This document shows positions 1-64,000 of a DNA stretch of 64,000 nt, piece after piece. The position numbers and the translations under genes were made by a program. Each line of letters opens with the position of its first letter. Position 1 is the first letter of the stretch. The stretch covers positions 62,001 to 126,000 of the forward strand of contig SUXS01000008.1 in NCBI GenBank assembly GCA_015060865.1. The letters run 5' to 3'. Under the pieces are notes generated by a model, which saw only the letters and a program-made list of their open reading frames with translations, searched no databases and had not been told where the DNA came from. This DNA comes from Bacteroidales bacterium (GTDB lineage: Bacteria; Bacteroidota; Bacteroidia; Bacteroidales; Bacteroidaceae).

Positions 1-381
1 CACGACCGTCAGTACCGTGACTACCGCTCAGGCGTAGCCAAGCAGCGCTTCGAGACCGAGCTGCAGAAAGCCAAGGATGCAGCACTCGGCGGCACAGGTG
101 TTACTCCCGAACAGCTACAGGCCCTCAAGCATGCTAAGGCCGATGCCATCTGCGCACCGGAGAATGGACAAGTAATTTGGGAAATCTCTGTAGAAGGTCC
201 CTCATCAGCCCCTAACGTAGGGCGCACCTATAAGGAGGGTGAGCTGATGTGCCACATCGCCACACGCTGGGGACAGATGGTTCCTGTCTACGCAGGCTTT
301 TCCGGCCGTCTGGCCGAGGTGACTCCACAGGGAGCCACCGTGATGAAGGGCGATGCCGTGGCATATATAGAGCGTAATTGA
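1..381 (+). CDS. C-terminal part of a carboxylase/decarboxylase subunit (oxaloacetate decarboxylase alpha / pyruvate carboxylase subunit B-like), truncated by window start
   Basis: Frame 1 open from base 1 to TGA at 379-381; translation ...HDRQYRDYRSGVAKQRFETELQKAKDAALGG...ICAPENGQVIWEISVEG...VYAGFSGRLAEVTPQGATVMKGDAVAYIERN* looks like a biotinyl/lipoyl-type C-terminal domain. Confidence 0.55.
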   Translation, partial: HDRQYRDYRSGVAKQRFETELQKAKDAALGGTGVTPEQLQALKHAKADAICAPENGQVIWEISVEGPSSAPNVGRTYKEGELMCHIATRWGQMVPVYAGFSGRLAEVTPQGATVMKGDAVAYIERN

Positions 382-404
382 AAAGTTGTAATTTTAATAT
401 GAAG

Positions 405-429
405 AGCCGGCCTTGAAGGTCGGCTTTTT
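405..429 (+). terminator. Rho-independent terminator
   Basis: AGCCGGCCT-TGA-AGGTCGGCT stem (one GU) followed by TTTTTC, just after the stop at 381. Confidence 0.75.
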
Positions 430-733
430 CTTTTTACATAGGCAGAGGGGGTGTGTGCAGCCTTCCCCTCCGTGCTTACGCGAGAATGGGCTGTGTTCCT
501 TGCGATATTTCCGTATGAATGGTCGGGCGAGCGGAAATATCGAATTGCCTTTAGCCCCTACGGGCGGAGACCTAAAGGTTCTCAGAGGCCATTTTTCACG
601 ATAACTTCCTATCCCCTATCCTTTTAACCCCGATTTCCTTTGTCAGGATTTTTCTCCTTCTCAGAATTGGAAGTATCCGATTTTTTGGGTATATTTGTAG
701 AAGCAATGAGTGTGGCAATAATAAGGTGTATCA

Positions 734-1546
734 GTGACAAAGTCAAGCGACATATATACTCTTAGTTTCCCCAAAGCCAAGAGCGTTTTGGTTTCAGGCG
801 ACATACATGGCGAGTTCAATCAACTTGTCTTCAAGCTCTGTGTACAATACTCCATGCGCGACACCTTGCTCATTGTTGCCGGTGATTGTGGTTTCGGCTT
901 TGACAGTCCAGGCTATTACGACGAGATGGTCAAGAAGAACAGTCGCCGTATGTCTGAGGCTAATAACTGGATAATCTTCGTCAGAGGCAATCACGATAAT
1001 CCCGCCTATTTCGATGGACGTACTTTCCATCATCGTCGTTTCATGGCTGTTCCTGATTATACCATCATACAAGCTTGTCGCCACACCATATTATGTGTGG
1101 GTGGTGCCATCTCCATCGACCGCAACTATCGTCTTCACAAGTGGGAGGAGGACAATCGCCGTACTCATCAGCATGCTGTTCCTAAGGATACTCGCCTCGC
1201 CCGTCATTATTACTGGGCCGACGAGCCGCCAGTATATGATGACGCTATGCTCTCGCGTATCAATGAGTCCTTTGCTGTAGATATTGTTGTCAGCCATACG
1301 GCTCCCACCTTCTGTCAGTTACTGAGCAAGCGAGGATTACTCTCTTTTGCAACGTCTGATGAATCACTGCTTACTGATGTAGAAGCTGAACGCAATACGA
1401 TGACCGATATTTACAATCGCCTTATCCACGATGTCCACCCTATCACGCACTGGTTCTATGGGCACTTCCATCAGTCGTGGCACAACTCCATTGAGGGTGT
1501 GCTCTTCACAATGCTCGACATTATGGAGTTTCGGGAGGTGTATTAA
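734..1546 (+). CDS. Metallophosphoesterase
   Basis: 270 aa; GDIHGE, GDCGFGF, RGNHDNP and YGHFHQS motifs of calcineurin-like phosphoesterases; GTG start. Confidence 0.85.
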   Translation: MTKSSDIYTLSFPKAKSVLVSGDIHGEFNQLVFKLCVQYSMRDTLLIVAGDCGFGFDSPGYYDEMVKKNSRRMSEANNWIIFVRGNHDNPAYFDGRTFHHRRFMAVPDYTIIQACRHTILCVGGAISIDRNYRLHKWEEDNRRTHQHAVPKDTRLARHYYWADEPPVYDDAMLSRINESFAVDIVVSHTAPTFCQLLSKRGLLSFATSDESLLTDVEAERNTMTDIYNRLIHDVHPITHWFYGHFHQSWHNSIEGVLFTMLDIMEFREVY

Positions 1547-1698
1547 AGCAGTAAACTGTTTGACCCGATAACCAAGCTGCTTTCTCGAACTGTTAAAATA
1601 AATCCGCTGTGTGATAGGCTGACTTTAGATATTATTTTGTAGATTTGCAGTTGTAAAATGTAAATATATTTACATAGTAATTAAATATGTTATAATAT

Positions 1699-1899
1699 AT
1701 GGCAAATCTTAATCGAATAAAAGTAGTACTTGTTGAGCAGCAGAAAACTGGTAAATGGCTATCAGTGCAGTTGGGAAAGTCTACATGTACTGTCAGTAAA
1801 TGGTGCAGTAACACTACTCAGCCAGACTTGGTAACCCTAGACAAAATCGCCACATTATTAAATGTGGATATCCGAGAACTAATTATGCCTTCGAAATAA
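1699..1899 (+). CDS. Small XRE-family helix-turn-helix regulator
   Basis: 66 aa; WLSVQLGKSTCTVSKWCSNTTQPDLVTLDKIATLLNVDIRELI is a Cro/C1-type HTH, directly upstream of the methyltransferase. Confidence 0.85.
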   Translation: MANLNRIKVVLVEQQKTGKWLSVQLGKSTCTVSKWCSNTTQPDLVTLDKIATLLNVDIRELIMPSK

Positions 1900-1982
1900 A
1901 TTACTGCCGCTAAACCTTTGATAGGAATATTAAGGATTTGTTTTGTCTTATAAAAGGTTAGAAAAGTTTTGATTATATTATT

Positions 1983-3323
1983 ATGCATAAGAATAAATAT
2001 ACATTTATTGATTTATTTGCTGGATTAGGAGGTTTCCATCTTGCGCTTAAGAAATTGGGATATGAATGTGTATTTGCCTCAGAATTACGAGAAGACCTAC
2101 GAAAACTGTACGCAATAAACTATCCAGGAACAAGAATTGAAGGGGATATAACAAAAATTAGCCCCAAAGATATTCCTGACCACGATATCCTTTGCGCAGG
2201 ATTCCCTTGTCAACCTTTTAGTCAAGCAGGATTCCGAATGGGATTCGATGACGAAAAAAGAGGGAATATGTTTTATTACATAAGGGATATTTTGCACGAA
2301 AAGGCTCCTCGATTTCTCCTTTTGGAGAATGTGGCAAATTTGGAAGGTCATGACAATGGCCATACATGGAAAACCATTGAGAGAGAACTCCATGATGTTG
2401 GTTATGAGATTGACAAGAAGGTTCTTTCTCCACATCAATTTGGTATTCCTCAACATCGAAAACGCATATACATTGTTGGTGTTCGAAAAGATATCGGCAA
2501 CTTAGAAGGATTTGAGTTTCCCATACCAACGAATAAGCCTTGTGACATACATGATATTATTGATGAAAATGAAAGTGAATATATACCACTGAAAGAAGAA
2601 ACTCGTCAATATATAGAGATTTGGAATGAATTTGTACAACTTGCTGCAAAAAATCATTGTAAACTTCCAGGATTTCCCATATGGGCAATGGAATTTGGGG
2701 CAACCTACGATTACGAAGATGTTCCTCCTTGTCATCAAAGAGCAAAGCAATTGAAGGGGAAACGGGGAAAACTCGGTAGAGTAATTACCGGCAAAAGTCA
2801 TTCTCAGATGATGGCTCAACTTCCAATATATGCGCAAGATATACGAAAAGAAGGTGAAAAATTCCAAGACTGGAAGATTCGTTACATTAAACAGAATAGA
2901 GAATTCTACGCAAATAATAAGAATTGGATTGACACATGGATTGATAAAATACAGAACTTTCAAAATAGCCACATGAAGTTTGAGTGGAATTGCGGAAGTG
3001 ATGCAGATATGACTTTGGAAGATAAAATAATCCAATTTAGAGCATCAGGTATTAGGGTGAAATTACCCACTTTTTCACCAGCATTAAACCTAGTCGGAAC
3101 GCAAATACCTATATTTCCTTGGGCACATGTTCCTGATTCCGATTTAAAAGGTAGATATATGACCGTCAAAGAAGCTGCAAAGATACAAGGAATGGAAGAA
3201 CTTTCTTTTGAGAATGAAAACTATCAAATGAGTGCAACAAGAAGTTTTGAGGCTCTTGGAAATGCTGTAAATGTAGAAATAGTGCGTATTATCGCAGAAG
3301 ATTTAATGGATTTTGTTAAATGA
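1983..3323 (+). CDS. DNA (cytosine-5) methyltransferase
   Basis: 446 aa; FIDLFAGLGGFHLAL, GFPCQPFSQAG, LLLENV, QFGIPQHRKRIYIVG and ALGNAVNVEI motifs. Confidence 0.95.
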   Translation: MHKNKYTFIDLFAGLGGFHLALKKLGYECVFASELREDLRKLYAINYPGTRIEGDITKISPKDIPDHDILCAGFPCQPFSQAGFRMGFDDEKRGNMFYYIRDILHEKAPRFLLLENVANLEGHDNGHTWKTIERELHDVGYEIDKKVLSPHQFGIPQHRKRIYIVGVRKDIGNLEGFEFPIPTNKPCDIHDIIDENESEYIPLKEETRQYIEIWNEFVQLAAKNHCKLPGFPIWAMEFGATYDYEDVPPCHQRAKQLKGKRGKLGRVITGKSHSQMMAQLPIYAQDIRKEGEKFQDWKIRYIKQNREFYANNKNWIDTWIDKIQNFQNSHMKFEWNCGSDADMTLEDKIIQFRASGIRVKLPTFSPALNLVGTQIPIFPWAHVPDSDLKGRYMTVKEAAKIQGMEELSFENENYQMSATRSFEALGNAVNVEIVRIIAEDLMDFVK

Positions 3324-4900
3324 TGAGTATGGAAAAAAACATTGAAATACAGGAATTGAATATTCAGCCTCAAGCTGGCGTTATCGGTGTATTCTCAAGG
3401 CTCAACTATAAACCGTGGTATGCTATTGCAGAGTTTGTAGATAATTCTACGCAGTCTTTCTATTCTCATCAACAAGAACTTGCTGATGCAGGCATTAATG
3501 ACATTGTGGTTTCAATAAATTATGATGTAGAGAACGATGTACTTATAATTATGGATACAGCCTTTGGCATGGAAATAGAAGATTTTGCCAGAGCGGTAAA
3601 GATAGATTCACCACCAGATGACAAAACAGGACGTAACGAGTTTGGCATGGGATTAAAGACTGCTGCATCATGGTTTGGCAACATTTGGTCTGTGCGTTCC
3701 ACACAATTCGGTTCTAACCATGAATATTATACGGAAATCAACATACCAGAATTACGCAGCAATAATATTAACAGCGTTACTATCAAACGTACCATTGTTG
3801 ATCCTAGTTCTCATGGTACGACAATAATTATCCGAGAAGTCACTAAAAAAATAGGCTCTGCAAGGACAAAAAACAAAATAACGGAATTACTTAAAAGTAT
3901 GTATCGCCGCGATTTGAATAATGGACTTGTACGTATCTTATACGATGGTGAACCTTTGTTCTATGATGAATACGATTGCCTATCGTTCAGAAATCAAACA
4001 TGGAGAAAGAACATAGACTTCAAATTTGAATTTGACGGTCATAACCATCATGTCGTTGGTTTTGTTGGAATATTAGCACATGGTGGATTCGGACGAGCTG
4101 GATTTGCATTGTTCCGGAGAAATCGAGTAGTAGTAGGTGGGGAAGAGTTTAACTATAAACCTGATGAAATCTTCGGACAGGCTCAAAGTACTATTGCTCA
4201 CAAATTGTTTGGGGAACTGGACTTGGATGACTTTCCAATCAATCAAGCAAAAGACGGTTTCGTTTGGGATGATGGACTTGAAGAAGAGTTTATCAATCAA
4301 CTAAAAATTCATATCAAAGAATATATTGAGATTGCCAAGATTACAAATAAAGACCGAGAAAAAGAAGAATCCACCTCTAAAAGCGTATCGGACAATGTGC
4401 AGAGTCAGGTTCAAGATGCGATAGAACATTCATTGGGAAAACAGACTAAAACGCCAGAGCCATCGTTTTTTGATATCCTTTCAAATACAGAGCCTGAAGA
4501 TGGACAATCTGAACTTGATTTATACAAAGAATATCAAGCAGAACAAAATAATCAGCCAGAAGTCATAGATGACAAAGTCCGCACATATCCAATCCAAATG
4601 GATGGTGCTAGCAAATGTACTATATCTGTTCGCTGGACATTGGGTAATTCCTCTACATGGATTAAGGTTGATGCAGAAGAAGATGGAAGTAAGGCCGACA
4701 TACAACTCAACATAAACCATCCTTTCTTTAAACCATATTCCGAAAAAGAGGATTTCAAATCTGTACTGGAAAAGTTTGCAATAGCATTTGCTTTAGCAGA
4801 AATACGTGCAAAAAGAAATGCAGATGCGGAAGGTCGGATAAGCCCTAACGCTTTTAGAACTCATATAAATAATTACTTAAGAGAATTAACAGATGAATAG
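3320..4900 (+). CDS. GHKL (MutL/MORC-type) ATPase
   Basis: 526 aa; AIAEFVDNSTQSF, IMDTAFGMEIEDF, GRNEFGMGLKTAASWFG nucleotide-binding motifs; ATGA overlap with the MTase stop. Confidence 0.85.
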   Translation: MMSMEKNIEIQELNIQPQAGVIGVFSRLNYKPWYAIAEFVDNSTQSFYSHQQELADAGINDIVVSINYDVENDVLIIMDTAFGMEIEDFARAVKIDSPPDDKTGRNEFGMGLKTAASWFGNIWSVRSTQFGSNHEYYTEINIPELRSNNINSVTIKRTIVDPSSHGTTIIIREVTKKIGSARTKNKITELLKSMYRRDLNNGLVRILYDGEPLFYDEYDCLSFRNQTWRKNIDFKFEFDGHNHHVVGFVGILAHGGFGRAGFALFRRNRVVVGGEEFNYKPDEIFGQAQSTIAHKLFGELDLDDFPINQAKDGFVWDDGLEEEFINQLKIHIKEYIEIAKITNKDREKEESTSKSVSDNVQSQVQDAIEHSLGKQTKTPEPSFFDILSNTEPEDGQSELDLYKEYQAEQNNQPEVIDDKVRTYPIQMDGASKCTISVRWTLGNSSTWIKVDAEEDGSKADIQLNINHPFFKPYSEKEDFKSVLEKFAIAFALAEIRAKRNADAEGRISPNAFRTHINNYLRELTDE

Positions 4901-7070
4901 TATGGAACAATATAACGTAAAGAGAACAGACGCAATACAACCTGTCGTCGAAGGAAGATATTTCACACGTATTCATCAAAGGCAAATTGATGCTTATGGT
5001 GAGATAGGTGCAAATAATATTGTTCAGAATGTACGTGCAACATATGGAAAACTCATGCATCAGCTTCGTGCAGGATTGTACGAGAATCATAATTCTCTAT
5101 TAGTAGGTAAAGTCCAATCTGGAAAAACCTCTAATTTGGAGTTGTTGACAGCATTAGCTTTTGATAATGGATATAATTTCTTGCTTATTTTTGGAGGATA
5201 TGACAAAGAATTGTTGCGTCAAAGTACGGAACGTTTTGGAACCACTTTTGAAACAGCAGGAGGTGAAGATGTTCTTTATTCAGAGAATCCTGTTCTATTT
5301 ACCACGAATGATCCAACTAAGGAATCTGTTCCCATCAATAGTTTAGATTCAGATTTTGCAAAGCAATTGATTGAAGAAAAGCGGCCAATTATCATTACTT
5401 GCCTTAAACGGCCACCTGCAATGCAAATTGCCCTGAAAGTTATAAGCAAAATTCAGGAATCTGTATCTGGTATAGTACCTTTTATCATCGATGATGAAGG
5501 GGATCAAGCCAGTTTAAATACAGCAAAAGACAAGGCTCGCAATTCAACTCCAACTTATAAGACAATTGTAAAGATTAAGGAGGTATTGGGAAACCCTCTC
5601 TATCTTTCAGTAACAGCAACTCCTCAAGCCAATATTTTTCAAGAAGATATCAGTGCTTTAAATCCCGCTTCAATTCATACGGTTCAACCTGGTACAGGAT
5701 ATGATGGCGCAAGTATATACCACCTATCGGAAAATGATATTATCGAGGATGTCTCAGATACGGACTCACCCTTGCGGATATCAAATTCTTTGAAAGAGGC
5801 AATTTACTACTTTTTTATAGCAAGTGCTATTAAAAGGTTGAGATTTCCTAGCAAAAAAGACAAACGCTCCGATATGATTATTCATGTTGATAGAACAGTA
5901 GTGGCTCATGGTAGTATTTATTCAGCCATTCATGATATGCTAGGGGAGATAAAACAAGCTTTCCTTGAAGAGGATTCTGTAGATTTTTATGTTAATATCA
6001 TAAGGAAGTGTTATGATAAATATCTTCCACAAGAAGTTCGCAAACAATATCCATTAGATAATATTCTCATTTCTGAAATATCCCAAGCGATACAATCAAC
6101 AGGTGCAATACTACAAAATGGAATAGGGAAGCATACGAAAGAAATAGAATTAACAAAATTGCATAAAATCTATATTGGTGGTGATCTTCTTCAACGCGGT
6201 TTGACGTTCTCCAACTTAATAGTTTCCTATTTTACGCGTTTTGCTAAAAGTGGTGGTAATATGGATACCACATTGCAAAGAGCGCGGTGGTTTGGATATA
6301 GAAGTAAGTATTTAGATTTGTGCAAAATATTCACAACAGTTGAAATTGCCAAAGAATTCACTGCTCTTGCAGAAATTGAAGATGACTTATGGGAACAATT
6401 TGACGATGTAGGAAATGGGGTTCTGGAAATTAAAGACATTATTATACAAGCTGAAAGCACGAAACAAAAACCAACGGCTAAAAATAAAGCCAAATTTAAA
6501 AGAATATCATTTAAGAATCGTTGGATAAAACAGAAGTTTTTGGTGGTGGATGATGTTGAAATTTCGTCTAATAACAACCGCGTTAATGATCTCATCTCAT
6601 CAATAACAACTTGGCGTTCAACAAATGCAGGTAGTACAACCGGAGTAGAAACAGCCAAGTATGCAATGTTTACGGCTGAGCAGTTAATAACTCTCATAGA
6701 ATCTATTGACACTGCTTTTGATCGCGAACCATTTAACAAGAGGCCTGTACTTGAATTGATGGGCTCATCCGATATTCCTGTTATCCTAATGTGGACAGAT
6801 GAAAATGATAAAGTACGCTATCGTTCTATTTACAATGATGCTGCACATGACAGGATTAAAGCGCTACATCAAGGCGCAAATACCACGGATTCAAGTCGAC
6901 TGACATATCTTGGCGACCAAAAGGTTGTAGTAGATCCAGATAAAGTTAACATTCAGATTCACTATATTTCTCCAGGCTTAACAAAAACGAATCGTATAAA
7001 GAAAGATCAGTATATGTTTGCAATATACATTCCCAAAAATAAAGTTTATTTCGTAAAAGATAATGATTGA
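4893..7070 (+). CDS. Z1 domain-containing protein (P-loop, helicase-like)
   Basis: 725 aa; LVGKVQSGKTSNLELLTALAFDNGYNFLLIFGG, IIDDEGDQASLNT, YLSVTATPQANI, IYIGGDLLQRGLTFSNLIVSYFTR, TLQRARWFGYR; 8-bp overlap with preceding ORF. Confidence 0.85.
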   Translation: MNSMEQYNVKRTDAIQPVVEGRYFTRIHQRQIDAYGEIGANNIVQNVRATYGKLMHQLRAGLYENHNSLLVGKVQSGKTSNLELLTALAFDNGYNFLLIFGGYDKELLRQSTERFGTTFETAGGEDVLYSENPVLFTTNDPTKESVPINSLDSDFAKQLIEEKRPIIITCLKRPPAMQIALKVISKIQESVSGIVPFIIDDEGDQASLNTAKDKARNSTPTYKTIVKIKEVLGNPLYLSVTATPQANIFQEDISALNPASIHTVQPGTGYDGASIYHLSENDIIEDVSDTDSPLRISNSLKEAIYYFFIASAIKRLRFPSKKDKRSDMIIHVDRTVVAHGSIYSAIHDMLGEIKQAFLEEDSVDFYVNIIRKCYDKYLPQEVRKQYPLDNILISEISQAIQSTGAILQNGIGKHTKEIELTKLHKIYIGGDLLQRGLTFSNLIVSYFTRFAKSGGNMDTTLQRARWFGYRSKYLDLCKIFTTVEIAKEFTALAEIEDDLWEQFDDVGNGVLEIKDIIIQAESTKQKPTAKNKAKFKRISFKNRWIKQKFLVVDDVEISSNNNRVNDLISSITTWRSTNAGSTTGVETAKYAMFTAEQLITLIESIDTAFDREPFNKRPVLELMGSSDIPVILMWTDENDKVRYRSIYNDAAHDRIKALHQGANTTDSSRLTYLGDQKVVVDPDKVNIQIHYISPGLTKTNRIKKDQYMFAIYIPKNKVYFVKDND

Positions 7071-7998
7071 AATAAAAAAACTCCTCGAGAAAATACAGAT
7101 TATTCCACGGGATTGTACCCTTTATCTATTAGAAACATTCCCCTGTGGAACTGGTTTGTTTGCCTCCAATGGAAAGGTCCTTTATTTAGTGCCCAATAAT
7201 GAAGGCTGTATGCCATTAAGTATCAAGACTGAGTATTTATGGGTAGAGACCAATATTTTCGTATCAGCATTTAATCCTTCAGTATCTTCATTTGAGGATG
7301 GTTACTACAACTTCATAGAACTTCAATTGTCGGCGCTAAATGATGTTGAGGCAAATCTAAATGCATTTGTCAACTTATGTTTGGCTCATGCTACATATAC
7401 TCACGGAAAGGATTTTATGCCATTCTTTGATTCTCTTGTGTCACTATTCCAACTTCCAAGAGAACAGCAATATAAAAATCTAGTTGGGCTTATGGGAGAA
7501 TTGTTGTTAATAGAACATGTCTATCAAAACTACAATGAGGATTTGTCTCCATTTTGGCATACTAATGGAACGTCGTCCAGACTGGATTTTACTTGCCCCT
7601 TCGCTAATCTAGAAATTAAAACTACAGCAAGCGATTCTTTGAGTTTTACAATCAAACATAATCAACTATTTGTGGATTTAAAGGATAATGTTCTCGTTGC
7701 TGTTAGAATAGAAGAGAATAATTCAGGCAGAACACTTGAAGAGGTAATAACGCGGTTGCTACAAGATTCACAAATATGCAATGGCATGCAATTTAGTATC
7801 AACATTGAGAAAGAGAAGAGGCGTATATCACCTTCAGAAATAAGCAGCAAACGATTTGCACTTAGGAAGATAAGTTTCTATCGTGCTATTGATATTAATC
7901 CCTTTGTAGACGTTCCTGATTGTGTGGAAAACTTGTCGTATAAGTTGAATCTATTGTCGTTTCCAGAAATCACATTTAATGATGTGATTCGTCGATGA
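7063..7998 (+). CDS. PD-(D/E)XK motif protein (DUF4420-like)
   Basis: 311 aa; GLMGELLLIEHVYQN...WHTNGTSSRLDFTCPFANLEIKTTASDSLSFTI resembles a PD-(D/E)XK core; 8-bp overlap with the Z1 gene. Confidence 0.7.
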   Translation: MIEIKKLLEKIQIIPRDCTLYLLETFPCGTGLFASNGKVLYLVPNNEGCMPLSIKTEYLWVETNIFVSAFNPSVSSFEDGYYNFIELQLSALNDVEANLNAFVNLCLAHATYTHGKDFMPFFDSLVSLFQLPREQQYKNLVGLMGELLLIEHVYQNYNEDLSPFWHTNGTSSRLDFTCPFANLEIKTTASDSLSFTIKHNQLFVDLKDNVLVAVRIEENNSGRTLEEVITRLLQDSQICNGMQFSINIEKEKRRISPSEISSKRFALRKISFYRAIDINPFVDVPDCVENLSYKLNLLSFPEITFNDVIRR

Positions 7999-8290
7999 AT
8001 ATCCAATCAAAAAGCAAGACTCCCGAACTGCTATCATCGATTTAGTAATTACGAGAAGTGGATGCCAAAGGTCAGGAGTAGTGAAACTCGCATACAAAAT
8101 AGAATAATCATTAAATACAATGAAGAAAAAAATCTCTCTCAGAAGAAGGAAATTAAGCGCCGATAAATTATAATCAATTGAAAATTTTGGGGTTGCTGAT
8201 GGCAATATGTACCTAACAAAAGTGGTTGCAATCTGTACCCCACCAGCTCCAATAAGATAAATATAAATACTCCAAGAACTCTTTCTTCTC

Positions 8291-8461
8291 ATGCCCTTCT
8301 ACGACGTACAAATAACCACGGATTTGGGTGAGACGGTGGTGCTGCAGATTGCAGCATCGTCGCCCGAGGAGGCGGAACTCACTGCCATCCATATGGTGGA
8401 GATGGGGCAGGCCGATGTGGAGGGGACGTGTGTGGTGGAATGCTTTGCGGAACACGCTTAG
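8291..8461 (+). CDS. Small hypothetical protein (56 aa)
   Basis: ATG..TAG ORF below the supplied track cutoff: MPFYDVQITTDLGETVVLQIAASSPEEAELTAIHMVEMGQADVEGTCVVECFAEHA*. Confidence 0.5.
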   Translation: MPFYDVQITTDLGETVVLQIAASSPEEAELTAIHMVEMGQADVEGTCVVECFAEHA

Positions 8462-8597
8462 CGTGGACAAAAACGATAATTATGCTGCAAAGCTACTGAT
8501 GCGATGGATTAAGGGGATTTGATGTAAAAAGAGGTGTTTGGCCTTTTTGAGTCAAGGTGTCGGTAGTTGGGCGTAATAAACTGTATTGCTGCTGTTT

Positions 8598-8635
8598 GCC
8601 GACCGACACCCCCGTTGCGGGGTGTCGGTGTTTCA
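8598..8635. repeat. Inverted repeat CCGACACCCC...GGGGTGTCGG
   Basis: Direct reading of ccgaccgacacccccgttgcggggtgtcggtg. Confidence 0.8.
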
Positions 8636-8731
8636 TACCCTGTGGCGAGCAACATTTATTGTACCTGCAAGGTAAGTTGCGTGTACCTATAGTAACAGAT
8701 TATACAAGTTACCTGTAGCTAATGGAATTAT

Positions 8732-8765
8732 TGCAAGGCTCTGATCAAAATGTCAGAGCCTTGCA
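8732..8765. terminator. 13-bp perfect stem-loop, terminator-like
   Basis: TGCAAGGCTCTGA-tcaaaatg-TCAGAGCCTTGCA followed by tttcaaaaaa. Confidence 0.5.
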
Positions 8766-9167
8766 TTTCAAAAAATCTCTTTGTCCAATTTGAAAAATGC
8801 ATGCATGTAATTCAAAAACAGCCTTTTTTGATCTCTCGGAATCTGACATTTTGCTACCTTGACAGGTTTTTTTGTGACACTTTGCTTTCTTTTTCAGGCT
8901 AATGCTTACACCCCTGCTTACCGACACCCGACCGATACCACCGACACCGGGGTGTCGGTCGGTAAAGTTCAGTAATACAACTCTTTACAACGTATTACCG
9001 ATACCTACACACAAAACAGGAAAACAGTTGGTTCCTATTGTCAGACATGACTGTTCTCCATAGTAGTTGCTGCATTAGAGTGAAGCAAATGCCGCAATAA
9101 ATGTGCAAAATGCAAGAGCAATCTTGGCATTTCAGTCATTTATCATTACCTTCGCGGTACGATTCAA

Positions 9168-11594
9168 ATGACAGTACCGACAGAGATGAATATCGCACAA
9201 CGAATTTACAATAAGAGATGGGTATTGCTGGCACTACTGCTGCTGGCCTTACCTATTGCTGCCCAACGGTATACCATCAGCGGCTATGTGACTGATGCCG
9301 TTGCCGAGGAGACGATGATAGGAGCCACGGTATATGACCACGTGAGCGGAAGCGGAACGGTGACCAATGCCTACGGGTTCTACTCGCTCACACTGCCCGA
9401 GGGGAAGGTGGAGCTGACGGCTTCGTATGTGGGCTATGCGCCACAGACACTCCCCCTTCAGCTCACGGCCGACACGGTGGTGAATATCGCCATGCGGGCA
9501 CACTCAGAACTGGAGGAGGTGACCATCGTGGGCAACCGCCTGGACCTGGGCGTGCGAGGCTCGCAGATGAGTGCCGTAGACATCCCCGTGGCACAGATCA
9601 AGGCCGTGCCGGCAATGTTTGGCGAGACCGATGTGCTGAAGGTATTGCAGCTGCTCCCCGGTGTGCAGAGTGGCACGGAAGGCACGGCAGGACTCTACGT
9701 GCGTGGTGGCAGTCCCGACGAGAACCTGATGCTGCTCGACGGCGTGCCCGTATACAACGTGAACCATATGTTTGGCTTCTTCTCGGCCTTCAATGCCGAT
9801 GCCATCAAGAACGTGACCCTGTATAAAGGTAGCTTCCCTGCCCACTATGCAGGACGACTCTCCTCGGTGGTGGACGTGCGCATGAAAGAGGGCGACATGT
9901 ATAACTACCACGGCAATCTGCACGTGGGTGCCGTATCGTCGAAGCTGAGCCTCGAAGGACCGCTATGGAAGGGCAAGACCTCGTTCAACATCTCGGCACG
10001 ACGCACCTACTCGGACCTCGTCACCAATGCAGCCATCTGGTATATGACAAATATAGAGGGGGACGACACCGACTATGGGGCGGGCTACTACTTCTACGAC
10101 CTGAACGTGAAGGTGAACCATAAGTTCAGCGACCGCGACCGCCTGTACCTGAGCTACTACTCGGGCGACGACGAGATATACTTCTCCATCAACGAGGCGG
10201 ACAACAAGGACTACAGCCGCGACAGCAAGCTGGGATGGAAGTGGGGCAACATCGTCACGGCAGCGCGGTGGAACCACGTCATCACACCCAAGATGTTTCT
10301 CGACGCATCGGTCAACTACACCCAGTATCGCCACAAGATAGGCATGGGATTTGACGAGCTGGACAAGATTCAGGGAAAGCCCTACAAGGCACAGCTGGAC
10401 ATGAAGTCGGGCATCTTTGACCTCACGGGAAAGGCCGAGCTGCACTATAGCCCCACCCCGCAGCACGACATGCGCATGGGCATGGCCTACACGTACCATA
10501 CCTTCCGCCCCGAGGTGGTGAGCATGAGCGAGAAGACGGGGCACGACACCAATCGCCAGCAGCTGGGACAGCCCGATGTGCTTGCCCACGAGACACAGCT
10601 CTACGCAGAGGACAACATGACGCTGGCCGATGCCGTGAAGCTCAATGCGGGCCTCAACTACTCGACCTACACCGTAGGCGGCAAGTTTTACCACTCGCTG
10701 GAGCCGCGCCTCAGCAGCCGTCTGCTACTCACGGACCACCTGTCGCTCAAGGCGGGCTATGCCTATATGACGCAGTATGTGCACATGCTGTCGAACAGCA
10801 GCATCAGTCTGCCCACCGACCTGTGGGTGCCCTCGACCAAGCGCATCGTGCCCGAGCATGCCCACCAGGTGGCTGCCGGTGCCTACTATGAGCTGGAGGG
10901 ACTGTGCGACCTCTCCGTAGAGGGTTACTACAAGCACATGAACAATCTGCTCGAGTACCGCGAAGGAAGCTCCTTCATGGCGGGTACGGCCGAGTGGGAA
11001 GACAAGGTGGCTATGGGTCGCGGATGGGCCTACGGACTGGAGCTGATGGCACAGCGCTCTATCGGCAACTTTACCGGTTGGGTGGCCTACACATGGGCCA
11101 AAGCGATGCGCCAGTTCGACCGCGAGGGACATATAATAAATGGCGGGCGCCCCTTCCATGCCAAGTATGACCGCCGCCACGACATCAACGTGACGGCCAA
11201 CTACAGGTTTAACGAGCGCATAGACCTCTCGGCCACCTGGGTATATGCCACGGGCAACTGCGGCACCCTCTATACCCACTACTACGAGAACCAACCCCAC
11301 ACACCCGACGACTATATCGGGAAACTCGGCTACTTCCCCGACCGCAACAACTACCGCCTGGAGCCCTACCACCGACTGGACCTCTCGGTGAACTTCCACA
11401 AACGGTTCCGCCGCCACCCACGCATCAAGCGCACCATCAACCTCAGCGTCTACAATGCCTACAACAGCATGAACCCCTTCATGGTATACCTCTACGACGG
11501 CTATGACTGGGAGACCGACCGACACTACAAGACCCTACGCAAAGTAACGATATTCCCCATCATACCATCCTTCAGCTATGGGGTGCAGTTTTAG
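9168..11594 (+). CDS. TonB-dependent receptor with carboxypeptidase-like regulatory domain
   Basis: 808 aa; YTISGYVTDAVAEETMIGATV...GFYSLTLPEG, plug region ETDVLKVLQLLPGVQSGTEGTAGLYVRGGSPDENLMLLDGVPVYN, barrel to terminal aromatic residue. Confidence 0.9.
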   Translation: MTVPTEMNIAQRIYNKRWVLLALLLLALPIAAQRYTISGYVTDAVAEETMIGATVYDHVSGSGTVTNAYGFYSLTLPEGKVELTASYVGYAPQTLPLQLTADTVVNIAMRAHSELEEVTIVGNRLDLGVRGSQMSAVDIPVAQIKAVPAMFGETDVLKVLQLLPGVQSGTEGTAGLYVRGGSPDENLMLLDGVPVYNVNHMFGFFSAFNADAIKNVTLYKGSFPAHYAGRLSSVVDVRMKEGDMYNYHGNLHVGAVSSKLSLEGPLWKGKTSFNISARRTYSDLVTNAAIWYMTNIEGDDTDYGAGYYFYDLNVKVNHKFSDRDRLYLSYYSGDDEIYFSINEADNKDYSRDSKLGWKWGNIVTAARWNHVITPKMFLDASVNYTQYRHKIGMGFDELDKIQGKPYKAQLDMKSGIFDLTGKAELHYSPTPQHDMRMGMAYTYHTFRPEVVSMSEKTGHDTNRQQLGQPDVLAHETQLYAEDNMTLADAVKLNAGLNYSTYTVGGKFYHSLEPRLSSRLLLTDHLSLKAGYAYMTQYVHMLSNSSISLPTDLWVPSTKRIVPEHAHQVAAGAYYELEGLCDLSVEGYYKHMNNLLEYREGSSFMAGTAEWEDKVAMGRGWAYGLELMAQRSIGNFTGWVAYTWAKAMRQFDREGHIINGGRPFHAKYDRRHDINVTANYRFNERIDLSATWVYATGNCGTLYTHYYENQPHTPDDYIGKLGYFPDRNNYRLEPYHRLDLSVNFHKRFRRHPRIKRTINLSVYNAYNSMNPFMVYLYDGYDWETDRHYKTLRKVTIFPIIPSFSYGVQF

Positions 11595-11720
11595 CAGGAA
11601 GCTAAAATAATTATGAATTATGAATTATGAAACGTGTTCGCCGCCCAAAGGGGCTAAAGGCAGTTATGAGTTGCCATCCGGATAGTACTCTAAAAAAGGC
11701 ACACTAAAACAACGATAACG

Positions 11721-12833
11721 ATGATGACAAGACATACCAAAAACTTTCAACTTTCATCTTTCAACTTTCAACTTATCATCGTGCTTGCCAGCACGATGCT
11801 CACCTCCTGCGTCAACGACATCCCCTACGATGCCGAGATAGGCGCTCCCAAACTGGTGCTCAATGCCATGCTCAGAGCCGACAGCACACTTAAGGCTACC
11901 GTAGGGCGCACCGCCCATTTCCTCGATACCGAGGAGCCTCAGCGCCTGAGCGATGCTACCGTCACAGCCACCATCAATGGCGAGGATTTCACCCTTGTCT
12001 ACGATGAAGCCAGCGAGAGCTACCTCAGCTACTACGGCCTTAACGCAGGCGATGAGGTGACGCTGACAGCCACACATGCATTGGGTACCGTCAGCGCTAC
12101 AGAGCATGTGATGCACCCTGCGCCCATTGCCGTTACCAACACCACGATGCTGCCGTTCACTCCGCCTGGCGACCCATTGAGCGCCGTACTGCTGAACGAG
12201 GTGGATAGTGCCTTGCTCGTGAGCATCTATATTGATGACCCTGCCGAAGAGGCCAACTACTACCGACTGACGATACATTATGAGGGGAGCTACGAGGTGA
12301 CACGCCCCGATGACATATACACCCGTGGCTACCACACTACGGCAGAGGCCTTCTTTCCGCACTATCTTTTCACCGAGAGCAGCACCCGACTGCTGACAAC
12401 GAGCGAAAGCATGTCGCAAATGTTTAGCGGACTGCTCTACATGTCGAGCACCAACTCCTTCCTATTTACTGACCAGAACCTGCGCAATGCCGATGGACAG
12501 CCTATCGTGGACTTCCTATTCCTGCTGGAGTCGCCAGCCTCTCCTGACTATAACCCCGAAAGCGGATGGGGCGAGGGCGACGGATGGGACGACAACTATA
12601 TATCACCAGCCGATACTGCCAGCCGTGCCACCTATCACTATGCCTTCACCCTGGAACGTCTCAGCGAAGACTATTACCAATATATGGAGGATGCAACGGC
12701 CTTTGCCATGACGGGGGGTGCCTTTGTGGGCGAACCTACCCCCGTGCATACCAACATCCGTGGCGGACTGGGTATCGTAGGAAGCTACAACAGTGCCGAA
12801 TGTGGAGGTGAGAAGCGGTACGAACTAAGATAA
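11721..12833 (+). CDS. DUF4249-like lipoprotein partnered with the upstream receptor
   Basis: 370 aa; lipobox LTSC, IPYDAEIGAPKLVLNAMLRADSTLKATVGRTAHFLD; follows the TonB receptor. Confidence 0.75.
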   Translation: MMTRHTKNFQLSSFNFQLIIVLASTMLTSCVNDIPYDAEIGAPKLVLNAMLRADSTLKATVGRTAHFLDTEEPQRLSDATVTATINGEDFTLVYDEASESYLSYYGLNAGDEVTLTATHALGTVSATEHVMHPAPIAVTNTTMLPFTPPGDPLSAVLLNEVDSALLVSIYIDDPAEEANYYRLTIHYEGSYEVTRPDDIYTRGYHTTAEAFFPHYLFTESSTRLLTTSESMSQMFSGLLYMSSTNSFLFTDQNLRNADGQPIVDFLFLLESPASPDYNPESGWGEGDGWDDNYISPADTASRATYHYAFTLERLSEDYYQYMEDATAFAMTGGAFVGEPTPVHTNIRGGLGIVGSYNSAECGGEKRYELR

Positions 12834-12924
12834 TCGTATCTGTACACGTCGAAATCTGCTACGACAGGTGACCCCTCTGTAAAGAAAAAAAAATGTTTTT
12901 TTTCGCTACTTTCACCCGCTGAGA

Positions 12925-12956
12925 TTTGATATTTCATCCAGCTTGCACTAAATTTG
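12925..12956 (+). promoter_or_regulatory. Bacteroidetes-type promoter for uvrA
   Basis: TTTG (12925-12928) - 20 bp - TAAATTTG (12949-12956). Confidence 0.55.
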
Positions 12957-12978
12957 TAAAATATTGGAGAAGATATAC

Positions 12979-15834
12979 ATGAGCGAAGAGAAATATATAG
13001 AGGTGAAGCGTGCGAGGGTGAACAACCTGAAAGAGGTGAACGTAGACATCCCCCGCAACAAGTTGATTGTGATTACCGGATTGTCAGGCTCGGGAAAGAG
13101 TTCGCTGGCATTTGACACGTTGTATGCCGAAGGACAGAGACGCTATGTGGAGAGCCTTTCATCCTATGCCCGCCAGTTTCTCGGGCGTATGAAAAAGCCT
13201 GAATGTGACTTTATCAAAGGACTGCCTCCCGCCATTGCCATAGAGCAGAAGGTGAGCAGCCGTAATCCACGCTCTACCGTAGGCACATCGACCGAGATAT
13301 ACGAATACCTGCGGTTGCTGTATGCACGGATAGGCAAGACCTACTCACCCGTAAGCGGTGCGCTGGTCAAGCGGCACGACACCGAAGATATAGTGGCACT
13401 TATGCTGTCCTATAGCCCGGGGACACGCTTCACGGTGCTGGCGCCACTCATCGTACGTAGTGGACGTACGTTGGAAGAGCAGCTCACCATCTGCCTCCAA
13501 CAGGGTTTCGGACGTATTGAGGTGTCTTCTTCTACCCCATTGAAAGGTGGAGAGGTACACGCTGGTATGAATGCGGTGGGCAGCGAGATTATGCGCATTG
13601 AAGATTACTTGGCTTCCCATTTGGCTACTTCCTCACGTGAGAATAGCAAAGGGAACCCCTCCATCTCTCTTGTCATTGACCGCCTGAGCGTAGATGACAG
13701 CAACGAGACCATCAGCCGCCTGACCGACAGTGTGGAGACTGCATTCTATGAGGGAGGAGGTATCTGTCACCTGCGATTCTACCCTGCCGGCATATTACAT
13801 ACCTTCAGCAAGGAGTTTGAGGCCGATGGCATCCTCTTTGAGGAGCCCAATGAGCAACTGTTCTCATTCAACTCACCGGTAGGTGCCTGCCCCACGTGTG
13901 GCGGTTTCGGACGTGTCATTGGCATTGACGAACAGCTCGTGATACCCAACACGGCGCAGAGCGTATATGACGGATGTGTGGTGTGTTGGCGAGGAGAGAA
14001 GATGAGTGCCTGGCGCGATGAGTTTATCCGCCATGCCGTAAAGGACAATTTTCCCATATTTGCTCCCTATTATGAACTGACGCAAGCACAGAAAGATTAT
14101 CTGTGGCATGGGCCACGGACTAAACCTTGTATCGACTCGTTCTTCAAGATGCTTGAGGAAAACCAGTATAAGATACAGTATCGTGTGATGCTGGCACGGT
14201 ATAGGGGCAAGACGCTCTGCCCTACCTGCCATGGTACCCGACTGAAGAAAGAGGCTACCTACGTAAAGGTGGGTGGACGGAATATATGCGAGCTGGTGGA
14301 TATGCCAGTATGTGACCTGCAACGATTCTTTGCCAACCTGAGCCTCAATGAGCACGATGCAGCCATCGCCAAACGACTGCTCACGGAGATCAATAGCCGG
14401 CTGCAGTTCCTGCTCGATGTGGGACTGGGATACCTCACACTGAACCGGCTGAGCAATACGCTCTCGGGAGGAGAAAGCCAACGCATCAATCTGGTGACCT
14501 CGCTGGGAAGTCCGCTCGTAGGTTCGCTGTATATCCTTGACGAGCCATCGATAGGGTTGCATAGCCGCGATACCGACAAACTGATACGTGTGTTGCGCCA
14601 ACTGCAGGAGGCAGGAAATACGGTAATTGTAGTGGAGCACGATGAGGAAATCATACGGGCAGCAGACTATATCATCGATGTAGGTCCCAACGCCGGCCGC
14701 CTGGGAGGAGAAATCGTGTATCAAGGTGACATGCACGACTTGCAGGCTGGCACCACCAGCCATACAGTGCGTTACCTGCTGGGTGAAGAGGTGATACCCG
14801 TGCCGCAGCACCGAAGGCCATGGAACAATTTCGTCCAAATCAAAGGAGCACGCCATCATAACCTGAGAGGCATTGACGTGAAGTTTCCGCTCAATGTGAT
14901 GACCGTAGTGACGGGCGTGAGCGGAAGTGGCAAAAGCTCATTGGTGCGCGACGTACTGTACAATGCGCTGAGACGCGAATATAGCGAGACAAGCGAACGC
15001 CCAGGCGAACATCTGTCACTGGAAGGGGATATACGCATGCTGAAGGCGGTGGAGTTTGTAGACCAGAACCCCATAGGAAAGTCTACACGATCCAATCCGG
15101 TAACCTACCTGAAAGCTTACGAAGAGATACGTAAGCTATATGCCGAGCAACCCTTGGCCAAGCAGATGGGCTACACGGCAGGATACTTCTCGTTTAACAG
15201 CGAAGGTGGACGGTGCGAAGAGTGTAAAGGAGAGGGTACCATCACCGTAGAGATGCAGTTTATGGCCGATCTCGTACTGGAATGTGAAGCGTGTCACGGA
15301 AAACGGTTCAAGCAAGATACACTGCTGGTCACCTATCATGAGAAGAATATACATGACATACTGGAGATGACCGTCAATCATGCTATAGAGTTCTTTACAG
15401 AACATGGCGACAAGAAGATTGTACGTCGGCTCAAGCCCTTGCAGGATGTGGGGTTGGGCTATATCAAGTTAGGACAAAGCTCATCGACCCTCTCGGGAGG
15501 CGAAAGCCAACGAGTGAAGCTGGCGTATTACCTTAGCCTGGAGAAGTCGGATCCTACCCTATTCATCTTCGACGAGCCTACCACTGGACTCCATTTCCAT
15601 GATATCAAAAAACTCATGGATTCATTTGATGCCCTCATCAAGCGCGGACACAGCATTGTCATCATAGAGCATAACATGGAGATTATCAAATGTGCCGACT
15701 ACATCATTGATATAGGCCCCGAAGGAGGCGACAAGGGAGGCCTACTGGTAGCGTGTGGCACTCCCGAGGAGGTGGCCCAATGTGAAGCCTCGTACACGGG
15801 ACAGTTCTTGAAGGAGAAGTTGGCCATCAAATAA
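12979..15834 (+). CDS. uvrA: Excinuclease ABC subunit A
   Basis: ITGLSGSGKSSLAFDTLYAEGQRRYVESLSSYARQFLG; two ABC signatures (LSGGESQRINL, LSGGESQRVKLA); CPTC/CEEC zinc motifs. ATG at 12979 preferred over TTG at 12964. Confidence 0.95.
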   Translation: MSEEKYIEVKRARVNNLKEVNVDIPRNKLIVITGLSGSGKSSLAFDTLYAEGQRRYVESLSSYARQFLGRMKKPECDFIKGLPPAIAIEQKVSSRNPRSTVGTSTEIYEYLRLLYARIGKTYSPVSGALVKRHDTEDIVALMLSYSPGTRFTVLAPLIVRSGRTLEEQLTICLQQGFGRIEVSSSTPLKGGEVHAGMNAVGSEIMRIEDYLASHLATSSRENSKGNPSISLVIDRLSVDDSNETISRLTDSVETAFYEGGGICHLRFYPAGILHTFSKEFEADGILFEEPNEQLFSFNSPVGACPTCGGFGRVIGIDEQLVIPNTAQSVYDGCVVCWRGEKMSAWRDEFIRHAVKDNFPIFAPYYELTQAQKDYLWHGPRTKPCIDSFFKMLEENQYKIQYRVMLARYRGKTLCPTCHGTRLKKEATYVKVGGRNICELVDMPVCDLQRFFANLSLNEHDAAIAKRLLTEINSRLQFLLDVGLGYLTLNRLSNTLSGGESQRINLVTSLGSPLVGSLYILDEPSIGLHSRDTDKLIRVLRQLQEAGNTVIVVEHDEEIIRAADYIIDVGPNAGRLGGEIVYQGDMHDLQAGTTSHTVRYLLGEEVIPVPQHRRPWNNFVQIKGARHHNLRGIDVKFPLNVMTVVTGVSGSGKSSLVRDVLYNALRREYSETSERPGEHLSLEGDIRMLKAVEFVDQNPIGKSTRSNPVTYLKAYEEIRKLYAEQPLAKQMGYTAGYFSFNSEGGRCEECKGEGTITVEMQFMADLVLECEACHGKRFKQDTLLVTYHEKNIHDILEMTVNHAIEFFTEHGDKKIVRRLKPLQDVGLGYIKLGQSSSTLSGGESQRVKLAYYLSLEKSDPTLFIFDEPTTGLHFHDIKKLMDSFDALIKRGHSIVIIEHNMEIIKCADYIIDIGPEGGDKGGLLVACGTPEEVAQCEASYTGQFLKEKLAIK

Positions 15835-15873
15835 CGAATCAAATAAACGAATAACATAATCCCAGACACAACA

Positions 15874-17091
15874 ATGAAAAACAGATTTCTCACATTATGT
15901 GCAGGCTTCATGGTAGCAATGGGGCTGCAGGCACAGGAGTACACAAGTTATCTATTTGCCTATTTCTCAGGCAACCATCCTGATGGCGAGCAAGTGCGCT
16001 ATGCCATAAGCGATGACGGATACAACTACCGAGCGCTCAACGACGGTCGTCCCGTGCTGTCATCTGACACCATAGCCCTGAAGAAAAGTGTACGCGACCC
16101 GCACATCGTACGTGCACAGGATGGCAAGACCTTCTATATGGTACTTACCGACATGCGCTCACATGAGGGTTGGCAGAGCAACGACGGACTGGTATTGCTC
16201 AAGAGTACCGACCTACTCCATTGGGAGCACACCGCCATACACTTCCCCACCCGATTCCCCAACCTGAAGGGCTTTGACGAGAAGAACCTACACGCCGTAT
16301 GGGCTCCTCAAACCATTTGGGACGAGAAAGAGGGGAAATATATGATATACTACTCAATAGGCCGTCATGACTGGGAATATCCGACCGAGGATCCCCATTT
16401 CAACCAGCCCTATTTCCGTATCTTCTACTCGTATGCCAACGAGGACTTTACCGACATTACTGAGCCCAAACTCCTATTTGACTTCGGGACAGCAGCTATC
16501 GATGGTGACATCGTCTACGATGCCAAGAACAAGGAATATGTCCTCTTCTTCAAGGACGAGGGACGCTCGGTAATGAATCCAAAAGGGAATTTCCGTACTC
16601 GCCAAGGTGTCATGCGTGCCACCAGTAAGGAGCTTACAGGCCCTTATACCGTGGAATACCGTCATCTGCACAAGCCAGGTCAGTTTCCTGTAGAGGGCTC
16701 CAGCGTGTTCCCTCTTATAGGAAGCGATGAGTATGTCCTCATGTATGACTGTTATGCCAACGGATACTACCAGTTCTGCAAGAGCAGCGACCTGAAGCAA
16801 TTCACCTACGTACAAGATACCAAGACTTATGGAAACTTTACTCCACGCCACGGTTCAGTGATACATATCACAGATGCTGAGCGTGAACGCCTTGAATCAT
16901 GGTCAGCTATAGGCGAAGCCATGCAGGAGTTGTACAAGATTGCCGTGCCGTGCTATACCCTCGATGAATTGGAACAGCGCAAAGCTCTGCAAGCATACAC
17001 CGATAAGGTCATGGCTGGCAAGGGCAATGCCAAGGCATACCAGAAGGCGCTGAAGAAGATTGCTAAGTTTAAGAAACAGGTGTTGAAATAA
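15874..17091 (+). CDS. Glycoside hydrolase family 43-like secreted enzyme
   Basis: 405 aa with signal peptide; VRDPHIVRAQDGKTFYMVLTDM, HAVWAPQTIWDEKEGKYMIYYS, DGDIVYDAKNKEYVLFFKDEG five-bladed propeller motifs. Confidence 0.8.
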   Translation: MKNRFLTLCAGFMVAMGLQAQEYTSYLFAYFSGNHPDGEQVRYAISDDGYNYRALNDGRPVLSSDTIALKKSVRDPHIVRAQDGKTFYMVLTDMRSHEGWQSNDGLVLLKSTDLLHWEHTAIHFPTRFPNLKGFDEKNLHAVWAPQTIWDEKEGKYMIYYSIGRHDWEYPTEDPHFNQPYFRIFYSYANEDFTDITEPKLLFDFGTAAIDGDIVYDAKNKEYVLFFKDEGRSVMNPKGNFRTRQGVMRATSKELTGPYTVEYRHLHKPGQFPVEGSSVFPLIGSDEYVLMYDCYANGYYQFCKSSDLKQFTYVQDTKTYGNFTPRHGSVIHITDAERERLESWSAIGEAMQELYKIAVPCYTLDELEQRKALQAYTDKVMAGKGNAKAYQKALKKIAKFKKQVLK

Positions 17092-17105
17092 AAGAATTAT
17101 ACCGC

Positions 17106-17960
17106 ATGTACAAGTCACCGAAATTTACCTTGCTGGGAATACTGTTGATGGCGAGCCTATGTGCCACTGCCCAGACAAAGATTGAGCTGCCTCTTTGGCC
17201 CGATGGTGCTCCCAACACCAACGGGATTATGGAGGAGGAGAAGGAAGCACGCCCCAACCGTCCTACCAACATCTCATCACCTTCCCTCACCGTGTATGTG
17301 GCCAAGAACAGCAATGGGAAAGCAATAGTAGCCTGTCCGGGAGGCGGATATGTACACCTCGCCATGGACCACGAGGGACACGATATGGCCGAGTGGTTCA
17401 ATGCACAAGGTATCACCTATGCCGTACTCAAATACCGTATGCCCAACGAGCACCATGAGGTTCCCTTAAGTGATGCCTTGCAGGCTATACGCATCGTACG
17501 AAGCCATAGCGACGAGTGGAAGGTCACTTCGGTAGGTATCATGGGCTCATCGGCTGGCGGACATCTGGCCAGTACAGCTGCCACACACTATACCCCCGAC
17601 AGCCGTCCCGATTTTCAGATACTCTTCTACCCCGTCATTAGTATGGATATGGGAATTTGCCATAAAGGTTCGCGTGAGAGACTCATCGGAAAGAATCCGT
17701 CGGACGACCTCGTGACACGATACAGCAACGAACTGCAAGTGAATGCGCAGACCCCTCCCGCCTTCATCATGCATAGCAGCGATGACCGAACAGTACCTGT
17801 AGAAAACAGTATACGCTATTATCAGGCATTGGTAAAGAACAAGGTACCTGCATCGCTCCATTGCTACCCCACAGGAGGACATGGATGGGGATTCCGCGAT
17901 AGCTTCACTTACAAACGCCAATGGACCGGCGAACTGGAAAAGTGGCTGAGAACCCTATGA
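17106..17960 (+). CDS. Alpha/beta hydrolase (acetylxylan esterase-like)
   Basis: 284 aa; IVACPGGGYVHLAMDHEG, IMGSSAGGHLAST, HSSDDRTVPVENS, GGHGWGF. Confidence 0.85.
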   Translation: MYKSPKFTLLGILLMASLCATAQTKIELPLWPDGAPNTNGIMEEEKEARPNRPTNISSPSLTVYVAKNSNGKAIVACPGGGYVHLAMDHEGHDMAEWFNAQGITYAVLKYRMPNEHHEVPLSDALQAIRIVRSHSDEWKVTSVGIMGSSAGGHLASTAATHYTPDSRPDFQILFYPVISMDMGICHKGSRERLIGKNPSDDLVTRYSNELQVNAQTPPAFIMHSSDDRTVPVENSIRYYQALVKNKVPASLHCYPTGGHGWGFRDSFTYKRQWTGELEKWLRTL

Positions 17961-18071
17961 GGGTGACGTGCAACACCTCACATTGCAGTGAACAGAAAAA
18001 ACAATAAGACTCTTCTTAAGATGTTTGTGACATAGAATCACACATGCGAGAATAAGATAAATATTATATAT

Positions 18072-19574
18072 ATGAACAAGCAACTTTCACTCAACCCCAA
18101 CAAGCTCGTGGCCTACCTGCAGAAGCCCTGCAACGCATTCACCAAGGCCGACATCATGGACTTCGTACGCGACAACGGCATCCGCATGGTCAACTTCATG
18201 TACCCTGCCGGTGACGGCCGTCTCAAAACGCTCAACTTCGTCATTAACAGCGAGGCCTATCTCGACGCCATCCTCACCTGTGGAGAGCGTGTCGACGGCA
18301 GCAGCCTGTTTCCCTTCATCGAGGCAGGCAGCAGCGACCTCTACGTGCTGCCCCGCTTCAGCACCGCTTTTGTAGATCCCTTTGCCGAGATTCCTACCCT
18401 CTCGATGCTGTGCTCCTACTTCAACAAGGACGGCATGCCGCTCGAGAGCTCTCCCGAGAACACGCTGCGCAAGGCCTGCCGCGCCTTCCATGAAGTGACG
18501 AGCATGGACTTCGAGGCCATGGGCGAGCTGGAGTACTATGTGATAGCCCCCGACAGCGGCATGTTTGCCGCCACCGACCAGAAGGGCTACCACGAGTCAG
18601 CCCCCTATGCCAAGTTCAATGAGTTCCGCACCCAGTGCATGGCCTACATCGCCCAGGCAGGCGGACAGATCAAGTACGGCCACTCCGAGGTGGGCAACTT
18701 CACCATCGATGGACGTGTCTACGAGCAAAACGAGATCGAGTTCCTCCCCGTGCCGGCCGAGGAGGCTGCCGACCAGCTCATGATTGCCAAGTGGATCATC
18801 CGAAACCTAGCCTACCAGCACGGCTACGACATCACCTTCGCCCCCAAGATTACGGCGGGCAAGGCAGGCTCGGGACTCCACATACACATGCGCATCGTCA
18901 AGGACGGACAGAACCAGATGCTCGACGGTGGCGTGCTCTCCGCCACAGCCCGCAAGGCTATCGCCGGCATGATGCAGCTGGCTCCCTCCATCACCGCCTT
19001 CGGCAACACCAACCCCACCTCGTACTTCCGCCTCGTACCTCACCAGGAGGCTCCCACCAACATCTGCTGGGGCGACCGCAATCGCTCGGTGCTCGTGCGC
19101 GTACCTTTGGGGTGGGCAGCCAAGAGCGACATGTGCCAGCTTGCCAACCCGCTGGAGGCCGCCAGCCACTACGACACTACCCAGAAGCAGACCGTGGAGA
19201 TGCGTTCGCCCGACGGCTCGGCCGACATCTACCAGCTCATTGCCGGGCTTGCCGTAGCCTGCCGCCACGGATTCGAGATTGCCAACGCCCTTGAGATTGC
19301 CGAGCGCACCTACGTGAACGTCAACATCCACCAGAAGGAGCATGCCGACAAGCTCAGCTCGCTGGCCTGCCTACCCGACAGTTGCGAGGCGTCGGCCGAC
19401 TGTCTGGAGCGCCAACGTGCCGTTTTCGAGGAGCACAACGTGTTCAGCCCCGCCATGATTGACGGCATCATCAAGCGCCTGCGCTCCTATGGCGACCGCA
19501 CCCTACGTGCCGACATCGACGGTAACCAGGAGGAGATGCTCAAGCTCGTCCACCGCTACTTCCACTGCGGATAA
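18072..19574 (+). CDS. glnA: Glutamine synthetase
   Basis: 500 aa; GSSLFPFIEAGSSDLYVLPR, GELEYYVI, AGKAGSGLHIHMRI, NPTSYFRLVPHQEAPTNICWGDRNRSVLVRVPLGW. Confidence 0.88.
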   Translation: MNKQLSLNPNKLVAYLQKPCNAFTKADIMDFVRDNGIRMVNFMYPAGDGRLKTLNFVINSEAYLDAILTCGERVDGSSLFPFIEAGSSDLYVLPRFSTAFVDPFAEIPTLSMLCSYFNKDGMPLESSPENTLRKACRAFHEVTSMDFEAMGELEYYVIAPDSGMFAATDQKGYHESAPYAKFNEFRTQCMAYIAQAGGQIKYGHSEVGNFTIDGRVYEQNEIEFLPVPAEEAADQLMIAKWIIRNLAYQHGYDITFAPKITAGKAGSGLHIHMRIVKDGQNQMLDGGVLSATARKAIAGMMQLAPSITAFGNTNPTSYFRLVPHQEAPTNICWGDRNRSVLVRVPLGWAAKSDMCQLANPLEAASHYDTTQKQTVEMRSPDGSADIYQLIAGLAVACRHGFEIANALEIAERTYVNVNIHQKEHADKLSSLACLPDSCEASADCLERQRAVFEEHNVFSPAMIDGIIKRLRSYGDRTLRADIDGNQEEMLKLVHRYFHCG

Positions 19575-19676
19575 CACACCTAACCGAACAAACATAAAGT
19601 AGCGATATCAACTGATACGATTAGTGGCAAGAACATCGTGCCCGTTATGTAGTATTCATTAAATAATTAAGACACC

Positions 19677-20288
19677 ATGATAATAATAGGTATAGCCGGA
19701 GGCACTGGATCAGGGAAAACTACCGTCGTAAAGCGAATAGTAGAAAGTTTACCAGAAGGATCAGTTGCTGTGATTCCTCAGGACTCATACTATAATGACC
19801 AGTCTGACATGCTTTTGGAGGAACGCAAGAAAACCAACTTTGACCATCCTGACGCATTTGAATGGTCGCTGTTGGCTCATCAGATCAACGAGCTGCGACA
19901 AGGAAGGGCTATTGAACAACCGACCTATTCATACATCACATGTACACGACTGGAAGAAACGGTACACGTAGATCCCAAAGAGGTAATTATCGTAGAAGGC
20001 ATCATGGCCTTGTACGATAAAGATATGCGTAACCTGATGGATATCAAGATATTTGTGGATGCCGAGCCCGACGAACGTCTCCTACGTGTCATTACACGTG
20101 ATATTGCCGAACGTGGACATCCTCTTGAAATGCTCATTGACAAGTATCGCAACATACTCAAACCGATGCATGATGAGTTTATTGAACCGACCAAACAATA
20201 TGCTGATATCATTGTACCCAATGGCGGACACAACGATAAAGCTATAGAGATGATACGACTGTTTATACAGCAGTGTTTGAGCAGATAA
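19677..20288 (+). CDS. udk: Uridine kinase
   Basis: 203 aa; IGIAGGTGSGKTTVVKRI, IPQDSYYNDQ, NFDHPDAFEWSLL, VIIVEGIMALYD. Confidence 0.93.
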   Translation: MIIIGIAGGTGSGKTTVVKRIVESLPEGSVAVIPQDSYYNDQSDMLLEERKKTNFDHPDAFEWSLLAHQINELRQGRAIEQPTYSYITCTRLEETVHVDPKEVIIVEGIMALYDKDMRNLMDIKIFVDAEPDERLLRVITRDIAERGHPLEMLIDKYRNILKPMHDEFIEPTKQYADIIVPNGGHNDKAIEMIRLFIQQCLSR

Positions 20289-20301
20289 CCTCTCTCTATC
20301 A

Positions 20302-21069
20302 ATGAGGAAACGTGAGAAAACCCTATATGGTATAATTGTGGCGGCTCTGCTTGCAGTGCTGTTTATTATCGTATCGGTACCACGTGTTGCTCACGAAACG
20401 ATAGAAGCTGAGGCACAAGATACCATAGTGCCTGTGCCTTTCTGTATCTCACCCTATGACAGCTTGTTCAAAGTATATGCCGACACATTGGGATGGGATT
20501 GGAAATTGCTGGCTGCTGTGGCTTATGTGGAATCAAAATTCGATACTGCTGCCGTCTCGGAGGTCGGAGCCAAAGGGCTGATGCAATTGATGCCAGTAAC
20601 AGCCTTGGCCATGGGCATACCTGAAGGATGTGAGAGAGATCCGGAACAGAGCATACGGGGAGCTGTAGGTTACTTTGCATACCTTAGTCATATGTTTCGG
20701 CGTATTCCGAATGAAGAGCGCATACACTTCATCCTGGCATCATACAATGCTGGATTCGGACACATACAGGATGCCATGCGGCTAGCTCAGAAGTACGGAA
20801 AAAACCGCTATGTATGGTATGACAATGTAGAAACATACCTATTGCTGAAGAATGATTCGGTATACTATACAGACTCATTATGCAGAAACGGAAAGTTTAT
20901 GGGACTGGAAACCTGCTCATTCGTGAAAAAGGTAACACGTAAACACAAGGACTACCTATTACGTGAAGAGCGGCATATGCAGCTACCCCCTACCCTGGTG
21001 CCTTTACTATCAGACACTTTGCTCGTGTATTCTGAAAAGACCGGACAGAAAGATGTTTCTAAGGATTGA
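20302..21069 (+). CDS. Lytic transglycosylase (SLT domain)
   Basis: 255 aa; WDWKLLAAVAYVESKFDTAAVSEVGAKGLMQLMPVTA...FILASYNAGFGHIQDA. Confidence 0.88.
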   Translation: MRKREKTLYGIIVAALLAVLFIIVSVPRVAHETIEAEAQDTIVPVPFCISPYDSLFKVYADTLGWDWKLLAAVAYVESKFDTAAVSEVGAKGLMQLMPVTALAMGIPEGCERDPEQSIRGAVGYFAYLSHMFRRIPNEERIHFILASYNAGFGHIQDAMRLAQKYGKNRYVWYDNVETYLLLKNDSVYYTDSLCRNGKFMGLETCSFVKKVTRKHKDYLLREERHMQLPPTLVPLLSDTLLVYSEKTGQKDVSKD

Positions 21070-23965
21070 AAGTTGCAACAAGGATGTTATTCAAGGAGTT
21101 ACGACCGATAGTACGATGTATGAGGTACGTATTTCCAACGCGGCCTATAGCCAAACATTATCTTATCTGTGTAAAGGAGCAAAGATATCTCTGCCGGACA
21201 TGCGAATAAAGGACGATGGCACTTGGGAAGCATCGCGAATCATTTATGAACCAGACTATCTCATCGACATAAGTTCGCTATCGGCCTGCTTTACAGAATC
21301 CGGGGCACATCCGTTTCATTATCTGTTAAGTCTGCTAACCCCTAAAGAACTCACCAAATATATCCTACTGGGTAACACAGCCAACCAGTTTCTTGACGAT
21401 TGTATCAACGATGTGGAAGGAAACTGTAGCTATGAGAGTTCAATCAAGAAGGCCTTCACGAATGAAGCACTGAAGTTCACCGTCTGCCAAGGTATCAATG
21501 CCAGCTTTTTCGAAGATGCAAAGAAGCAATTTGCCAATATCCGGGAGGCTGTGCAAATGCTGCATAAGCGGTACCCAACAGGGAAAGGTAACGAACCGAT
21601 GCTGGAACCGTCATTCATATGCCCTACATTAGGCATACAGGGTCGTCTCGATTATCTGCAACAAAACCTGCGCTGTTTAGTGGAATTGAAATCCGGCAAA
21701 TGTGAAGAAAACTACTCGCGTCCTACCGGACCCAAGAAAAGCCATGCCATACAGATGATGCTGTATAAGGAGATGTTGCATACCAATAGTGGAACACCAT
21801 ACGATGAGATTCATGGAATGTTGCTATACTCACGCTATCCTAAATTCTTCGTTGACAACCAATTGCCTGGACAACTAATTGACGAAGCATTTATCCTGCG
21901 CAACGACATCGTACATATAATGCAACAGATGGCTGCAGGCGAATCGGAAGAGCTGTTCAGACAGACTACTCCCGAGACACTCAACACCGCTCATCTATCG
22001 GGGAGATTATGGAATGACTACATACGTCCCAAACTATCGAAACATCTCTCCATACTCAACCATGGCGATGACCTTACCCAAGAGTATCTGCACTGTTTCC
22101 TGCATTTCGTTGCCCACGAGCAATTTCTGAGCAAAGCAGGAAATGATTCACGTCATCGTCCATTTGCCAACACTTGGCGACTTAGCAACGAGGATAAAAT
22201 GCGGGAAGGTGATCTGGTAGAGGATCTTCATATGGAATCATTCGTCTATCATGACGGATATGCAAACATCGTCTTCAATCTGCCGGAAACTGACGAAAGC
22301 TACATCCCTAACTTCAGGCAAGGGGATATGGTGCTGTTTTATGAAAAAAACGATGCAACGGACTGTGTCACCAATCGTCAGGTGCACAAAGGAATATTGA
22401 CGGATACCAACCATAAACAGATAACCTTATCCTTGAGACAAGACCAGCGTCATGCCGGGATATTTGACAATAGGGTGACCTATGCTATTGAGCACGACTC
22501 CTCTGACAGTGTATTCACCGGATTGTACAAGGGGCTGTACCATTTACTATGCACCACCGAGAAGCGACGTGAACTCTTCTTGGGCTTACGGATGCCACTT
22601 ACCGATACCAGTCAAGACATTGCAGGCTATTACAATGATGACAATACGAACAAAATCGTCCGTACCGTAAAACAGGCCAAGGACTATGCACTCATCGTAG
22701 GAGCACCCGGAGCAGGTAAAACATCTGTCGTACTGAGGTCTATAGTAGAAGAATATCACCAGCATACCCACGATAACATACTACTTCTTGCTTATACCAA
22801 TAGGGCTGTAGATGAAATTTGTGAGGCATTGGAACATATTGAAGAACATCCAGCATATATCCGTATTGGCAGTATGCAGAGTTGCAACAAGCAGTATCTG
22901 CAACATACGCTGGAGTATCAGACCGCAACATGTAGCAATCGAAAAGAGATAGAACAACTGGTCAGTGCCACACGCATCTATGTAAGCACCGTATCGTCAG
23001 CTACCATACACACCGAATTATTTGCCATTAAACAGTTTGGTATAGCCATTATTGACGAGGCATCGCAGATACTGGAACCTCACCTGGCCGGACTGCTTAC
23101 CGCTACCCTACCATCGGACACCACCCGCTGTGCCATCGAGAAGTTTGTACTGATTGGTGATCACAAGCAACTGCCTGCTGTAGCTCTCTCATCGGACCAA
23201 GAGGCATGCATTTCAGCTCCTCAACTCCTATCGGCAGGTTTCAGTAGTTGCAAACAGTCACTTTTCGAACGTTTATACCATCAACTGAAAACAGCCAACT
23301 GCCAATCCTGCATAGCTACTTTAGAAAGGCAAGGACGTATGCACCCACAGGTATGCGACTTTGCCAACCGGCATTTCTATAACAGCCGTCTATATGCAGT
23401 TCCCCTTCCCCATCAGACAGCAGAGTTACCTTATGAGACCTATGATGCAGACCACCGATGGGAAAGTATCATAGCTACACGACGCACAGCCTTCATTGCG
23501 GTTGACCCTCCTAGTAAAGAGGAGCCGACAAAGACCAATAGCAACGAAGCCAATGCTGCCGCTGCATTGGTACACAGCATCATTACTCTATATCAAAAGA
23601 ACGGTATCCCCTTCGATGCTCACCGAAGTATAGGCATCATCGCTCCTTTCCGGAGTCAGGGTGCATGTATACGACAAGCTCTCAGCAAATATGGTATGCC
23701 TGAAACCTCAGATATCAGTATTGATACCATTGAACGCTATCAAGGGAGTCAACGTGACATTATCATCTATTGTACTACCATAAGCTCCAACTCGCAATTA
23801 GAACTTTTAGTAGAGCCATGCACGCATGAGCATGGTATCATAGATCGAAAAATGAATGTAGCACTTACCCGGGCAAGATGCCAACTATTTGTCATAGGTA
23901 TTCCCAAAGTACTTGCTCAGGACACTCTATACCGTCAACTTATAGAGGAGTTCCAAGAGGTGTAA
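21053..23965 (+). CDS. Cas4/RecB-like nuclease + SF1 (Dna2/NAM7-type) helicase
   Basis: VELKSGKCE...HAIQMMLYKEML nuclease motif; VGAPGAGKTSVVLRSI Walker A; IIDEASQILEP; VLIGDHKQLPAV; ERQGRMHPQVCDF; TIERYQGSQRDIIIY; NVALTRARCQLFVIG. ATG at 21053 preferred. Confidence 0.85.
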   Translation: MFLRIESCNKDVIQGVTTDSTMYEVRISNAAYSQTLSYLCKGAKISLPDMRIKDDGTWEASRIIYEPDYLIDISSLSACFTESGAHPFHYLLSLLTPKELTKYILLGNTANQFLDDCINDVEGNCSYESSIKKAFTNEALKFTVCQGINASFFEDAKKQFANIREAVQMLHKRYPTGKGNEPMLEPSFICPTLGIQGRLDYLQQNLRCLVELKSGKCEENYSRPTGPKKSHAIQMMLYKEMLHTNSGTPYDEIHGMLLYSRYPKFFVDNQLPGQLIDEAFILRNDIVHIMQQMAAGESEELFRQTTPETLNTAHLSGRLWNDYIRPKLSKHLSILNHGDDLTQEYLHCFLHFVAHEQFLSKAGNDSRHRPFANTWRLSNEDKMREGDLVEDLHMESFVYHDGYANIVFNLPETDESYIPNFRQGDMVLFYEKNDATDCVTNRQVHKGILTDTNHKQITLSLRQDQRHAGIFDNRVTYAIEHDSSDSVFTGLYKGLYHLLCTTEKRRELFLGLRMPLTDTSQDIAGYYNDDNTNKIVRTVKQAKDYALIVGAPGAGKTSVVLRSIVEEYHQHTHDNILLLAYTNRAVDEICEALEHIEEHPAYIRIGSMQSCNKQYLQHTLEYQTATCSNRKEIEQLVSATRIYVSTVSSATIHTELFAIKQFGIAIIDEASQILEPHLAGLLTATLPSDTTRCAIEKFVLIGDHKQLPAVALSSDQEACISAPQLLSAGFSSCKQSLFERLYHQLKTANCQSCIATLERQGRMHPQVCDFANRHFYNSRLYAVPLPHQTAELPYETYDADHRWESIIATRRTAFIAVDPPSKEEPTKTNSNEANAAAALVHSIITLYQKNGIPFDAHRSIGIIAPFRSQGACIRQALSKYGMPETSDISIDTIERYQGSQRDIIIYCTTISSNSQLELLVEPCTHEHGIIDRKMNVALTRARCQLFVIGIPKVLAQDTLYRQLIEEFQEV

Positions 23966-23998
23966 AAGGGCTTTATAAGCTGCCTTGGATAATCAACA

Positions 23999-24032
23999 AG
24001 AAGGGCCCATGACACGAGTCATGAGCCCTTCT
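23999..24032. terminator. Bidirectional terminator between convergent genes
   Basis: AGAAGGGCccATGAC-acga-GTCATgAGCCCTTCT hairpin followed by T-rich sequence. Confidence 0.8.
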
Positions 24033-24054
24033 TTCATATACGGGTGTGTCCCGA

Positions 24055-26607
24055 TTAGAACCAACGAACGTAGCAGAAGTCCTGACGGTGAGGCAGGTCT
24101 ACATTCTTGGGATACATACGGTAGGCAACCTTGAAGGTACCGGAATTGTTCACCTCATGTGTGCCCTCGAAGGTGTGGATGTTGTTCTCACGCTTAACGA
24201 GGTTCATGGTGTCGATGCTGTGGATGTGCTCCTTGCCTTCGGTGTCGGTAACGATAGTTACTACCTCTACGCCTACTGCATCGTCGAGACCCTTCTCGTC
24301 GAGTACAACGGTGAGCTTCACATCGTCACCGCTGACAACCTCCATGTCGGCTATGTTGGTAGCTGATACTACCTCGATAGAATCCCAACGTTCAGCTACT
24401 GTCTCCTTCCAAGCGGCGATCTCCTTAGCCTTGGCATTGTCGTTGGCTGAGAGTGCAGCGAAGCGGCTGCCGAGCTTGTTGTAGAACTTGGTGTAGTAGT
24501 CGTCGAGCTGACGCTTCATGGTGTAGTGAGGTGCAATCTGTGCGATTGAGTTCTTCACTACCTGAATCCAACCCTCAGAGTAGCCCTTGGCGTTCTTGTT
24601 GTAGTAGAGAGGTACGATCTCGTTCTCGAGGATGCTGTAGATGGTAGCAGCGTCGAGCTGATCCTGGTAATCCTGGTTCTGATAGGTGCGCTTCTCAGTG
24701 AGTGCCCAACCTGCACCGGGACGATAGCCCTCGAGCCACCAACCGTCGAGTACAGAGAAGTTTACAACACCGTTCATCAAAGCCTTCTCACCAGATGTAC
24801 CTGATGCCTCGAGAGGACGGGTAGGTGTGTTCAACCAGATATCTACGCCTGATACGAGACGACGGGCGAGCTGCATGTCGTAGTTCTCGAGGAAGATAAT
24901 CTTGCCGAGGAACTCGGGACGACGTGAGATCTCGATAATCTTCTTGATAAGACCCTGACCTGCACCATCGTGGGGGTGAGCCTTACCGGTGAAGAGGAAC
25001 TGTACGGGGTAGTCGGGGTTGTTCACGATCTTGGCCAAGCGGTCGAGGTCGGTGAAGAGCAGGTGTGCACGCTTGTAGGTAGCGAAACGGCGTCCGAAAC
25101 CGATGAGCAGTGCGTTGGGGTTGATCTTCTGCATCAGTGATACTACACGTGAGGGATCGCCCTGGTTCTTCAACCAGCTGCTGCGGAACTCCTCGCGGAT
25201 GTATGCGATGAGCTTGTTCTTCAAGCCCTGACGGGTCTCCCAGATGGTCTCGTCAGATACGTTGTAGATAGCCTCCCAAATCTTTTCGTTTGACTGGTCG
25301 CTAAGGAATGTCTTGTCGAATACCTTGGTGTAGAGGTTCTTCCACTCTGAAGCTACCCATGTGGGGAAGTGTACGCCGTTGGTTACGTAACCTACGTGGT
25401 TCTCCTCGGGATAGTAGCCCTTCCAGATGCCAGAGAACATATCCTGTGATACCTTGCCGTGGAGCCAGCTTACGCCGTTAACCTCCTGACAGGTGTTGCA
25501 AGCGAAGGTTGACATGCAGAAACGCTCGCCCTTGTCACCGGGATTGATGCGGCCCATATCCATGAGCTCATCCCAGCTGATGCCGAGCTGCTGTGCATAG
25601 CCGCTCATGTACTTGCCGAAGAGACCCTCGTCGAAGTAGTCGTGACCGGCAGGTACGGGGGTGTGTACGGTGTAGAGACCTGAAGCGCGAACGAGCTCCA
25701 TAGCCTGGTTGAAGCTGAGACCCTGCTTTACATAGTCGGTCAAGCGATAGAGGTTGCAGAGTGCAGCGTGACCCTCGTTGCAGTGGTATACATCCTTGGT
25801 GATACCCATAGCCTTGAGGGTGAGCATACCACCGATACCGAGCAGGATCTCCTGCTTGAGGCGGTTTTCCCAGTCACCACCATAGAGCTGGAAGGTGATA
25901 GGACGGTCGAACTCAGAGTTGAGCTCGTTGTCGGTGTCGAGGAGGTACAAGGGCACACGACCTACCTGTACTTTCCATACGTATGCATATACCTGATAGT
26001 TGATGTAGGGGACAGCTACCACGAGGGGCTTGCCGTTCTCGTCCATCACGCGCTCCAAGGGGAGGTTGGCGAAGTTTGAAGCCTCGTAGTTGGCAATCTG
26101 CTGACCATCAATAGAGAGGCTCTGTGTGAAGTAGCCATAGCGATAGAGGAAGCCGATAGCGCACATGTCGACGTTAGAGTCAGAAGCCTCCTTCAAGTAG
26201 TCTCCGGCGAGCACGCCCAGACCACCTGAGTAGATGCGCAGCACGTGTGTGAGACCATACTCCATGCAGAAGTAAGCCACTGAGGGGCGCTCTGCGTTGG
26301 GCTTAACGTCCATATATGCACGGAACTGCTTGTACACCTTGTTGATGCGTGCAAGTATAGCTTCGTCCTTAGCCAGTTCTTCCAATGTCTCGTAGCTGAG
26401 ACGCTCAAGCAGCAGCACGGGGTTTTGTCCGCACTCTTTCCAGAGAGTAGGGTTCAAGCTCTTGAACATGTCGCGGGCCTCGGGAGTCCAAGACCACCAG
26501 ATGTTGCGCGCCATCTCGCTCAAGCAAGCAAGCTCAGCGGGGATGTGCGACTTTACGTTCACCTCTTTCCATGCGGGTGAATTTGCATTACTAACTTTAA
26601 TCTTCAT
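24055..26607 (-). CDS. glgP: Alpha-glucan (glycogen) phosphorylase
   Basis: 850 aa; [78 protein letters not shown]. Confidence 0.92.
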
Positions 26608-26783
26608 ATGAGTTATAATGGTTAATAAGTTATTATTCTATTTTGTGTAGGTAAAGGGAGTCATAGGGAGTTATCGCTTCGCTCTTCGGAAGATAAAAGC
26701 CAAATGTTCTTTCGCGCGAAATAAGCTATCGGCATTTAACTCCATTTATCTCCATTTAACTCCTTTATCTACCAATTACATTA

Positions 26784-28481
26784 TTATTTACTTAATGCTA
26801 CCTCGTATGCTTCGAGGTAATATTTTACGAACTTGTCCCACAACGCCTTCTTGGAGATGTCGGCTGCGCGACGGCGAAGCTGAGTCACCATCTTGGCGTC
26901 CATCTTGGTAAAGGCCAGGATACTGTTCTTGATTTCGTTGGCTGCCTCGTCCCAGTTGCTATCTGTACGGTGTATCACCTTCACGCCATCTTCCAATTGG
27001 CTGTATTCGCCCTTGAGTGAGTTTGTCCAAAGGCCAAAACCTGCAAGGTCGGTGGTGATGGTGGGTACGTGGAAGGCTACGCTCTCGAGCGGAGTATATC
27101 CCCAAGGCTCATAGTAAGAGGGGTATACCGCCAAGTCGTCGCCAGGCAACAGGTCGTAGTAAGGGAGATTGAAGATACCGTCATCACCATTGAGATAGCA
27201 GGGCACGAAGATTACCTTCACGCGGCTCTCGGGCGCGTTGTTGAGTCCGATGGCACGCATCATCGAGAGGGCCTTGTCGTCATCCATGTTGTAGAGTTCG
27301 TGGGTGATGACAGGGTTTTCTAATTGACAATTGACAATTGACAATTGACAATTACTTTCCTCTTTCATCTGTAATCTTTCAACTAAGTCCATACGTGGAC
27401 CTTTTACCCAAGCGGGCACGTTGATGAATGCCAATACGTCGCGGTCGAGCGAAGGCTCATGAGCGAGACGATTGAGCGACTCGAGCAGGATATCGATTCC
27501 CTTGTTGCGGAACTCGTAACGACCGCCGGTAGATACGATGATGGTGTCGTCGGCAAACTCCTGACCGAGCAGCTTGCTGGCTACGTTCAACATCACCTTG
27601 CGGGCCTCCTTGCGCTTGGCAGTGAAGGCTGCACCCTTGGGTACGAAGTCGTCCTCGAAACCATTGACTGTGATGACATCGGCCTTCTTCTCAAGCAGCT
27701 GTGCGCACTCACGGTCGGTAATCTCACTTACCGTGGTGAAGCAGTCGACACGATGGGCAGCCTGCTTCTCGATCGAGTGCTTCGACTGCATATTAAGCTC
27801 ATCGGCCATCTGGTCGCCATTGTAGCCTTCCATATAGTCGTAGAGAGGCTTCATGTTGCCGGCGATAGAACGGCCTATCGAAGTAGCGTGGGTTGTAAAT
27901 ATCGTAGCGATAGAGGGTATCCAATGCTTGAGGAAGAGGGCACCGAGACCTGTCATCCACTCGTGTGCCTGGTAGATTACCTTCGGCAATTGACAATTAT
28001 TGTCTGCCTGGCTGGTCTTAGCTTTCTTTACAATCTCGTTGCGGTAGTAGCTCTCGGCAACCTTGGCTGCTGCGTATGAGAACATGCTGGCCTCATCGTA
28101 GTCGCCGTATGCGTGCAGTGAATCCACCTTAAAGAGATTCCATGCCTCGGCATAGATATCGTTCTTTATATTATAATAAGGAGTAAAATCTACAAGTACG
28201 GCTACCGGCTCACCGGGAATCATCCACCGTCCTATACGTATATTGAGACCTTCTTCGGTTGCTTTCTTGCGCCATCCGGCCATCAAGCGCTTATCTTCTT
28301 TGAACAGCGGGTTCGCCGTTTCTTTCCAAAGGTCGGGACCTATAAACATCAATTGGGCATCTGTCTTCGTCAAAATTGTCTTTGCTCTTGTCGAGAGCAC
28401 GGTATAGATGCCGCCTACTTTATTGCACACCTCCCAACTAACCTCTATTATAAAGTCGGGGGTCGTCTTGTGTACACTCAT
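26784..28481 (-). CDS. Glycogen synthase, eukaryotic-like (GT3-type)
   Basis: EVSWEVCNKVGGIYTVLSTRAKTI, VIYQAHEWMTGLGALFLKHW, FTTHATSIGRSIAGN, YYEPWGYTPLES; start at MSVHKTTPDF. Confidence 0.9.
   Translation of the reverse strand: MSVHKTTPDFIIEVSWEVCNKVGGIYTVLSTRAKTILTKTDAQLMFIGPDLWKETANPLFKEDKRLMAGWRKKATEEGLNIRIGRWMIPGEPVAVLVDFTPYYNIKNDIYAEAWNLFKVDSLHAYGDYDEASMFSYAAAKVAESYYRNEIVKKAKTSQADNNCQLPKVIYQAHEWMTGLGALFLKHWIPSIATIFTTHATSIGRSIAGNMKPLYDYMEGYNGDQMADELNMQSKHSIEKQAAHRVDCFTTVSEITDRECAQLLEKKADVITVNGFEDDFVPKGAAFTAKRKEARKVMLNVASKLLGQEFADDTIIVSTGGRYEFRNKGIDILLESLNRLAHEPSLDRDVLAFINVPAWVKGPRMDLVERLQMKEESNCQLSIVNCQLENPVITHELYNMDDDKALSMMRAIGLNNAPESRVKVIFVPCYLNGDDGIFNLPYYDLLPGDDLAVYPSYYEPWGYTPLESVAFHVPTITTDLAGFGLWTNSLKGEYSQLEDGVKVIHRTDSNWDEAANEIKNSILAFTKMDAKMVTQLRRRAADISKKALWDKFVKYYLEAYEVALSK
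27322..27353. repeat. Heptanucleotide tandem repeat (AATTGAC)n in the glycogen synthase CDS
   Basis: aattgacaattgacaattgacaattgacaatta; translates on minus as NCQLSIVNCQL. Confidence 0.85.
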
Positions 28482-28659
28482 TAAATTACCTATTTTCAAA
28501 ATTTCAAAGCGCAAAGGTACAAAAAACTTGACGATTTAGAAAGGGATACAAGTGTTTTCTATAAAACAGTTGTAGTTTTTACACTTAATTTAATTGTCTA
28601 CAGAATTATGTAACTATTTGCAATGTCGAGCATACAAGTTTACGACAAATGAGCACATT

Positions 28660-30270
28660 CTACAGTAAAGATATGAGCAAGAAAAGCAACGAAAATAATG
28701 CATACAGCAGGCCTTTGGGCCACCGTTTGAGAAGAAAAAGAAGTACGAAAATCATTGTCAGGTAAATCATTACCACCGTCAATGCTCCCAACGTACCTAC
28801 ATGAACGACTGCCCCCGGCAGATTACCGATAAACGACAACATTTCATTCATCGCATTCACCAAAAACTCCAATATAGTAGCTATATGGAAAGACACCGAC
28901 ACATCAAACAGCGCAAACATCCACCACACAATACTGATAATCAAAACCACATAAAGGCAAGGCACCACCATCATATTGGTAAGAAGGAAATATGTTGGGA
29001 ATGTACCAAAATGATAAAGGACCAACGGAAATGTGCCCAATTGTGCCGCTAAAGACATCGCCACTACGCCCAACAAATAAGCGGGTACAGGATGTATAGA
29101 AGGTTGTCTGTAAAGCATCTCCAGGTGTGGCACCACCAACAATATGCCAGCCATGGCCGTAAATGACAATTGGAAGCCTACATCGAACAAATAGAGAGGA
29201 TCAAATATCAGCATGCCAAATGCCACAAGCAACAGGACGTTTATCGACGAGCTATCACGACTCACCCAGCGAGCAATGGTATACGTTGTACACATAGCAA
29301 CGGCACGCGCCACTGATGCCGACAGCCCCACCAACAAAGCAAATACCCACAATACTCCCACCGTTATCAAATCGCTCAACCATCTCCATTGCCTCTTGCG
29401 TATGATGCCTTGCATGACAAATGACAACAAAGCATATATGACCGCTACATGCAAGCCCGATAACGCCAACACATGAGCCGCACCTGCATCGGCATAAGAG
29501 GCACGCACTTCGTCAGCCAACGAATTCTTCTCACCCAGGGTTATTGCTGACAATATGCCTAATGCACCGCCGGAAAAAGCAGGAGACATATATTCCTCTA
29601 TCAGAGATTGTCGCCTACACAGCATGCGCTCACGAAGTGTGGGACAAGAACGGCCTAGGATTTTCCATCTGTCAACGGGAATATACACTGTACCTGCAGC
29701 TCCCTGCATGGCAACATAATGCGCATAGTCAAAAGACAATTCCTCTGAAAAATTACGTGGAGGATTTATTTGAGAATAGAAACAAAACATCTCACCGGGC
29801 TTCAAAGCCTTTACCAGCGAGTCTTTTGGCATATAGGCAAAGACTTTGCGATCTACGCCATGCCATCCCGAAGAGTCGTTCATTGCGGTAATTTCCACCA
29901 CACATAGCATGCTCTTGTTACGTTCGCGGGGATAATCTACCACACGAGCTTTATAAACACATTTTGTCTGAGGCCATTCGTAAACGACATCTTCCATGCA
30001 CAGGGTAGTATACGTCGTTCCCAACATAAAGAACATGAGCATCGCCCACCCTCCCCGAAAGATCCGAAAACACGGTTTTCGCCACACACACAACAAAGCC
30101 ATCACAGCCCAAATAAACAGACAGGACAGACAAAGGCTGTTCCTATGTGTTATAAGCACATTAAAATACAAGCAACCGACAGCTACCCCTCCAATAAAAG
30201 GTACTACCGGTTGCAACAGCGGAATACGTTGTATGCTATCTCTTATAGGCACTATATATTCAATCTGCAA
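28660..30270 (-). CDS. ComEC/Rec2-family membrane protein
   Basis: 536 aa; GILSAITLGEKNSLADEVRASYADAGAAHVLALSGLHVAVIYALL, DPLYLFDVGFQLSFTAMAGILL; no C-terminal metallo-beta-lactamase domain. Confidence 0.88.
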   Translation of the reverse strand: MQIEYIVPIRDSIQRIPLLQPVVPFIGGVAVGCLYFNVLITHRNSLCLSCLFIWAVMALLCVWRKPCFRIFRGGWAMLMFFMLGTTYTTLCMEDVVYEWPQTKCVYKARVVDYPRERNKSMLCVVEITAMNDSSGWHGVDRKVFAYMPKDSLVKALKPGEMFCFYSQINPPRNFSEELSFDYAHYVAMQGAAGTVYIPVDRWKILGRSCPTLRERMLCRRQSLIEEYMSPAFSGGALGILSAITLGEKNSLADEVRASYADAGAAHVLALSGLHVAVIYALLSFVMQGIIRKRQWRWLSDLITVGVLWVFALLVGLSASVARAVAMCTTYTIARWVSRDSSSINVLLLVAFGMLIFDPLYLFDVGFQLSFTAMAGILLVVPHLEMLYRQPSIHPVPAYLLGVVAMSLAAQLGTFPLVLYHFGTFPTYFLLTNMMVVPCLYVVLIISIVWWMFALFDVSVSFHIATILEFLVNAMNEMLSFIGNLPGAVVHVGTLGALTVVMIYLTMIFVLLFLLKRWPKGLLYALFSLLFLLISLL

Positions 30271-30289
30271 CTATAGACTATAGTTTGCC

Positions 30290-30940
30290 TTATAGCTCTT
30301 TCAGAGCATGTATCATGCCTAAAGGATCCGATGCATTGAAAACAGTACTGCCGGCAACCAGTACATCGGCTCCTGCCTCTACCAACCTTTTCCCAGTTTC
30401 CAGATTAACCCCTCCATCCACTTGTATCAATGCATGTGAACGAGTGCCCTCAATTAGACGACGCAATTTACGAACCTTTTCAATGGAATGTTCTATAAAT
30501 TTCTGTCCGCCAAAACCTGGATTTACCGTCATGAGCAATACCATATCCACATCACCTATCACATCCTCGAGCACACCCACCGGTGTTGAAGGATTGAGGG
30601 TAACTCCTGCCTTCATCCCATGTTCATGTATCTCATAGATTACACGATTCAGATGCGTACAGGCTTCGTAGTGCACATTCATCATCATGGCTCCCAGAGC
30701 CTTGACTTCGCGAACGAACTTCTCTGGATTAACAATCATCAGATGCACGTCGAGCGGTTTTGTACATAAGCGCGCCACATGCTCCAACACCGGGAACCCA
30801 AATGAGATGTTCGGCACAAACACACCATCCATCACATCCAAGTGCAACCAATCGGCTTCACTTTGGTTTATCATTTCAATATCGCGTGCCAGATTGGAAA
30901 AATCTGCCGCCAGCAGCGAAGGGGCTATAAACGGATACAT
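30290..30940 (-). CDS. rpe: Ribulose-phosphate 3-epimerase
   Basis: 216 aa; APSLLAADFSNL, WLHLDVMDGVFVPNISFG, DMVLLMTVNPGFGGQKFI, IQVDGGVN. Confidence 0.95.
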   Translation of the reverse strand: MYPFIAPSLLAADFSNLARDIEMINQSEADWLHLDVMDGVFVPNISFGFPVLEHVARLCTKPLDVHLMIVNPEKFVREVKALGAMMMNVHYEACTHLNRVIYEIHEHGMKAGVTLNPSTPVGVLEDVIGDVDMVLLMTVNPGFGGQKFIEHSIEKVRKLRRLIEGTRSHALIQVDGGVNLETGKRLVEAGADVLVAGSTVFNASDPLGMIHALKEL

Positions 30941-31075
30941 ATACTACAACTCTGAGATGATACATTAATATATACAACAAAAATAGGCAAAAGGTGCGGA
31001 TAAAAAAACTTTTCAGACAAATTTCTTTATCACCACACCTTTTCCTTGTACTTTACGTTTCTTTTACAAAACGGT

Positions 31076-31267
31076 TTAACTGAGCATATACTCCTGTATT
31101 CCGCGAGGCAAATCCTTCTTTACCTTCAAAGTACGAGCTACGGCTTTCAGGTACTGCAAGGTGGTTTCTCTGGGTTCATGTGTTTTTTCACCACACACTG
31201 CCTGTCTCACAAGAGCTGCAAATTCAGAAGTAACAGATAATGGAGTAAAGTCTCTATCCATAGGCAA
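31076..31267 (-). CDS. Small hypothetical protein (63 aa)
   Basis: MPMDRDFTPLSVTSEFAALVRQAVCGEKTHEPRETTLQYLKAVARTLKVKKDLPRGIQEYMLS; plausible composition, in an otherwise empty gap. Confidence 0.5.
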   Translation of the reverse strand: MPMDRDFTPLSVTSEFAALVRQAVCGEKTHEPRETTLQYLKAVARTLKVKKDLPRGIQEYMLS

Positions 31268-31433
31268 AAAGAAAATATAAAAATATTATTACCTCAATAC
31301 ATTTTCTTAAACGATACCTATTGCAAGTTTAGTATACTGGATACAATCTTTTTTTAGATAATAGTAAAATTTCGTATAGCCACTAAAGCATTCGTTGCAG
31401 GCACTGGTTATCGACTGTTATGAGCGGATGCTG

Positions 31434-32666
31434 CTACCATCCTACCCTCGCCCACCCTGATACTTTATACCAGGACGTTTGACGAAACTTATCATTAAGT
31501 TTCGAATAGATATTGTCATGCTGAGGTACATAACAAGACACACCTCCATATCGAACCGTATCGACTTGCTGCATGTAAGCATCATTAGAATACCACCACG
31601 ATGTAGTACGGCGATAAGGGACAGCTGCATCAAAAGCCCTTTTCCAACGGATATAATCTGCATCATCAGAGATAATCCGAGACATGACTCCATTCATATC
31701 AAAGTATTCAGGGCGCGAACTGAAGGATATAGGATAATAACGTTGTATGCCTGCCAAATCCAAAGCCTCCTCCGAATCCACATACTTAACCACCATCTCC
31801 GCTGTCAGTGCAGCCAAGTCCTCAAGCACGTCGCAATTGACCACCGATAAGGATATACCATACCGATCGGTACCGTAAGCATATACGGGAACCATGTTGT
31901 CCTGGTAATAATTGTAGTAGCCATCCACGATGCCGCTTAAGGAAATCGGTTGAGAAAACATTGCCGACAACATCAGATCGTATGGTGCACCCGGATTAGG
32001 AATTTCGGCTGGAGAGGCTATAATATAATGCGTCACAGTACGCAACTCATATGCAACCTCTATCGATTGCATGAAACAGGCATCAAATAGGATAAAGTCC
32101 AATCGGGGCAAGTTGGACAAAGCCTCTCTCATCTCGGCTATCTCCATCTTACTACCATGGTTCGAATAACCATTATCCTCATTATCAATGACAATGCTGC
32201 GTTGCGGGGCGCGAGCAGGAAGCCATGCTTCGCCATGCGACCACATGACCAAACCATAAGATTCTGAAGGATAGGTATCAACCGCCCAGTTCATCACGTC
32301 GTGCAGCACTTGAGGCGAAGCTGAGTTGTGGTCCTCCGCATAAGTCTTCACAAGCTTGGAGACGGCGGTATCAGGCCCTTTTTCTATGGATACTATTCTG
32401 GGCAACTCATTGTCATCAATATAAGCCAGCAATTTACAATCGGAAGGGATATCACTCGCTGCCCTTAACATTTCATCCAGGTCTTGCTCATGAAAATGTC
32501 CATACGAAAGACTGTTCTCTGCACCTATATACACAAGCACAGTCCTACGACCAGCCTCATCATTATCAGATGGTTTTATATCAATCTTTACGCATGAAGA
32601 AAAACAGCATAGTATCAGTGCTACCGCACATACATACCATGCTGCTTGAAACAATAATCGGTTCAT
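31434..32666 (-). CDS. Clostripain-like (C11) cysteine peptidase, lipoprotein
   Basis: 410 aa; LCCFSSCVK lipobox; VLVYIGAENSLS; YGLVMWSHGEAWLP; LDFILFDACFMQSIEVAYELR. Confidence 0.82.
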   Translation of the reverse strand: MNRLLFQAAWYVCAVALILCCFSSCVKIDIKPSDNDEAGRRTVLVYIGAENSLSYGHFHEQDLDEMLRAASDIPSDCKLLAYIDDNELPRIVSIEKGPDTAVSKLVKTYAEDHNSASPQVLHDVMNWAVDTYPSESYGLVMWSHGEAWLPARAPQRSIVIDNEDNGYSNHGSKMEIAEMREALSNLPRLDFILFDACFMQSIEVAYELRTVTHYIIASPAEIPNPGAPYDLMLSAMFSQPISLSGIVDGYYNYYQDNMVPVYAYGTDRYGISLSVVNCDVLEDLAALTAEMVVKYVDSEEALDLAGIQRYYPISFSSRPEYFDMNGVMSRIISDDADYIRWKRAFDAAVPYRRTTSWWYSNDAYMQQVDTVRYGGVSCYVPQHDNIYSKLNDKFRQTSWYKVSGWARVGW

Positions 32667-32675
32667 CTACAGTAG

Positions 32676-33083
32676 CTATTCTTTATAGAAGCGGAACTCA
32701 TCAACTCCTATTTTCTTCAATACTATATCCTTATCGTTCTTAAACTTATATTGCACATTCTGATACCGCTTTTCAAGCCTTCTTTTCTTAGGAGAGTAGA
32801 AGAGAGCACAAGTTTGGTTATAATCACCGAGCTTACTTTCCAAATAGGTCTTCATCTGCAATGGATAGGAACTGAGATTAACGATAGAGGCATCGGACTT
32901 CACCACTATACTGTCCAAAAACTGCAAATCGGTAAGATATACAGTGGAATCATTAAAATCCATTGATACGCCATACATATATACCCGTTTCGGCTCGCTA
33001 GACTTCATAGTCTTGGTTGCACCACACGAACACAACATCACGATACACCACAAGGGTAATAAGTATCTCATCCTTCCCTTCAT
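32676..33083 (-). CDS. Hypothetical lipoprotein (135 aa)
   Basis: MLCSCGATKTMK lipobox-like N-terminus; ORF fills the gap between the C11 peptidase and rpoD. Confidence 0.65.
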   Translation of the reverse strand: MKGRMRYLLPLWCIVMLCSCGATKTMKSSEPKRVYMYGVSMDFNDSTVYLTDLQFLDSIVVKSDASIVNLSSYPLQMKTYLESKLGDYNQTCALFYSPKKRRLEKRYQNVQYKFKNDKDIVLKKIGVDEFRFYKE

Positions 33084-33107
33084 ATATTACCTAATAAAGT
33101 ATAGAGA

Positions 33108-33968
33108 CTATCCCAAATACGATTTCAGCAATTTGCTGCGTGAGTTCTGACGAAGACGGCGAATGGCCTTCTCCTTAATTTGGCGTACACGTTCACGGGT
33201 CAAACCAAACTTGTCACCTATTTCCTCAAGAGTCATCTCCTGCATACCAATACCGAAAAACATCTGCAGTATTTCTTTCTCACGTTCCGTAAGCGTAGAA
33301 AGTGCACGGTCAATCTCTGTGGAAAGTGATTCGCTCACCAATGAGCGGTCGGCCATCGGCGAATCGTCATTGACAAGCACATCGAGCAAACTGTTGTCCT
33401 CTCCATCCACAAACGGGGCATCTACCGAGATGTGACGTCCCGACACCTTAAGTGTATCGGCAATTTTATCTACCGGGATATCCAACTCATCAGCTAGTTC
33501 CTCAGCAGATGGACGACGCTCGTTCTCCTGTTCAAACTTAGAAAAAGCTTTGCTTATCTTATTCAGTGAACCCACCTGATTGAGGGGCAAACGTACAATG
33601 CGTGATTGCTCGGCTAAAGCCTGAAGGATAGACTGACGAATCCACCATACAGCATAGCTGATAAACTTAAATCCACGAGTCTCGTCAAACTTCTCTGCCG
33701 CCTTGATCAACCCCAAATTGCCCTCATTGATAAGGTCGGGAAGGCTCAGTCCCTGATTCTGGTACTGCTTTGCTACAGATACCACAAAACGTAGATTGGC
33801 ACGAGTTAGTTTCTCCAAAGCAACACGGTCTCCCTTACGAATCCGTTGGGCCAATTCCACTTCCTCCTCTACCGTAATCAACTCTTCACGACCAATCTCC
33901 TGGAGATATTTGTCCAATGAAGCGCTCTCACGATTGGTAATACTCTTTGTAATTTTAAGTTGTCTCAT
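33108..33968 (-). CDS. rpoD: RNA polymerase primary sigma factor
   Basis: 286 aa; [53 protein letters not shown]...[26 protein letters not shown]. Confidence 0.95.
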
Positions 33969-34191
33969 CGAAAAATAGCTATTTCAGTCAATAAACCAAA
34001 TTAGTTGCAAAGATAACACATTTTCTTGATATACCCGCCATTCAACAACGAAAAAACTTTCAAAAAGTATACGGTGATTACTCTTTTTTGAGAGAAATCA
34101 CCGCTCTTTTTATACTAATTTGCAGGAAAGAGGCATGGCAGTCAGATATTTTTGGCTAAAACACCTCTGTCATGCCTCATATATCCCGCTT

Positions 34192-35679
34192 CTATCCCAC
34201 ATCCGACAGGTCTACCGCATAGTTGGCTCTGCGTCCGGACATATAGTAACCTGAGATGAACAACACACGCTCAGGCGACTGATTGGCAGACTTTAGTACG
34301 TTGGCCAAGTCCTCTTCACTCGTGATTTTGGTGCCGTTGATTTTAAGGATTACAAAGCCCTTCTTGATACCTGCTTGGGCAAATTTTCCTTTATCTACGC
34401 CAGTCACCTGCAAGCCATAGCTCACCCCAAGATGACGCTTCACATCATCACTTATGGGTTGGAAAGCAGCACCTAACATGTCAAGATCAAACCTTTTTAC
34501 CACTTCCGTATTGCCTTGCATATTCTTTAGGGTAACATCAAAGGTTTTTTCCTTCTTATCACGCATCACGGTTACTTTCACCTCATCACCTGGGCGGTGC
34601 TTGGCTATATTCTCCTGCAGCTCGGCCATATTATGCACCTTCTTACCTGCAATCTTTACAATGACGTCACCCGACTCTATACCAGCTGCCTTGGCGCCAC
34701 TTCCATCGGTCACTTCGGCAACATATACACCTTCTACAGTACCCAAGTCTTTGTCCTTGGTACGATCGTCTCCCAGATCATGGCCACTGATTCCAAGGAT
34801 AGCACGCTGTACGGTTCCAAACTCCTTCAAGTCATCCACCACCTTGGTCATGATACTGGTAGGAATGGCAAATCCGTAACCGGCATAAGCACCTGTAGGC
34901 GACGACAATACGGCATTGATACCCACCAGTTCACCACGGGCGTTTACCAAAGCGCCTCCGCTGTTACCTTGATTGATGGCTGCATCGGTCTGGATGAATG
35001 ACTCTATACCTCCATTATACACACCAAGTGTACGAGCCTTGGCACTCACAATTCCAGCAGTTACCGTAGAGGTAAGGTTAAAAGGATTTCCTACAGCAAG
35101 CACCCACTCGCCGACTTTCAGAGCCTCCGAATCGCCGATGGAAATTGTCGGGAAATCATCACCTTCGATCTTGATTAAGGCCAAGTCCGTATTGGGGTCT
35201 GTGCCAATAAGTTTTCCTTTGAACTCACGATTATCGTTCAGTTTGACATCAATTTCATCAGCACCATCAATCACGTGATTGTTGGTCACCACGTAGCCAT
35301 CTTCAGAAATAATGACTCCAGAGCCAAATCCAACTCGGGGCTGTGATTTTATCTGCTGCTGACGTCCCATGCCGTCACCGAAGAAAAAATCAAACAAGTC
35401 AGGCATCTGAGTTACGGTCTGTGTCTTTCCCAACTGTGTAGACTTGATGTGCACGACTGCATGCAGCGAGTTTTCTGCAGCAACGGTAAGGTCAACTGGT
35501 TGCCCCCCATCCTTATTGCCAAACATAGCTACCGGCATCGTAAAAGAACTTTCCGGCTTTACGGTAACCACAGTCTGCTGTTGTTGCTCCATCAATGCAT
35601 ACGTTGTAACCCCGGCTACCGCAGCACTACCTACCACTATTGCCGTTGTCCCCAAGATCTTCTTAATTACCATTTTCAT
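34192..35679 (-). CDS. Do-family (HtrA/DegP-like) serine protease
   Basis: 495 aa; GSGVIISEDGYVVTNNHVIDGADEI, TDLALIKIEG, QTDAAINQGNSGGALVNARGELVGIN, two PDZ regions. Confidence 0.93.
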   Translation of the reverse strand: MKMVIKKILGTTAIVVGSAAVAGVTTYALMEQQQQTVVTVKPESSFTMPVAMFGNKDGGQPVDLTVAAENSLHAVVHIKSTQLGKTQTVTQMPDLFDFFFGDGMGRQQQIKSQPRVGFGSGVIISEDGYVVTNNHVIDGADEIDVKLNDNREFKGKLIGTDPNTDLALIKIEGDDFPTISIGDSEALKVGEWVLAVGNPFNLTSTVTAGIVSAKARTLGVYNGGIESFIQTDAAINQGNSGGALVNARGELVGINAVLSSPTGAYAGYGFAIPTSIMTKVVDDLKEFGTVQRAILGISGHDLGDDRTKDKDLGTVEGVYVAEVTDGSGAKAAGIESGDVIVKIAGKKVHNMAELQENIAKHRPGDEVKVTVMRDKKEKTFDVTLKNMQGNTEVVKRFDLDMLGAAFQPISDDVKRHLGVSYGLQVTGVDKGKFAQAGIKKGFVILKINGTKITSEEDLANVLKSANQSPERVLFISGYYMSGRRANYAVDLSDVG

Positions 35680-35876
35680 AACTAAAGCTTTTTATTTTCG
35701 TTAATTGAATTGTCGTTTTTAACTTCACAACAGCAAAGATAATAGTATTATTTCCACGTTACACCCAAATGCCATCAATATTTACTACAAATTAACACAG
35801 CATCCTCACCATTAACAGTAATTCAACTATCAGCTTCTTTTTTTTCACAACTATTAGGGAAAAGCATTTATACTTC

Positions 35877-35907
35877 TTTGCGTAATCGATTTTTTACACT
35901 AAATTTG
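35877..35907 (+). promoter_or_regulatory. Bacteroidetes-type promoter for rnpB
   Basis: TTTG (35877-35880) - 19 bp - TAAATTTG (35900-35907) just before the RNase P RNA 5' end. Confidence 0.6.
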
Positions 35908-35913
35908 CCCCTT

Positions 35914-36280
35914 GAAAGGCAGTTGGACGGTCTGTCGCTTACTCATTATAGAGTATGAGGAAAGTCCGGGCAACACAGAGCATCCCGCTTGTTAATGTGC
36001 AAGGTGTCGGTGACGGCAGGGTAACGTAGAAGAAAATAACCGCCCCGTTCAGGCGAGGTAAGGGTGAGAAAGTGAGGTAAGAGCTCACTGGCCAAGTGGT
36101 GACACTATGGCCGTGCGTCCCGGGAGTTGCAAGGTCATGTATACCGGCGTTTGAGGGTTGCTCGTCCAAGCCGGAGGGTAGACCGCTATAGCATGTCGGC
36201 AACGGCAGGCACAGATAAATGACAGACGCTCTTGCAAAAATGTCAAGAGTACAGAACCCGGCTTACAGGCCAACTGTTTT
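35914..36280 (+). ncRNA. rnpB: RNase P RNA (bacterial class A)
   Basis: GAGGAAAGTCCGGGCAACACAGAGCA core; closing P1 helix CAGTTGG (35920) / CCAACTG (36270-36276); terminal AGAACCCGGCTTACAGG. Confidence 0.9.
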
Positions 36281-36306
36281 TCTTTTTTAATGTTCCAATT
36301 ACCACC

Positions 36307-37623
36307 ATGAAAAGAAGGATAAAGCAACTCATCCACTTCCTCACTCGACAACTATGGCGAGTTACCGAAGAAGATGTCAGCCGCAGGCGATACACCAGTT
36401 ACAACCTACTGAAGGTACTTTATCAAACCATCTTGCGTTTTATTAGAGATCGTGTATGGATACGTGCTGCAGCCCTCTCCTACACCACTCTATTCTCCAT
36501 CATACCTATATTGGCGCTGCTTTTCGCCATAGCCAAGGGATTCGGATTCTCCAATCTAATGGAACGTCTGTTCCGGGGTGGAGTCATAGAAAACGGCACG
36601 ATGGACATGGTGATGACCTTTATTGACAATTACCTGGAATATGCCAAGAGCGGTGTATTCATTGGAGTTGGTATAGCCATGCTTCTATGGGCCATCATCA
36701 ACTTGGCCGACAGTATAGAAGGCAATATGAATGCGATATGGGATGTCAAGAAACCACGTTCCTACTTTCGTAAGCTGACAGACTACATGGCTCTGTTCGT
36801 GCTGTTTCCCATCATCATCGTTCTGTACGCCGGTGTAAGTATCTTCATGACTACCATTTACCAGCAGCTGGCCGATTACTTCATTATCAGTTCATTCGTA
36901 CATATCTGCATTAAGCTGGCTCCTTATGCGCTTTCAGCACTCATCATGACCGGCTTATTCATTTTCATACCCAACACCAAAGTCAAGTTTCGTTACGCCT
37001 TCATTCCAGGACTAATCACGGGTATTATTTTCCAGGCATTCCTGTACATCTATATTCAGATACAGATGTCAGTATCGAGCTACAACGCCATTTATGGTTC
37101 ATTTGCCATAATCCCGATGTTCATGCTATGGGCAGACATATCTTGGTGCATTATCCTATTTGGAGCAGAGATGAGTTACGTAAGCCAGAATATCGAACAA
37201 TATAATTTCGGGCAGGAAGTCGACAATGTAAGCAGGCGTTATCACGACTTCATGTGCGTAATAGTAATGTCGCTCATTTGCAAGCGTTTCCAAACAGGCG
37301 AGCGACCTTATACAGCCAACGAACTATCCGATGCCGGGCAAATCCCCATACGTCTCACCAACCAATTACTCGAGGAATTGGAACGCATCGGGCTTATCTA
37401 TGGATTCAGTTCCGACGCCAAGTCTGAGACAGAGCATTTTGTACCAGCTATTGACATCAATAAGCTATCTGTCGGACGATTGCTGTCAAGCATCGAAAGC
37501 GCGGGGTGCGAAGACTTTAAGATAGACCATTCCAAAGAGTTCAGTAGCCAATGGGAAGCCTTCATCGGGTACAAGGAAGACATATACCAAAAGAACAACG
37601 GCATTTTACTGAAAGATTTATAA
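36307..37623 (+). CDS. YihY/BrkB-family inner membrane protein
   Basis: IRDRVWIRAAALSYTTLFSIIPILALLFAIAKGFG, LLWAIINLADSIEGNMNAIWDV; start moved to MKRRIKQL because the called ORF start lies inside rnpB. Confidence 0.85.
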   Translation: MKRRIKQLIHFLTRQLWRVTEEDVSRRRYTSYNLLKVLYQTILRFIRDRVWIRAAALSYTTLFSIIPILALLFAIAKGFGFSNLMERLFRGGVIENGTMDMVMTFIDNYLEYAKSGVFIGVGIAMLLWAIINLADSIEGNMNAIWDVKKPRSYFRKLTDYMALFVLFPIIIVLYAGVSIFMTTIYQQLADYFIISSFVHICIKLAPYALSALIMTGLFIFIPNTKVKFRYAFIPGLITGIIFQAFLYIYIQIQMSVSSYNAIYGSFAIIPMFMLWADISWCIILFGAEMSYVSQNIEQYNFGQEVDNVSRRYHDFMCVIVMSLICKRFQTGERPYTANELSDAGQIPIRLTNQLLEELERIGLIYGFSSDAKSETEHFVPAIDINKLSVGRLLSSIESAGCEDFKIDHSKEFSSQWEAFIGYKEDIYQKNNGILLKDL

Positions 37624-37722
37624 GTACCAATACGGATATCCAATCCTAAAGGTATCATAGTCTGCTCTGTAAGCTCCATTGGCTGGAGCCATATATGCTA
37701 TTCCCGTAAACATTTCTGGCAT
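37618..37722 (-). CDS. Possible small ORF, 34 aa
   Basis: MPEMFTGIAYMAPANGAYRADYDTFRIGYPYWYL*; divergent from the 120-aa gene across a palindrome. Confidence 0.3.
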   Translation of the reverse strand: MPEMFTGIAYMAPANGAYRADYDTFRIGYPYWYL

Positions 37723-37728
37723 AATCTT

Positions 37729-37750
37729 GTTTTAATGATATCATTAAAAC
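37729..37750. promoter_or_regulatory. Perfect 22-bp palindrome (candidate operator)
   Basis: GTTTTAATGATATCATTAAAAC, ending 9 bp before the ATG at 37760. Confidence 0.55.
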
Positions 37751-37759
37751 TCAAAAGAT

Positions 37760-38122
37760 ATGTCTGCCCATCCCACCAACGAAGCCTATTCCATCAAGGT
37801 CATCAAGTCAATCACCAGCATCTATCGTATTTCTACTCCCAGAATGCGCAAATTGGCACACGACATCAACCATGTAATCTCGGCATACGAACTCAACGAC
37901 AAGGAGGTAGCCATTGCCTGCAACAAATACATCACCTATTCCTACCCAGCCATCACCCAAGCTGCCTCAGCCTATGGGCTTCATCCCATGAACGAGGAAG
38001 AGATAAGCTCCCATACTGGCCAAGAGCTACAACATATTCTTTACTGTATGTGTGTGTTCCTATATGACAACCTCAAAGCCGAAAGTGTAGCTTACAGGCA
38101 ACACTTACATGCCAATATATAG
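37760..38122 (+). CDS. Hypothetical protein (120 aa)
   Basis: MSAHPTNEAYSIKVIKSITSIYRISTPRMRKLAHDINHVISAYEL...; bounded by palindrome upstream and terminator downstream. Confidence 0.65.
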   Translation: MSAHPTNEAYSIKVIKSITSIYRISTPRMRKLAHDINHVISAYELNDKEVAIACNKYITYSYPAITQAASAYGLHPMNEEEISSHTGQELQHILYCMCVFLYDNLKAESVAYRQHLHANI

Positions 38123-38152
38123 AAATATCGGATCCACCTTCCTAAAAAAAGA

Positions 38153-38177
38153 GCCGGGCAACTACATGTTACCCGGC
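38153..38177. terminator. Bidirectional hairpin terminator
   Basis: GCCGGGcAA...TTaCCCGGC with flanking A-tract, between convergent genes. Confidence 0.65.
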
Positions 38178-38192
38178 CCATAGAATATATAT

Positions 38193-40352
38193 TTACTCTA
38201 CTATATCCATTTCATCTACCAGGTGCTTGCAACCACCCAACTTCTCAAGGATGAATAGCACATAGCGGATATCCACCACGATGCAACGCTGCTTGTCATT
38301 GTCGAAGTTGATGTCGCCGCTCAGCGATTCCCAGTTGCCATCGAAAGCAGCTCCGATGAGCTCTCCATGGGCATTCATCACGGGGCTACCGCTATTGCCA
38401 CCGGTGATATCATTGGTGGTGATAAAGTTTACCGGCAGACGGCCATCGCTCAAGGCGTAGCGACCATAATCTTTGGCGGCATAGAGCTGCTTAAGCCGCT
38501 CGGGCACTACAAACTCGGGGTTGGTGGCATCTTCCTTTTCCATCACTCCCTCCAGCGTGGTGTAGTAGTCGTAGCTGACACCATTCTTGGGGCTATAGGG
38601 CTTCACCGTACCATAGGTAAGGCGAAGGGTGAAGTTGGCATCGGGAGCCTTGGGCGTGGGGGCATACATCTCGCAGAGACCACGGACGTAGGTCTTGTGG
38701 AGCAGCTGCAGCTCATCGCGGTCGGCAGCGCTGGCAACACTAAGACGGGCATACATCTCCCACTTGCAGCGTGAATATGCTGTGGCGAGGTCCTTTTCGA
38801 TAGCCTTTACCGAAGGCTTCTTGAGGAAGCGCTCCAGGTTCTGCTCATTGGCCGTGATAGAGTTGTCATACATAGCATCGATATAGCGGTCGATATCGCC
38901 TTTGTAGTCCTTGTCAATGGTCGTATAGAAGGCGGGCAACTCGATATCCATCTCCTTATAAAGGGCAAAAAGGGCCTTGGCTACCTTACGGTCGACCTCA
39001 TGATCGTAATCCTTGTTGTGAACCTGGGCATAGGACCTGCGCAGTTCGTCGCTCCACTTGGCTACCGCCTCCTTATCCTTCGCTTTGAGTGCTACCTTGA
39101 GGCTATCCATCACGCGGTATGGGGCACCAAACTCAATGCCCATCATGAAAGTCTCTGTAAAGGCCATACGAAGATAAGCATCAGCAGATGTCTTGGCCAT
39201 CAGCTCATCAATCTTTGCCACCACGGCAGCATACTCATCGTTGCCCTTCTCGGCAGCAAAGCGGGCGAAGCGGGCTTCCTGCTCGGTCTTGGCCTCACGC
39301 ACCTTGTTGTCGATGATAGCCTTGTTCATGCCAATAGAGTTCTTCCAATAGTTACTGCTGCTTGCATACTTACCGGCATATTGGATACGCACCTTGTCGC
39401 TGGCTGCCATCTCACGCTTAAGCACCTCTTGACGAGCCTCGCGCACCTGGATACGCGGAGTGTTCTGGCAATCCATACGATGCTGTATCTCGCTGCGTGT
39501 GAGGAAGCGCTGCGTACTGCCGGGGAAGCCCATCACCATGGCATAGTCACCTTCGTTCAATCCCTTGATGGAGACACTCAGATGCTTGGGAGTCTTCAGG
39601 GGTACGTTGTCCTCGCTATAGAGGGCAGGATTACCTTCTGAATCAGCATAGATGCGGAACATGGAGAAGTCGCCCGTATGGCGCGGCCACATCCAGTTGT
39701 CGGTTTCACCGCCAAACTTACCTACCGATGAAGGAGGTGCGGCTACCATACGTATGTCAGAGTATACTTTCAGGAAGAACAGGTAGTAGCGGTTGCCGGC
39801 ATAGAAAGGACGGGCGATGGCCTCAATACCAGGTTTCCCATCGTACTCGCTGGCCTTGAGCTCCTCGCTGGCCATCTCGCCAAGGAACTGATATGACAAT
39901 GCCTCTACCTCGGTGATGCTGTCGTTCGCGATAAGGGCATTAACCTTATCGGTGACGTCTACGATTCTTTCCACAAAGGTAAACTCAAGGCCTGGAGTAG
40001 GCAGCTCCTCGGCGCGGGTCAATGCCCAGAAGCCATCGGTAAGGTAATCGTGCTCTACCGAGCTGTGTTGCTGTATGGCGCCATAGCCGCAATGGTGATT
40101 GGTAAGAATGAGTCCCTCTGCAGAGACAATCTCGCCCGTACATCCACCGCCAAAGATGCCTATAGCGTCCTTGATTGAGGGTCCTGCCGGATTATATAAA
40201 TCGGTACCCTCGAGTTGCAATCCCTGCTGCTTCATCTGGTCGACCAGATATTGCTCCTCCATCATCTGGAGCAGCCACATTCCTTCATCGGCACGAGCAC
40301 TACAAAGCACACAAGCCAATGCCAATGTCATGTAAAACCTGCATTTTTTCAT
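38193..40352 (-). CDS. S46-family dipeptidyl peptidase (DPP7/DPP11-like)
   Basis: [91 protein letters not shown]. Confidence 0.93.
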
Positions 40353-40455
40353 TGTTCCAAACATATTTTTCTTGATTATAATATGATAAGTATAGTTATA
40401 GTCATGTCCAATCCTGCCTATCAGCTACCTTGGGCCTAGTAGTATGGATTTTAAT

Positions 40456-40785
40456 CTCATCGTCCACACCGTTACCATGGCCAACACCAGTCGGGTGAGG
40501 CATATCCACCAAAAACTGATGCCCATAGCCACGAAGAGCATGGTATCCTCAAGCAACGAGTGCGACACACCGAGGTGATGGTTCACCAGATTGGCCTCCT
40601 CGCGCGTGAGCCTACCCTCCTCCACCTCATCAATCATGATGGCAGCGCCATAGGCCATGCCCACCACATTGCCCGTAAGCCATAGCAAGGAGCAGACCGA
40701 GGGAAGGCCGAAGAGGCGCATCAAGGGCGACAGCGAGTGGGCTATGCGGTGCATCCAGCCAAACTCCTCGAGCACGCGCTGCAGC
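40456..40785 (-). pseudogene. Truncated duplicate of the 3' end of the nucleoside-recognition gene at 46931-47863
   Basis: Base-by-base alignment at constant offset 6500 to 46956-47285, no gaps, about 20 mismatches; same C-terminal peptide LQRVLEEFGWMHRIAHSLSPLMRLFGLP... Confidence 0.92.
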
Positions 40786-40865
40786 TCGTTTTTGGAAACA
40801 GAGTACAAAGTTCGCATAAATATTTGATACACACAAATACAGCATGCGCAATTTACAAAGCAAAT

Positions 40866-40899
40866 GCCATTCTGAGCTCCACAGAGCATGCAGAATGGC
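40866..40899 (-). terminator. Hairpin downstream of gadB
   Basis: GCCATTCTG...CAGAATGGC 9-bp perfect stem. Confidence 0.45.
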
Positions 40900-40931
40900 A
40901 ATAGCAGCATGAGGTCTACATAGACTCCTGC

Positions 40932-42353
40932 CTACGTTCGTTTCTTGGTCCCCGTATGAGTAAAGATGGTAGGCTTCACCGGCTTCTTCTGCTCACATGC
41001 GATGCGCGAAGGCGTGGGGTACTCCAGTTTCTCGAGGTCGGTGATGGCGGCTCCGATGTCGCCCAGCAGCATGTCGGCCATATCGCGGCTGAAGCCTTGG
41101 CGCACCACGATACGCATCACTACGCTGTCCTCGATATCCTTGGGCATGGTGTAGGCAGGTACCATCCATCCGCCCTGTTTGAGTTTGTCTTGCAGGTCAT
41201 AGAGCGTCCACTTGGCTTTCTTCGCATAGTCTTCCTTCATGTACCATATAAATAGGGGGTTCACGATGTCCTGACTGTAGTTCTTGAAGGGTGCCATCTT
41301 GCCAATCTCCGAGTGGAGGTAGCGTGCTATCTCCATGGAGTTGTGCTGCACCTGACGGTAACCCTCGAAACCGAGGCGGATGAACTGGTAGTACTGGCCC
41401 AGCACCTGTGCACCGGGGCGGGAGAAGTTGAGTCCTACCTGCGTGATGTCGGCGCCAAGGTAGTTGACCGAGAAGGACATCTTGCCCGGCAGGTACTTCT
41501 TGTCTTTCCACACCACCCATCCGAGGCCGGGGTATACGAGGCCGTACTTGTGGCCTGAGGTGCTGATGGAGAGCACCCACTTGAGACGGAAGTCCCACTT
41601 CTTCTCGGGCTGCAGGAAAGGGAGTATGAATCCGCCCGAGGCTGCATCCACATGGATGGGAATGTCGTACCCCGTACGTGCATTGTACTCGTCGAGTGCG
41701 GCGTCGAGTGCCTCCACATCATCGTTGAGCCCTGTCCAGGTGACGCCCTGGATGGGCACTACGCAGATGGTGTTCTCATCGCACAGTTCAATCACCTGCT
41801 TGGGGTCGAGGGTGATGTTGTCGAGCGTGAGGGGCACGGTACGCATCTCTATCTGCCAGAGGTCGGCAAACTTCTCCCACACCACCTGATAGCCTGTGGA
41901 GATGATGAAGTTGGGCTTGTCGGTAGGCTTGCCCTGTGCTTCGCGACGTTCCTTCCAGCGCAGCCATGCAGCCACACCGCCCAGCATGCAGGCCTCAGAG
42001 GAGCCGATGGCCAGGGCGCCCGTCTTCCACTGCGCCTTCTCGGGCGTGTTCCACAGGTTGGCCATGATATTGATGCATTTGGCACACATCACCGCCACGC
42101 GCGGATACTCCGTCTCGTCGATATAGTTGAGTGCGATGGCCTCATTCATCAAGCGTGTGGCATAGGGGTCCATATAGGTAGTGACGAAGGTGGCGAGGTT
42201 GAGACGAGGCTGTGTCTGCGCAAAGGTCTCGTCCTTTACCATCTGATAAGCAATGTCGGGGCGTGTGCCCTGCTGGGGGATCTTGTCTACGGGAGAGGGC
42301 TGGAGCATCTCCTTCGACCCGAATACGTCGGTACTGAAATCGGTTTTTTCCAT
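40932..42353 (-). CDS. gadB: Glutamate decarboxylase
   Basis: MLQPSPVDKIP...TRPDIAYQMVKDETFAQTQPRLNLATFVTTYMD; IPIHVDAASGGFILPF; ISTSGHKYGLVYPGLGWVVW. Confidence 0.95.
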   Translation of the reverse strand: MEKTDFSTDVFGSKEMLQPSPVDKIPQQGTRPDIAYQMVKDETFAQTQPRLNLATFVTTYMDPYATRLMNEAIALNYIDETEYPRVAVMCAKCINIMANLWNTPEKAQWKTGALAIGSSEACMLGGVAAWLRWKERREAQGKPTDKPNFIISTGYQVVWEKFADLWQIEMRTVPLTLDNITLDPKQVIELCDENTICVVPIQGVTWTGLNDDVEALDAALDEYNARTGYDIPIHVDAASGGFILPFLQPEKKWDFRLKWVLSISTSGHKYGLVYPGLGWVVWKDKKYLPGKMSFSVNYLGADITQVGLNFSRPGAQVLGQYYQFIRLGFEGYRQVQHNSMEIARYLHSEIGKMAPFKNYSQDIVNPLFIWYMKEDYAKKAKWTLYDLQDKLKQGGWMVPAYTMPKDIEDSVVMRIVVRQGFSRDMADMLLGDIGAAITDLEKLEYPTPSRIACEQKKPVKPTIFTHTGTKKRT

Positions 42354-42692
42354 AAAATGAATAAATTGAGATTTGGGGTTAAGTTTCATCAGTAACAATG
42401 CCTTGTTGCCAAATGTTCCCCTGCACCAACCACAAAGTATTCCCCTTACAGTTTTTTAATTATAATGGTAGGTCAGACTTTTTCTTTTGTAGCGTCTGTG
42501 AAATTACAAAGTATTCATCAGAAAACTAAATTATAAGCTCGGTTTATAAAAACAAAGCTTATGATTATATATTCACAAGCTTTGTTTATTAAAACATAAG
42601 CTCTGATTTAAGAATTCGGTTAGTGGAGACGAAAAAACAGACGGTGCGTTCAGTAAAAATCACACTATTGATTGCCAAAATTTATTGTTGGG

Positions 42693-42758
42693 CGCAAAGC
42701 CTATAAGGCCTCAAAGTACGTCTACGCCTATTCTTTTCAGACCTTATAGGCTATTGCG
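42693..42758. repeat. Imperfect inverted repeat
   Basis: CGCAAAGCCTATAAGGCCT ... AGACCTTATAGGCTATTGCG. Confidence 0.7.
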
Positions 42759-42870
42759 AATGGTTCTTCCAACCTATTTCGCTACTCTTGTTTTTCTTCT
42801 TATTAGACATGAATTACAAGTGTCACGCATCTAATTGATGCGCTCCAAGAAGATAATGACCATGCAGCAA

Positions 42871-42900
42871 TTGTTTTTTGTGAAATAATCTTTATCTTTG
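42871..42900 (+). promoter_or_regulatory. Candidate promoter of the BspA-like gene
   Basis: TTG (42871) - ~19 bp - TATCTTTG (42893-42900); implies a ~360-nt leader. Confidence 0.45.
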
Positions 42901-43107
42901 CAGAACTAGTAAATAAATATAGTATTAACGATAAAAACGAATAGCCTATGAAGTAAATCCGGACAGACGCTTTCGCGAAGGTTTGTGATGCGAGGCATTA
43001 CTGCTTTCAAGGCTTAAATTAAGCCAAATAAAAACAAATCATTAACCCGAAAAGCGTTCCGTTCGTTCTTAATTAATATAGATTTGGAGCTTTTGCTCTT
43101 GTTCTCT

Positions 43108-43222
43108 GTCCTTGAAACCGCCAAAATTCAACACGTGAGAACAAGCAGTAAGAAGGTTCGCGCTATGGCGTGAACTATTCTTTGCTTGTTACGTGTGAGG
43201 TTACTTGGCGGTACCTAAGGAC
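43108..43222 (+). ncRNA. Structured 5' leader: long imperfect hairpin
   Basis: Nested pairs GTCCTT/AAGGAC, ACCGCCA/TGGCGGT, ACACGT/ACGTGT, AACAAGCA/TGCTTGTT, AAGAA/TTCTT, GTTCGCGC/GCGTGAAC closed by a TATG loop. Confidence 0.6.
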
Positions 43223-43268
43223 AAATAAGCATCGAATGGTACACGCCTTTTCTTATACAAATCAAAAA

Positions 43269-45068
43269 ATGAAAAAACTTATTTTGTCAATGGCGCTTGC
43301 CGCTTTTGCATTATTGGGCAAGGCTTATGATTTTGAAGCAAATGAATTCTATTACAACATCACGTCCTTGAGTGATTTAACCGTTGCCTTGACTGGGAAT
43401 GAAGGGGCATCATACAGTGGAGATATAACAATTCCTAAAAGCGTTGAATACTCAGGAAAAACTTTTACCATAACCTCTATCGAAAGTTCAACTTTCTCTA
43501 AGTCGATATTGGGTACATTAACTATTCCAAAGAATATAATGAAAGCAAATATCTCAGCATCTTCGGTGGAAAAACTAATCATAGAAGATAGCAGAATACC
43601 ATTAGAGGAGTTATCTGCAAAACCTGCCAAAGATGTATATATGGGGCGTGACATTAATGTTCCGTGGAATCATCTCATATATAGTTTCTCGTATTCGAGC
43701 ATAGAAAGTATTGTATTTGGTGATTCCGTCACATATATCCCAGGAGGTATGTTGGAAGAATGTACAAAACTCGTAAGTGTAGAGTTGTCGAGTAACATAA
43801 AGAGCATATTTAATAAAGCTTTTAATGGTTGTACTAAATTAAAGACCATTTCCGGAGAGGGTATCGAACTGATAGAAACCGGGGCATTTAATAATTGTAC
43901 TTCTTTGGAATCGTTCAACTTTCCAAGTCTTAAAGTAATTGACAATGGAGACTCTCAATGGGGAACGTATCGATGGGGAGTATTCCAAAATTGCAAAAGT
44001 TTAAGAAATGTCGTCCTGTCACAAGGACTATTCAGTATCGGAACTATGGCTTTTATGGGTTGTGAATCTCTTGAGTCCGTAACAATACCTGCAAGTGTTA
44101 TGTACATAGGAGATGTAAACAATATAGAACATAGTTCAGTGTTCGCTGATTGCCCTAATCTCACATCGTTAACAGTGAATGCTTCTTCTCCCATAGCTAT
44201 AGGTGAAACGACGTTTGATGCCCAAACCTACATAAACACGACATTGATAGTTCCTGCGGGTACAAAAGACGAATATCTCAGTGCTACTAATTGGAAAAAC
44301 TTTTTCAATATTGAAGAGAATACAAATATAACAGACAACGTATACTCTGTTGTGATTGAGGGATGTTCTGATTCATATGGAGGCTATGTTGAAATCGGTG
44401 ACCTGCGGATAAAAGACAATGAATATGTAATGTCTGCAAATAAAGGGGATAAAATCACTCTGAGATTTATACCTTGGTCAAATGAAGAAGTAAATTATGA
44501 ATTAGGCAGTGTCACTATTGATGAGAAAGATGTAACTTCGAATGTTGTGAATAATGAGTTGATTGTGGAAGTAACAGGTAATATGACCATTGATATTGAT
44601 TGGGATTATGTAGAGCCCAATCCGATATTATTGACTATCAAGCAAGCAGAAAACGGTTGCACTAAAATGGTGGTGGATAAATGGGAAACGTATAAGTTCT
44701 TTATAGAGCCATCAGAAGGATGGACTTTGCATTCTGTTGCGCTTAATGGAGAAGATATAACCAACCGCATTGGCGATGATGGCGCATTGAAATTAAGTGA
44801 AATGTCAGAAAACACGACTCTTTCTATCACTTTTGAGTCTAATGGTTCATCAGTAAAGGCCATTAATCCAAGTCGTGCAAAAGTCTATGGTGCAGATAAT
44901 AGTATTGTGATTTCAGGTGCGAATGAAGGTGAAAACATACAGATATATGATGATGCTGGTCTGTTGATTGAGACGGTAAAAGCAACATCAAATTCGATGA
45001 GAATTCCTTTGGCGAATGGAATCTATATCGTCAAACTGGACGGTAAGACCGTGAAAGTTGCAATATAA
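43269..45068 (+). CDS. BspA-type leucine-rich-repeat surface protein
   Basis: Signal peptide MKKLILSMALAAFALLGKA; repeats such as CTKLKTISGEGIELIETGAFNNCTSLESFNFPSLKVI (LRR_5-like); sorting-like C-terminus IQIYDDAGLLIETVKATSNSMRIPLANGIYIVKLDGKTVKVAI. Confidence 0.85.
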   Translation: MKKLILSMALAAFALLGKAYDFEANEFYYNITSLSDLTVALTGNEGASYSGDITIPKSVEYSGKTFTITSIESSTFSKSILGTLTIPKNIMKANISASSVEKLIIEDSRIPLEELSAKPAKDVYMGRDINVPWNHLIYSFSYSSIESIVFGDSVTYIPGGMLEECTKLVSVELSSNIKSIFNKAFNGCTKLKTISGEGIELIETGAFNNCTSLESFNFPSLKVIDNGDSQWGTYRWGVFQNCKSLRNVVLSQGLFSIGTMAFMGCESLESVTIPASVMYIGDVNNIEHSSVFADCPNLTSLTVNASSPIAIGETTFDAQTYINTTLIVPAGTKDEYLSATNWKNFFNIEENTNITDNVYSVVIEGCSDSYGGYVEIGDLRIKDNEYVMSANKGDKITLRFIPWSNEEVNYELGSVTIDEKDVTSNVVNNELIVEVTGNMTIDIDWDYVEPNPILLTIKQAENGCTKMVVDKWETYKFFIEPSEGWTLHSVALNGEDITNRIGDDGALKLSEMSENTTLSITFESNGSSVKAINPSRAKVYGADNSIVISGANEGENIQIYDDAGLLIETVKATSNSMRIPLANGIYIVKLDGKTVKVAI

Positions 45069-45077
45069 ATGTCCCGT

Positions 45078-45104
45078 CACGGCGGATATGCCCTATCCGC
45101 CGTG
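45078..45104 (+). terminator. Terminator hairpin after the BspA-like gene
   Basis: CACGGCGGATA-tgccc-TATCCGCCGTG perfect 11-bp stem. Confidence 0.65.
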
Positions 45105-45422
45105 TCTGAGTATCAGGGGTGTGCCCCGAGATGATAGCACAAATCCACAGAAGTTTTTCGAAGAATAGGAGTAGGCAGCGCGATATGAAAGCGCTGCTTA
45201 ACTTTTTGTTTCCCTCTTTCGCACCTCGGCTATTCAAGCAAGCTTGATAGCTCTCGGTTTGGCGCCGGTTCTCGGACTAGCCGAGCGCAAGCATTGCGAC
45301 GTCTGCACCTATAGAATGTGCTTTAACACCACTTCGAAGGCCTTTAGTGGATTTATGGCCCTAAACAACTCCGTGCTTACCGTTGTTATACCTCGCAGAA
45401 TCAAAAAAACCAACTACTGACT

Positions 45423-46880
45423 ATGGCAAATATAGGTAAAGCAACCAAGCTGAGTGTGGCTACACTCGCTATCATGAACGTGACGGCTGTAGTGTCGTTG
45501 CGCGGACTTCCTGCCGAGGCCGAATATGGCATGAGCTCGGCATTCTATTATCTCTTTGCGGCCATCGTGTTCCTCATCCCCACGGCCCTCGTGGCGGCTG
45601 AGCTGGCGGCCATGTTCTCCGACAAACAGGGCGGTGTGTTCCGCTGGGTAGGCGAAGCCTTCGGCAAGCGTATGGGCTTTCTCGCCATCTGGCTGCAGTG
45701 GGTAGAAAGCACCATCTGGTACCCTACGGTGCTGACCTTCGGCGCCGTGTCGCTCGCCTTTATCGGGATGAACGGGGCGCACGATATGGCATTGGCCTCA
45801 AACCGCATCTACACCCTTGTGGTGGTGCTGGCCATCTATTGGCTGGCTACCTTCATCTCGCTTAAAGGTATGTCATGGGTGGGCAAGGTGTCGAAGATTG
45901 GAGGCTTGGTGGGTACCATCATCCCTGCTGGCCTGCTGGTGGTGCTGGCCGTCGTGTACTTGGCTACGGGCGGACATTCGCAGCTCGACTTCCACAGCAG
46001 CTTCTTCCCCGACCTCAGCAACTTCAACAACCTCGTGCTGGCATCGAGCATCTTCCTCTTCTATGCCGGTATGGAGATGGGCGGTATCCATGTGAAAGAT
46101 GTGGACAATCCCTCGCGCAACTACCCGAAGGCCGTGTTCATCGGTTCGTTCGTGACGGTGCTCATCTTCGTTCTGGGTACCTACTCGTTGGGCATCATCA
46201 TCCCGAAGGACGATATCAACCTCACGCAGAGCCTGCTTGTGGGCTTCGACCGCTACTTTGCCTATATCCGTGCCTCGTGGCTGTCGCCCGTGATTGCCGT
46301 GGCCCTTGCCTTCGGCGTGCTGGCCGGTGTGCTCACCTGGGTGTCGGGTCCCTCGAAGGGTATCTTTGCCGTAGGCCGTGCGGGCTACTTGCCTCCCTTC
46401 TTCCAGAAGACCAACAAGCTGGGTGTGCAGCGCAACATCCTGCTCATCCAGGGCGGTATAGTCACCCTCTTGGGACTGCTGTTCGTGGTGATGCCTTCGG
46501 TGCAGAGCTTCTACCAGATACTCTCGCAACTGACCGTGCTGCTCTACCTCATCATGTACCTGCTGATGTTTGCCGCCGCCATCTATCTGCGCTACAGCAT
46601 GAAGAAAGCCAACCGTCCTTTCCGCATCGGTTCGAAGGGCAACGGTCTGATGTGGATTGTGGGTGGTGTAGGCTTCCTCGGTTCGCTCTTAGCCTTTATC
46701 CTCAGCTTCATTCCTCCCGGTCAGATTGCCGTGGGTAGCAAGACCATGTGGTATGCCGTGCTCGTCATCGGATGTGTGGTGGTGGTAGCTGCTCCGCTCA
46801 TCATCTATGCTATGCGCAAACCCTCGTGGAAAGATGCTGACACCAACTTCGAGCCTTTCCATTGGGAGGATAAAGGTTGA
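45423..46880 (+). CDS. gadC: APC-family amino acid permease, glutamate:GABA antiporter-like
   Basis: 485 aa; VSLRGLPAEAEYGMSSAFYYL...GGVFRWVGEAFGKRMGFLAIWLQWVESTIWYPTVL...FYAGMEMGGIHVKDVDNPSRNYPKA. Confidence 0.85.
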   Translation: MANIGKATKLSVATLAIMNVTAVVSLRGLPAEAEYGMSSAFYYLFAAIVFLIPTALVAAELAAMFSDKQGGVFRWVGEAFGKRMGFLAIWLQWVESTIWYPTVLTFGAVSLAFIGMNGAHDMALASNRIYTLVVVLAIYWLATFISLKGMSWVGKVSKIGGLVGTIIPAGLLVVLAVVYLATGGHSQLDFHSSFFPDLSNFNNLVLASSIFLFYAGMEMGGIHVKDVDNPSRNYPKAVFIGSFVTVLIFVLGTYSLGIIIPKDDINLTQSLLVGFDRYFAYIRASWLSPVIAVALAFGVLAGVLTWVSGPSKGIFAVGRAGYLPPFFQKTNKLGVQRNILLIQGGIVTLLGLLFVVMPSVQSFYQILSQLTVLLYLIMYLLMFAAAIYLRYSMKKANRPFRIGSKGNGLMWIVGGVGFLGSLLAFILSFIPPGQIAVGSKTMWYAVLVIGCVVVVAAPLIIYAMRKPSWKDADTNFEPFHWEDKG

Positions 46881-46930
46881 TGGTTGAGGGTTGATGAGTA
46901 TGTTGTCTGTTGACCGTTGACTGTTGACCA

Positions 46931-47863
46931 TCAACCGCGAATCATGCACCAAAGTCGCATCGTCCACACCGCTATCATAGCCAGCATCAGGCGGGTAAGG
47001 CATATCCACCAGAAGCTGATGCCCATAGCCACGAAGAGCATGGTGTCTTCGAGCAACGAGTGCGACACACCGAGGTGATGGTTCACCAGGTTGGCCTCCT
47101 CGCGCGTGAGCCTACCCTCCTCCACCTCATCGATCATGATGGCAGCGCCATAGGCCATGCCCACCACGTTGCCCGTAAGCCATAGCAGGGAGCAGCCCGA
47201 GGGGAGCCCGAAAAGGCGCATCAACGGCGACAGCGAGTGGGCTATGCGGTGCATCCAGCCAAACTCCTCGAGCACGCGCTGCAGCACCATCAGAGCCGTC
47301 ACGATGAGCACGATAGTGACGATGAGCGAGAGCGACGAGGTGAGCCATTGCATCAGGAGCATCCCCCACGAAGTGACCTCCGCCGTACCCGAGGCGAGGA
47401 AGCTGAAGGGAGCATCGCTCTGCGGCAACAGCCAGTTGAGCGCCACAGCCGCCACAAACGACATGGCGATGCGGAAAGCCACAATCTCGCCAAAGCGCGA
47501 GCCGGTCTTATGCGCCACGGAGCACTCCACGGGCAGGTTGTGCGACACGAGGCACATCACCGCCAGAATGGTAGCCTCGCGCAGGGTGAGCGTGAGCGTA
47601 GTCATCACCGCTATCGTAGGATAGAGCGGCAGGAAGATGCTGGTGAGAAACACGAATGCCGAGTCGCCCGAAAGCCCGATATAGGAGAACACGGGCGACA
47701 GATAGCCTGCCAACCAGTCGATGACACCCACATACTGCAGCACCCGCACAGCCAGCGAGATGGGCAGCATCACCTTGAGCAGCCACAGACAGATACTGAG
47801 CGAGCGCGGCAATGCCAGGCGCAGGCATTTGAGGAGGCGGTGAAAAAGTTGGTTGCTTGCCAT
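46931..47863 (-). CDS. Nucleoside-recognition (Gate) domain membrane protein
   Basis: 310 aa, multi-TM; MLPISLAVRVLQYVGVIDWLAGYLSPVFSYIGLSGDSAFVFLTSIFLPLYPTIAVM. Confidence 0.78.
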   Translation of the reverse strand: MASNQLFHRLLKCLRLALPRSLSICLWLLKVMLPISLAVRVLQYVGVIDWLAGYLSPVFSYIGLSGDSAFVFLTSIFLPLYPTIAVMTTLTLTLREATILAVMCLVSHNLPVECSVAHKTGSRFGEIVAFRIAMSFVAAVALNWLLPQSDAPFSFLASGTAEVTSWGMLLMQWLTSSLSLIVTIVLIVTALMVLQRVLEEFGWMHRIAHSLSPLMRLFGLPSGCSLLWLTGNVVGMAYGAAIMIDEVEEGRLTREEANLVNHHLGVSHSLLEDTMLFVAMGISFWWICLTRLMLAMIAVWTMRLWCMIRG

Positions 47864-47931
47864 GAAATGTCGTTTTCTAGGGCTCCTAGGATATCTTAGG
47901 CAATCCTAGGACAGCCTAGAAATTCCTAGGA

Positions 47932-48396
47932 TTATCTCTTAAACATACGGTCCATCTCGCGACGGTCGTCCTTCTCCTTGAGCGACTGGCGCTTGTCGTA
48001 CTGCTTCTTACCCTTGGCCAGCGCGATAACGAGCTTGGCCAGCCCCTTCTCGTTGATGTAGAGGCGTGTGGGCACGATGGTGAATCCGGGGTTCTTCTCC
48101 TCGTTCTGCAGGTTGCGCAGTTCCTTCTTGCTCAGCAGCAGCTTGCGCTCGCGGCGGGCGTTGTGGTTGTTGTACGAGCCGTAGAAGTACTCCGATATAT
48201 GCATGTTCTTCACCCACAGTTCCCCATTGATGAAGTAGCAGTAGGTATCCACCAGGCTGGCCTTGCCCAGGCGGATGGACTTTATCTCCGTACCCGTGAG
48301 CACGATGCCCGCGGTGTAGGTGTCGATAAACTCATAGTCGAACGACGCCTTCTTGTTCTTTATGTTGATAGCAGGTGTCTGCTTTTTCTTTTCCAT
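47932..48396 (-). CDS. smpB: SsrA-binding protein
   Basis: 154 aa; [84 protein letters not shown]. Confidence 0.95.
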
Positions 48397-48968
48397 CAGC
48401 CTAACAGATTAGATAATGTATTGAACACCATTTGGATGATTACGGGAGAGAACACGATAGCCGCCGACGTGATTGCCATAAAGACGAGGCGTCTGTCCTC
48501 ATCTACATCCCAGATGACGTCACTGCCCTCCCATACGATATAGCACACGTAAAACTGCAGCACCCATTTGAAGATAAAGTACTGCGGGAAAAACGCCACC
48601 AGCACTTCGGCTACGAACACCACCCCCATCGCATACCCCACGAAGAGTTGCGCCAGCGGCATGTCGGCATTCCGGCCCAAGTACTTCTGCGACACCATAT
48701 CGAGCAGATAGGATGCCAGGAAGAAGCCGCCAAACAGGGCAATGCAGCAGCTGAGCATATCCATCAGCGCAGGCTGGTACACCTCACGTTTCAGCCCTTC
48801 GTGCATGAACGCACTGAGCAGCACTGCCAGTCCGCACAGCGCGATGAGCGGATACACGAAGGTAGCCAACACATCGCGTCGGGGCGACTCGACGGTAATC
48901 TCCGTCCACGTCTTCCTGGGGGAAGCCATGAGCGAAAAGAGGCGTCCAAACAGTTCCTTATAGTTCAT
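48396..48968 (-). CDS. Yip1-family membrane protein
   Basis: 190 aa; [19 protein letters not shown]...[15 protein letters not shown], five predicted TM segments. Confidence 0.65.
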
Positions 48969-48989
48969 CCGAGGCTAAGACCTTGATTA

Positions 48990-49772
48990 TTAAAAGTTGT
49001 ACTTAAAGTAATTGGTCAGTACGCCTTTCTTTACAATCGTATCATTGGCAAGATAGCCCTTCGTGGCAAATTCTCCTACAAACATGACACACACCGAATC
49101 GCCACGATGCTCATCCAATGCCTGCAATACCTCACTCATCTTGTCGCGCATGGCTTTGTCGGCATTGGCCGTATCGCGCAAAGTACGCAAGTCAAAGCAT
49201 TGCAAATCATCATAGCACTCATACGAGCCGTTTTCATAGGTAGCATGGAAATTGAAATAAAGGGTATCCCCCCTTACCTTGTCGGCACTCAGATAATACT
49301 TGCCTTTACCATTAGACATTATCATCGGTGCCACATTCAGGTATCCGTTGCTCACCCATACCGAAGGATAAGCGCTATACCCGTCCATATAGATGAGATG
49401 CAGCCCCTTCAATGGTTTTATCGAGTCTGTAAGCGAGTGGTTCAACACAGGTTTTACATCAATCTTGGTACCCTGCAGGAAAGTCAGCGTCTGCTTATAC
49501 GAAGCATCTACGTCAACACGCAGATTCACAAAAGCACGCTTGGCATCCCCAAGTCCTGCCATGTTGAGTTGACCCTTGTCAACCAGGTTTATAGGTTGGA
49601 ACACCTCACCAGTGCAGTCGGCATTCAATTTTACCTTCTCACTCGCCGTATCAATCGTCACTATACGGTTGAAGGTCGATGAAGCACTATACCCCTCATC
49701 AGGCATACACGAAGCAAGCAGGCCAGCCCCCACCAATACATACACAATAGTCAACAACAAATTCTTCTTCAT
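48990..49772 (-). CDS. NigD-like lipoprotein
   Basis: Start at MKKNLLLTIVYVLVGAGLLASCMPDEG (lipobox); C-terminal NFHATYENGSYECYDDLQCFDL. Confidence 0.6.
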   Translation of the reverse strand: MKKNLLLTIVYVLVGAGLLASCMPDEGYSASSTFNRIVTIDTASEKVKLNADCTGEVFQPINLVDKGQLNMAGLGDAKRAFVNLRVDVDASYKQTLTFLQGTKIDVKPVLNHSLTDSIKPLKGLHLIYMDGYSAYPSVWVSNGYLNVAPMIMSNGKGKYYLSADKVRGDTLYFNFHATYENGSYECYDDLQCFDLRTLRDTANADKAMRDKMSEVLQALDEHRGDSVCVMFVGEFATKGYLANDTIVKKGVLTNYFKYNF

Positions 49773-49876
49773 ATTCAATATTGTTATAGAGTTTTTAATT
49801 TTTTCGGTCAACGGCAATGTTTTTATAGCACACAGATGATACGGATTTTTGCGGATTACCACAGATATTTATTTCA

Positions 49877-49906
49877 TTGTCAATTGTCAATTGTGAATTG
49901 TCAATT
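49877..49906. repeat. Heptanucleotide tandem repeat
   Basis: ttgtcaattgtcaattgtgaattgtcaatt. Confidence 0.8.
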
Positions 49907-50399
49907 AAATCAAGAACTCCTCAATATGCTCATCCACATAGTAGGCGATGGCCGCTGTTATCTCCTCCTCGTTCTCGATGAAGTAGTCTTCCAGATCATC
50001 AAACTGCGGGTACTGCTCATACATGGCCATGAACTCCTCGTCGGTGCGTTCGCGCGTAAGGTCCGCCTTATGCTCATCGTACACCTCCTTGGCTTTGTAG
50101 ATAACCTTGGAGAACTCCTTCAGCTCCCACATACGCATCGCCTTGGCGAAGGGGTTATCGAAGATATAAGGGCCGTAGCCATTCTGTATCAGCTGGCAGA
50201 AGCCGCCGTCCATCAGTTCCTCGTGCAATATACTGTAGCCCAGCAACACATGCTGGCTTCCCGTGAGGCGCGGCATCGTCTCGGCCGTCAGTTCACCATC
50301 CACACGGCGCAGATAGGCATCGGCAAACACCTTAAGGAAGGCATCCATACCCTCCGCAGCCGCCTGCTGCAATTGTTCATCTGTAATCAGTTTATCCAT
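49905..50399 (-). CDS. DMP19/DUF4375-like protein
   Basis: MDKLITDEQLQQAAAEGMDAFLKVFADAYLRRVDGELTAETMPRLTGSQHVLLGYSILHEELMDGGFCQLIQNGYGPYIFDNPFAKAM. Confidence 0.72.
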   Translation of the reverse strand: MDKLITDEQLQQAAAEGMDAFLKVFADAYLRRVDGELTAETMPRLTGSQHVLLGYSILHEELMDGGFCQLIQNGYGPYIFDNPFAKAMRMWELKEFSKVIYKAKEVYDEHKADLTRERTDEEFMAMYEQYPQFDDLEDYFIENEEEITAAIAYYVDEHIEEFLI

Positions 50400-50720
50400 A
50401 ATATCCGTAATATCGTGCAAAATTAGTGCAAAATATCGATTTAGCGAAAACAATATAGTTAAACTTGCATTGTTGAGCGTGAGAAAGTCCGAATCAAGTA
50501 GCTAAATGCAAGCTTATCCACAATCTATCAGCGAACAGCCCAGACTTCATCACCAGATACATTCAGTCTCAGGCAAGTGAGAAGCAAGCTTGTCTGGGTT
50601 CTTGCAGCGAGCGAAAACACATTTCCCCTGTATTCGTTTTGCACTTTGACAAGGAATCGTTACCTTTGCGGAATAAGATATTGGTTAATAATCACAATTC
50701 TATGGAAAATAAATATTGAT

Positions 50721-51620
50721 ATGAAAAAGCATTTTTTATTCCTTTTTGCTATACTGCTTCCCCTATTGGTAAGTGCAGAGAAAGTTGAGATTGACGGGAT
50801 TTGGTATAACCTTACAAATGAAAGTAAAACTGCAGAAATCACATCGTCGCCCACGAAATACAGTGGCGATTTGGTTATCCCAGAAACCGTGATGTACGGA
50901 GAGGAAGAATATAATGTGACAAGCATTGGCAACAATGCATTTGCATCTTGCAGTTCGCTTAGTTCCATTATTATTCCACAAGGGGTAACGCGAATTGGCA
51001 ACAACGCGTTCTTCGCGTGTCATTCACTTAGTTCCATCATTATCCCCAAAGGAGTGAAAAGTATAGGGAGCAACGCATTGTACAATTGCCAAACCCTTAC
51101 GACAATTATACTACCCGAGGGATTGGAAAAAATAAGTTCTTCGGCCTTTGCCTTCTGCTCCATGCTCAGAGAAGTCTATTGCTATGCCGAGAACGCACCT
51201 TCAGCTGAGCCAAATGCTTTCGATGGCTCCAATCTCAGAAGTGCCATTTTGCATGTATCAACAAGCTGCATTGATAACTATAAGACAACATCGCCATGGA
51301 ATAAATTCAGTAATTTTGAAGCAGAAGCCAATAAGTCAGTAGGCATACAGGGGACATTTGACCTCAACGGACGCAACATCTCGGGCAGTGGGCTTCCTGT
51401 ACCCACCAATACAACACAAGACGAAGGACGTGTAGTGGTAAACATCACTGTAAATCCCGCAGGAGAAGTGATAGCTACCAGTATCAACAGACGTACCAAC
51501 ACTGTAAGCCCTGAATTGCGTCAAGCAGCTGAAGATGCTGCAAAGCGAGCAAATTTCAATAAAATTGACGGAAAAGATGTTCAATCGGGGACCATTACCT
51601 ATTATTTCAAGCTGCGCTGA
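50721..51620 (+). CDS. Secreted LRR_5 protein fused to a TonB C-terminal-like domain
   Basis: MKKHFLFLFAILLPLLVSAEKVEIDG signal peptide; LRR units FASCSSLSSIIIPQGVTRIGNNAFFACHSLSSIIIPKGVKSIGSNAL; C-term DEGRVVVNITVNPAGEVIATSINRRTNTVSPELRQAAEDAAKRANFNKIDGKDVQSGTITYYFKLR. Confidence 0.75.
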   Translation: MKKHFLFLFAILLPLLVSAEKVEIDGIWYNLTNESKTAEITSSPTKYSGDLVIPETVMYGEEEYNVTSIGNNAFASCSSLSSIIIPQGVTRIGNNAFFACHSLSSIIIPKGVKSIGSNALYNCQTLTTIILPEGLEKISSSAFAFCSMLREVYCYAENAPSAEPNAFDGSNLRSAILHVSTSCIDNYKTTSPWNKFSNFEAEANKSVGIQGTFDLNGRNISGSGLPVPTNTTQDEGRVVVNITVNPAGEVIATSINRRTNTVSPELRQAAEDAAKRANFNKIDGKDVQSGTITYYFKLR

Positions 51621-51679
51621 TTGAGGGGAAACACATATCAAGGGGTTTATCAAGTCGCAATACACTTATAGCAGACATT

Positions 51680-51710
51680 CACGGGAGCCGCCCACTGGGC
51701 AGCTCCCGTG
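51680..51710 (+). terminator. Terminator hairpin
   Basis: CACGGGAGCcGCCC-act-GGGCaGCTCCCGTG. Confidence 0.7.
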
Positions 51711-51732
51711 AAGTGTAAATAGCCATAGAAAG

Positions 51733-51769
51733 TGTACAAAAAGTGTAAATCTTTGTGTAAATCTTTTTG
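51733..51769. repeat. Left copy of a 37-bp inverted repeat
   Basis: tgtacaaaaagtgtaaatctttgtgtaaatctttttg; reverse complement matches 58784-58820 at 35/37 positions. Confidence 0.85.
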
Positions 51770-51795
51770 GCTTAGTCTCCGTGATGCTCAGCGGA

Positions 51796-52692
51796 TTAGG
51801 CGGCAGAAAGTGTACATTGTTTCTTCCAGTTGTTCCTTTCCATTTTTGAGGTTTTCACGAACACACCTTGACGCACCTTGCCGATGTAATACTCCTTGCT
51901 CAGCTTGGCCAATTTCTTGGCTACGGCATTCTTCTTGATGCCCATCTCTTCACCTATGCACACGGCTTCGGCGGTGGTGAACTGCTTGGGGAGCATTTGC
52001 AGGAAGGCCAGGGCACTGATGTAGACACGCTTGGGCTCCTCGTACTCCTCACAGCGCAGGCGGTCGTAGATGGTGGAGGTCTGCATCATGCAATAGAAGA
52101 TGTACGCGAGGCCCCACTTCAGGTCGGCCTCTGCGATGGCGAAGCGCTTCTCGGTAAACATTCCTTCTACACATCCCAGCTCCTCATAGCGGCGCAGCAC
52201 GGCAATGATCATCAGCATACGGTAGAGGTTGAGGCGACTGCGCAGGATGGGAGCACGCAGGTCCTTGTCCGGCAGGGCCAAGGCCACGAACGATACCAGC
52301 TGGCGGTAATACTCGTCGATATACTTGCGCTGCTCATCCGTGATAATCAAGCGTGGCAGCTCTTCATCGGCCTTCCCCTCAAACGGACGCAGCTCCTTCC
52401 ATATATCGGTAAGCACACCGCGGTGATGGCCATACACATCGATGAAGGCCTCGGCCGTGGCCTCATCCATCTCGCCACGCACCGTGCTCTTGGCTGGCAG
52501 GTTATGGTAGAGGAAGCGGGTAGAGAGTCCATCCTCAAGATTGGGGATAAACTCACGCACCGACGACATGGTGCCCGTAGCCGCCATGGCCAGTCGGGTG
52601 TGCTCAATGAGGAAATCCTCATCATCAGTCTTGCGCCCTGTATGTAGTTGCTCCTCATTCTGCGCCACCAGCACCTCGTACCAGAAGCTCAA
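51796..52692 (-). pseudogene. 5'-truncated DUF3987-type (mobile-element helicase/primase-associated) protein
   Basis: FWYEVLVAQNEEQLHTGRKTDDEDFLIEHTRLAMAATGTMSSVREFIPNLEDGLSTRFLYHNLP...; no proper start, TAG two codons upstream of a TTG. Confidence 0.65.
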
Positions 52693-52876
52693 CGACTATG
52701 TGGCGCACGGCGAGATGGAGCGCGTGCCTCGCGTCAATGGCTGCTTCCGCCCTACGAAGGGAAACTTCGGGAGGTAGGAGTTATACCCCATAAACAAAAA
52801 AAACAGTAGCAAAACAAAGATTTGCGCAAGTTGGCACATTACGCACTGATTTACACAAGAGTTACGATTGTAATTG

Positions 52877-52918
52877 TTGCGTAAACTTTTGCGTAAGTAT
52901 TGCGCAGCCTTTGCACAT
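52877..52918 (+). promoter_or_regulatory. Helically phased TTGC boxes upstream of the regulator gene
   Basis: TTGCGTAA (52877), TTGCGTAA (52889), TTGCGCAG (52900), TTGCACAT (52911): 11-12 bp spacing. Confidence 0.55.
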
Positions 52919-52940
52919 TGCCGAAAAACGACTATCTTTG
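52910..52940 (+). promoter_or_regulatory. Candidate promoter of the regulator gene
   Basis: TTTG (52910-52913) - 19 bp - TATCTTTG (52933-52940). Confidence 0.55.
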
Positions 52941-52975
52941 CTGTCTAAACTACGATTATACTCACAAAGGCATCT

Positions 52976-54004
52976 ATGAATAGATTCTTCATCATACTCT
53001 CCACGTTGCTGGCACTGTTCTCCTCTTGCTCGGAGAAGCTGCAGGGCGATGCGCCACAAGCAGGCGAAGGATTTGACATTACAGGGGCTTGGGTGCTTAT
53101 TAGTCAAACGCTTCCCAGTGGAAGAGTCGTTGAAACGAATCTCAAAGACTACTCACGCTGTAAGATTTATGGTTCTGACAGTTCTTACTATTGTGTACAG
53201 CTAAAATTCTTTGGAGGTGATGTTTTCGTATCTCCTCACGAAGAAGGACGATTCTCGCTGCACGATACTCTCTATGTAGAAAACGGACGTCCTACGCCTT
53301 TCAGCGTGATTGATGACAGCACCATGACCACTGCTTTCATGGGTATTATTGAGACTTGGCGGCGCTCTACTACCATGACAGAAAGTAGGAAAGAGGAAAT
53401 TCGCAATATATTCCGTTACCACCAAAAGAAGGCTACAGCAGAGGAGCCGCTGCTTGAATACGTGCTTTCGACCGGCGAACGCAAGTTGCAGCACACCATC
53501 AGCATATACCATTACTTGTTTATAGCACTGCTGTCCGTCATACTAGTCATTATCATCTATGCAGTAGAGCTTGCCAAGCGCAAGCGTCGTGCCGAAGCGA
53601 ACCTTGCAGCTATTAAGGAGGAATTGAATCTGCGTCCTGCGGTGATAACCGATGCCATCAAGCAGGTGGAGGACGATTTCTTCCAGTCGGACTACTACAC
53701 TGCGCTGCGCATCCGCATAGCCGAAGGTTCCAATATGACCGATGAGGACTGGCACGAGATGGAGCGTCAGGTGAATGCAATATCGTCGGGCTTCACCCGC
53801 AAGCTGCGTTCGCTCTATGACTTCTCCGACGTGGAGTACCAGGTGTGCCTGCTCATCAAGCTGCGCATACCGCACAAGGACATTGCTGCCATCACCCATC
53901 GTGCTCCCGATAGCGTATCAAGCATACGTAGCCGTCTGCACAAGAAGATCCTTGGCCCTAACGGAGGAGCCAAGGAATGGGATTACTTTATCCTTTCGTT
54001 GTGA
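52976..54004 (+). CDS. Membrane-anchored regulator: lipoprotein-like sensor, TM segment, LuxR-type HTH
   Basis: 342 aa; LFSSCSEKLQ lipobox; TM YLFIALLSVILVIIIYAVELA; C-term YDFSDVEYQVCLLIKLRIPHKDIAAITHRAPDSVSSIRSRLHKKIL resembles an HTH. Confidence 0.7.
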   Translation: MNRFFIILSTLLALFSSCSEKLQGDAPQAGEGFDITGAWVLISQTLPSGRVVETNLKDYSRCKIYGSDSSYYCVQLKFFGGDVFVSPHEEGRFSLHDTLYVENGRPTPFSVIDDSTMTTAFMGIIETWRRSTTMTESRKEEIRNIFRYHQKKATAEEPLLEYVLSTGERKLQHTISIYHYLFIALLSVILVIIIYAVELAKRKRRAEANLAAIKEELNLRPAVITDAIKQVEDDFFQSDYYTALRIRIAEGSNMTDEDWHEMERQVNAISSGFTRKLRSLYDFSDVEYQVCLLIKLRIPHKDIAAITHRAPDSVSSIRSRLHKKILGPNGGAKEWDYFILSL

Positions 54005-54052
54005 CGAGATTGGTTTAACTAAATCCATTGTTTAACAATCCGTTATACTTCC

Positions 54053-54111
54053 TTGCAAGAATCTTGCAAGGAACTTTTGTTCCCCAAAATCAATTGCAAG
54101 CAAAATGCAAG
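54053..54111 (+). promoter_or_regulatory. TTGCAAG box array upstream of the GLPGLI genes
   Basis: TTGCAAG at 54053, 54064, 54094 and ATGCAAG at 54105; 11-bp spacing within each pair. Confidence 0.5.
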
Positions 54112-54179
54112 GATGATTTCTTGCCCCTTTAGCGCAGGTGGGATAACTTTACATTCACAAACTCCCCAAAGCTACGATT

Positions 54180-55067
54180 ATGAATGTAAAGAAACTTATC
54201 TCTTTTGCTCTGATTGCTCTATCTGCAACCTTCACATTTGCCCAGCAGAAGCAAGGCTATGCGCGTGCTCCATTCAAGAAGAATCAAGGCAAGATGTCTG
54301 TCATAGACTCCACGCGCCTCCGTGTATGGTATGCCATGAATGCCGATAGCATAGCCGATATGAACACCTACATCGACTATCAACGTCTGGATGTGGGTGA
54401 CAGCATTTCCAAGTATTACAGTTGGTTTGTATATAACAGTGACTCGTTACTGCGCGAATGGCACAAAGCACACCCCAAGGCACAGTCAGCTCCATCGTGG
54501 CAAGGGCCAGGTGGAAAGGACAAAAGCACATGGATACAATATGAATTCTCCGATTTATATATGCAGAATGGTATGCTTACCGAATACGCCTGCATGCCAG
54601 GGTGGCTACATAAGTACAACTCACAGTATTCCGAGCCTATTCCCCGCCAGTCGTGGATTATATCCTTTGAGATGCAAGAGATATTGGGCTATACTTGCCA
54701 AAAAGCCACGTGTCATTTCCGTGGGCGGGACTATGTGGCATGGTTCGCACCCGATATCCCTGTACGCCAAGGGCCGTGGAAGCTCGGCGGTTTGCCAGGC
54801 CTCATCCTCAAAGCGCACGATGTAGATAGTCTCTATACTTTTGAAGCAGTAAAAATTGAAACTGGCAGGCATCCAATTATTCGCTACGAGTACAAGGAAT
54901 ACAAGGAAGAAAGTCGTGAGAAGGTACAGAAAATGCAACGCTCCTTTGCCGAGAATTGGTACAAGGCGGTTGACTATCATCGGGCAGAGATGCTACCTAA
55001 CGGTGAGATAGAGAAGAAAGAAGCTGTCTCCATCTACACCCCCTACGAACCCCTTGAACTGGAATAA
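54180..55067 (+). CDS. GLPGLI family protein (copy 1)
   Basis: 295 aa; signal peptide; GPWKLGGLPGLILKAHDVDSLYTFEAVKIE. Confidence 0.9.
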   Translation: MNVKKLISFALIALSATFTFAQQKQGYARAPFKKNQGKMSVIDSTRLRVWYAMNADSIADMNTYIDYQRLDVGDSISKYYSWFVYNSDSLLREWHKAHPKAQSAPSWQGPGGKDKSTWIQYEFSDLYMQNGMLTEYACMPGWLHKYNSQYSEPIPRQSWIISFEMQEILGYTCQKATCHFRGRDYVAWFAPDIPVRQGPWKLGGLPGLILKAHDVDSLYTFEAVKIETGRHPIIRYEYKEYKEESREKVQKMQRSFAENWYKAVDYHRAEMLPNGEIEKKEAVSIYTPYEPLELE

Positions 55068-55083
55068 ATAAGAGAATACAATT

Positions 55084-55974
55084 ATGAATGCAAGAAGATT
55101 ATTGGTTACTGCAACGGCTGTATTGGTTGTTGCATCGGTGGTGGCCCAGCAAAAACAAGGCCATGCAAGTGCTCCATTCAAGAAGAATCTCGGTAAAATG
55201 TCCGTCATTGACTCCACCAAACTGCGTGTATGGTATGCCATGAATGCCGACAGCCTTTTGGATATGAATACGTACGTAGACTATCAACGCTTGGATGTTG
55301 GGGATAGTATATCCAGATATTACAGTTGGTTCGTCTTTAATAGTGATTCACTTATAAAAGAATGGAGAAAGCAAAATCCCAAAGCACAATCTGTCCCCTC
55401 TTGGCGAGGACCGGGAGGTAAGAACAAGAATCTCTATATACAATATCAGTATTCCGACCTGTATATCCAGAACGGTCATCTTACAGAATACGCCTGTATG
55501 CCCTCCCGTCTGGAACGCTACAACGGGCGGTATACGGAAGAATATCCCTTGCAGAACTGGAACATCTCCTTCGAGATACAGGAGCTATTGGGCTATACGT
55601 GCCAAAAGGCTACATGTCATTTCCGTGGGCGCAACTATGTGGCATGGTTTGCTCCCGACATTCCTGTGCGCCAAGGACCGTGGAAACTCGGCGGTTTACC
55701 CGGGCTTATCCTCAAAGCGCACGATACCGATAGCCTATACACTTTTGAGGCCGTTAAGGTAGAGACAGGCAAGCACCCGATTATCTGCTATGAATATAAA
55801 GACTATAAGGAGTATCCACGCACAGAGATACAGAAGAACCAGAAACGATTCACCGAGAACTGGCCCAAAAGCGTAGGATGGAGAAAAGGCACTATCATGC
55901 CTGATGGAAGCGTAAAACTGAGCGATGAGATAACTTCCATCCATACCCCCTACGAACCCCTTGAGCTGGAATAA
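55084..55974 (+). CDS. GLPGLI family protein (copy 2)
   Basis: 296 aa; GPWKLGGLPGLILKAHDTDSLYTFEAVKVE; closely similar to copy 1 throughout. Confidence 0.9.
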   Translation: MNARRLLVTATAVLVVASVVAQQKQGHASAPFKKNLGKMSVIDSTKLRVWYAMNADSLLDMNTYVDYQRLDVGDSISRYYSWFVFNSDSLIKEWRKQNPKAQSVPSWRGPGGKNKNLYIQYQYSDLYIQNGHLTEYACMPSRLERYNGRYTEEYPLQNWNISFEIQELLGYTCQKATCHFRGRNYVAWFAPDIPVRQGPWKLGGLPGLILKAHDTDSLYTFEAVKVETGKHPIICYEYKDYKEYPRTEIQKNQKRFTENWPKSVGWRKGTIMPDGSVKLSDEITSIHTPYEPLELE

Positions 55975-55997
55975 CCAACCCATAAAAACAAAGCACG

Positions 55998-58652
55998 ATG
56001 AACACGAAACTTCACCACATACTACTTGTCGCCTTCTTGACGGCGATAGCGCTGGATAGCGTTGCCCAAGACAAAACGGTTATTGACGGCTACGTGAAGG
56101 GAGCCGACGGCAAGGCCGCCGATGCCTACGTCACCGTATCGCCCAAGGGCAAGGGCATCATCCTCGGCTTTGCCGATGTGGATGTGGCGAGCGGCTACTA
56201 CAAGGTGGAGTTCGCCTTCGACACCGACTCCGTGGCGGTGACGGCGGCAGGTATGGCCATCGGACAGAACATAAAGATGGTGCCCAACCGCTCGCAGCGG
56301 CTCGACTTCCTTACCGTGGAACAATCGATAACAATCAAGGAGGTGAGCATTGTGGCCGACAAGATACGGCGGAGCGGCGACACCATCAACTACAACGTGG
56401 CCGCCTACAAGCAGCAGGACGACCGCGTGATTGCCGATGTCATCAAGCGTATGCCCGGCATGGAGGTGAGCGAGAGCGGAGGCATCAAGTACAACGGGCA
56501 GAGCATCTCGAAGTTCTACATCGAGGACATGGACATGCTGGAATCGCGCTACGGACTGGCCACGAAGAACGTCAGCGCACAGGATGTGGCCACCGTGCAG
56601 GTGATGGAGAACCACCAGGCCATCAAGTCGCTGCAGGGGAAGGAGATTACCGACAAGGTGGCCGTCAACCTCAAGCTGCGCCCCGAGGCCAAGGGCACCT
56701 TCTCCGTCAACGCCATGCTGGGTGGCGGTGCGCAGCTGCAGGGTAACGTAGGCAGTAATCCGCTCATGGCTGGCGAGGCCACGGCAATGTACTTCGGCAA
56801 GCGCCGCCAGCACATGACCGTCTACAAGGGTGACAATGCGGGCAACGACGTATCCACCGAGCTGGTAGAGCAGTACACCATGGGAGGCGTGGGGCTCTAC
56901 CCCTTCTGCCCCATGGGCGCGGTGATGCCCTCCAGTGCCGGACTGCCCAAGCGGCGCTACCTCGACAACCGCACCCATGCGATGGGGCTCAACCATCTGG
57001 AGAAGCTCAACAAGGACACCGAGTTCACGCTCAACGCCACCTACCACAACGACGATATACGCCGCGAGGGCTACACGATGAACGACCGCTTCGTGACTGC
57101 CGACACACGCCTCGTGACGGAAGAGACGCTCACATCTGAAACCCACGTACACAACCTCAATGCCCAGGCATACTACCAGTGGAATGCCGACGAGGGATTC
57201 TTCAACAACCGCTTGCAGGTGAAGGGCTCGTGGAACCGCGATGCCGTGACGGGCACGCTCACCTCGAATGCCCTGAGCGATGCGCAGCGCGTGACGCAGC
57301 GGTTCGACCGTCCCGAGTTCTCCATCAAGAACACGGCCAACACCATCCGCAGCATCGGCGACAACAACTTCCGTCTCAACTTCTCCGTGGGCGCTGCCCA
57401 CAGGCCGAGTACCCTCGGCGTGAGCATCGACAGCACCGCCCGCTACACGCAGGACATCACCTCGCAGCACTACGCCGCCACGTTCCACACGGGCTATGGC
57501 ATAGGGCTCGGAAACTTCCGCCTCAACTACGGCATCAACTTCGTGGGCGGCATACACCACGTGGAGAGCGACCTCGACGGCTACACCCCGCTCACGGGCA
57601 GCGCCCTACAGAACGATGTGTGGTACCGCCTCTACGAACTGGTATTGGGGCAGGAGTACACCTACAAGTACGAAGACTTCAAGGCTACCCTTACCCTGCC
57701 GCTCAACCTCAACACGCAGAACCTCGACGACCGCATCCACTCGGGCAACTACCACCACATGCAGTTGCTCGTGGCGCCGTCGTTGGCACTCAGCTACACG
57801 GGCAATGAACTGTCGGGCGGAGCCAGCGTGCGCTACCACCGCAACGTGGGCAACCCCAATGCCATCTATCAAGGAGCCATCATGACCAACTACCGCACCT
57901 TCCAGCGCGACTACGTGGACCGCCTCTTCAATCGCGGCACACTCGCCGCCAATGCCGATGTGCGCTATGCCAACAGCCTCTCGGGTACCTTTGCCAATGC
58001 CGAGTTCGGTTACACCCGCCTCGACGAGAATGTCGTGTACGGCTACCGCTACGACGGGGTCACCTCCATCGTCGAGGGCATAGAGCAGGACACCCATTCC
58101 GACACCTACCGCGCCGGAGCCAGCCTCAGCCAGGGTTTCAACTGGTGGCAGGCCACGATGAGCCTCTTCGCCAACGCCTCGCTCACACAGGACGAGCAGT
58201 ACATCGGCGGCATCATCTACCCCATGGAGTACCGCAGCCTGTCGTTCGGCGGCGCGGGCACCGTCACGCCCATACGCCAGATCAACCTCGTCTTCAGCTC
58301 GGGCTGCGGCATGAGCCAGAGCTACGTGCAGGGCGGTGCGGCTACGGCACGCACCATCACCACCGCCACCCACCGCCTGACGATGAACCTGCACCTGACG
58401 AAGAAGCTCACCCTCTCCGCCTCGGCCGAGGACAGCTACAACAACCTCACCGACGAGAACCGCCACCACTGGTTTGCCGATGCCAAGGTGAAGTACAAGA
58501 TGAAGCGCATCGACCTCGAAGTAGAGGCCAGCAACCTCTTCAACCAGCAAGCCTACACGCAGGTCAACTACAGCAATCTCAACATCTACCGCAACGTGTG
58601 CCAGCTGCGCCCGATGAACGTGGTGGCCAAGGTGCGATTCAAACTGCTGTGA
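55998..58652 (+). CDS. Outer-membrane beta-barrel / TonB-dependent receptor-like protein
   Basis: 884 aa; signal peptide, carboxypeptidase-like repeat, plug-like VIADVIKRMPGMEVSESGGIKYNGQSISKFYIEDMDMLESRYGLATKNVSAQDVATVQVMENHQAIKSL, barrel ending VVAKVRFKLL. Confidence 0.85.
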   Translation: MNTKLHHILLVAFLTAIALDSVAQDKTVIDGYVKGADGKAADAYVTVSPKGKGIILGFADVDVASGYYKVEFAFDTDSVAVTAAGMAIGQNIKMVPNRSQRLDFLTVEQSITIKEVSIVADKIRRSGDTINYNVAAYKQQDDRVIADVIKRMPGMEVSESGGIKYNGQSISKFYIEDMDMLESRYGLATKNVSAQDVATVQVMENHQAIKSLQGKEITDKVAVNLKLRPEAKGTFSVNAMLGGGAQLQGNVGSNPLMAGEATAMYFGKRRQHMTVYKGDNAGNDVSTELVEQYTMGGVGLYPFCPMGAVMPSSAGLPKRRYLDNRTHAMGLNHLEKLNKDTEFTLNATYHNDDIRREGYTMNDRFVTADTRLVTEETLTSETHVHNLNAQAYYQWNADEGFFNNRLQVKGSWNRDAVTGTLTSNALSDAQRVTQRFDRPEFSIKNTANTIRSIGDNNFRLNFSVGAAHRPSTLGVSIDSTARYTQDITSQHYAATFHTGYGIGLGNFRLNYGINFVGGIHHVESDLDGYTPLTGSALQNDVWYRLYELVLGQEYTYKYEDFKATLTLPLNLNTQNLDDRIHSGNYHHMQLLVAPSLALSYTGNELSGGASVRYHRNVGNPNAIYQGAIMTNYRTFQRDYVDRLFNRGTLAANADVRYANSLSGTFANAEFGYTRLDENVVYGYRYDGVTSIVEGIEQDTHSDTYRAGASLSQGFNWWQATMSLFANASLTQDEQYIGGIIYPMEYRSLSFGGAGTVTPIRQINLVFSSGCGMSQSYVQGGAATARTITTATHRLTMNLHLTKKLTLSASAEDSYNNLTDENRHHWFADAKVKYKMKRIDLEVEASNLFNQQAYTQVNYSNLNIYRNVCQLRPMNVVAKVRFKLL

Positions 58653-58783
58653 TGGCGGAGAATACAACAATCTGCAAGCTTCTCTAGAAATAAGCACTAA
58701 CGCGGTATAAAAGCATCGATTGTGCGAAACTGAGGATTTACACTTTATACTCCACAGTCCACTGAGTATCAAAGTAGTTACAA

Positions 58784-58820
58784 CAAAAAGATGTACACAA
58801 ACATTTACACTTTTTGTACA
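58784..58820. repeat. Right copy of the 37-bp inverted repeat
   Basis: caaaaagatgtacacaaacatttacactttttgtaca; also starts an imperfect hairpin with tgtacatgttgtgtacatct (to 58834). Confidence 0.85.
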
Positions 58821-58928
58821 TGTTGTGTACATCTTTGTACAGACAGCCTGCTACTACATCGTTAGCCGCAATCGTGCACGAAGTGAACTATCGTATCGTA
58901 GGATATGGTAGCAGATACGCGGCTGATT

Positions 58929-60917
58929 TCACTTTGCTCCCGGTGCCGCGTCGTTGCCTACCGATTCATTTGCAGGCTTGGCGGACTTGGCCTTCCTTGT
59001 AGGCAGTGCCACGCCCTTCACGGCATCTGTGGGCAGCAGTTCGCGGCGCAGGTTGTCGATGATGGGGTGGTCGAGTCCCGACAGGGCAGGAACCTCGGGA
59101 CCTACGATATCCATCACGATGATTTCATTGTCGCCCTTCTCGAGCCAGCATCCCGGCAAGAAGAGTGTCTGCTGCGGACCTATCTGCCAGAAGCGGCCGA
59201 GGCAATGTCCGTTGACCCATACCAGTCCCTTGCCCCACGAGGACATGTCGATATAGGTGTCGCCCGTATGCTTCAAACGGAAGTGGGCACGGTAGTAGCC
59301 CTCCTGCCTGGCAGCTTCCACATGGCCGTAGTGGCGCGACTGCACGAAGCCGTAGTCAACGGGCAGTAGGCGCACCTGCCAATGGCGCAGGTCGTAGGTC
59401 AGCTGATGGCCTTGCGCGGACAGGGCAATGATTTCCACACGCTCGGTGATGCCCTTGCGGTCGTGTATGAGGCGACTGTAGTTGATGCGTCCCATGGCTT
59501 CGATGTAGATGTCGAGACGCTGGCCCTCGGTGGTGGCGGGCAGGCGCAGCGTGGTCTCGTATCCATTGCCGCGGTAGAGCTGTCCTATGAGCTGGCCGTC
59601 GATGTATACGCGGGCATAGTCGCACATATCGGTAATGCGCAGCAGCGAGCCCTCGCCTACGGCTGGCAGTGTGGTGGCGTATATGATGGAGCCGTAGCCA
59701 TGGTCGTACATCTCCATGGGCTTCACCACCTCCGACTCGATGGGCTCGGGGAGGTTGTCGCCCGCCATCAGTGGGGCAAACTCCGTGAACGCCACCTCGG
59801 GGATGCTGATCACGGGCAACGGCTTGGGCACAGCGGGCAAGCGGGTGTCGCTATAGCGCTGCAGCACCTCGCGCAGCTGGTAGTACTTCTCTGTGGCATT
59901 GCCCTGCTCATCGATGGGCGCATCGTAGTCGTAGCTGGTGCAATCGGGCACGAATCCGGTATTGTTGGCTCCTGCCCACTGGCCAAACGATGTGCCTCCG
60001 TGGGTCATATAGAGGGAGAAGGAGATGTCATGCTCCATCATGGTGCCTATGCCACGCACCATGGGTTCGGAAGAGCGTTTCTGATGGGCTTGTCCCCATC
60101 CGTCAAACCATCCGCTCCAGTACTCCGAGCACATGAGCGGCATGTCGGGGCGCAGCTCCTTGAGGCGGGTAAACTCGCGCAGCACATCGGCGTTGGAGCC
60201 GAAGTTGAGCGTCCACGTCAAGTCGGGCAAGGCATTGTTCTCAAAGTTGCTCGACCAGTCGCACTGAAACATCGGCACGCCACCCCATCCGATGCTGCGC
60301 AGCGAGTCGCGCAGTTCGGCCATATAGCCCTTGTCGGTGCCATAGCTGCCAAACTCGTTCTCCACCTGCACCATGATGATGTTGCCGCCATTCTCCAGCT
60401 TGTAGGGACGTAGCTGGCGCTCTATCTCGCGCTGGAAACGTATGGCTGGTTTTATGAAGTCGGGGTCTTGCGAGCGCAGGCGGATGTCGTTGTCCTTGAG
60501 CAGCCACCAAGGGAAGCCGCCCATCTCCCACTCGGCACACGAGTAGGGCCCGGGGCGCAGGATTACCCATAGTCCGTGTTTCTGGCACAGGCTCACGAAG
60601 TGTGCCAGGTCGCGGTCGCCCGTAAAGTCATATTTCCCCGGCTCCTGCTCGTGGATATTCCAGAACACGTAGGCACATATCGTATTCATACCCATAGCCT
60701 TGCACATCTTGATACGGTGCTCCCAGTACTGGTGCGGTATGCGCAGGTAGTGTATCTCAGCGGCCTTGATGACAAAGGGTTTGCCATCGAGCAGGAAGTG
60801 CCCCTTGCCTACTTCGAAGGTATGCACCTTTGGTGCAGCTGTCGCTTGGCCCGACATGGCCATACATAGCATCAAAGCTATGGTCATCATCCATCTCTTC
60901 ATATAGGTTGCTTTCAT
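58929..60917 (-). CDS. GH35 beta-galactosidase
   Basis: FLLDGKPFVIKAAEIHYLRIPHQYWEHRIKMCKAMGMNTICAYVFWNIHEQEPGKYDFTG; ILRPGPYSCAEWEMGGFPWWLL; MVQVENEFGSYG; start ATG at 60917 preferred. Confidence 0.93.
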   Translation of the reverse strand: MKATYMKRWMMTIALMLCMAMSGQATAAPKVHTFEVGKGHFLLDGKPFVIKAAEIHYLRIPHQYWEHRIKMCKAMGMNTICAYVFWNIHEQEPGKYDFTGDRDLAHFVSLCQKHGLWVILRPGPYSCAEWEMGGFPWWLLKDNDIRLRSQDPDFIKPAIRFQREIERQLRPYKLENGGNIIMVQVENEFGSYGTDKGYMAELRDSLRSIGWGGVPMFQCDWSSNFENNALPDLTWTLNFGSNADVLREFTRLKELRPDMPLMCSEYWSGWFDGWGQAHQKRSSEPMVRGIGTMMEHDISFSLYMTHGGTSFGQWAGANNTGFVPDCTSYDYDAPIDEQGNATEKYYQLREVLQRYSDTRLPAVPKPLPVISIPEVAFTEFAPLMAGDNLPEPIESEVVKPMEMYDHGYGSIIYATTLPAVGEGSLLRITDMCDYARVYIDGQLIGQLYRGNGYETTLRLPATTEGQRLDIYIEAMGRINYSRLIHDRKGITERVEIIALSAQGHQLTYDLRHWQVRLLPVDYGFVQSRHYGHVEAARQEGYYRAHFRLKHTGDTYIDMSSWGKGLVWVNGHCLGRFWQIGPQQTLFLPGCWLEKGDNEIIVMDIVGPEVPALSGLDHPIIDNLRRELLPTDAVKGVALPTRKAKSAKPANESVGNDAAPGAK

Positions 60918-60972
60918 TATATTTCGTATTTTTGTGCTGCTATTTATTGTAAGGTTATAATATAGATGTTTA

Positions 60973-63900
60973 TCAATCGCCGAAGATGAGCTCCAGCTCG
61001 TGCAGGGCGGCTGCCTGGCCTGCCTGCTTGCGCACCTCGAGGATGACGTAGCGGCCCTTCTTGCCCTTCTGCACGGTAAAGCCATTGTCCCATGAGCGGG
61101 CTTCGTAGATACCCTCACGACCTGTTCCGCTGATGATGGCATCGCCACGCTGGGCGGGGTCGTCGGTGATGTAGATATCGAAGCTGCTGATGCCTTCGGG
61201 CACTACGGGCAGGGTGCAGCCGGTGATGTAGCGCTCGCCCTTGAGGGTGATGAGCAGGGTGGCACGGGCCGAATCGATAGGTAGGGCACAGCGGGTGTGG
61301 CTGCGGCCATCGGTGAGGTTCGTAGCAGGATGCTCAGGGTTCTCACCATCGAGGCGTACCGACTGGTAGGGGCGCTCTACACGCAGGGTGCTGAAGAAGC
61401 ACTCCATGAGGCCTGGTACCTCGGCTGGGGCAAACTGGGGAGAAGCCATATATTGCAGTATGCTATGCTTCAGTTGTCGGGCTACGGGGCGACTGTCGGG
61501 CGAGGAGAGTATGTCGAGCATGCACACGAGGAGGCGACCCTGCCCTACTCGGGTCTCCATGATGGCACCCAGCTTGTCGTTGCGCACGGGGTGGTCTATA
61601 ACCTGCAGGATGGGGCGGTAGGCGAGCGGCGTGTCGTTGATGCGGGCAGCGTAGGCATGTGCGGTGAGCTCCCACCACTGCCAGTCGGTGTGCGAGGCGG
61701 TGGGGAAATGGGCAAAGAGCGGATGCTCGGGGTTGCACACGAGGCCCATGCTCTTGGGCTGGTAGTCAAACATGAGGGTCGACCAGAAGGGGGTGGCGAA
61801 GGTGATGCGCTCGGCATCGGGCTGATGCTTGGGCACGAGCAGCACGGTGGCACCGGCCTCGAGCTGTGCCAGCAGTTCGGGCGTGGCCTCCTGGGCAATG
61901 AGGATATCGGCAGGGGCAGCAGGCAACGTGTCGGGGTATGCCCACACGTTGTAGCGGTTGCTGATGCCCAAGGCGGGAGCCGAAAGCTGTATCTCGAGCT
62001 GGGCGGCGTGGCTCACGAGGCTACCCAGGGCGAAGCTGAGCGTGCCGCACGGGGTGACCTCGCCCTGAGGCAGGGTGCCCGTGGTGAGGCTGTCGGCAAG
62101 GAGGACGTTGCCCCCGTGGAGCACCTGCCAACGGATGAGCGTACCTGACAGGGTGTGCTGCCCGTAGTTGGGCACCACGAGCTGGGCGCTGAAGGTCTCA
62201 CCGGTGAGCCAGGTGCGCTTGGGCATCTTGAGCAGCAGGGTGACATCGTTGCACGACTGGCGGAACTCCTCGGGTGTGATCACTCCCTTGCTATCCCAGA
62301 AGGCATTGAGCAGGCCCACGTAGGCGCTGCCCTGTGCAGGGTAGTCGCGGAGGTCGAGAATCTGGAAGCCATCCATGCCGGGAGTGCGCAGGGCACGCTC
62401 CATCTCTTCCTTATAGAGGAGGGCGGCAAGGCGGCCCGAGGCATCGACGAAGCGGGGAGCCATATCGGCCATGCCCTTCTGCTGGAGCAGGCTACGGAAG
62501 ATCTCGAGGTTGCGCGGAGCCAACACGCCGGTGTAGCGCTCTATCTCGCTGAAGTCGGGGTATACGCCCCACTGACCCAGCTCGTGGCTGATGATGGGCC
62601 ACTGGTCGTAGGGCGACTGCATGGTGTGTGAGTAGTCGTTGGTGGTGGCGGGGCGCTCGTGGTTGTAGTAGCTGCCCATGCGGCGCTCGTAGCGGCGGCC
62701 GTTGACCCTGGCGGCGTGGGCCACCTGGAACTCATCGCCTTCGAGGGGGAGAAACTTGCCCATGGCCTCGAGGTTGGCATTGCTGGCATAGAGGTGGCGC
62801 GGGTCGTAGTGCTTGCCATAGGCTACCCAGCGCTCGAGCACGGATGCGTCGCCCTTGAGCTCGTTGCCCATGCACATGAGCAGGAACGAGGGGTGGTTGC
62901 CGTAGGTATCGAGCAAGCGCTGCAGCTCATCGGTGAGGAAAGCATCGCGCAGACTGTCCTCGCCCACGCGGGTGTGTTCCCAATTTTGCGAGAAGAGCTC
63001 CAGCTCGGGCTGCAGGTATATGCCCACTTCATCGGCAGCGGCAAAGGCAGCCTCGGGCGGGCACCAGGAGTGGAAGCGCCAGTGGTTAAGCCCATACTCC
63101 TTGCCTATGCGGAAGATGCGCAGCCAGTCGGCCTTGTCCATCGAGGGATAACCCGTGAGGGGGAAGCTGCCGGGGTCGTGCTCGCCGCGCAGGTAGAGAG
63201 TGCGCCCATTGAGCAGCAGCTTGCCATCGGCAGTAGAGAGGTCGCGGAAGCCGATGCGCACCTGCTCGGTGCCACGGCTCTTGCCGAAGCGGTAGTCTAC
63301 GGTGAGGGTATAGAGGTAGGGCGAATATTCGTCCCAGGGCTGCAGTGCCTCGTCGGAGGTGAGCTGCAGGTCGAAGTCTGAGGTACCGGCAGCCGCCGCG
63401 ATGCGCTCCTTATGGCGCAGCACGGCACGTCCCTCGGCATCGCGCAGGGTGAGCAGCAGCGTGCCGTTGCGGTGCTTACCGGTGAGGTTGTCGAGCCTGC
63501 CGGTGACGCGCAGCGTGCGCTCCTGCCAGGCGGTGTAGCACTGCACATCCGACATGGCCACCTCGTCCTTGGCCTCCAGGTAGAGGTCGCCGATGGCCCC
63601 GTTCCAGATGGTCTGTATGCCGGGAGCGTAGCCATGGCTCCATGAGCCGAGGTTCACGTAGGGCGAGTTGTCGATACGCAGCAGCAGCGTATGGGTGCCG
63701 GGGGTGAGGTAGCCGGTGAGGTCATAGGTGTGGGGAGCGCAGAGGCTGTTGGCCTCGCCCACCAGCGTGCCATCGACCCAGAGGGCAGTAGTCCACATGC
63801 AGCGCTCGAGCGAGAGCGTCACCTGCTTGCCCTTCCAGCTGGCGGGCACCTCTACCTCGCGGGTATACCATGCCGGACCTATATGCACTCGCTTGCGTGC

Positions 63901-64000
63901 CAACTGCCAGGTCTCGGGCCTACCTATATAAAGTGGTGTGCCGGCAACGTGTTCCTTGCCCACGCCCGCCTCATCGGTAGAGCCAGGCAGCGAGATGGTG
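60973..64000 (-). CDS. GH2-family glycoside hydrolase, N-terminus beyond window
   Basis: AWYTREVEVPASWKGKQVTLSLERCMWTTALWVDGTLVGE; YLRGEHDPGSFPLTGYPSMDKADWLRIFRIGKEYGLNHWRFHSWCPPEAAFAAADEVGIYLQPEL; frame stays open to base 64000. Confidence 0.88.
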   Translation of the reverse strand, partial: TISLPGSTDEAGVGKEHVAGTPLYIGRPETWQLARKRVHIGPAWYTREVEVPASWKGKQVTLSLERCMWTTALWVDGTLVGEANSLCAPHTYDLTGYLTPGTHTLLLRIDNSPYVNLGSWSHGYAPGIQTIWNGAIGDLYLEAKDEVAMSDVQCYTAWQERTLRVTGRLDNLTGKHRNGTLLLTLRDAEGRAVLRHKERIAAAAGTSDFDLQLTSDEALQPWDEYSPYLYTLTVDYRFGKSRGTEQVRIGFRDLSTADGKLLLNGRTLYLRGEHDPGSFPLTGYPSMDKADWLRIFRIGKEYGLNHWRFHSWCPPEAAFAAADEVGIYLQPELELFSQNWEHTRVGEDSLRDAFLTDELQRLLDTYGNHPSFLLMCMGNELKGDASVLERWVAYGKHYDPRHLYASNANLEAMGKFLPLEGDEFQVAHAARVNGRRYERRMGSYYNHERPATTNDYSHTMQSPYDQWPIISHELGQWGVYPDFSEIERYTGVLAPRNLEIFRSLLQQKGMADMAPRFVDASGRLAALLYKEEMERALRTPGMDGFQILDLRDYPAQGSAYVGLLNAFWDSKGVITPEEFRQSCNDVTLLLKMPKRTWLTGETFSAQLVVPNYGQHTLSGTLIRWQVLHGGNVLLADSLTTGTLPQGEVTPCGTLSFALGSLVSHAAQLEIQLSAPALGISNRYNVWAYPDTLPAAPADILIAQEATPELLAQLEAGATVLLVPKHQPDAERITFATPFWSTLMFDYQPKSMGLVCNPEHPLFAHFPTASHTDWQWWELTAHAYAARINDTPLAYRPILQVIDHPVRNDKLGAIMETRVGQGRLLVCMLDILSSPDSRPVARQLKHSILQYMASPQFAPAEVPGLMECFFSTLRVERPYQSVRLDGENPEHPATNLTDGRSHTRCALPIDSARATLLITLKGERYITGCTLPVVPEGISSFDIYITDDPAQRGDAIISGTGREGIYEARSWDNGFTVQKGKKGRYVILEVRKQAGQAAALHELELIFGD

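Follow-up and report, generated by a model that had tools for sequence, protein, structure and literature searches.

We find that GLPGLI proteins and a TonB-receptor-like outer-membrane barrel almost certainly form a unit, as their gene neighbourhoods indicate, and that in the 64,000-nucleotide stretch of DNA analysed here (the window) the adjacent regulator very probably controls the operon that encodes them. Gene content, GLPGLI-barrel pairing, operator conservation and spacing, and linkage to RiPP clusters were all computed here. We propose, with confidence that is evenly balanced, that the locus is a regulated receiver module for a Cys-rich RiPP-type peptide, serving its uptake, its binding or immunity to it, and that it does so without the biosynthetic genes.

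The window comes from a gut (ruminant-type) Bacteroidales bacterium. An ORF check confirmed the four co-directional genes of the initial annotation, all on the + strand: the regulator (52976..54004), GLPGLI proteins 1 and 2 (GLP1, 54180..55067; GLP2, 55084..55974) and the barrel (55998..58652). The gaps within the operon are short, at 16 bp between GLP1 and GLP2 and 23 bp between GLP2 and the barrel. An LRR_5/TonB_C protein is also encoded upstream in the window; we draw no link between it and the GLPGLI-barrel system.

Both GLPGLI proteins match TIGR01200 far above the cut-off of 50 bits (161.6 and 152.1 bits, covering model positions 1-228 and 4-228 of 229), in agreement with their first annotation as tandem members of this family. 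They are 71% identical, which points to tandem duplication, and they are the only GLPGLI genes in the genome; elsewhere, a locus can hold from one to about eight copies. To our knowledge, this curated Bacteroidota family (TIGR01200 / PF09697 Porph_ging) has no assigned function, and searches of the literature by accession or name returned incidental mentions alone. When an AlphaFold2 model of GLPGLI (pLDDT 79) was searched with Foldseek, the best matches were to the N-terminal bowl domain, in PNGF-II and in 7zgn (E 3e-7 to 2e-6), and the next to LolA (E about 0.008), with modest TM-scores. A profile search gave the same first matches, weakly, as did Pfam PNGase_F-II_N. GLPGLI is predicted, then, to share the fold of the PNGase F-II bowl domain (NBL; 4r4x, 7zgn) and, after it, that of LolA, but it lacks the glycosidase domain of the enzyme. 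The function of the bowl domain in the PNGase is itself unknown (PMC9522356). A binding or carrier role for GLPGLI would be compatible with these folds. Note that 73 of 86 distinct proteins share the motif P-(L/I/M/V)-(E/D/K)-x-(E/K) at their very C-terminus (YEPLELE in GLP1). This segment falls beyond the TIGR01200 model, whose end is at residue 256, and is possibly a docking tail.

The barrel protein (884 aa) appears to have an N-terminal carboxypeptidase-regulatory-like domain, a plug-like region (~residues 108-230) and the barrel proper. The N-terminal domain, and the plug-like region described in the initial annotation, can be recognised in relatives (CarbopepD_reg_2 in 10 and Plug in 3 of the 15), although the window barrel itself had no Pfam match reaching the cut-off. 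Its profile weakly matched the RagA N-terminal domain and the end of the ferripyoverdine-receptor barrel (E about 0.01). Across all loci fetched, 36 of the 37 distinct barrels of the subfamily have a co-directional GLPGLI gene no more than 1.5 kb away. The exception, L113, has two GLPGLI genes across its regulator from the barrel. Some of the 37 loci were picked via GLPGLI or RiPP matches; however, the clear barrel matches followed up from an unbiased barrel search all show the pairing. The earlier statement that GLPGLI proteins often stand beside such barrels and act together with them is thereby strengthened.

The regulator begins with a signal sequence containing Cys18 and has a single hydrophobic helix at residues 181-199 (53516..53572, +; mean Kyte-Doolittle 2.89), within helix 166-218 of its AlphaFold2 model (pLDDT 86). 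In this model, an all-beta barrel lies ahead of the transmembrane (TM) helix and a helical domain of the DNA-binding type is C-terminal. Because a Pfam search of the sensor gave just weak Lipocalin_4 matches (E 0.017 and 0.057, in two stand-alone sensor relatives), we searched by fold. The top Foldseek matches were two Bacteroides structures, 5byp and the lipocalin-like 4qrl, followed by vertebrate and tick lipocalins, ToxS and potempin E; the TM-scores were modest, being limited by the long helix contained in the query. The periplasmic sensor domain (residues ~34-135, 53075..53380, +; beta strands 37-130 in the model) is predicted to be a lipocalin-like barrel. A search of the regulator against the PDB by sequence gave a ferritin match, which we dismissed as chance. 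The HTH region (53792..53950, +) was assigned from the fold model and a comparison of recognition helices, and it includes the recognition-helix segment HRAPDSVSSIRSRL. The initial annotation had described a lipoprotein-like N-terminus, one TM helix and a LuxR-like C-terminal HTH. The single TM helix and the helical C-terminus stand, but a Pfam search found no GerE/LuxR match in the regulator, so that the 'LuxR-like' label rests on the helix pattern and an HTH-like segment. The signal sequence with Cys18 is likewise present, but in many family members the signal peptide ends in A/AQ without a lipobox Cys, and lipidation is thus not a trait of the family.

A scan of species genomes yielded 291 relatives of the regulator. 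The best 80 of the 291 loci, which we kept, are all from Bacteroidales, many of them from rumen or gut metagenomes. Mean identity within the family is 0.38 in the sensor domain versus 0.57 in the HTH, making the sensor far the less conserved part. Among these best 80 of 291, the next gene is thioredoxin/TlpA-like in 43 loci, and in 26 it encodes a stand-alone protein related to the sensor domain; in other family loci it is GLPGLI or the barrel. Regulator and GLPGLI-barrel occur together in four genomes of the same genus and in one distant clade. When the grouping of all four genes was checked in other genomes, it therefore recurred only in part: GLPGLI stays with the barrel, but the regulator is facultative and more often precedes thioredoxin/TlpA-like or sensor-like genes.

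What ties this regulator to the operon is a conserved putative operator, consisting of TGCAA repeats phased at 11 bp, with a TAnnTTTG box 33-34 bp downstream of them. TG(C/T)NA half-sites at an exact 11-bp period were found in 56 of 58 distinct regulator-downstream regions versus 13 of 194 intergenic regions taken from those loci as controls. Shuffled regulator-downstream regions gave 0.7 of 58, and half-site periods besides 11 bp showed no comparable excess. The repeat pair ends 33/34 bp ahead of a TAnnTTT(G/A) box in 45/58 regions, compared with 6/194 controls (Fisher p 2.6e-31, which overstates independence because the loci share descent). In the window, the promoter-proximal repeat TGCAAGCAAAATGCAA (54095..54110, +) directly precedes the GLPGLI-barrel operon, 33 bp before the Bacteroidetes -7 box TAACTTTA (54144..54151, +). 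It is the sole positioned match in the 64 kb, and exact matches to the repeat occur only at this promoter in the 3.0-Mb genome. Operator and promoter are identical, and stand before GLPGLI, in the four loci of the genus that have the regulator (the window, L072, L073 and L074), and the operator is missing in L037, whose orthologous RiPP-cluster operon is without a regulator. Furthermore, base 6 of the half-site varies with the recognition helix: the loci whose helix reads RAP(D/N)SV all have G there (13/13), and the rest all have A (44/44). Since the loci with G form a single clade, the match lends support without being independent evidence.

The first 11-bp repeat pair, TTGCAAGAATCTTGCAAG (54049..54073, +), lies farther upstream in a stem-loop that may be the terminator of the regulator gene, a distal operator, or both. 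Its repeat copy at 54054 overlaps the terminator-like hairpin and could be a terminator. We considered whether the period-11 signal as a whole reflects mere terminators and rejected this for the promoter-proximal copy, given its fixed 33/34-bp spacing to the -7 box; most copies in the sensor-gene clade are, moreover, non-palindromic. By the same rule, no positioned operator match that would suggest autoregulation was found upstream of 52976. Regulator and operon might also be neighbours by chance, as the orthologous barrel in G018 without a regulator could imply. We consider this very improbable in view of the operator data, the match between base 6 and the recognition helix, and the fact that a second barrel clade also has the regulator beside GLPGLI. 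The original proposal that the regulator drives the GLPGLI-barrel system thus gains a concrete basis in the phased putative operator.

Some relatives of this operon lie inside or beside peptide clusters. In L037 (genome G018, same genus), a barrel 92% identical to that of the window lies inside a complete radical-SAM RiPP cluster, with a TIGR04148 maturase (519 bits), a TIGR04149-type GG-leader precursor (MRIQRIKLNALSETQLHDKEMNAILGGVSPCECSCYYKDQGG...), GLPGLI, a TIGR04150 pseudo-rSAM, a LanC-like protein, glycosyltransferases and a C39-peptidase ABC transporter. We also fetched 24 distinct TIGR04148 maturase loci from a sample of 393 genomes of the order, and four of them (L155, L159, L160 and L175) have both GLPGLI and the barrel. 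Chance would place the pair near 0.5-2% of maturase loci, a rough estimate from GLPGLI-locus density, which corresponds to a binomial P of about 6e-6 to 1e-3. In the same sample, a GLPGLI gene immediately follows 8 of the 39 above-cut-off TIGR04149 precursors (in G199, G156, G168 three times, G084, and G020 twice), and L037 provides a ninth case. On the barrel tree the RiPP label requires at least four changes, and the GLPGLI-barrel pair has thus joined or left RiPP clusters repeatedly.

Several origins of the RiPP linkage would also be expected of a recruited general peptide importer, in which barrel and GLPGLI serve nutrient uptake unrelated to RiPPs and bring in a glycopeptide, a lipid or a redox-linked peptide. 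The fusion of the bowl domain to N-glycan PNGases and the thioredoxin/TlpA-like genes that mostly follow the regulator family (43 loci) fit such a role. This is possible but well short of probable, because the direct adjacency of precursor and GLPGLI is specific and repeated, in at least five genomes. That same adjacency invites another explanation, in which each GLPGLI protein binds its own RiPP bacteriocin in the periplasm and neutralises it, the barrel serves that bacteriocin as receptor or entry port, and the orphan locus of the window is an acquired immunity or decoy island. Precursor-GLPGLI pairs do repeat like toxin-immunity pairs (twice in L058 and twice in L225), GLPGLI genes form tandem arrays of up to about eight, and orphan copies exist without biosynthesis. 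A survey of Bacteroidales RiPPs (PMC10352776) describes related clusters, reports none with a recognised immunity gene and is silent on GLPGLI. However, the barrel stays beside GLPGLI even where no peptide is produced, and a producing or immune cell would profit from losing the receptor; we regard this as unlikely.

The window holds none of the producing side. Neither TIGR04148 nor TIGR04149 scored above its cut-off in the window or in its own genome, and neither a leader pattern nor TIGR04149 revealed a hidden precursor peptide in the window. A different rSAM/C39 cluster on another contig of this genome (L247) has an unrelated GG precursor and no GLPGLI. The window locus is thus receiver-like. 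Export, with the barrel as an outer-membrane exit channel and GLPGLI as a LolA-like periplasmic carrier of a secreted peptide, would be a natural guess from the C39-peptidase ABC transporters of full clusters, from the TonB-like barrels of graspetide clusters, which are predicted to export (PMC8939145), and from LolA carriers ranking next to the bowl domain among the fold matches of GLPGLI. It is nevertheless improbable, since the barrel appears to have the TonB-receptor architecture typical of importers (carboxypeptidase-regulatory domain and plug), the window has no peptide to send out, and barrel-GLPGLI stands alone in many genomes. Among the loci examined, the regulator was never beside a RiPP precursor. 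Most GLPGLI-barrel loci elsewhere are also without RiPP genes, so the peptide may be one of several cargoes; that a RiPP-type peptide is a cargo here has, in our judgement, an even chance or slightly better. The initial annotation had missed the RiPP-cluster link, the lipocalin fold of the sensor and the operator.

In the receiver reading that we prefer, the regulator would sit in the inner membrane, its lipocalin-like pocket sampling a periplasmic ligand, and its cytoplasmic HTH would bind the TGCAA repeats upstream of the GLP1-GLP2-barrel promoter directly, most likely as an activator rather than a repressor. The barrel would be a TonB-type outer-membrane receptor, and the GLPGLI proteins secreted, bowl-shaped (half-barrel) binding proteins working with it. 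The cargo would most likely be a Cys-rich peptide natural product of the GG-leader (TIGR04149) type, or something similar. As only the receiving side is present in the genome, the module probably serves to take up, bind or neutralise a peptide that neighbours produce. More speculatively, and with clear doubt, GLPGLI proteins in Bacteroidota could serve GG-leader radical-SAM RiPPs as their dedicated partners in the periplasm, either as carriers or for immunity. The window would then show a receiver-only system: its one-component regulator, of the lipocalin type, would sense the peptide itself or a lipid that the peptide releases, and would induce a receptor and GLPGLI pair that lets the cell exploit a neighbour's RiPP or survive it. 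Nothing in our results points to the sensing of envelope state or the envelope remodelling suggested at first.

The predicted combination of a membrane-tethered transcription regulator and a periplasmic lipocalin-like sensor resembles VtrA/VtrC and ToxR/ToxS (PMC9214523, PMC4933562). Unlike in those systems, sensor and HTH are here in one protein with the HTH at the C-terminus (the reverse order), the HTH is of a different family, the phylum is Bacteroidota, and in some relatives there is an additional sensor-like protein that stands alone. The regulator family may thus be a second architecture of lipocalin-based transmembrane regulation, outside enteric Proteobacteria, and its putative operator offers a rule for predicting regulons in many rumen and gut Bacteroidales. 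The barrel protein appears to share its N-terminal carboxypeptidase-regulatory-like domain, plug-like region and barrel with SusC/RagA-type TonB-dependent receptors, but SusD/RagB is absent, GLPGLI takes the partner position and the sequence falls below Pfam cut-offs. GLPGLI-barrel relatives are integral to several of the TIGR04148/TIGR04149/TIGR04150 clusters of Bacteroidetes, whereas the window lacks precursor, maturase and exporter. For the GLPGLI family, this analysis documents the barrel pairing, the dedicated regulator and the RiPP-cluster relatives; with genes that repeatedly follow precursors, a barrel as near-obligate partner and a modelled fold, the family has a role that can be tested.

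The cassette is flanked by an inverted repeat, for which a repeat search gave 85-nt arms at 51733-51817 and 58736-58820 that are 75% complementary (delimited as left arm AAAGTGTACA...AAAGTGTAAATC, 51729..51818, +; right arm 58736..58820, -). The repeat noted in the initial annotation is real, and the genome has its arms nowhere but at the two flanks of the cassette. The mobility read from it gains no support, as no recombinase was identified at the window cassette. Rearrangement at the locus is likely. Beside the barrel in L066, L020, L072 and L073 there are arms like these, in two cases adjoining a DUF3987 gene, and the DUF3987 ORF of the window appears truncated relative to that of L079.

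Sequence comparison suggests that the sensor domains of some regulators diversified by recombination. At three loci from relatives (L038, L076 and L079), the stretch that covers about 300 bp of upstream sequence together with the signal peptide shows 85-87% DNA identity to the corresponding segment of the window, whereas the sensor domains share only about 42% protein identity with their counterpart there. Each of these loci has a 923-aa barrel between two regulator paralogues. At related loci L121-L150, the regulator gene is followed by one for a separate, secreted, lipocalin-like protein of about 165 aa that is similar to the sensor, an arrangement that resembles ToxR-ToxS pairs.

GLPGLI genes also occur in larger arrays among relatives. 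One array of about eight has two GG precursors interspersed (L058:267-7077), with no maturase nearby. Retropepsin-like aspartyl proteases, one carrying a PDZ domain, lie between GLPGLI genes at L059:11401-13561 and L064:2913-5076, and an M56/BlaR1-type peptidase with TonB_C (L047:8871-10358) adjoins a regulator and GLPGLI-barrel genes. Separate from the window, the same genome encodes a radical-SAM/C39-transporter RiPP-like cluster (L247:2651-10051, contig G000:C10), whose 122-aa GG-type precursor has many GTG/Cys repeats and matched no NCBIfam model.

Just upstream of the cassette, a BspA-type LRR_5 protein ends in a TonB_C domain (window:50577-51620), an unusual combination within one protein. 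An inverted repeat whose 85-nt arms are built from iteron-like AAAGTGTACA/AAAGTGTAAATC units (window:51729-58820) encloses a DUF3987 ORF and the entire cassette. The rest of the genome has no further copy. The same arms adjoin the barrel in relatives, some of which also have a DUF3987 gene.
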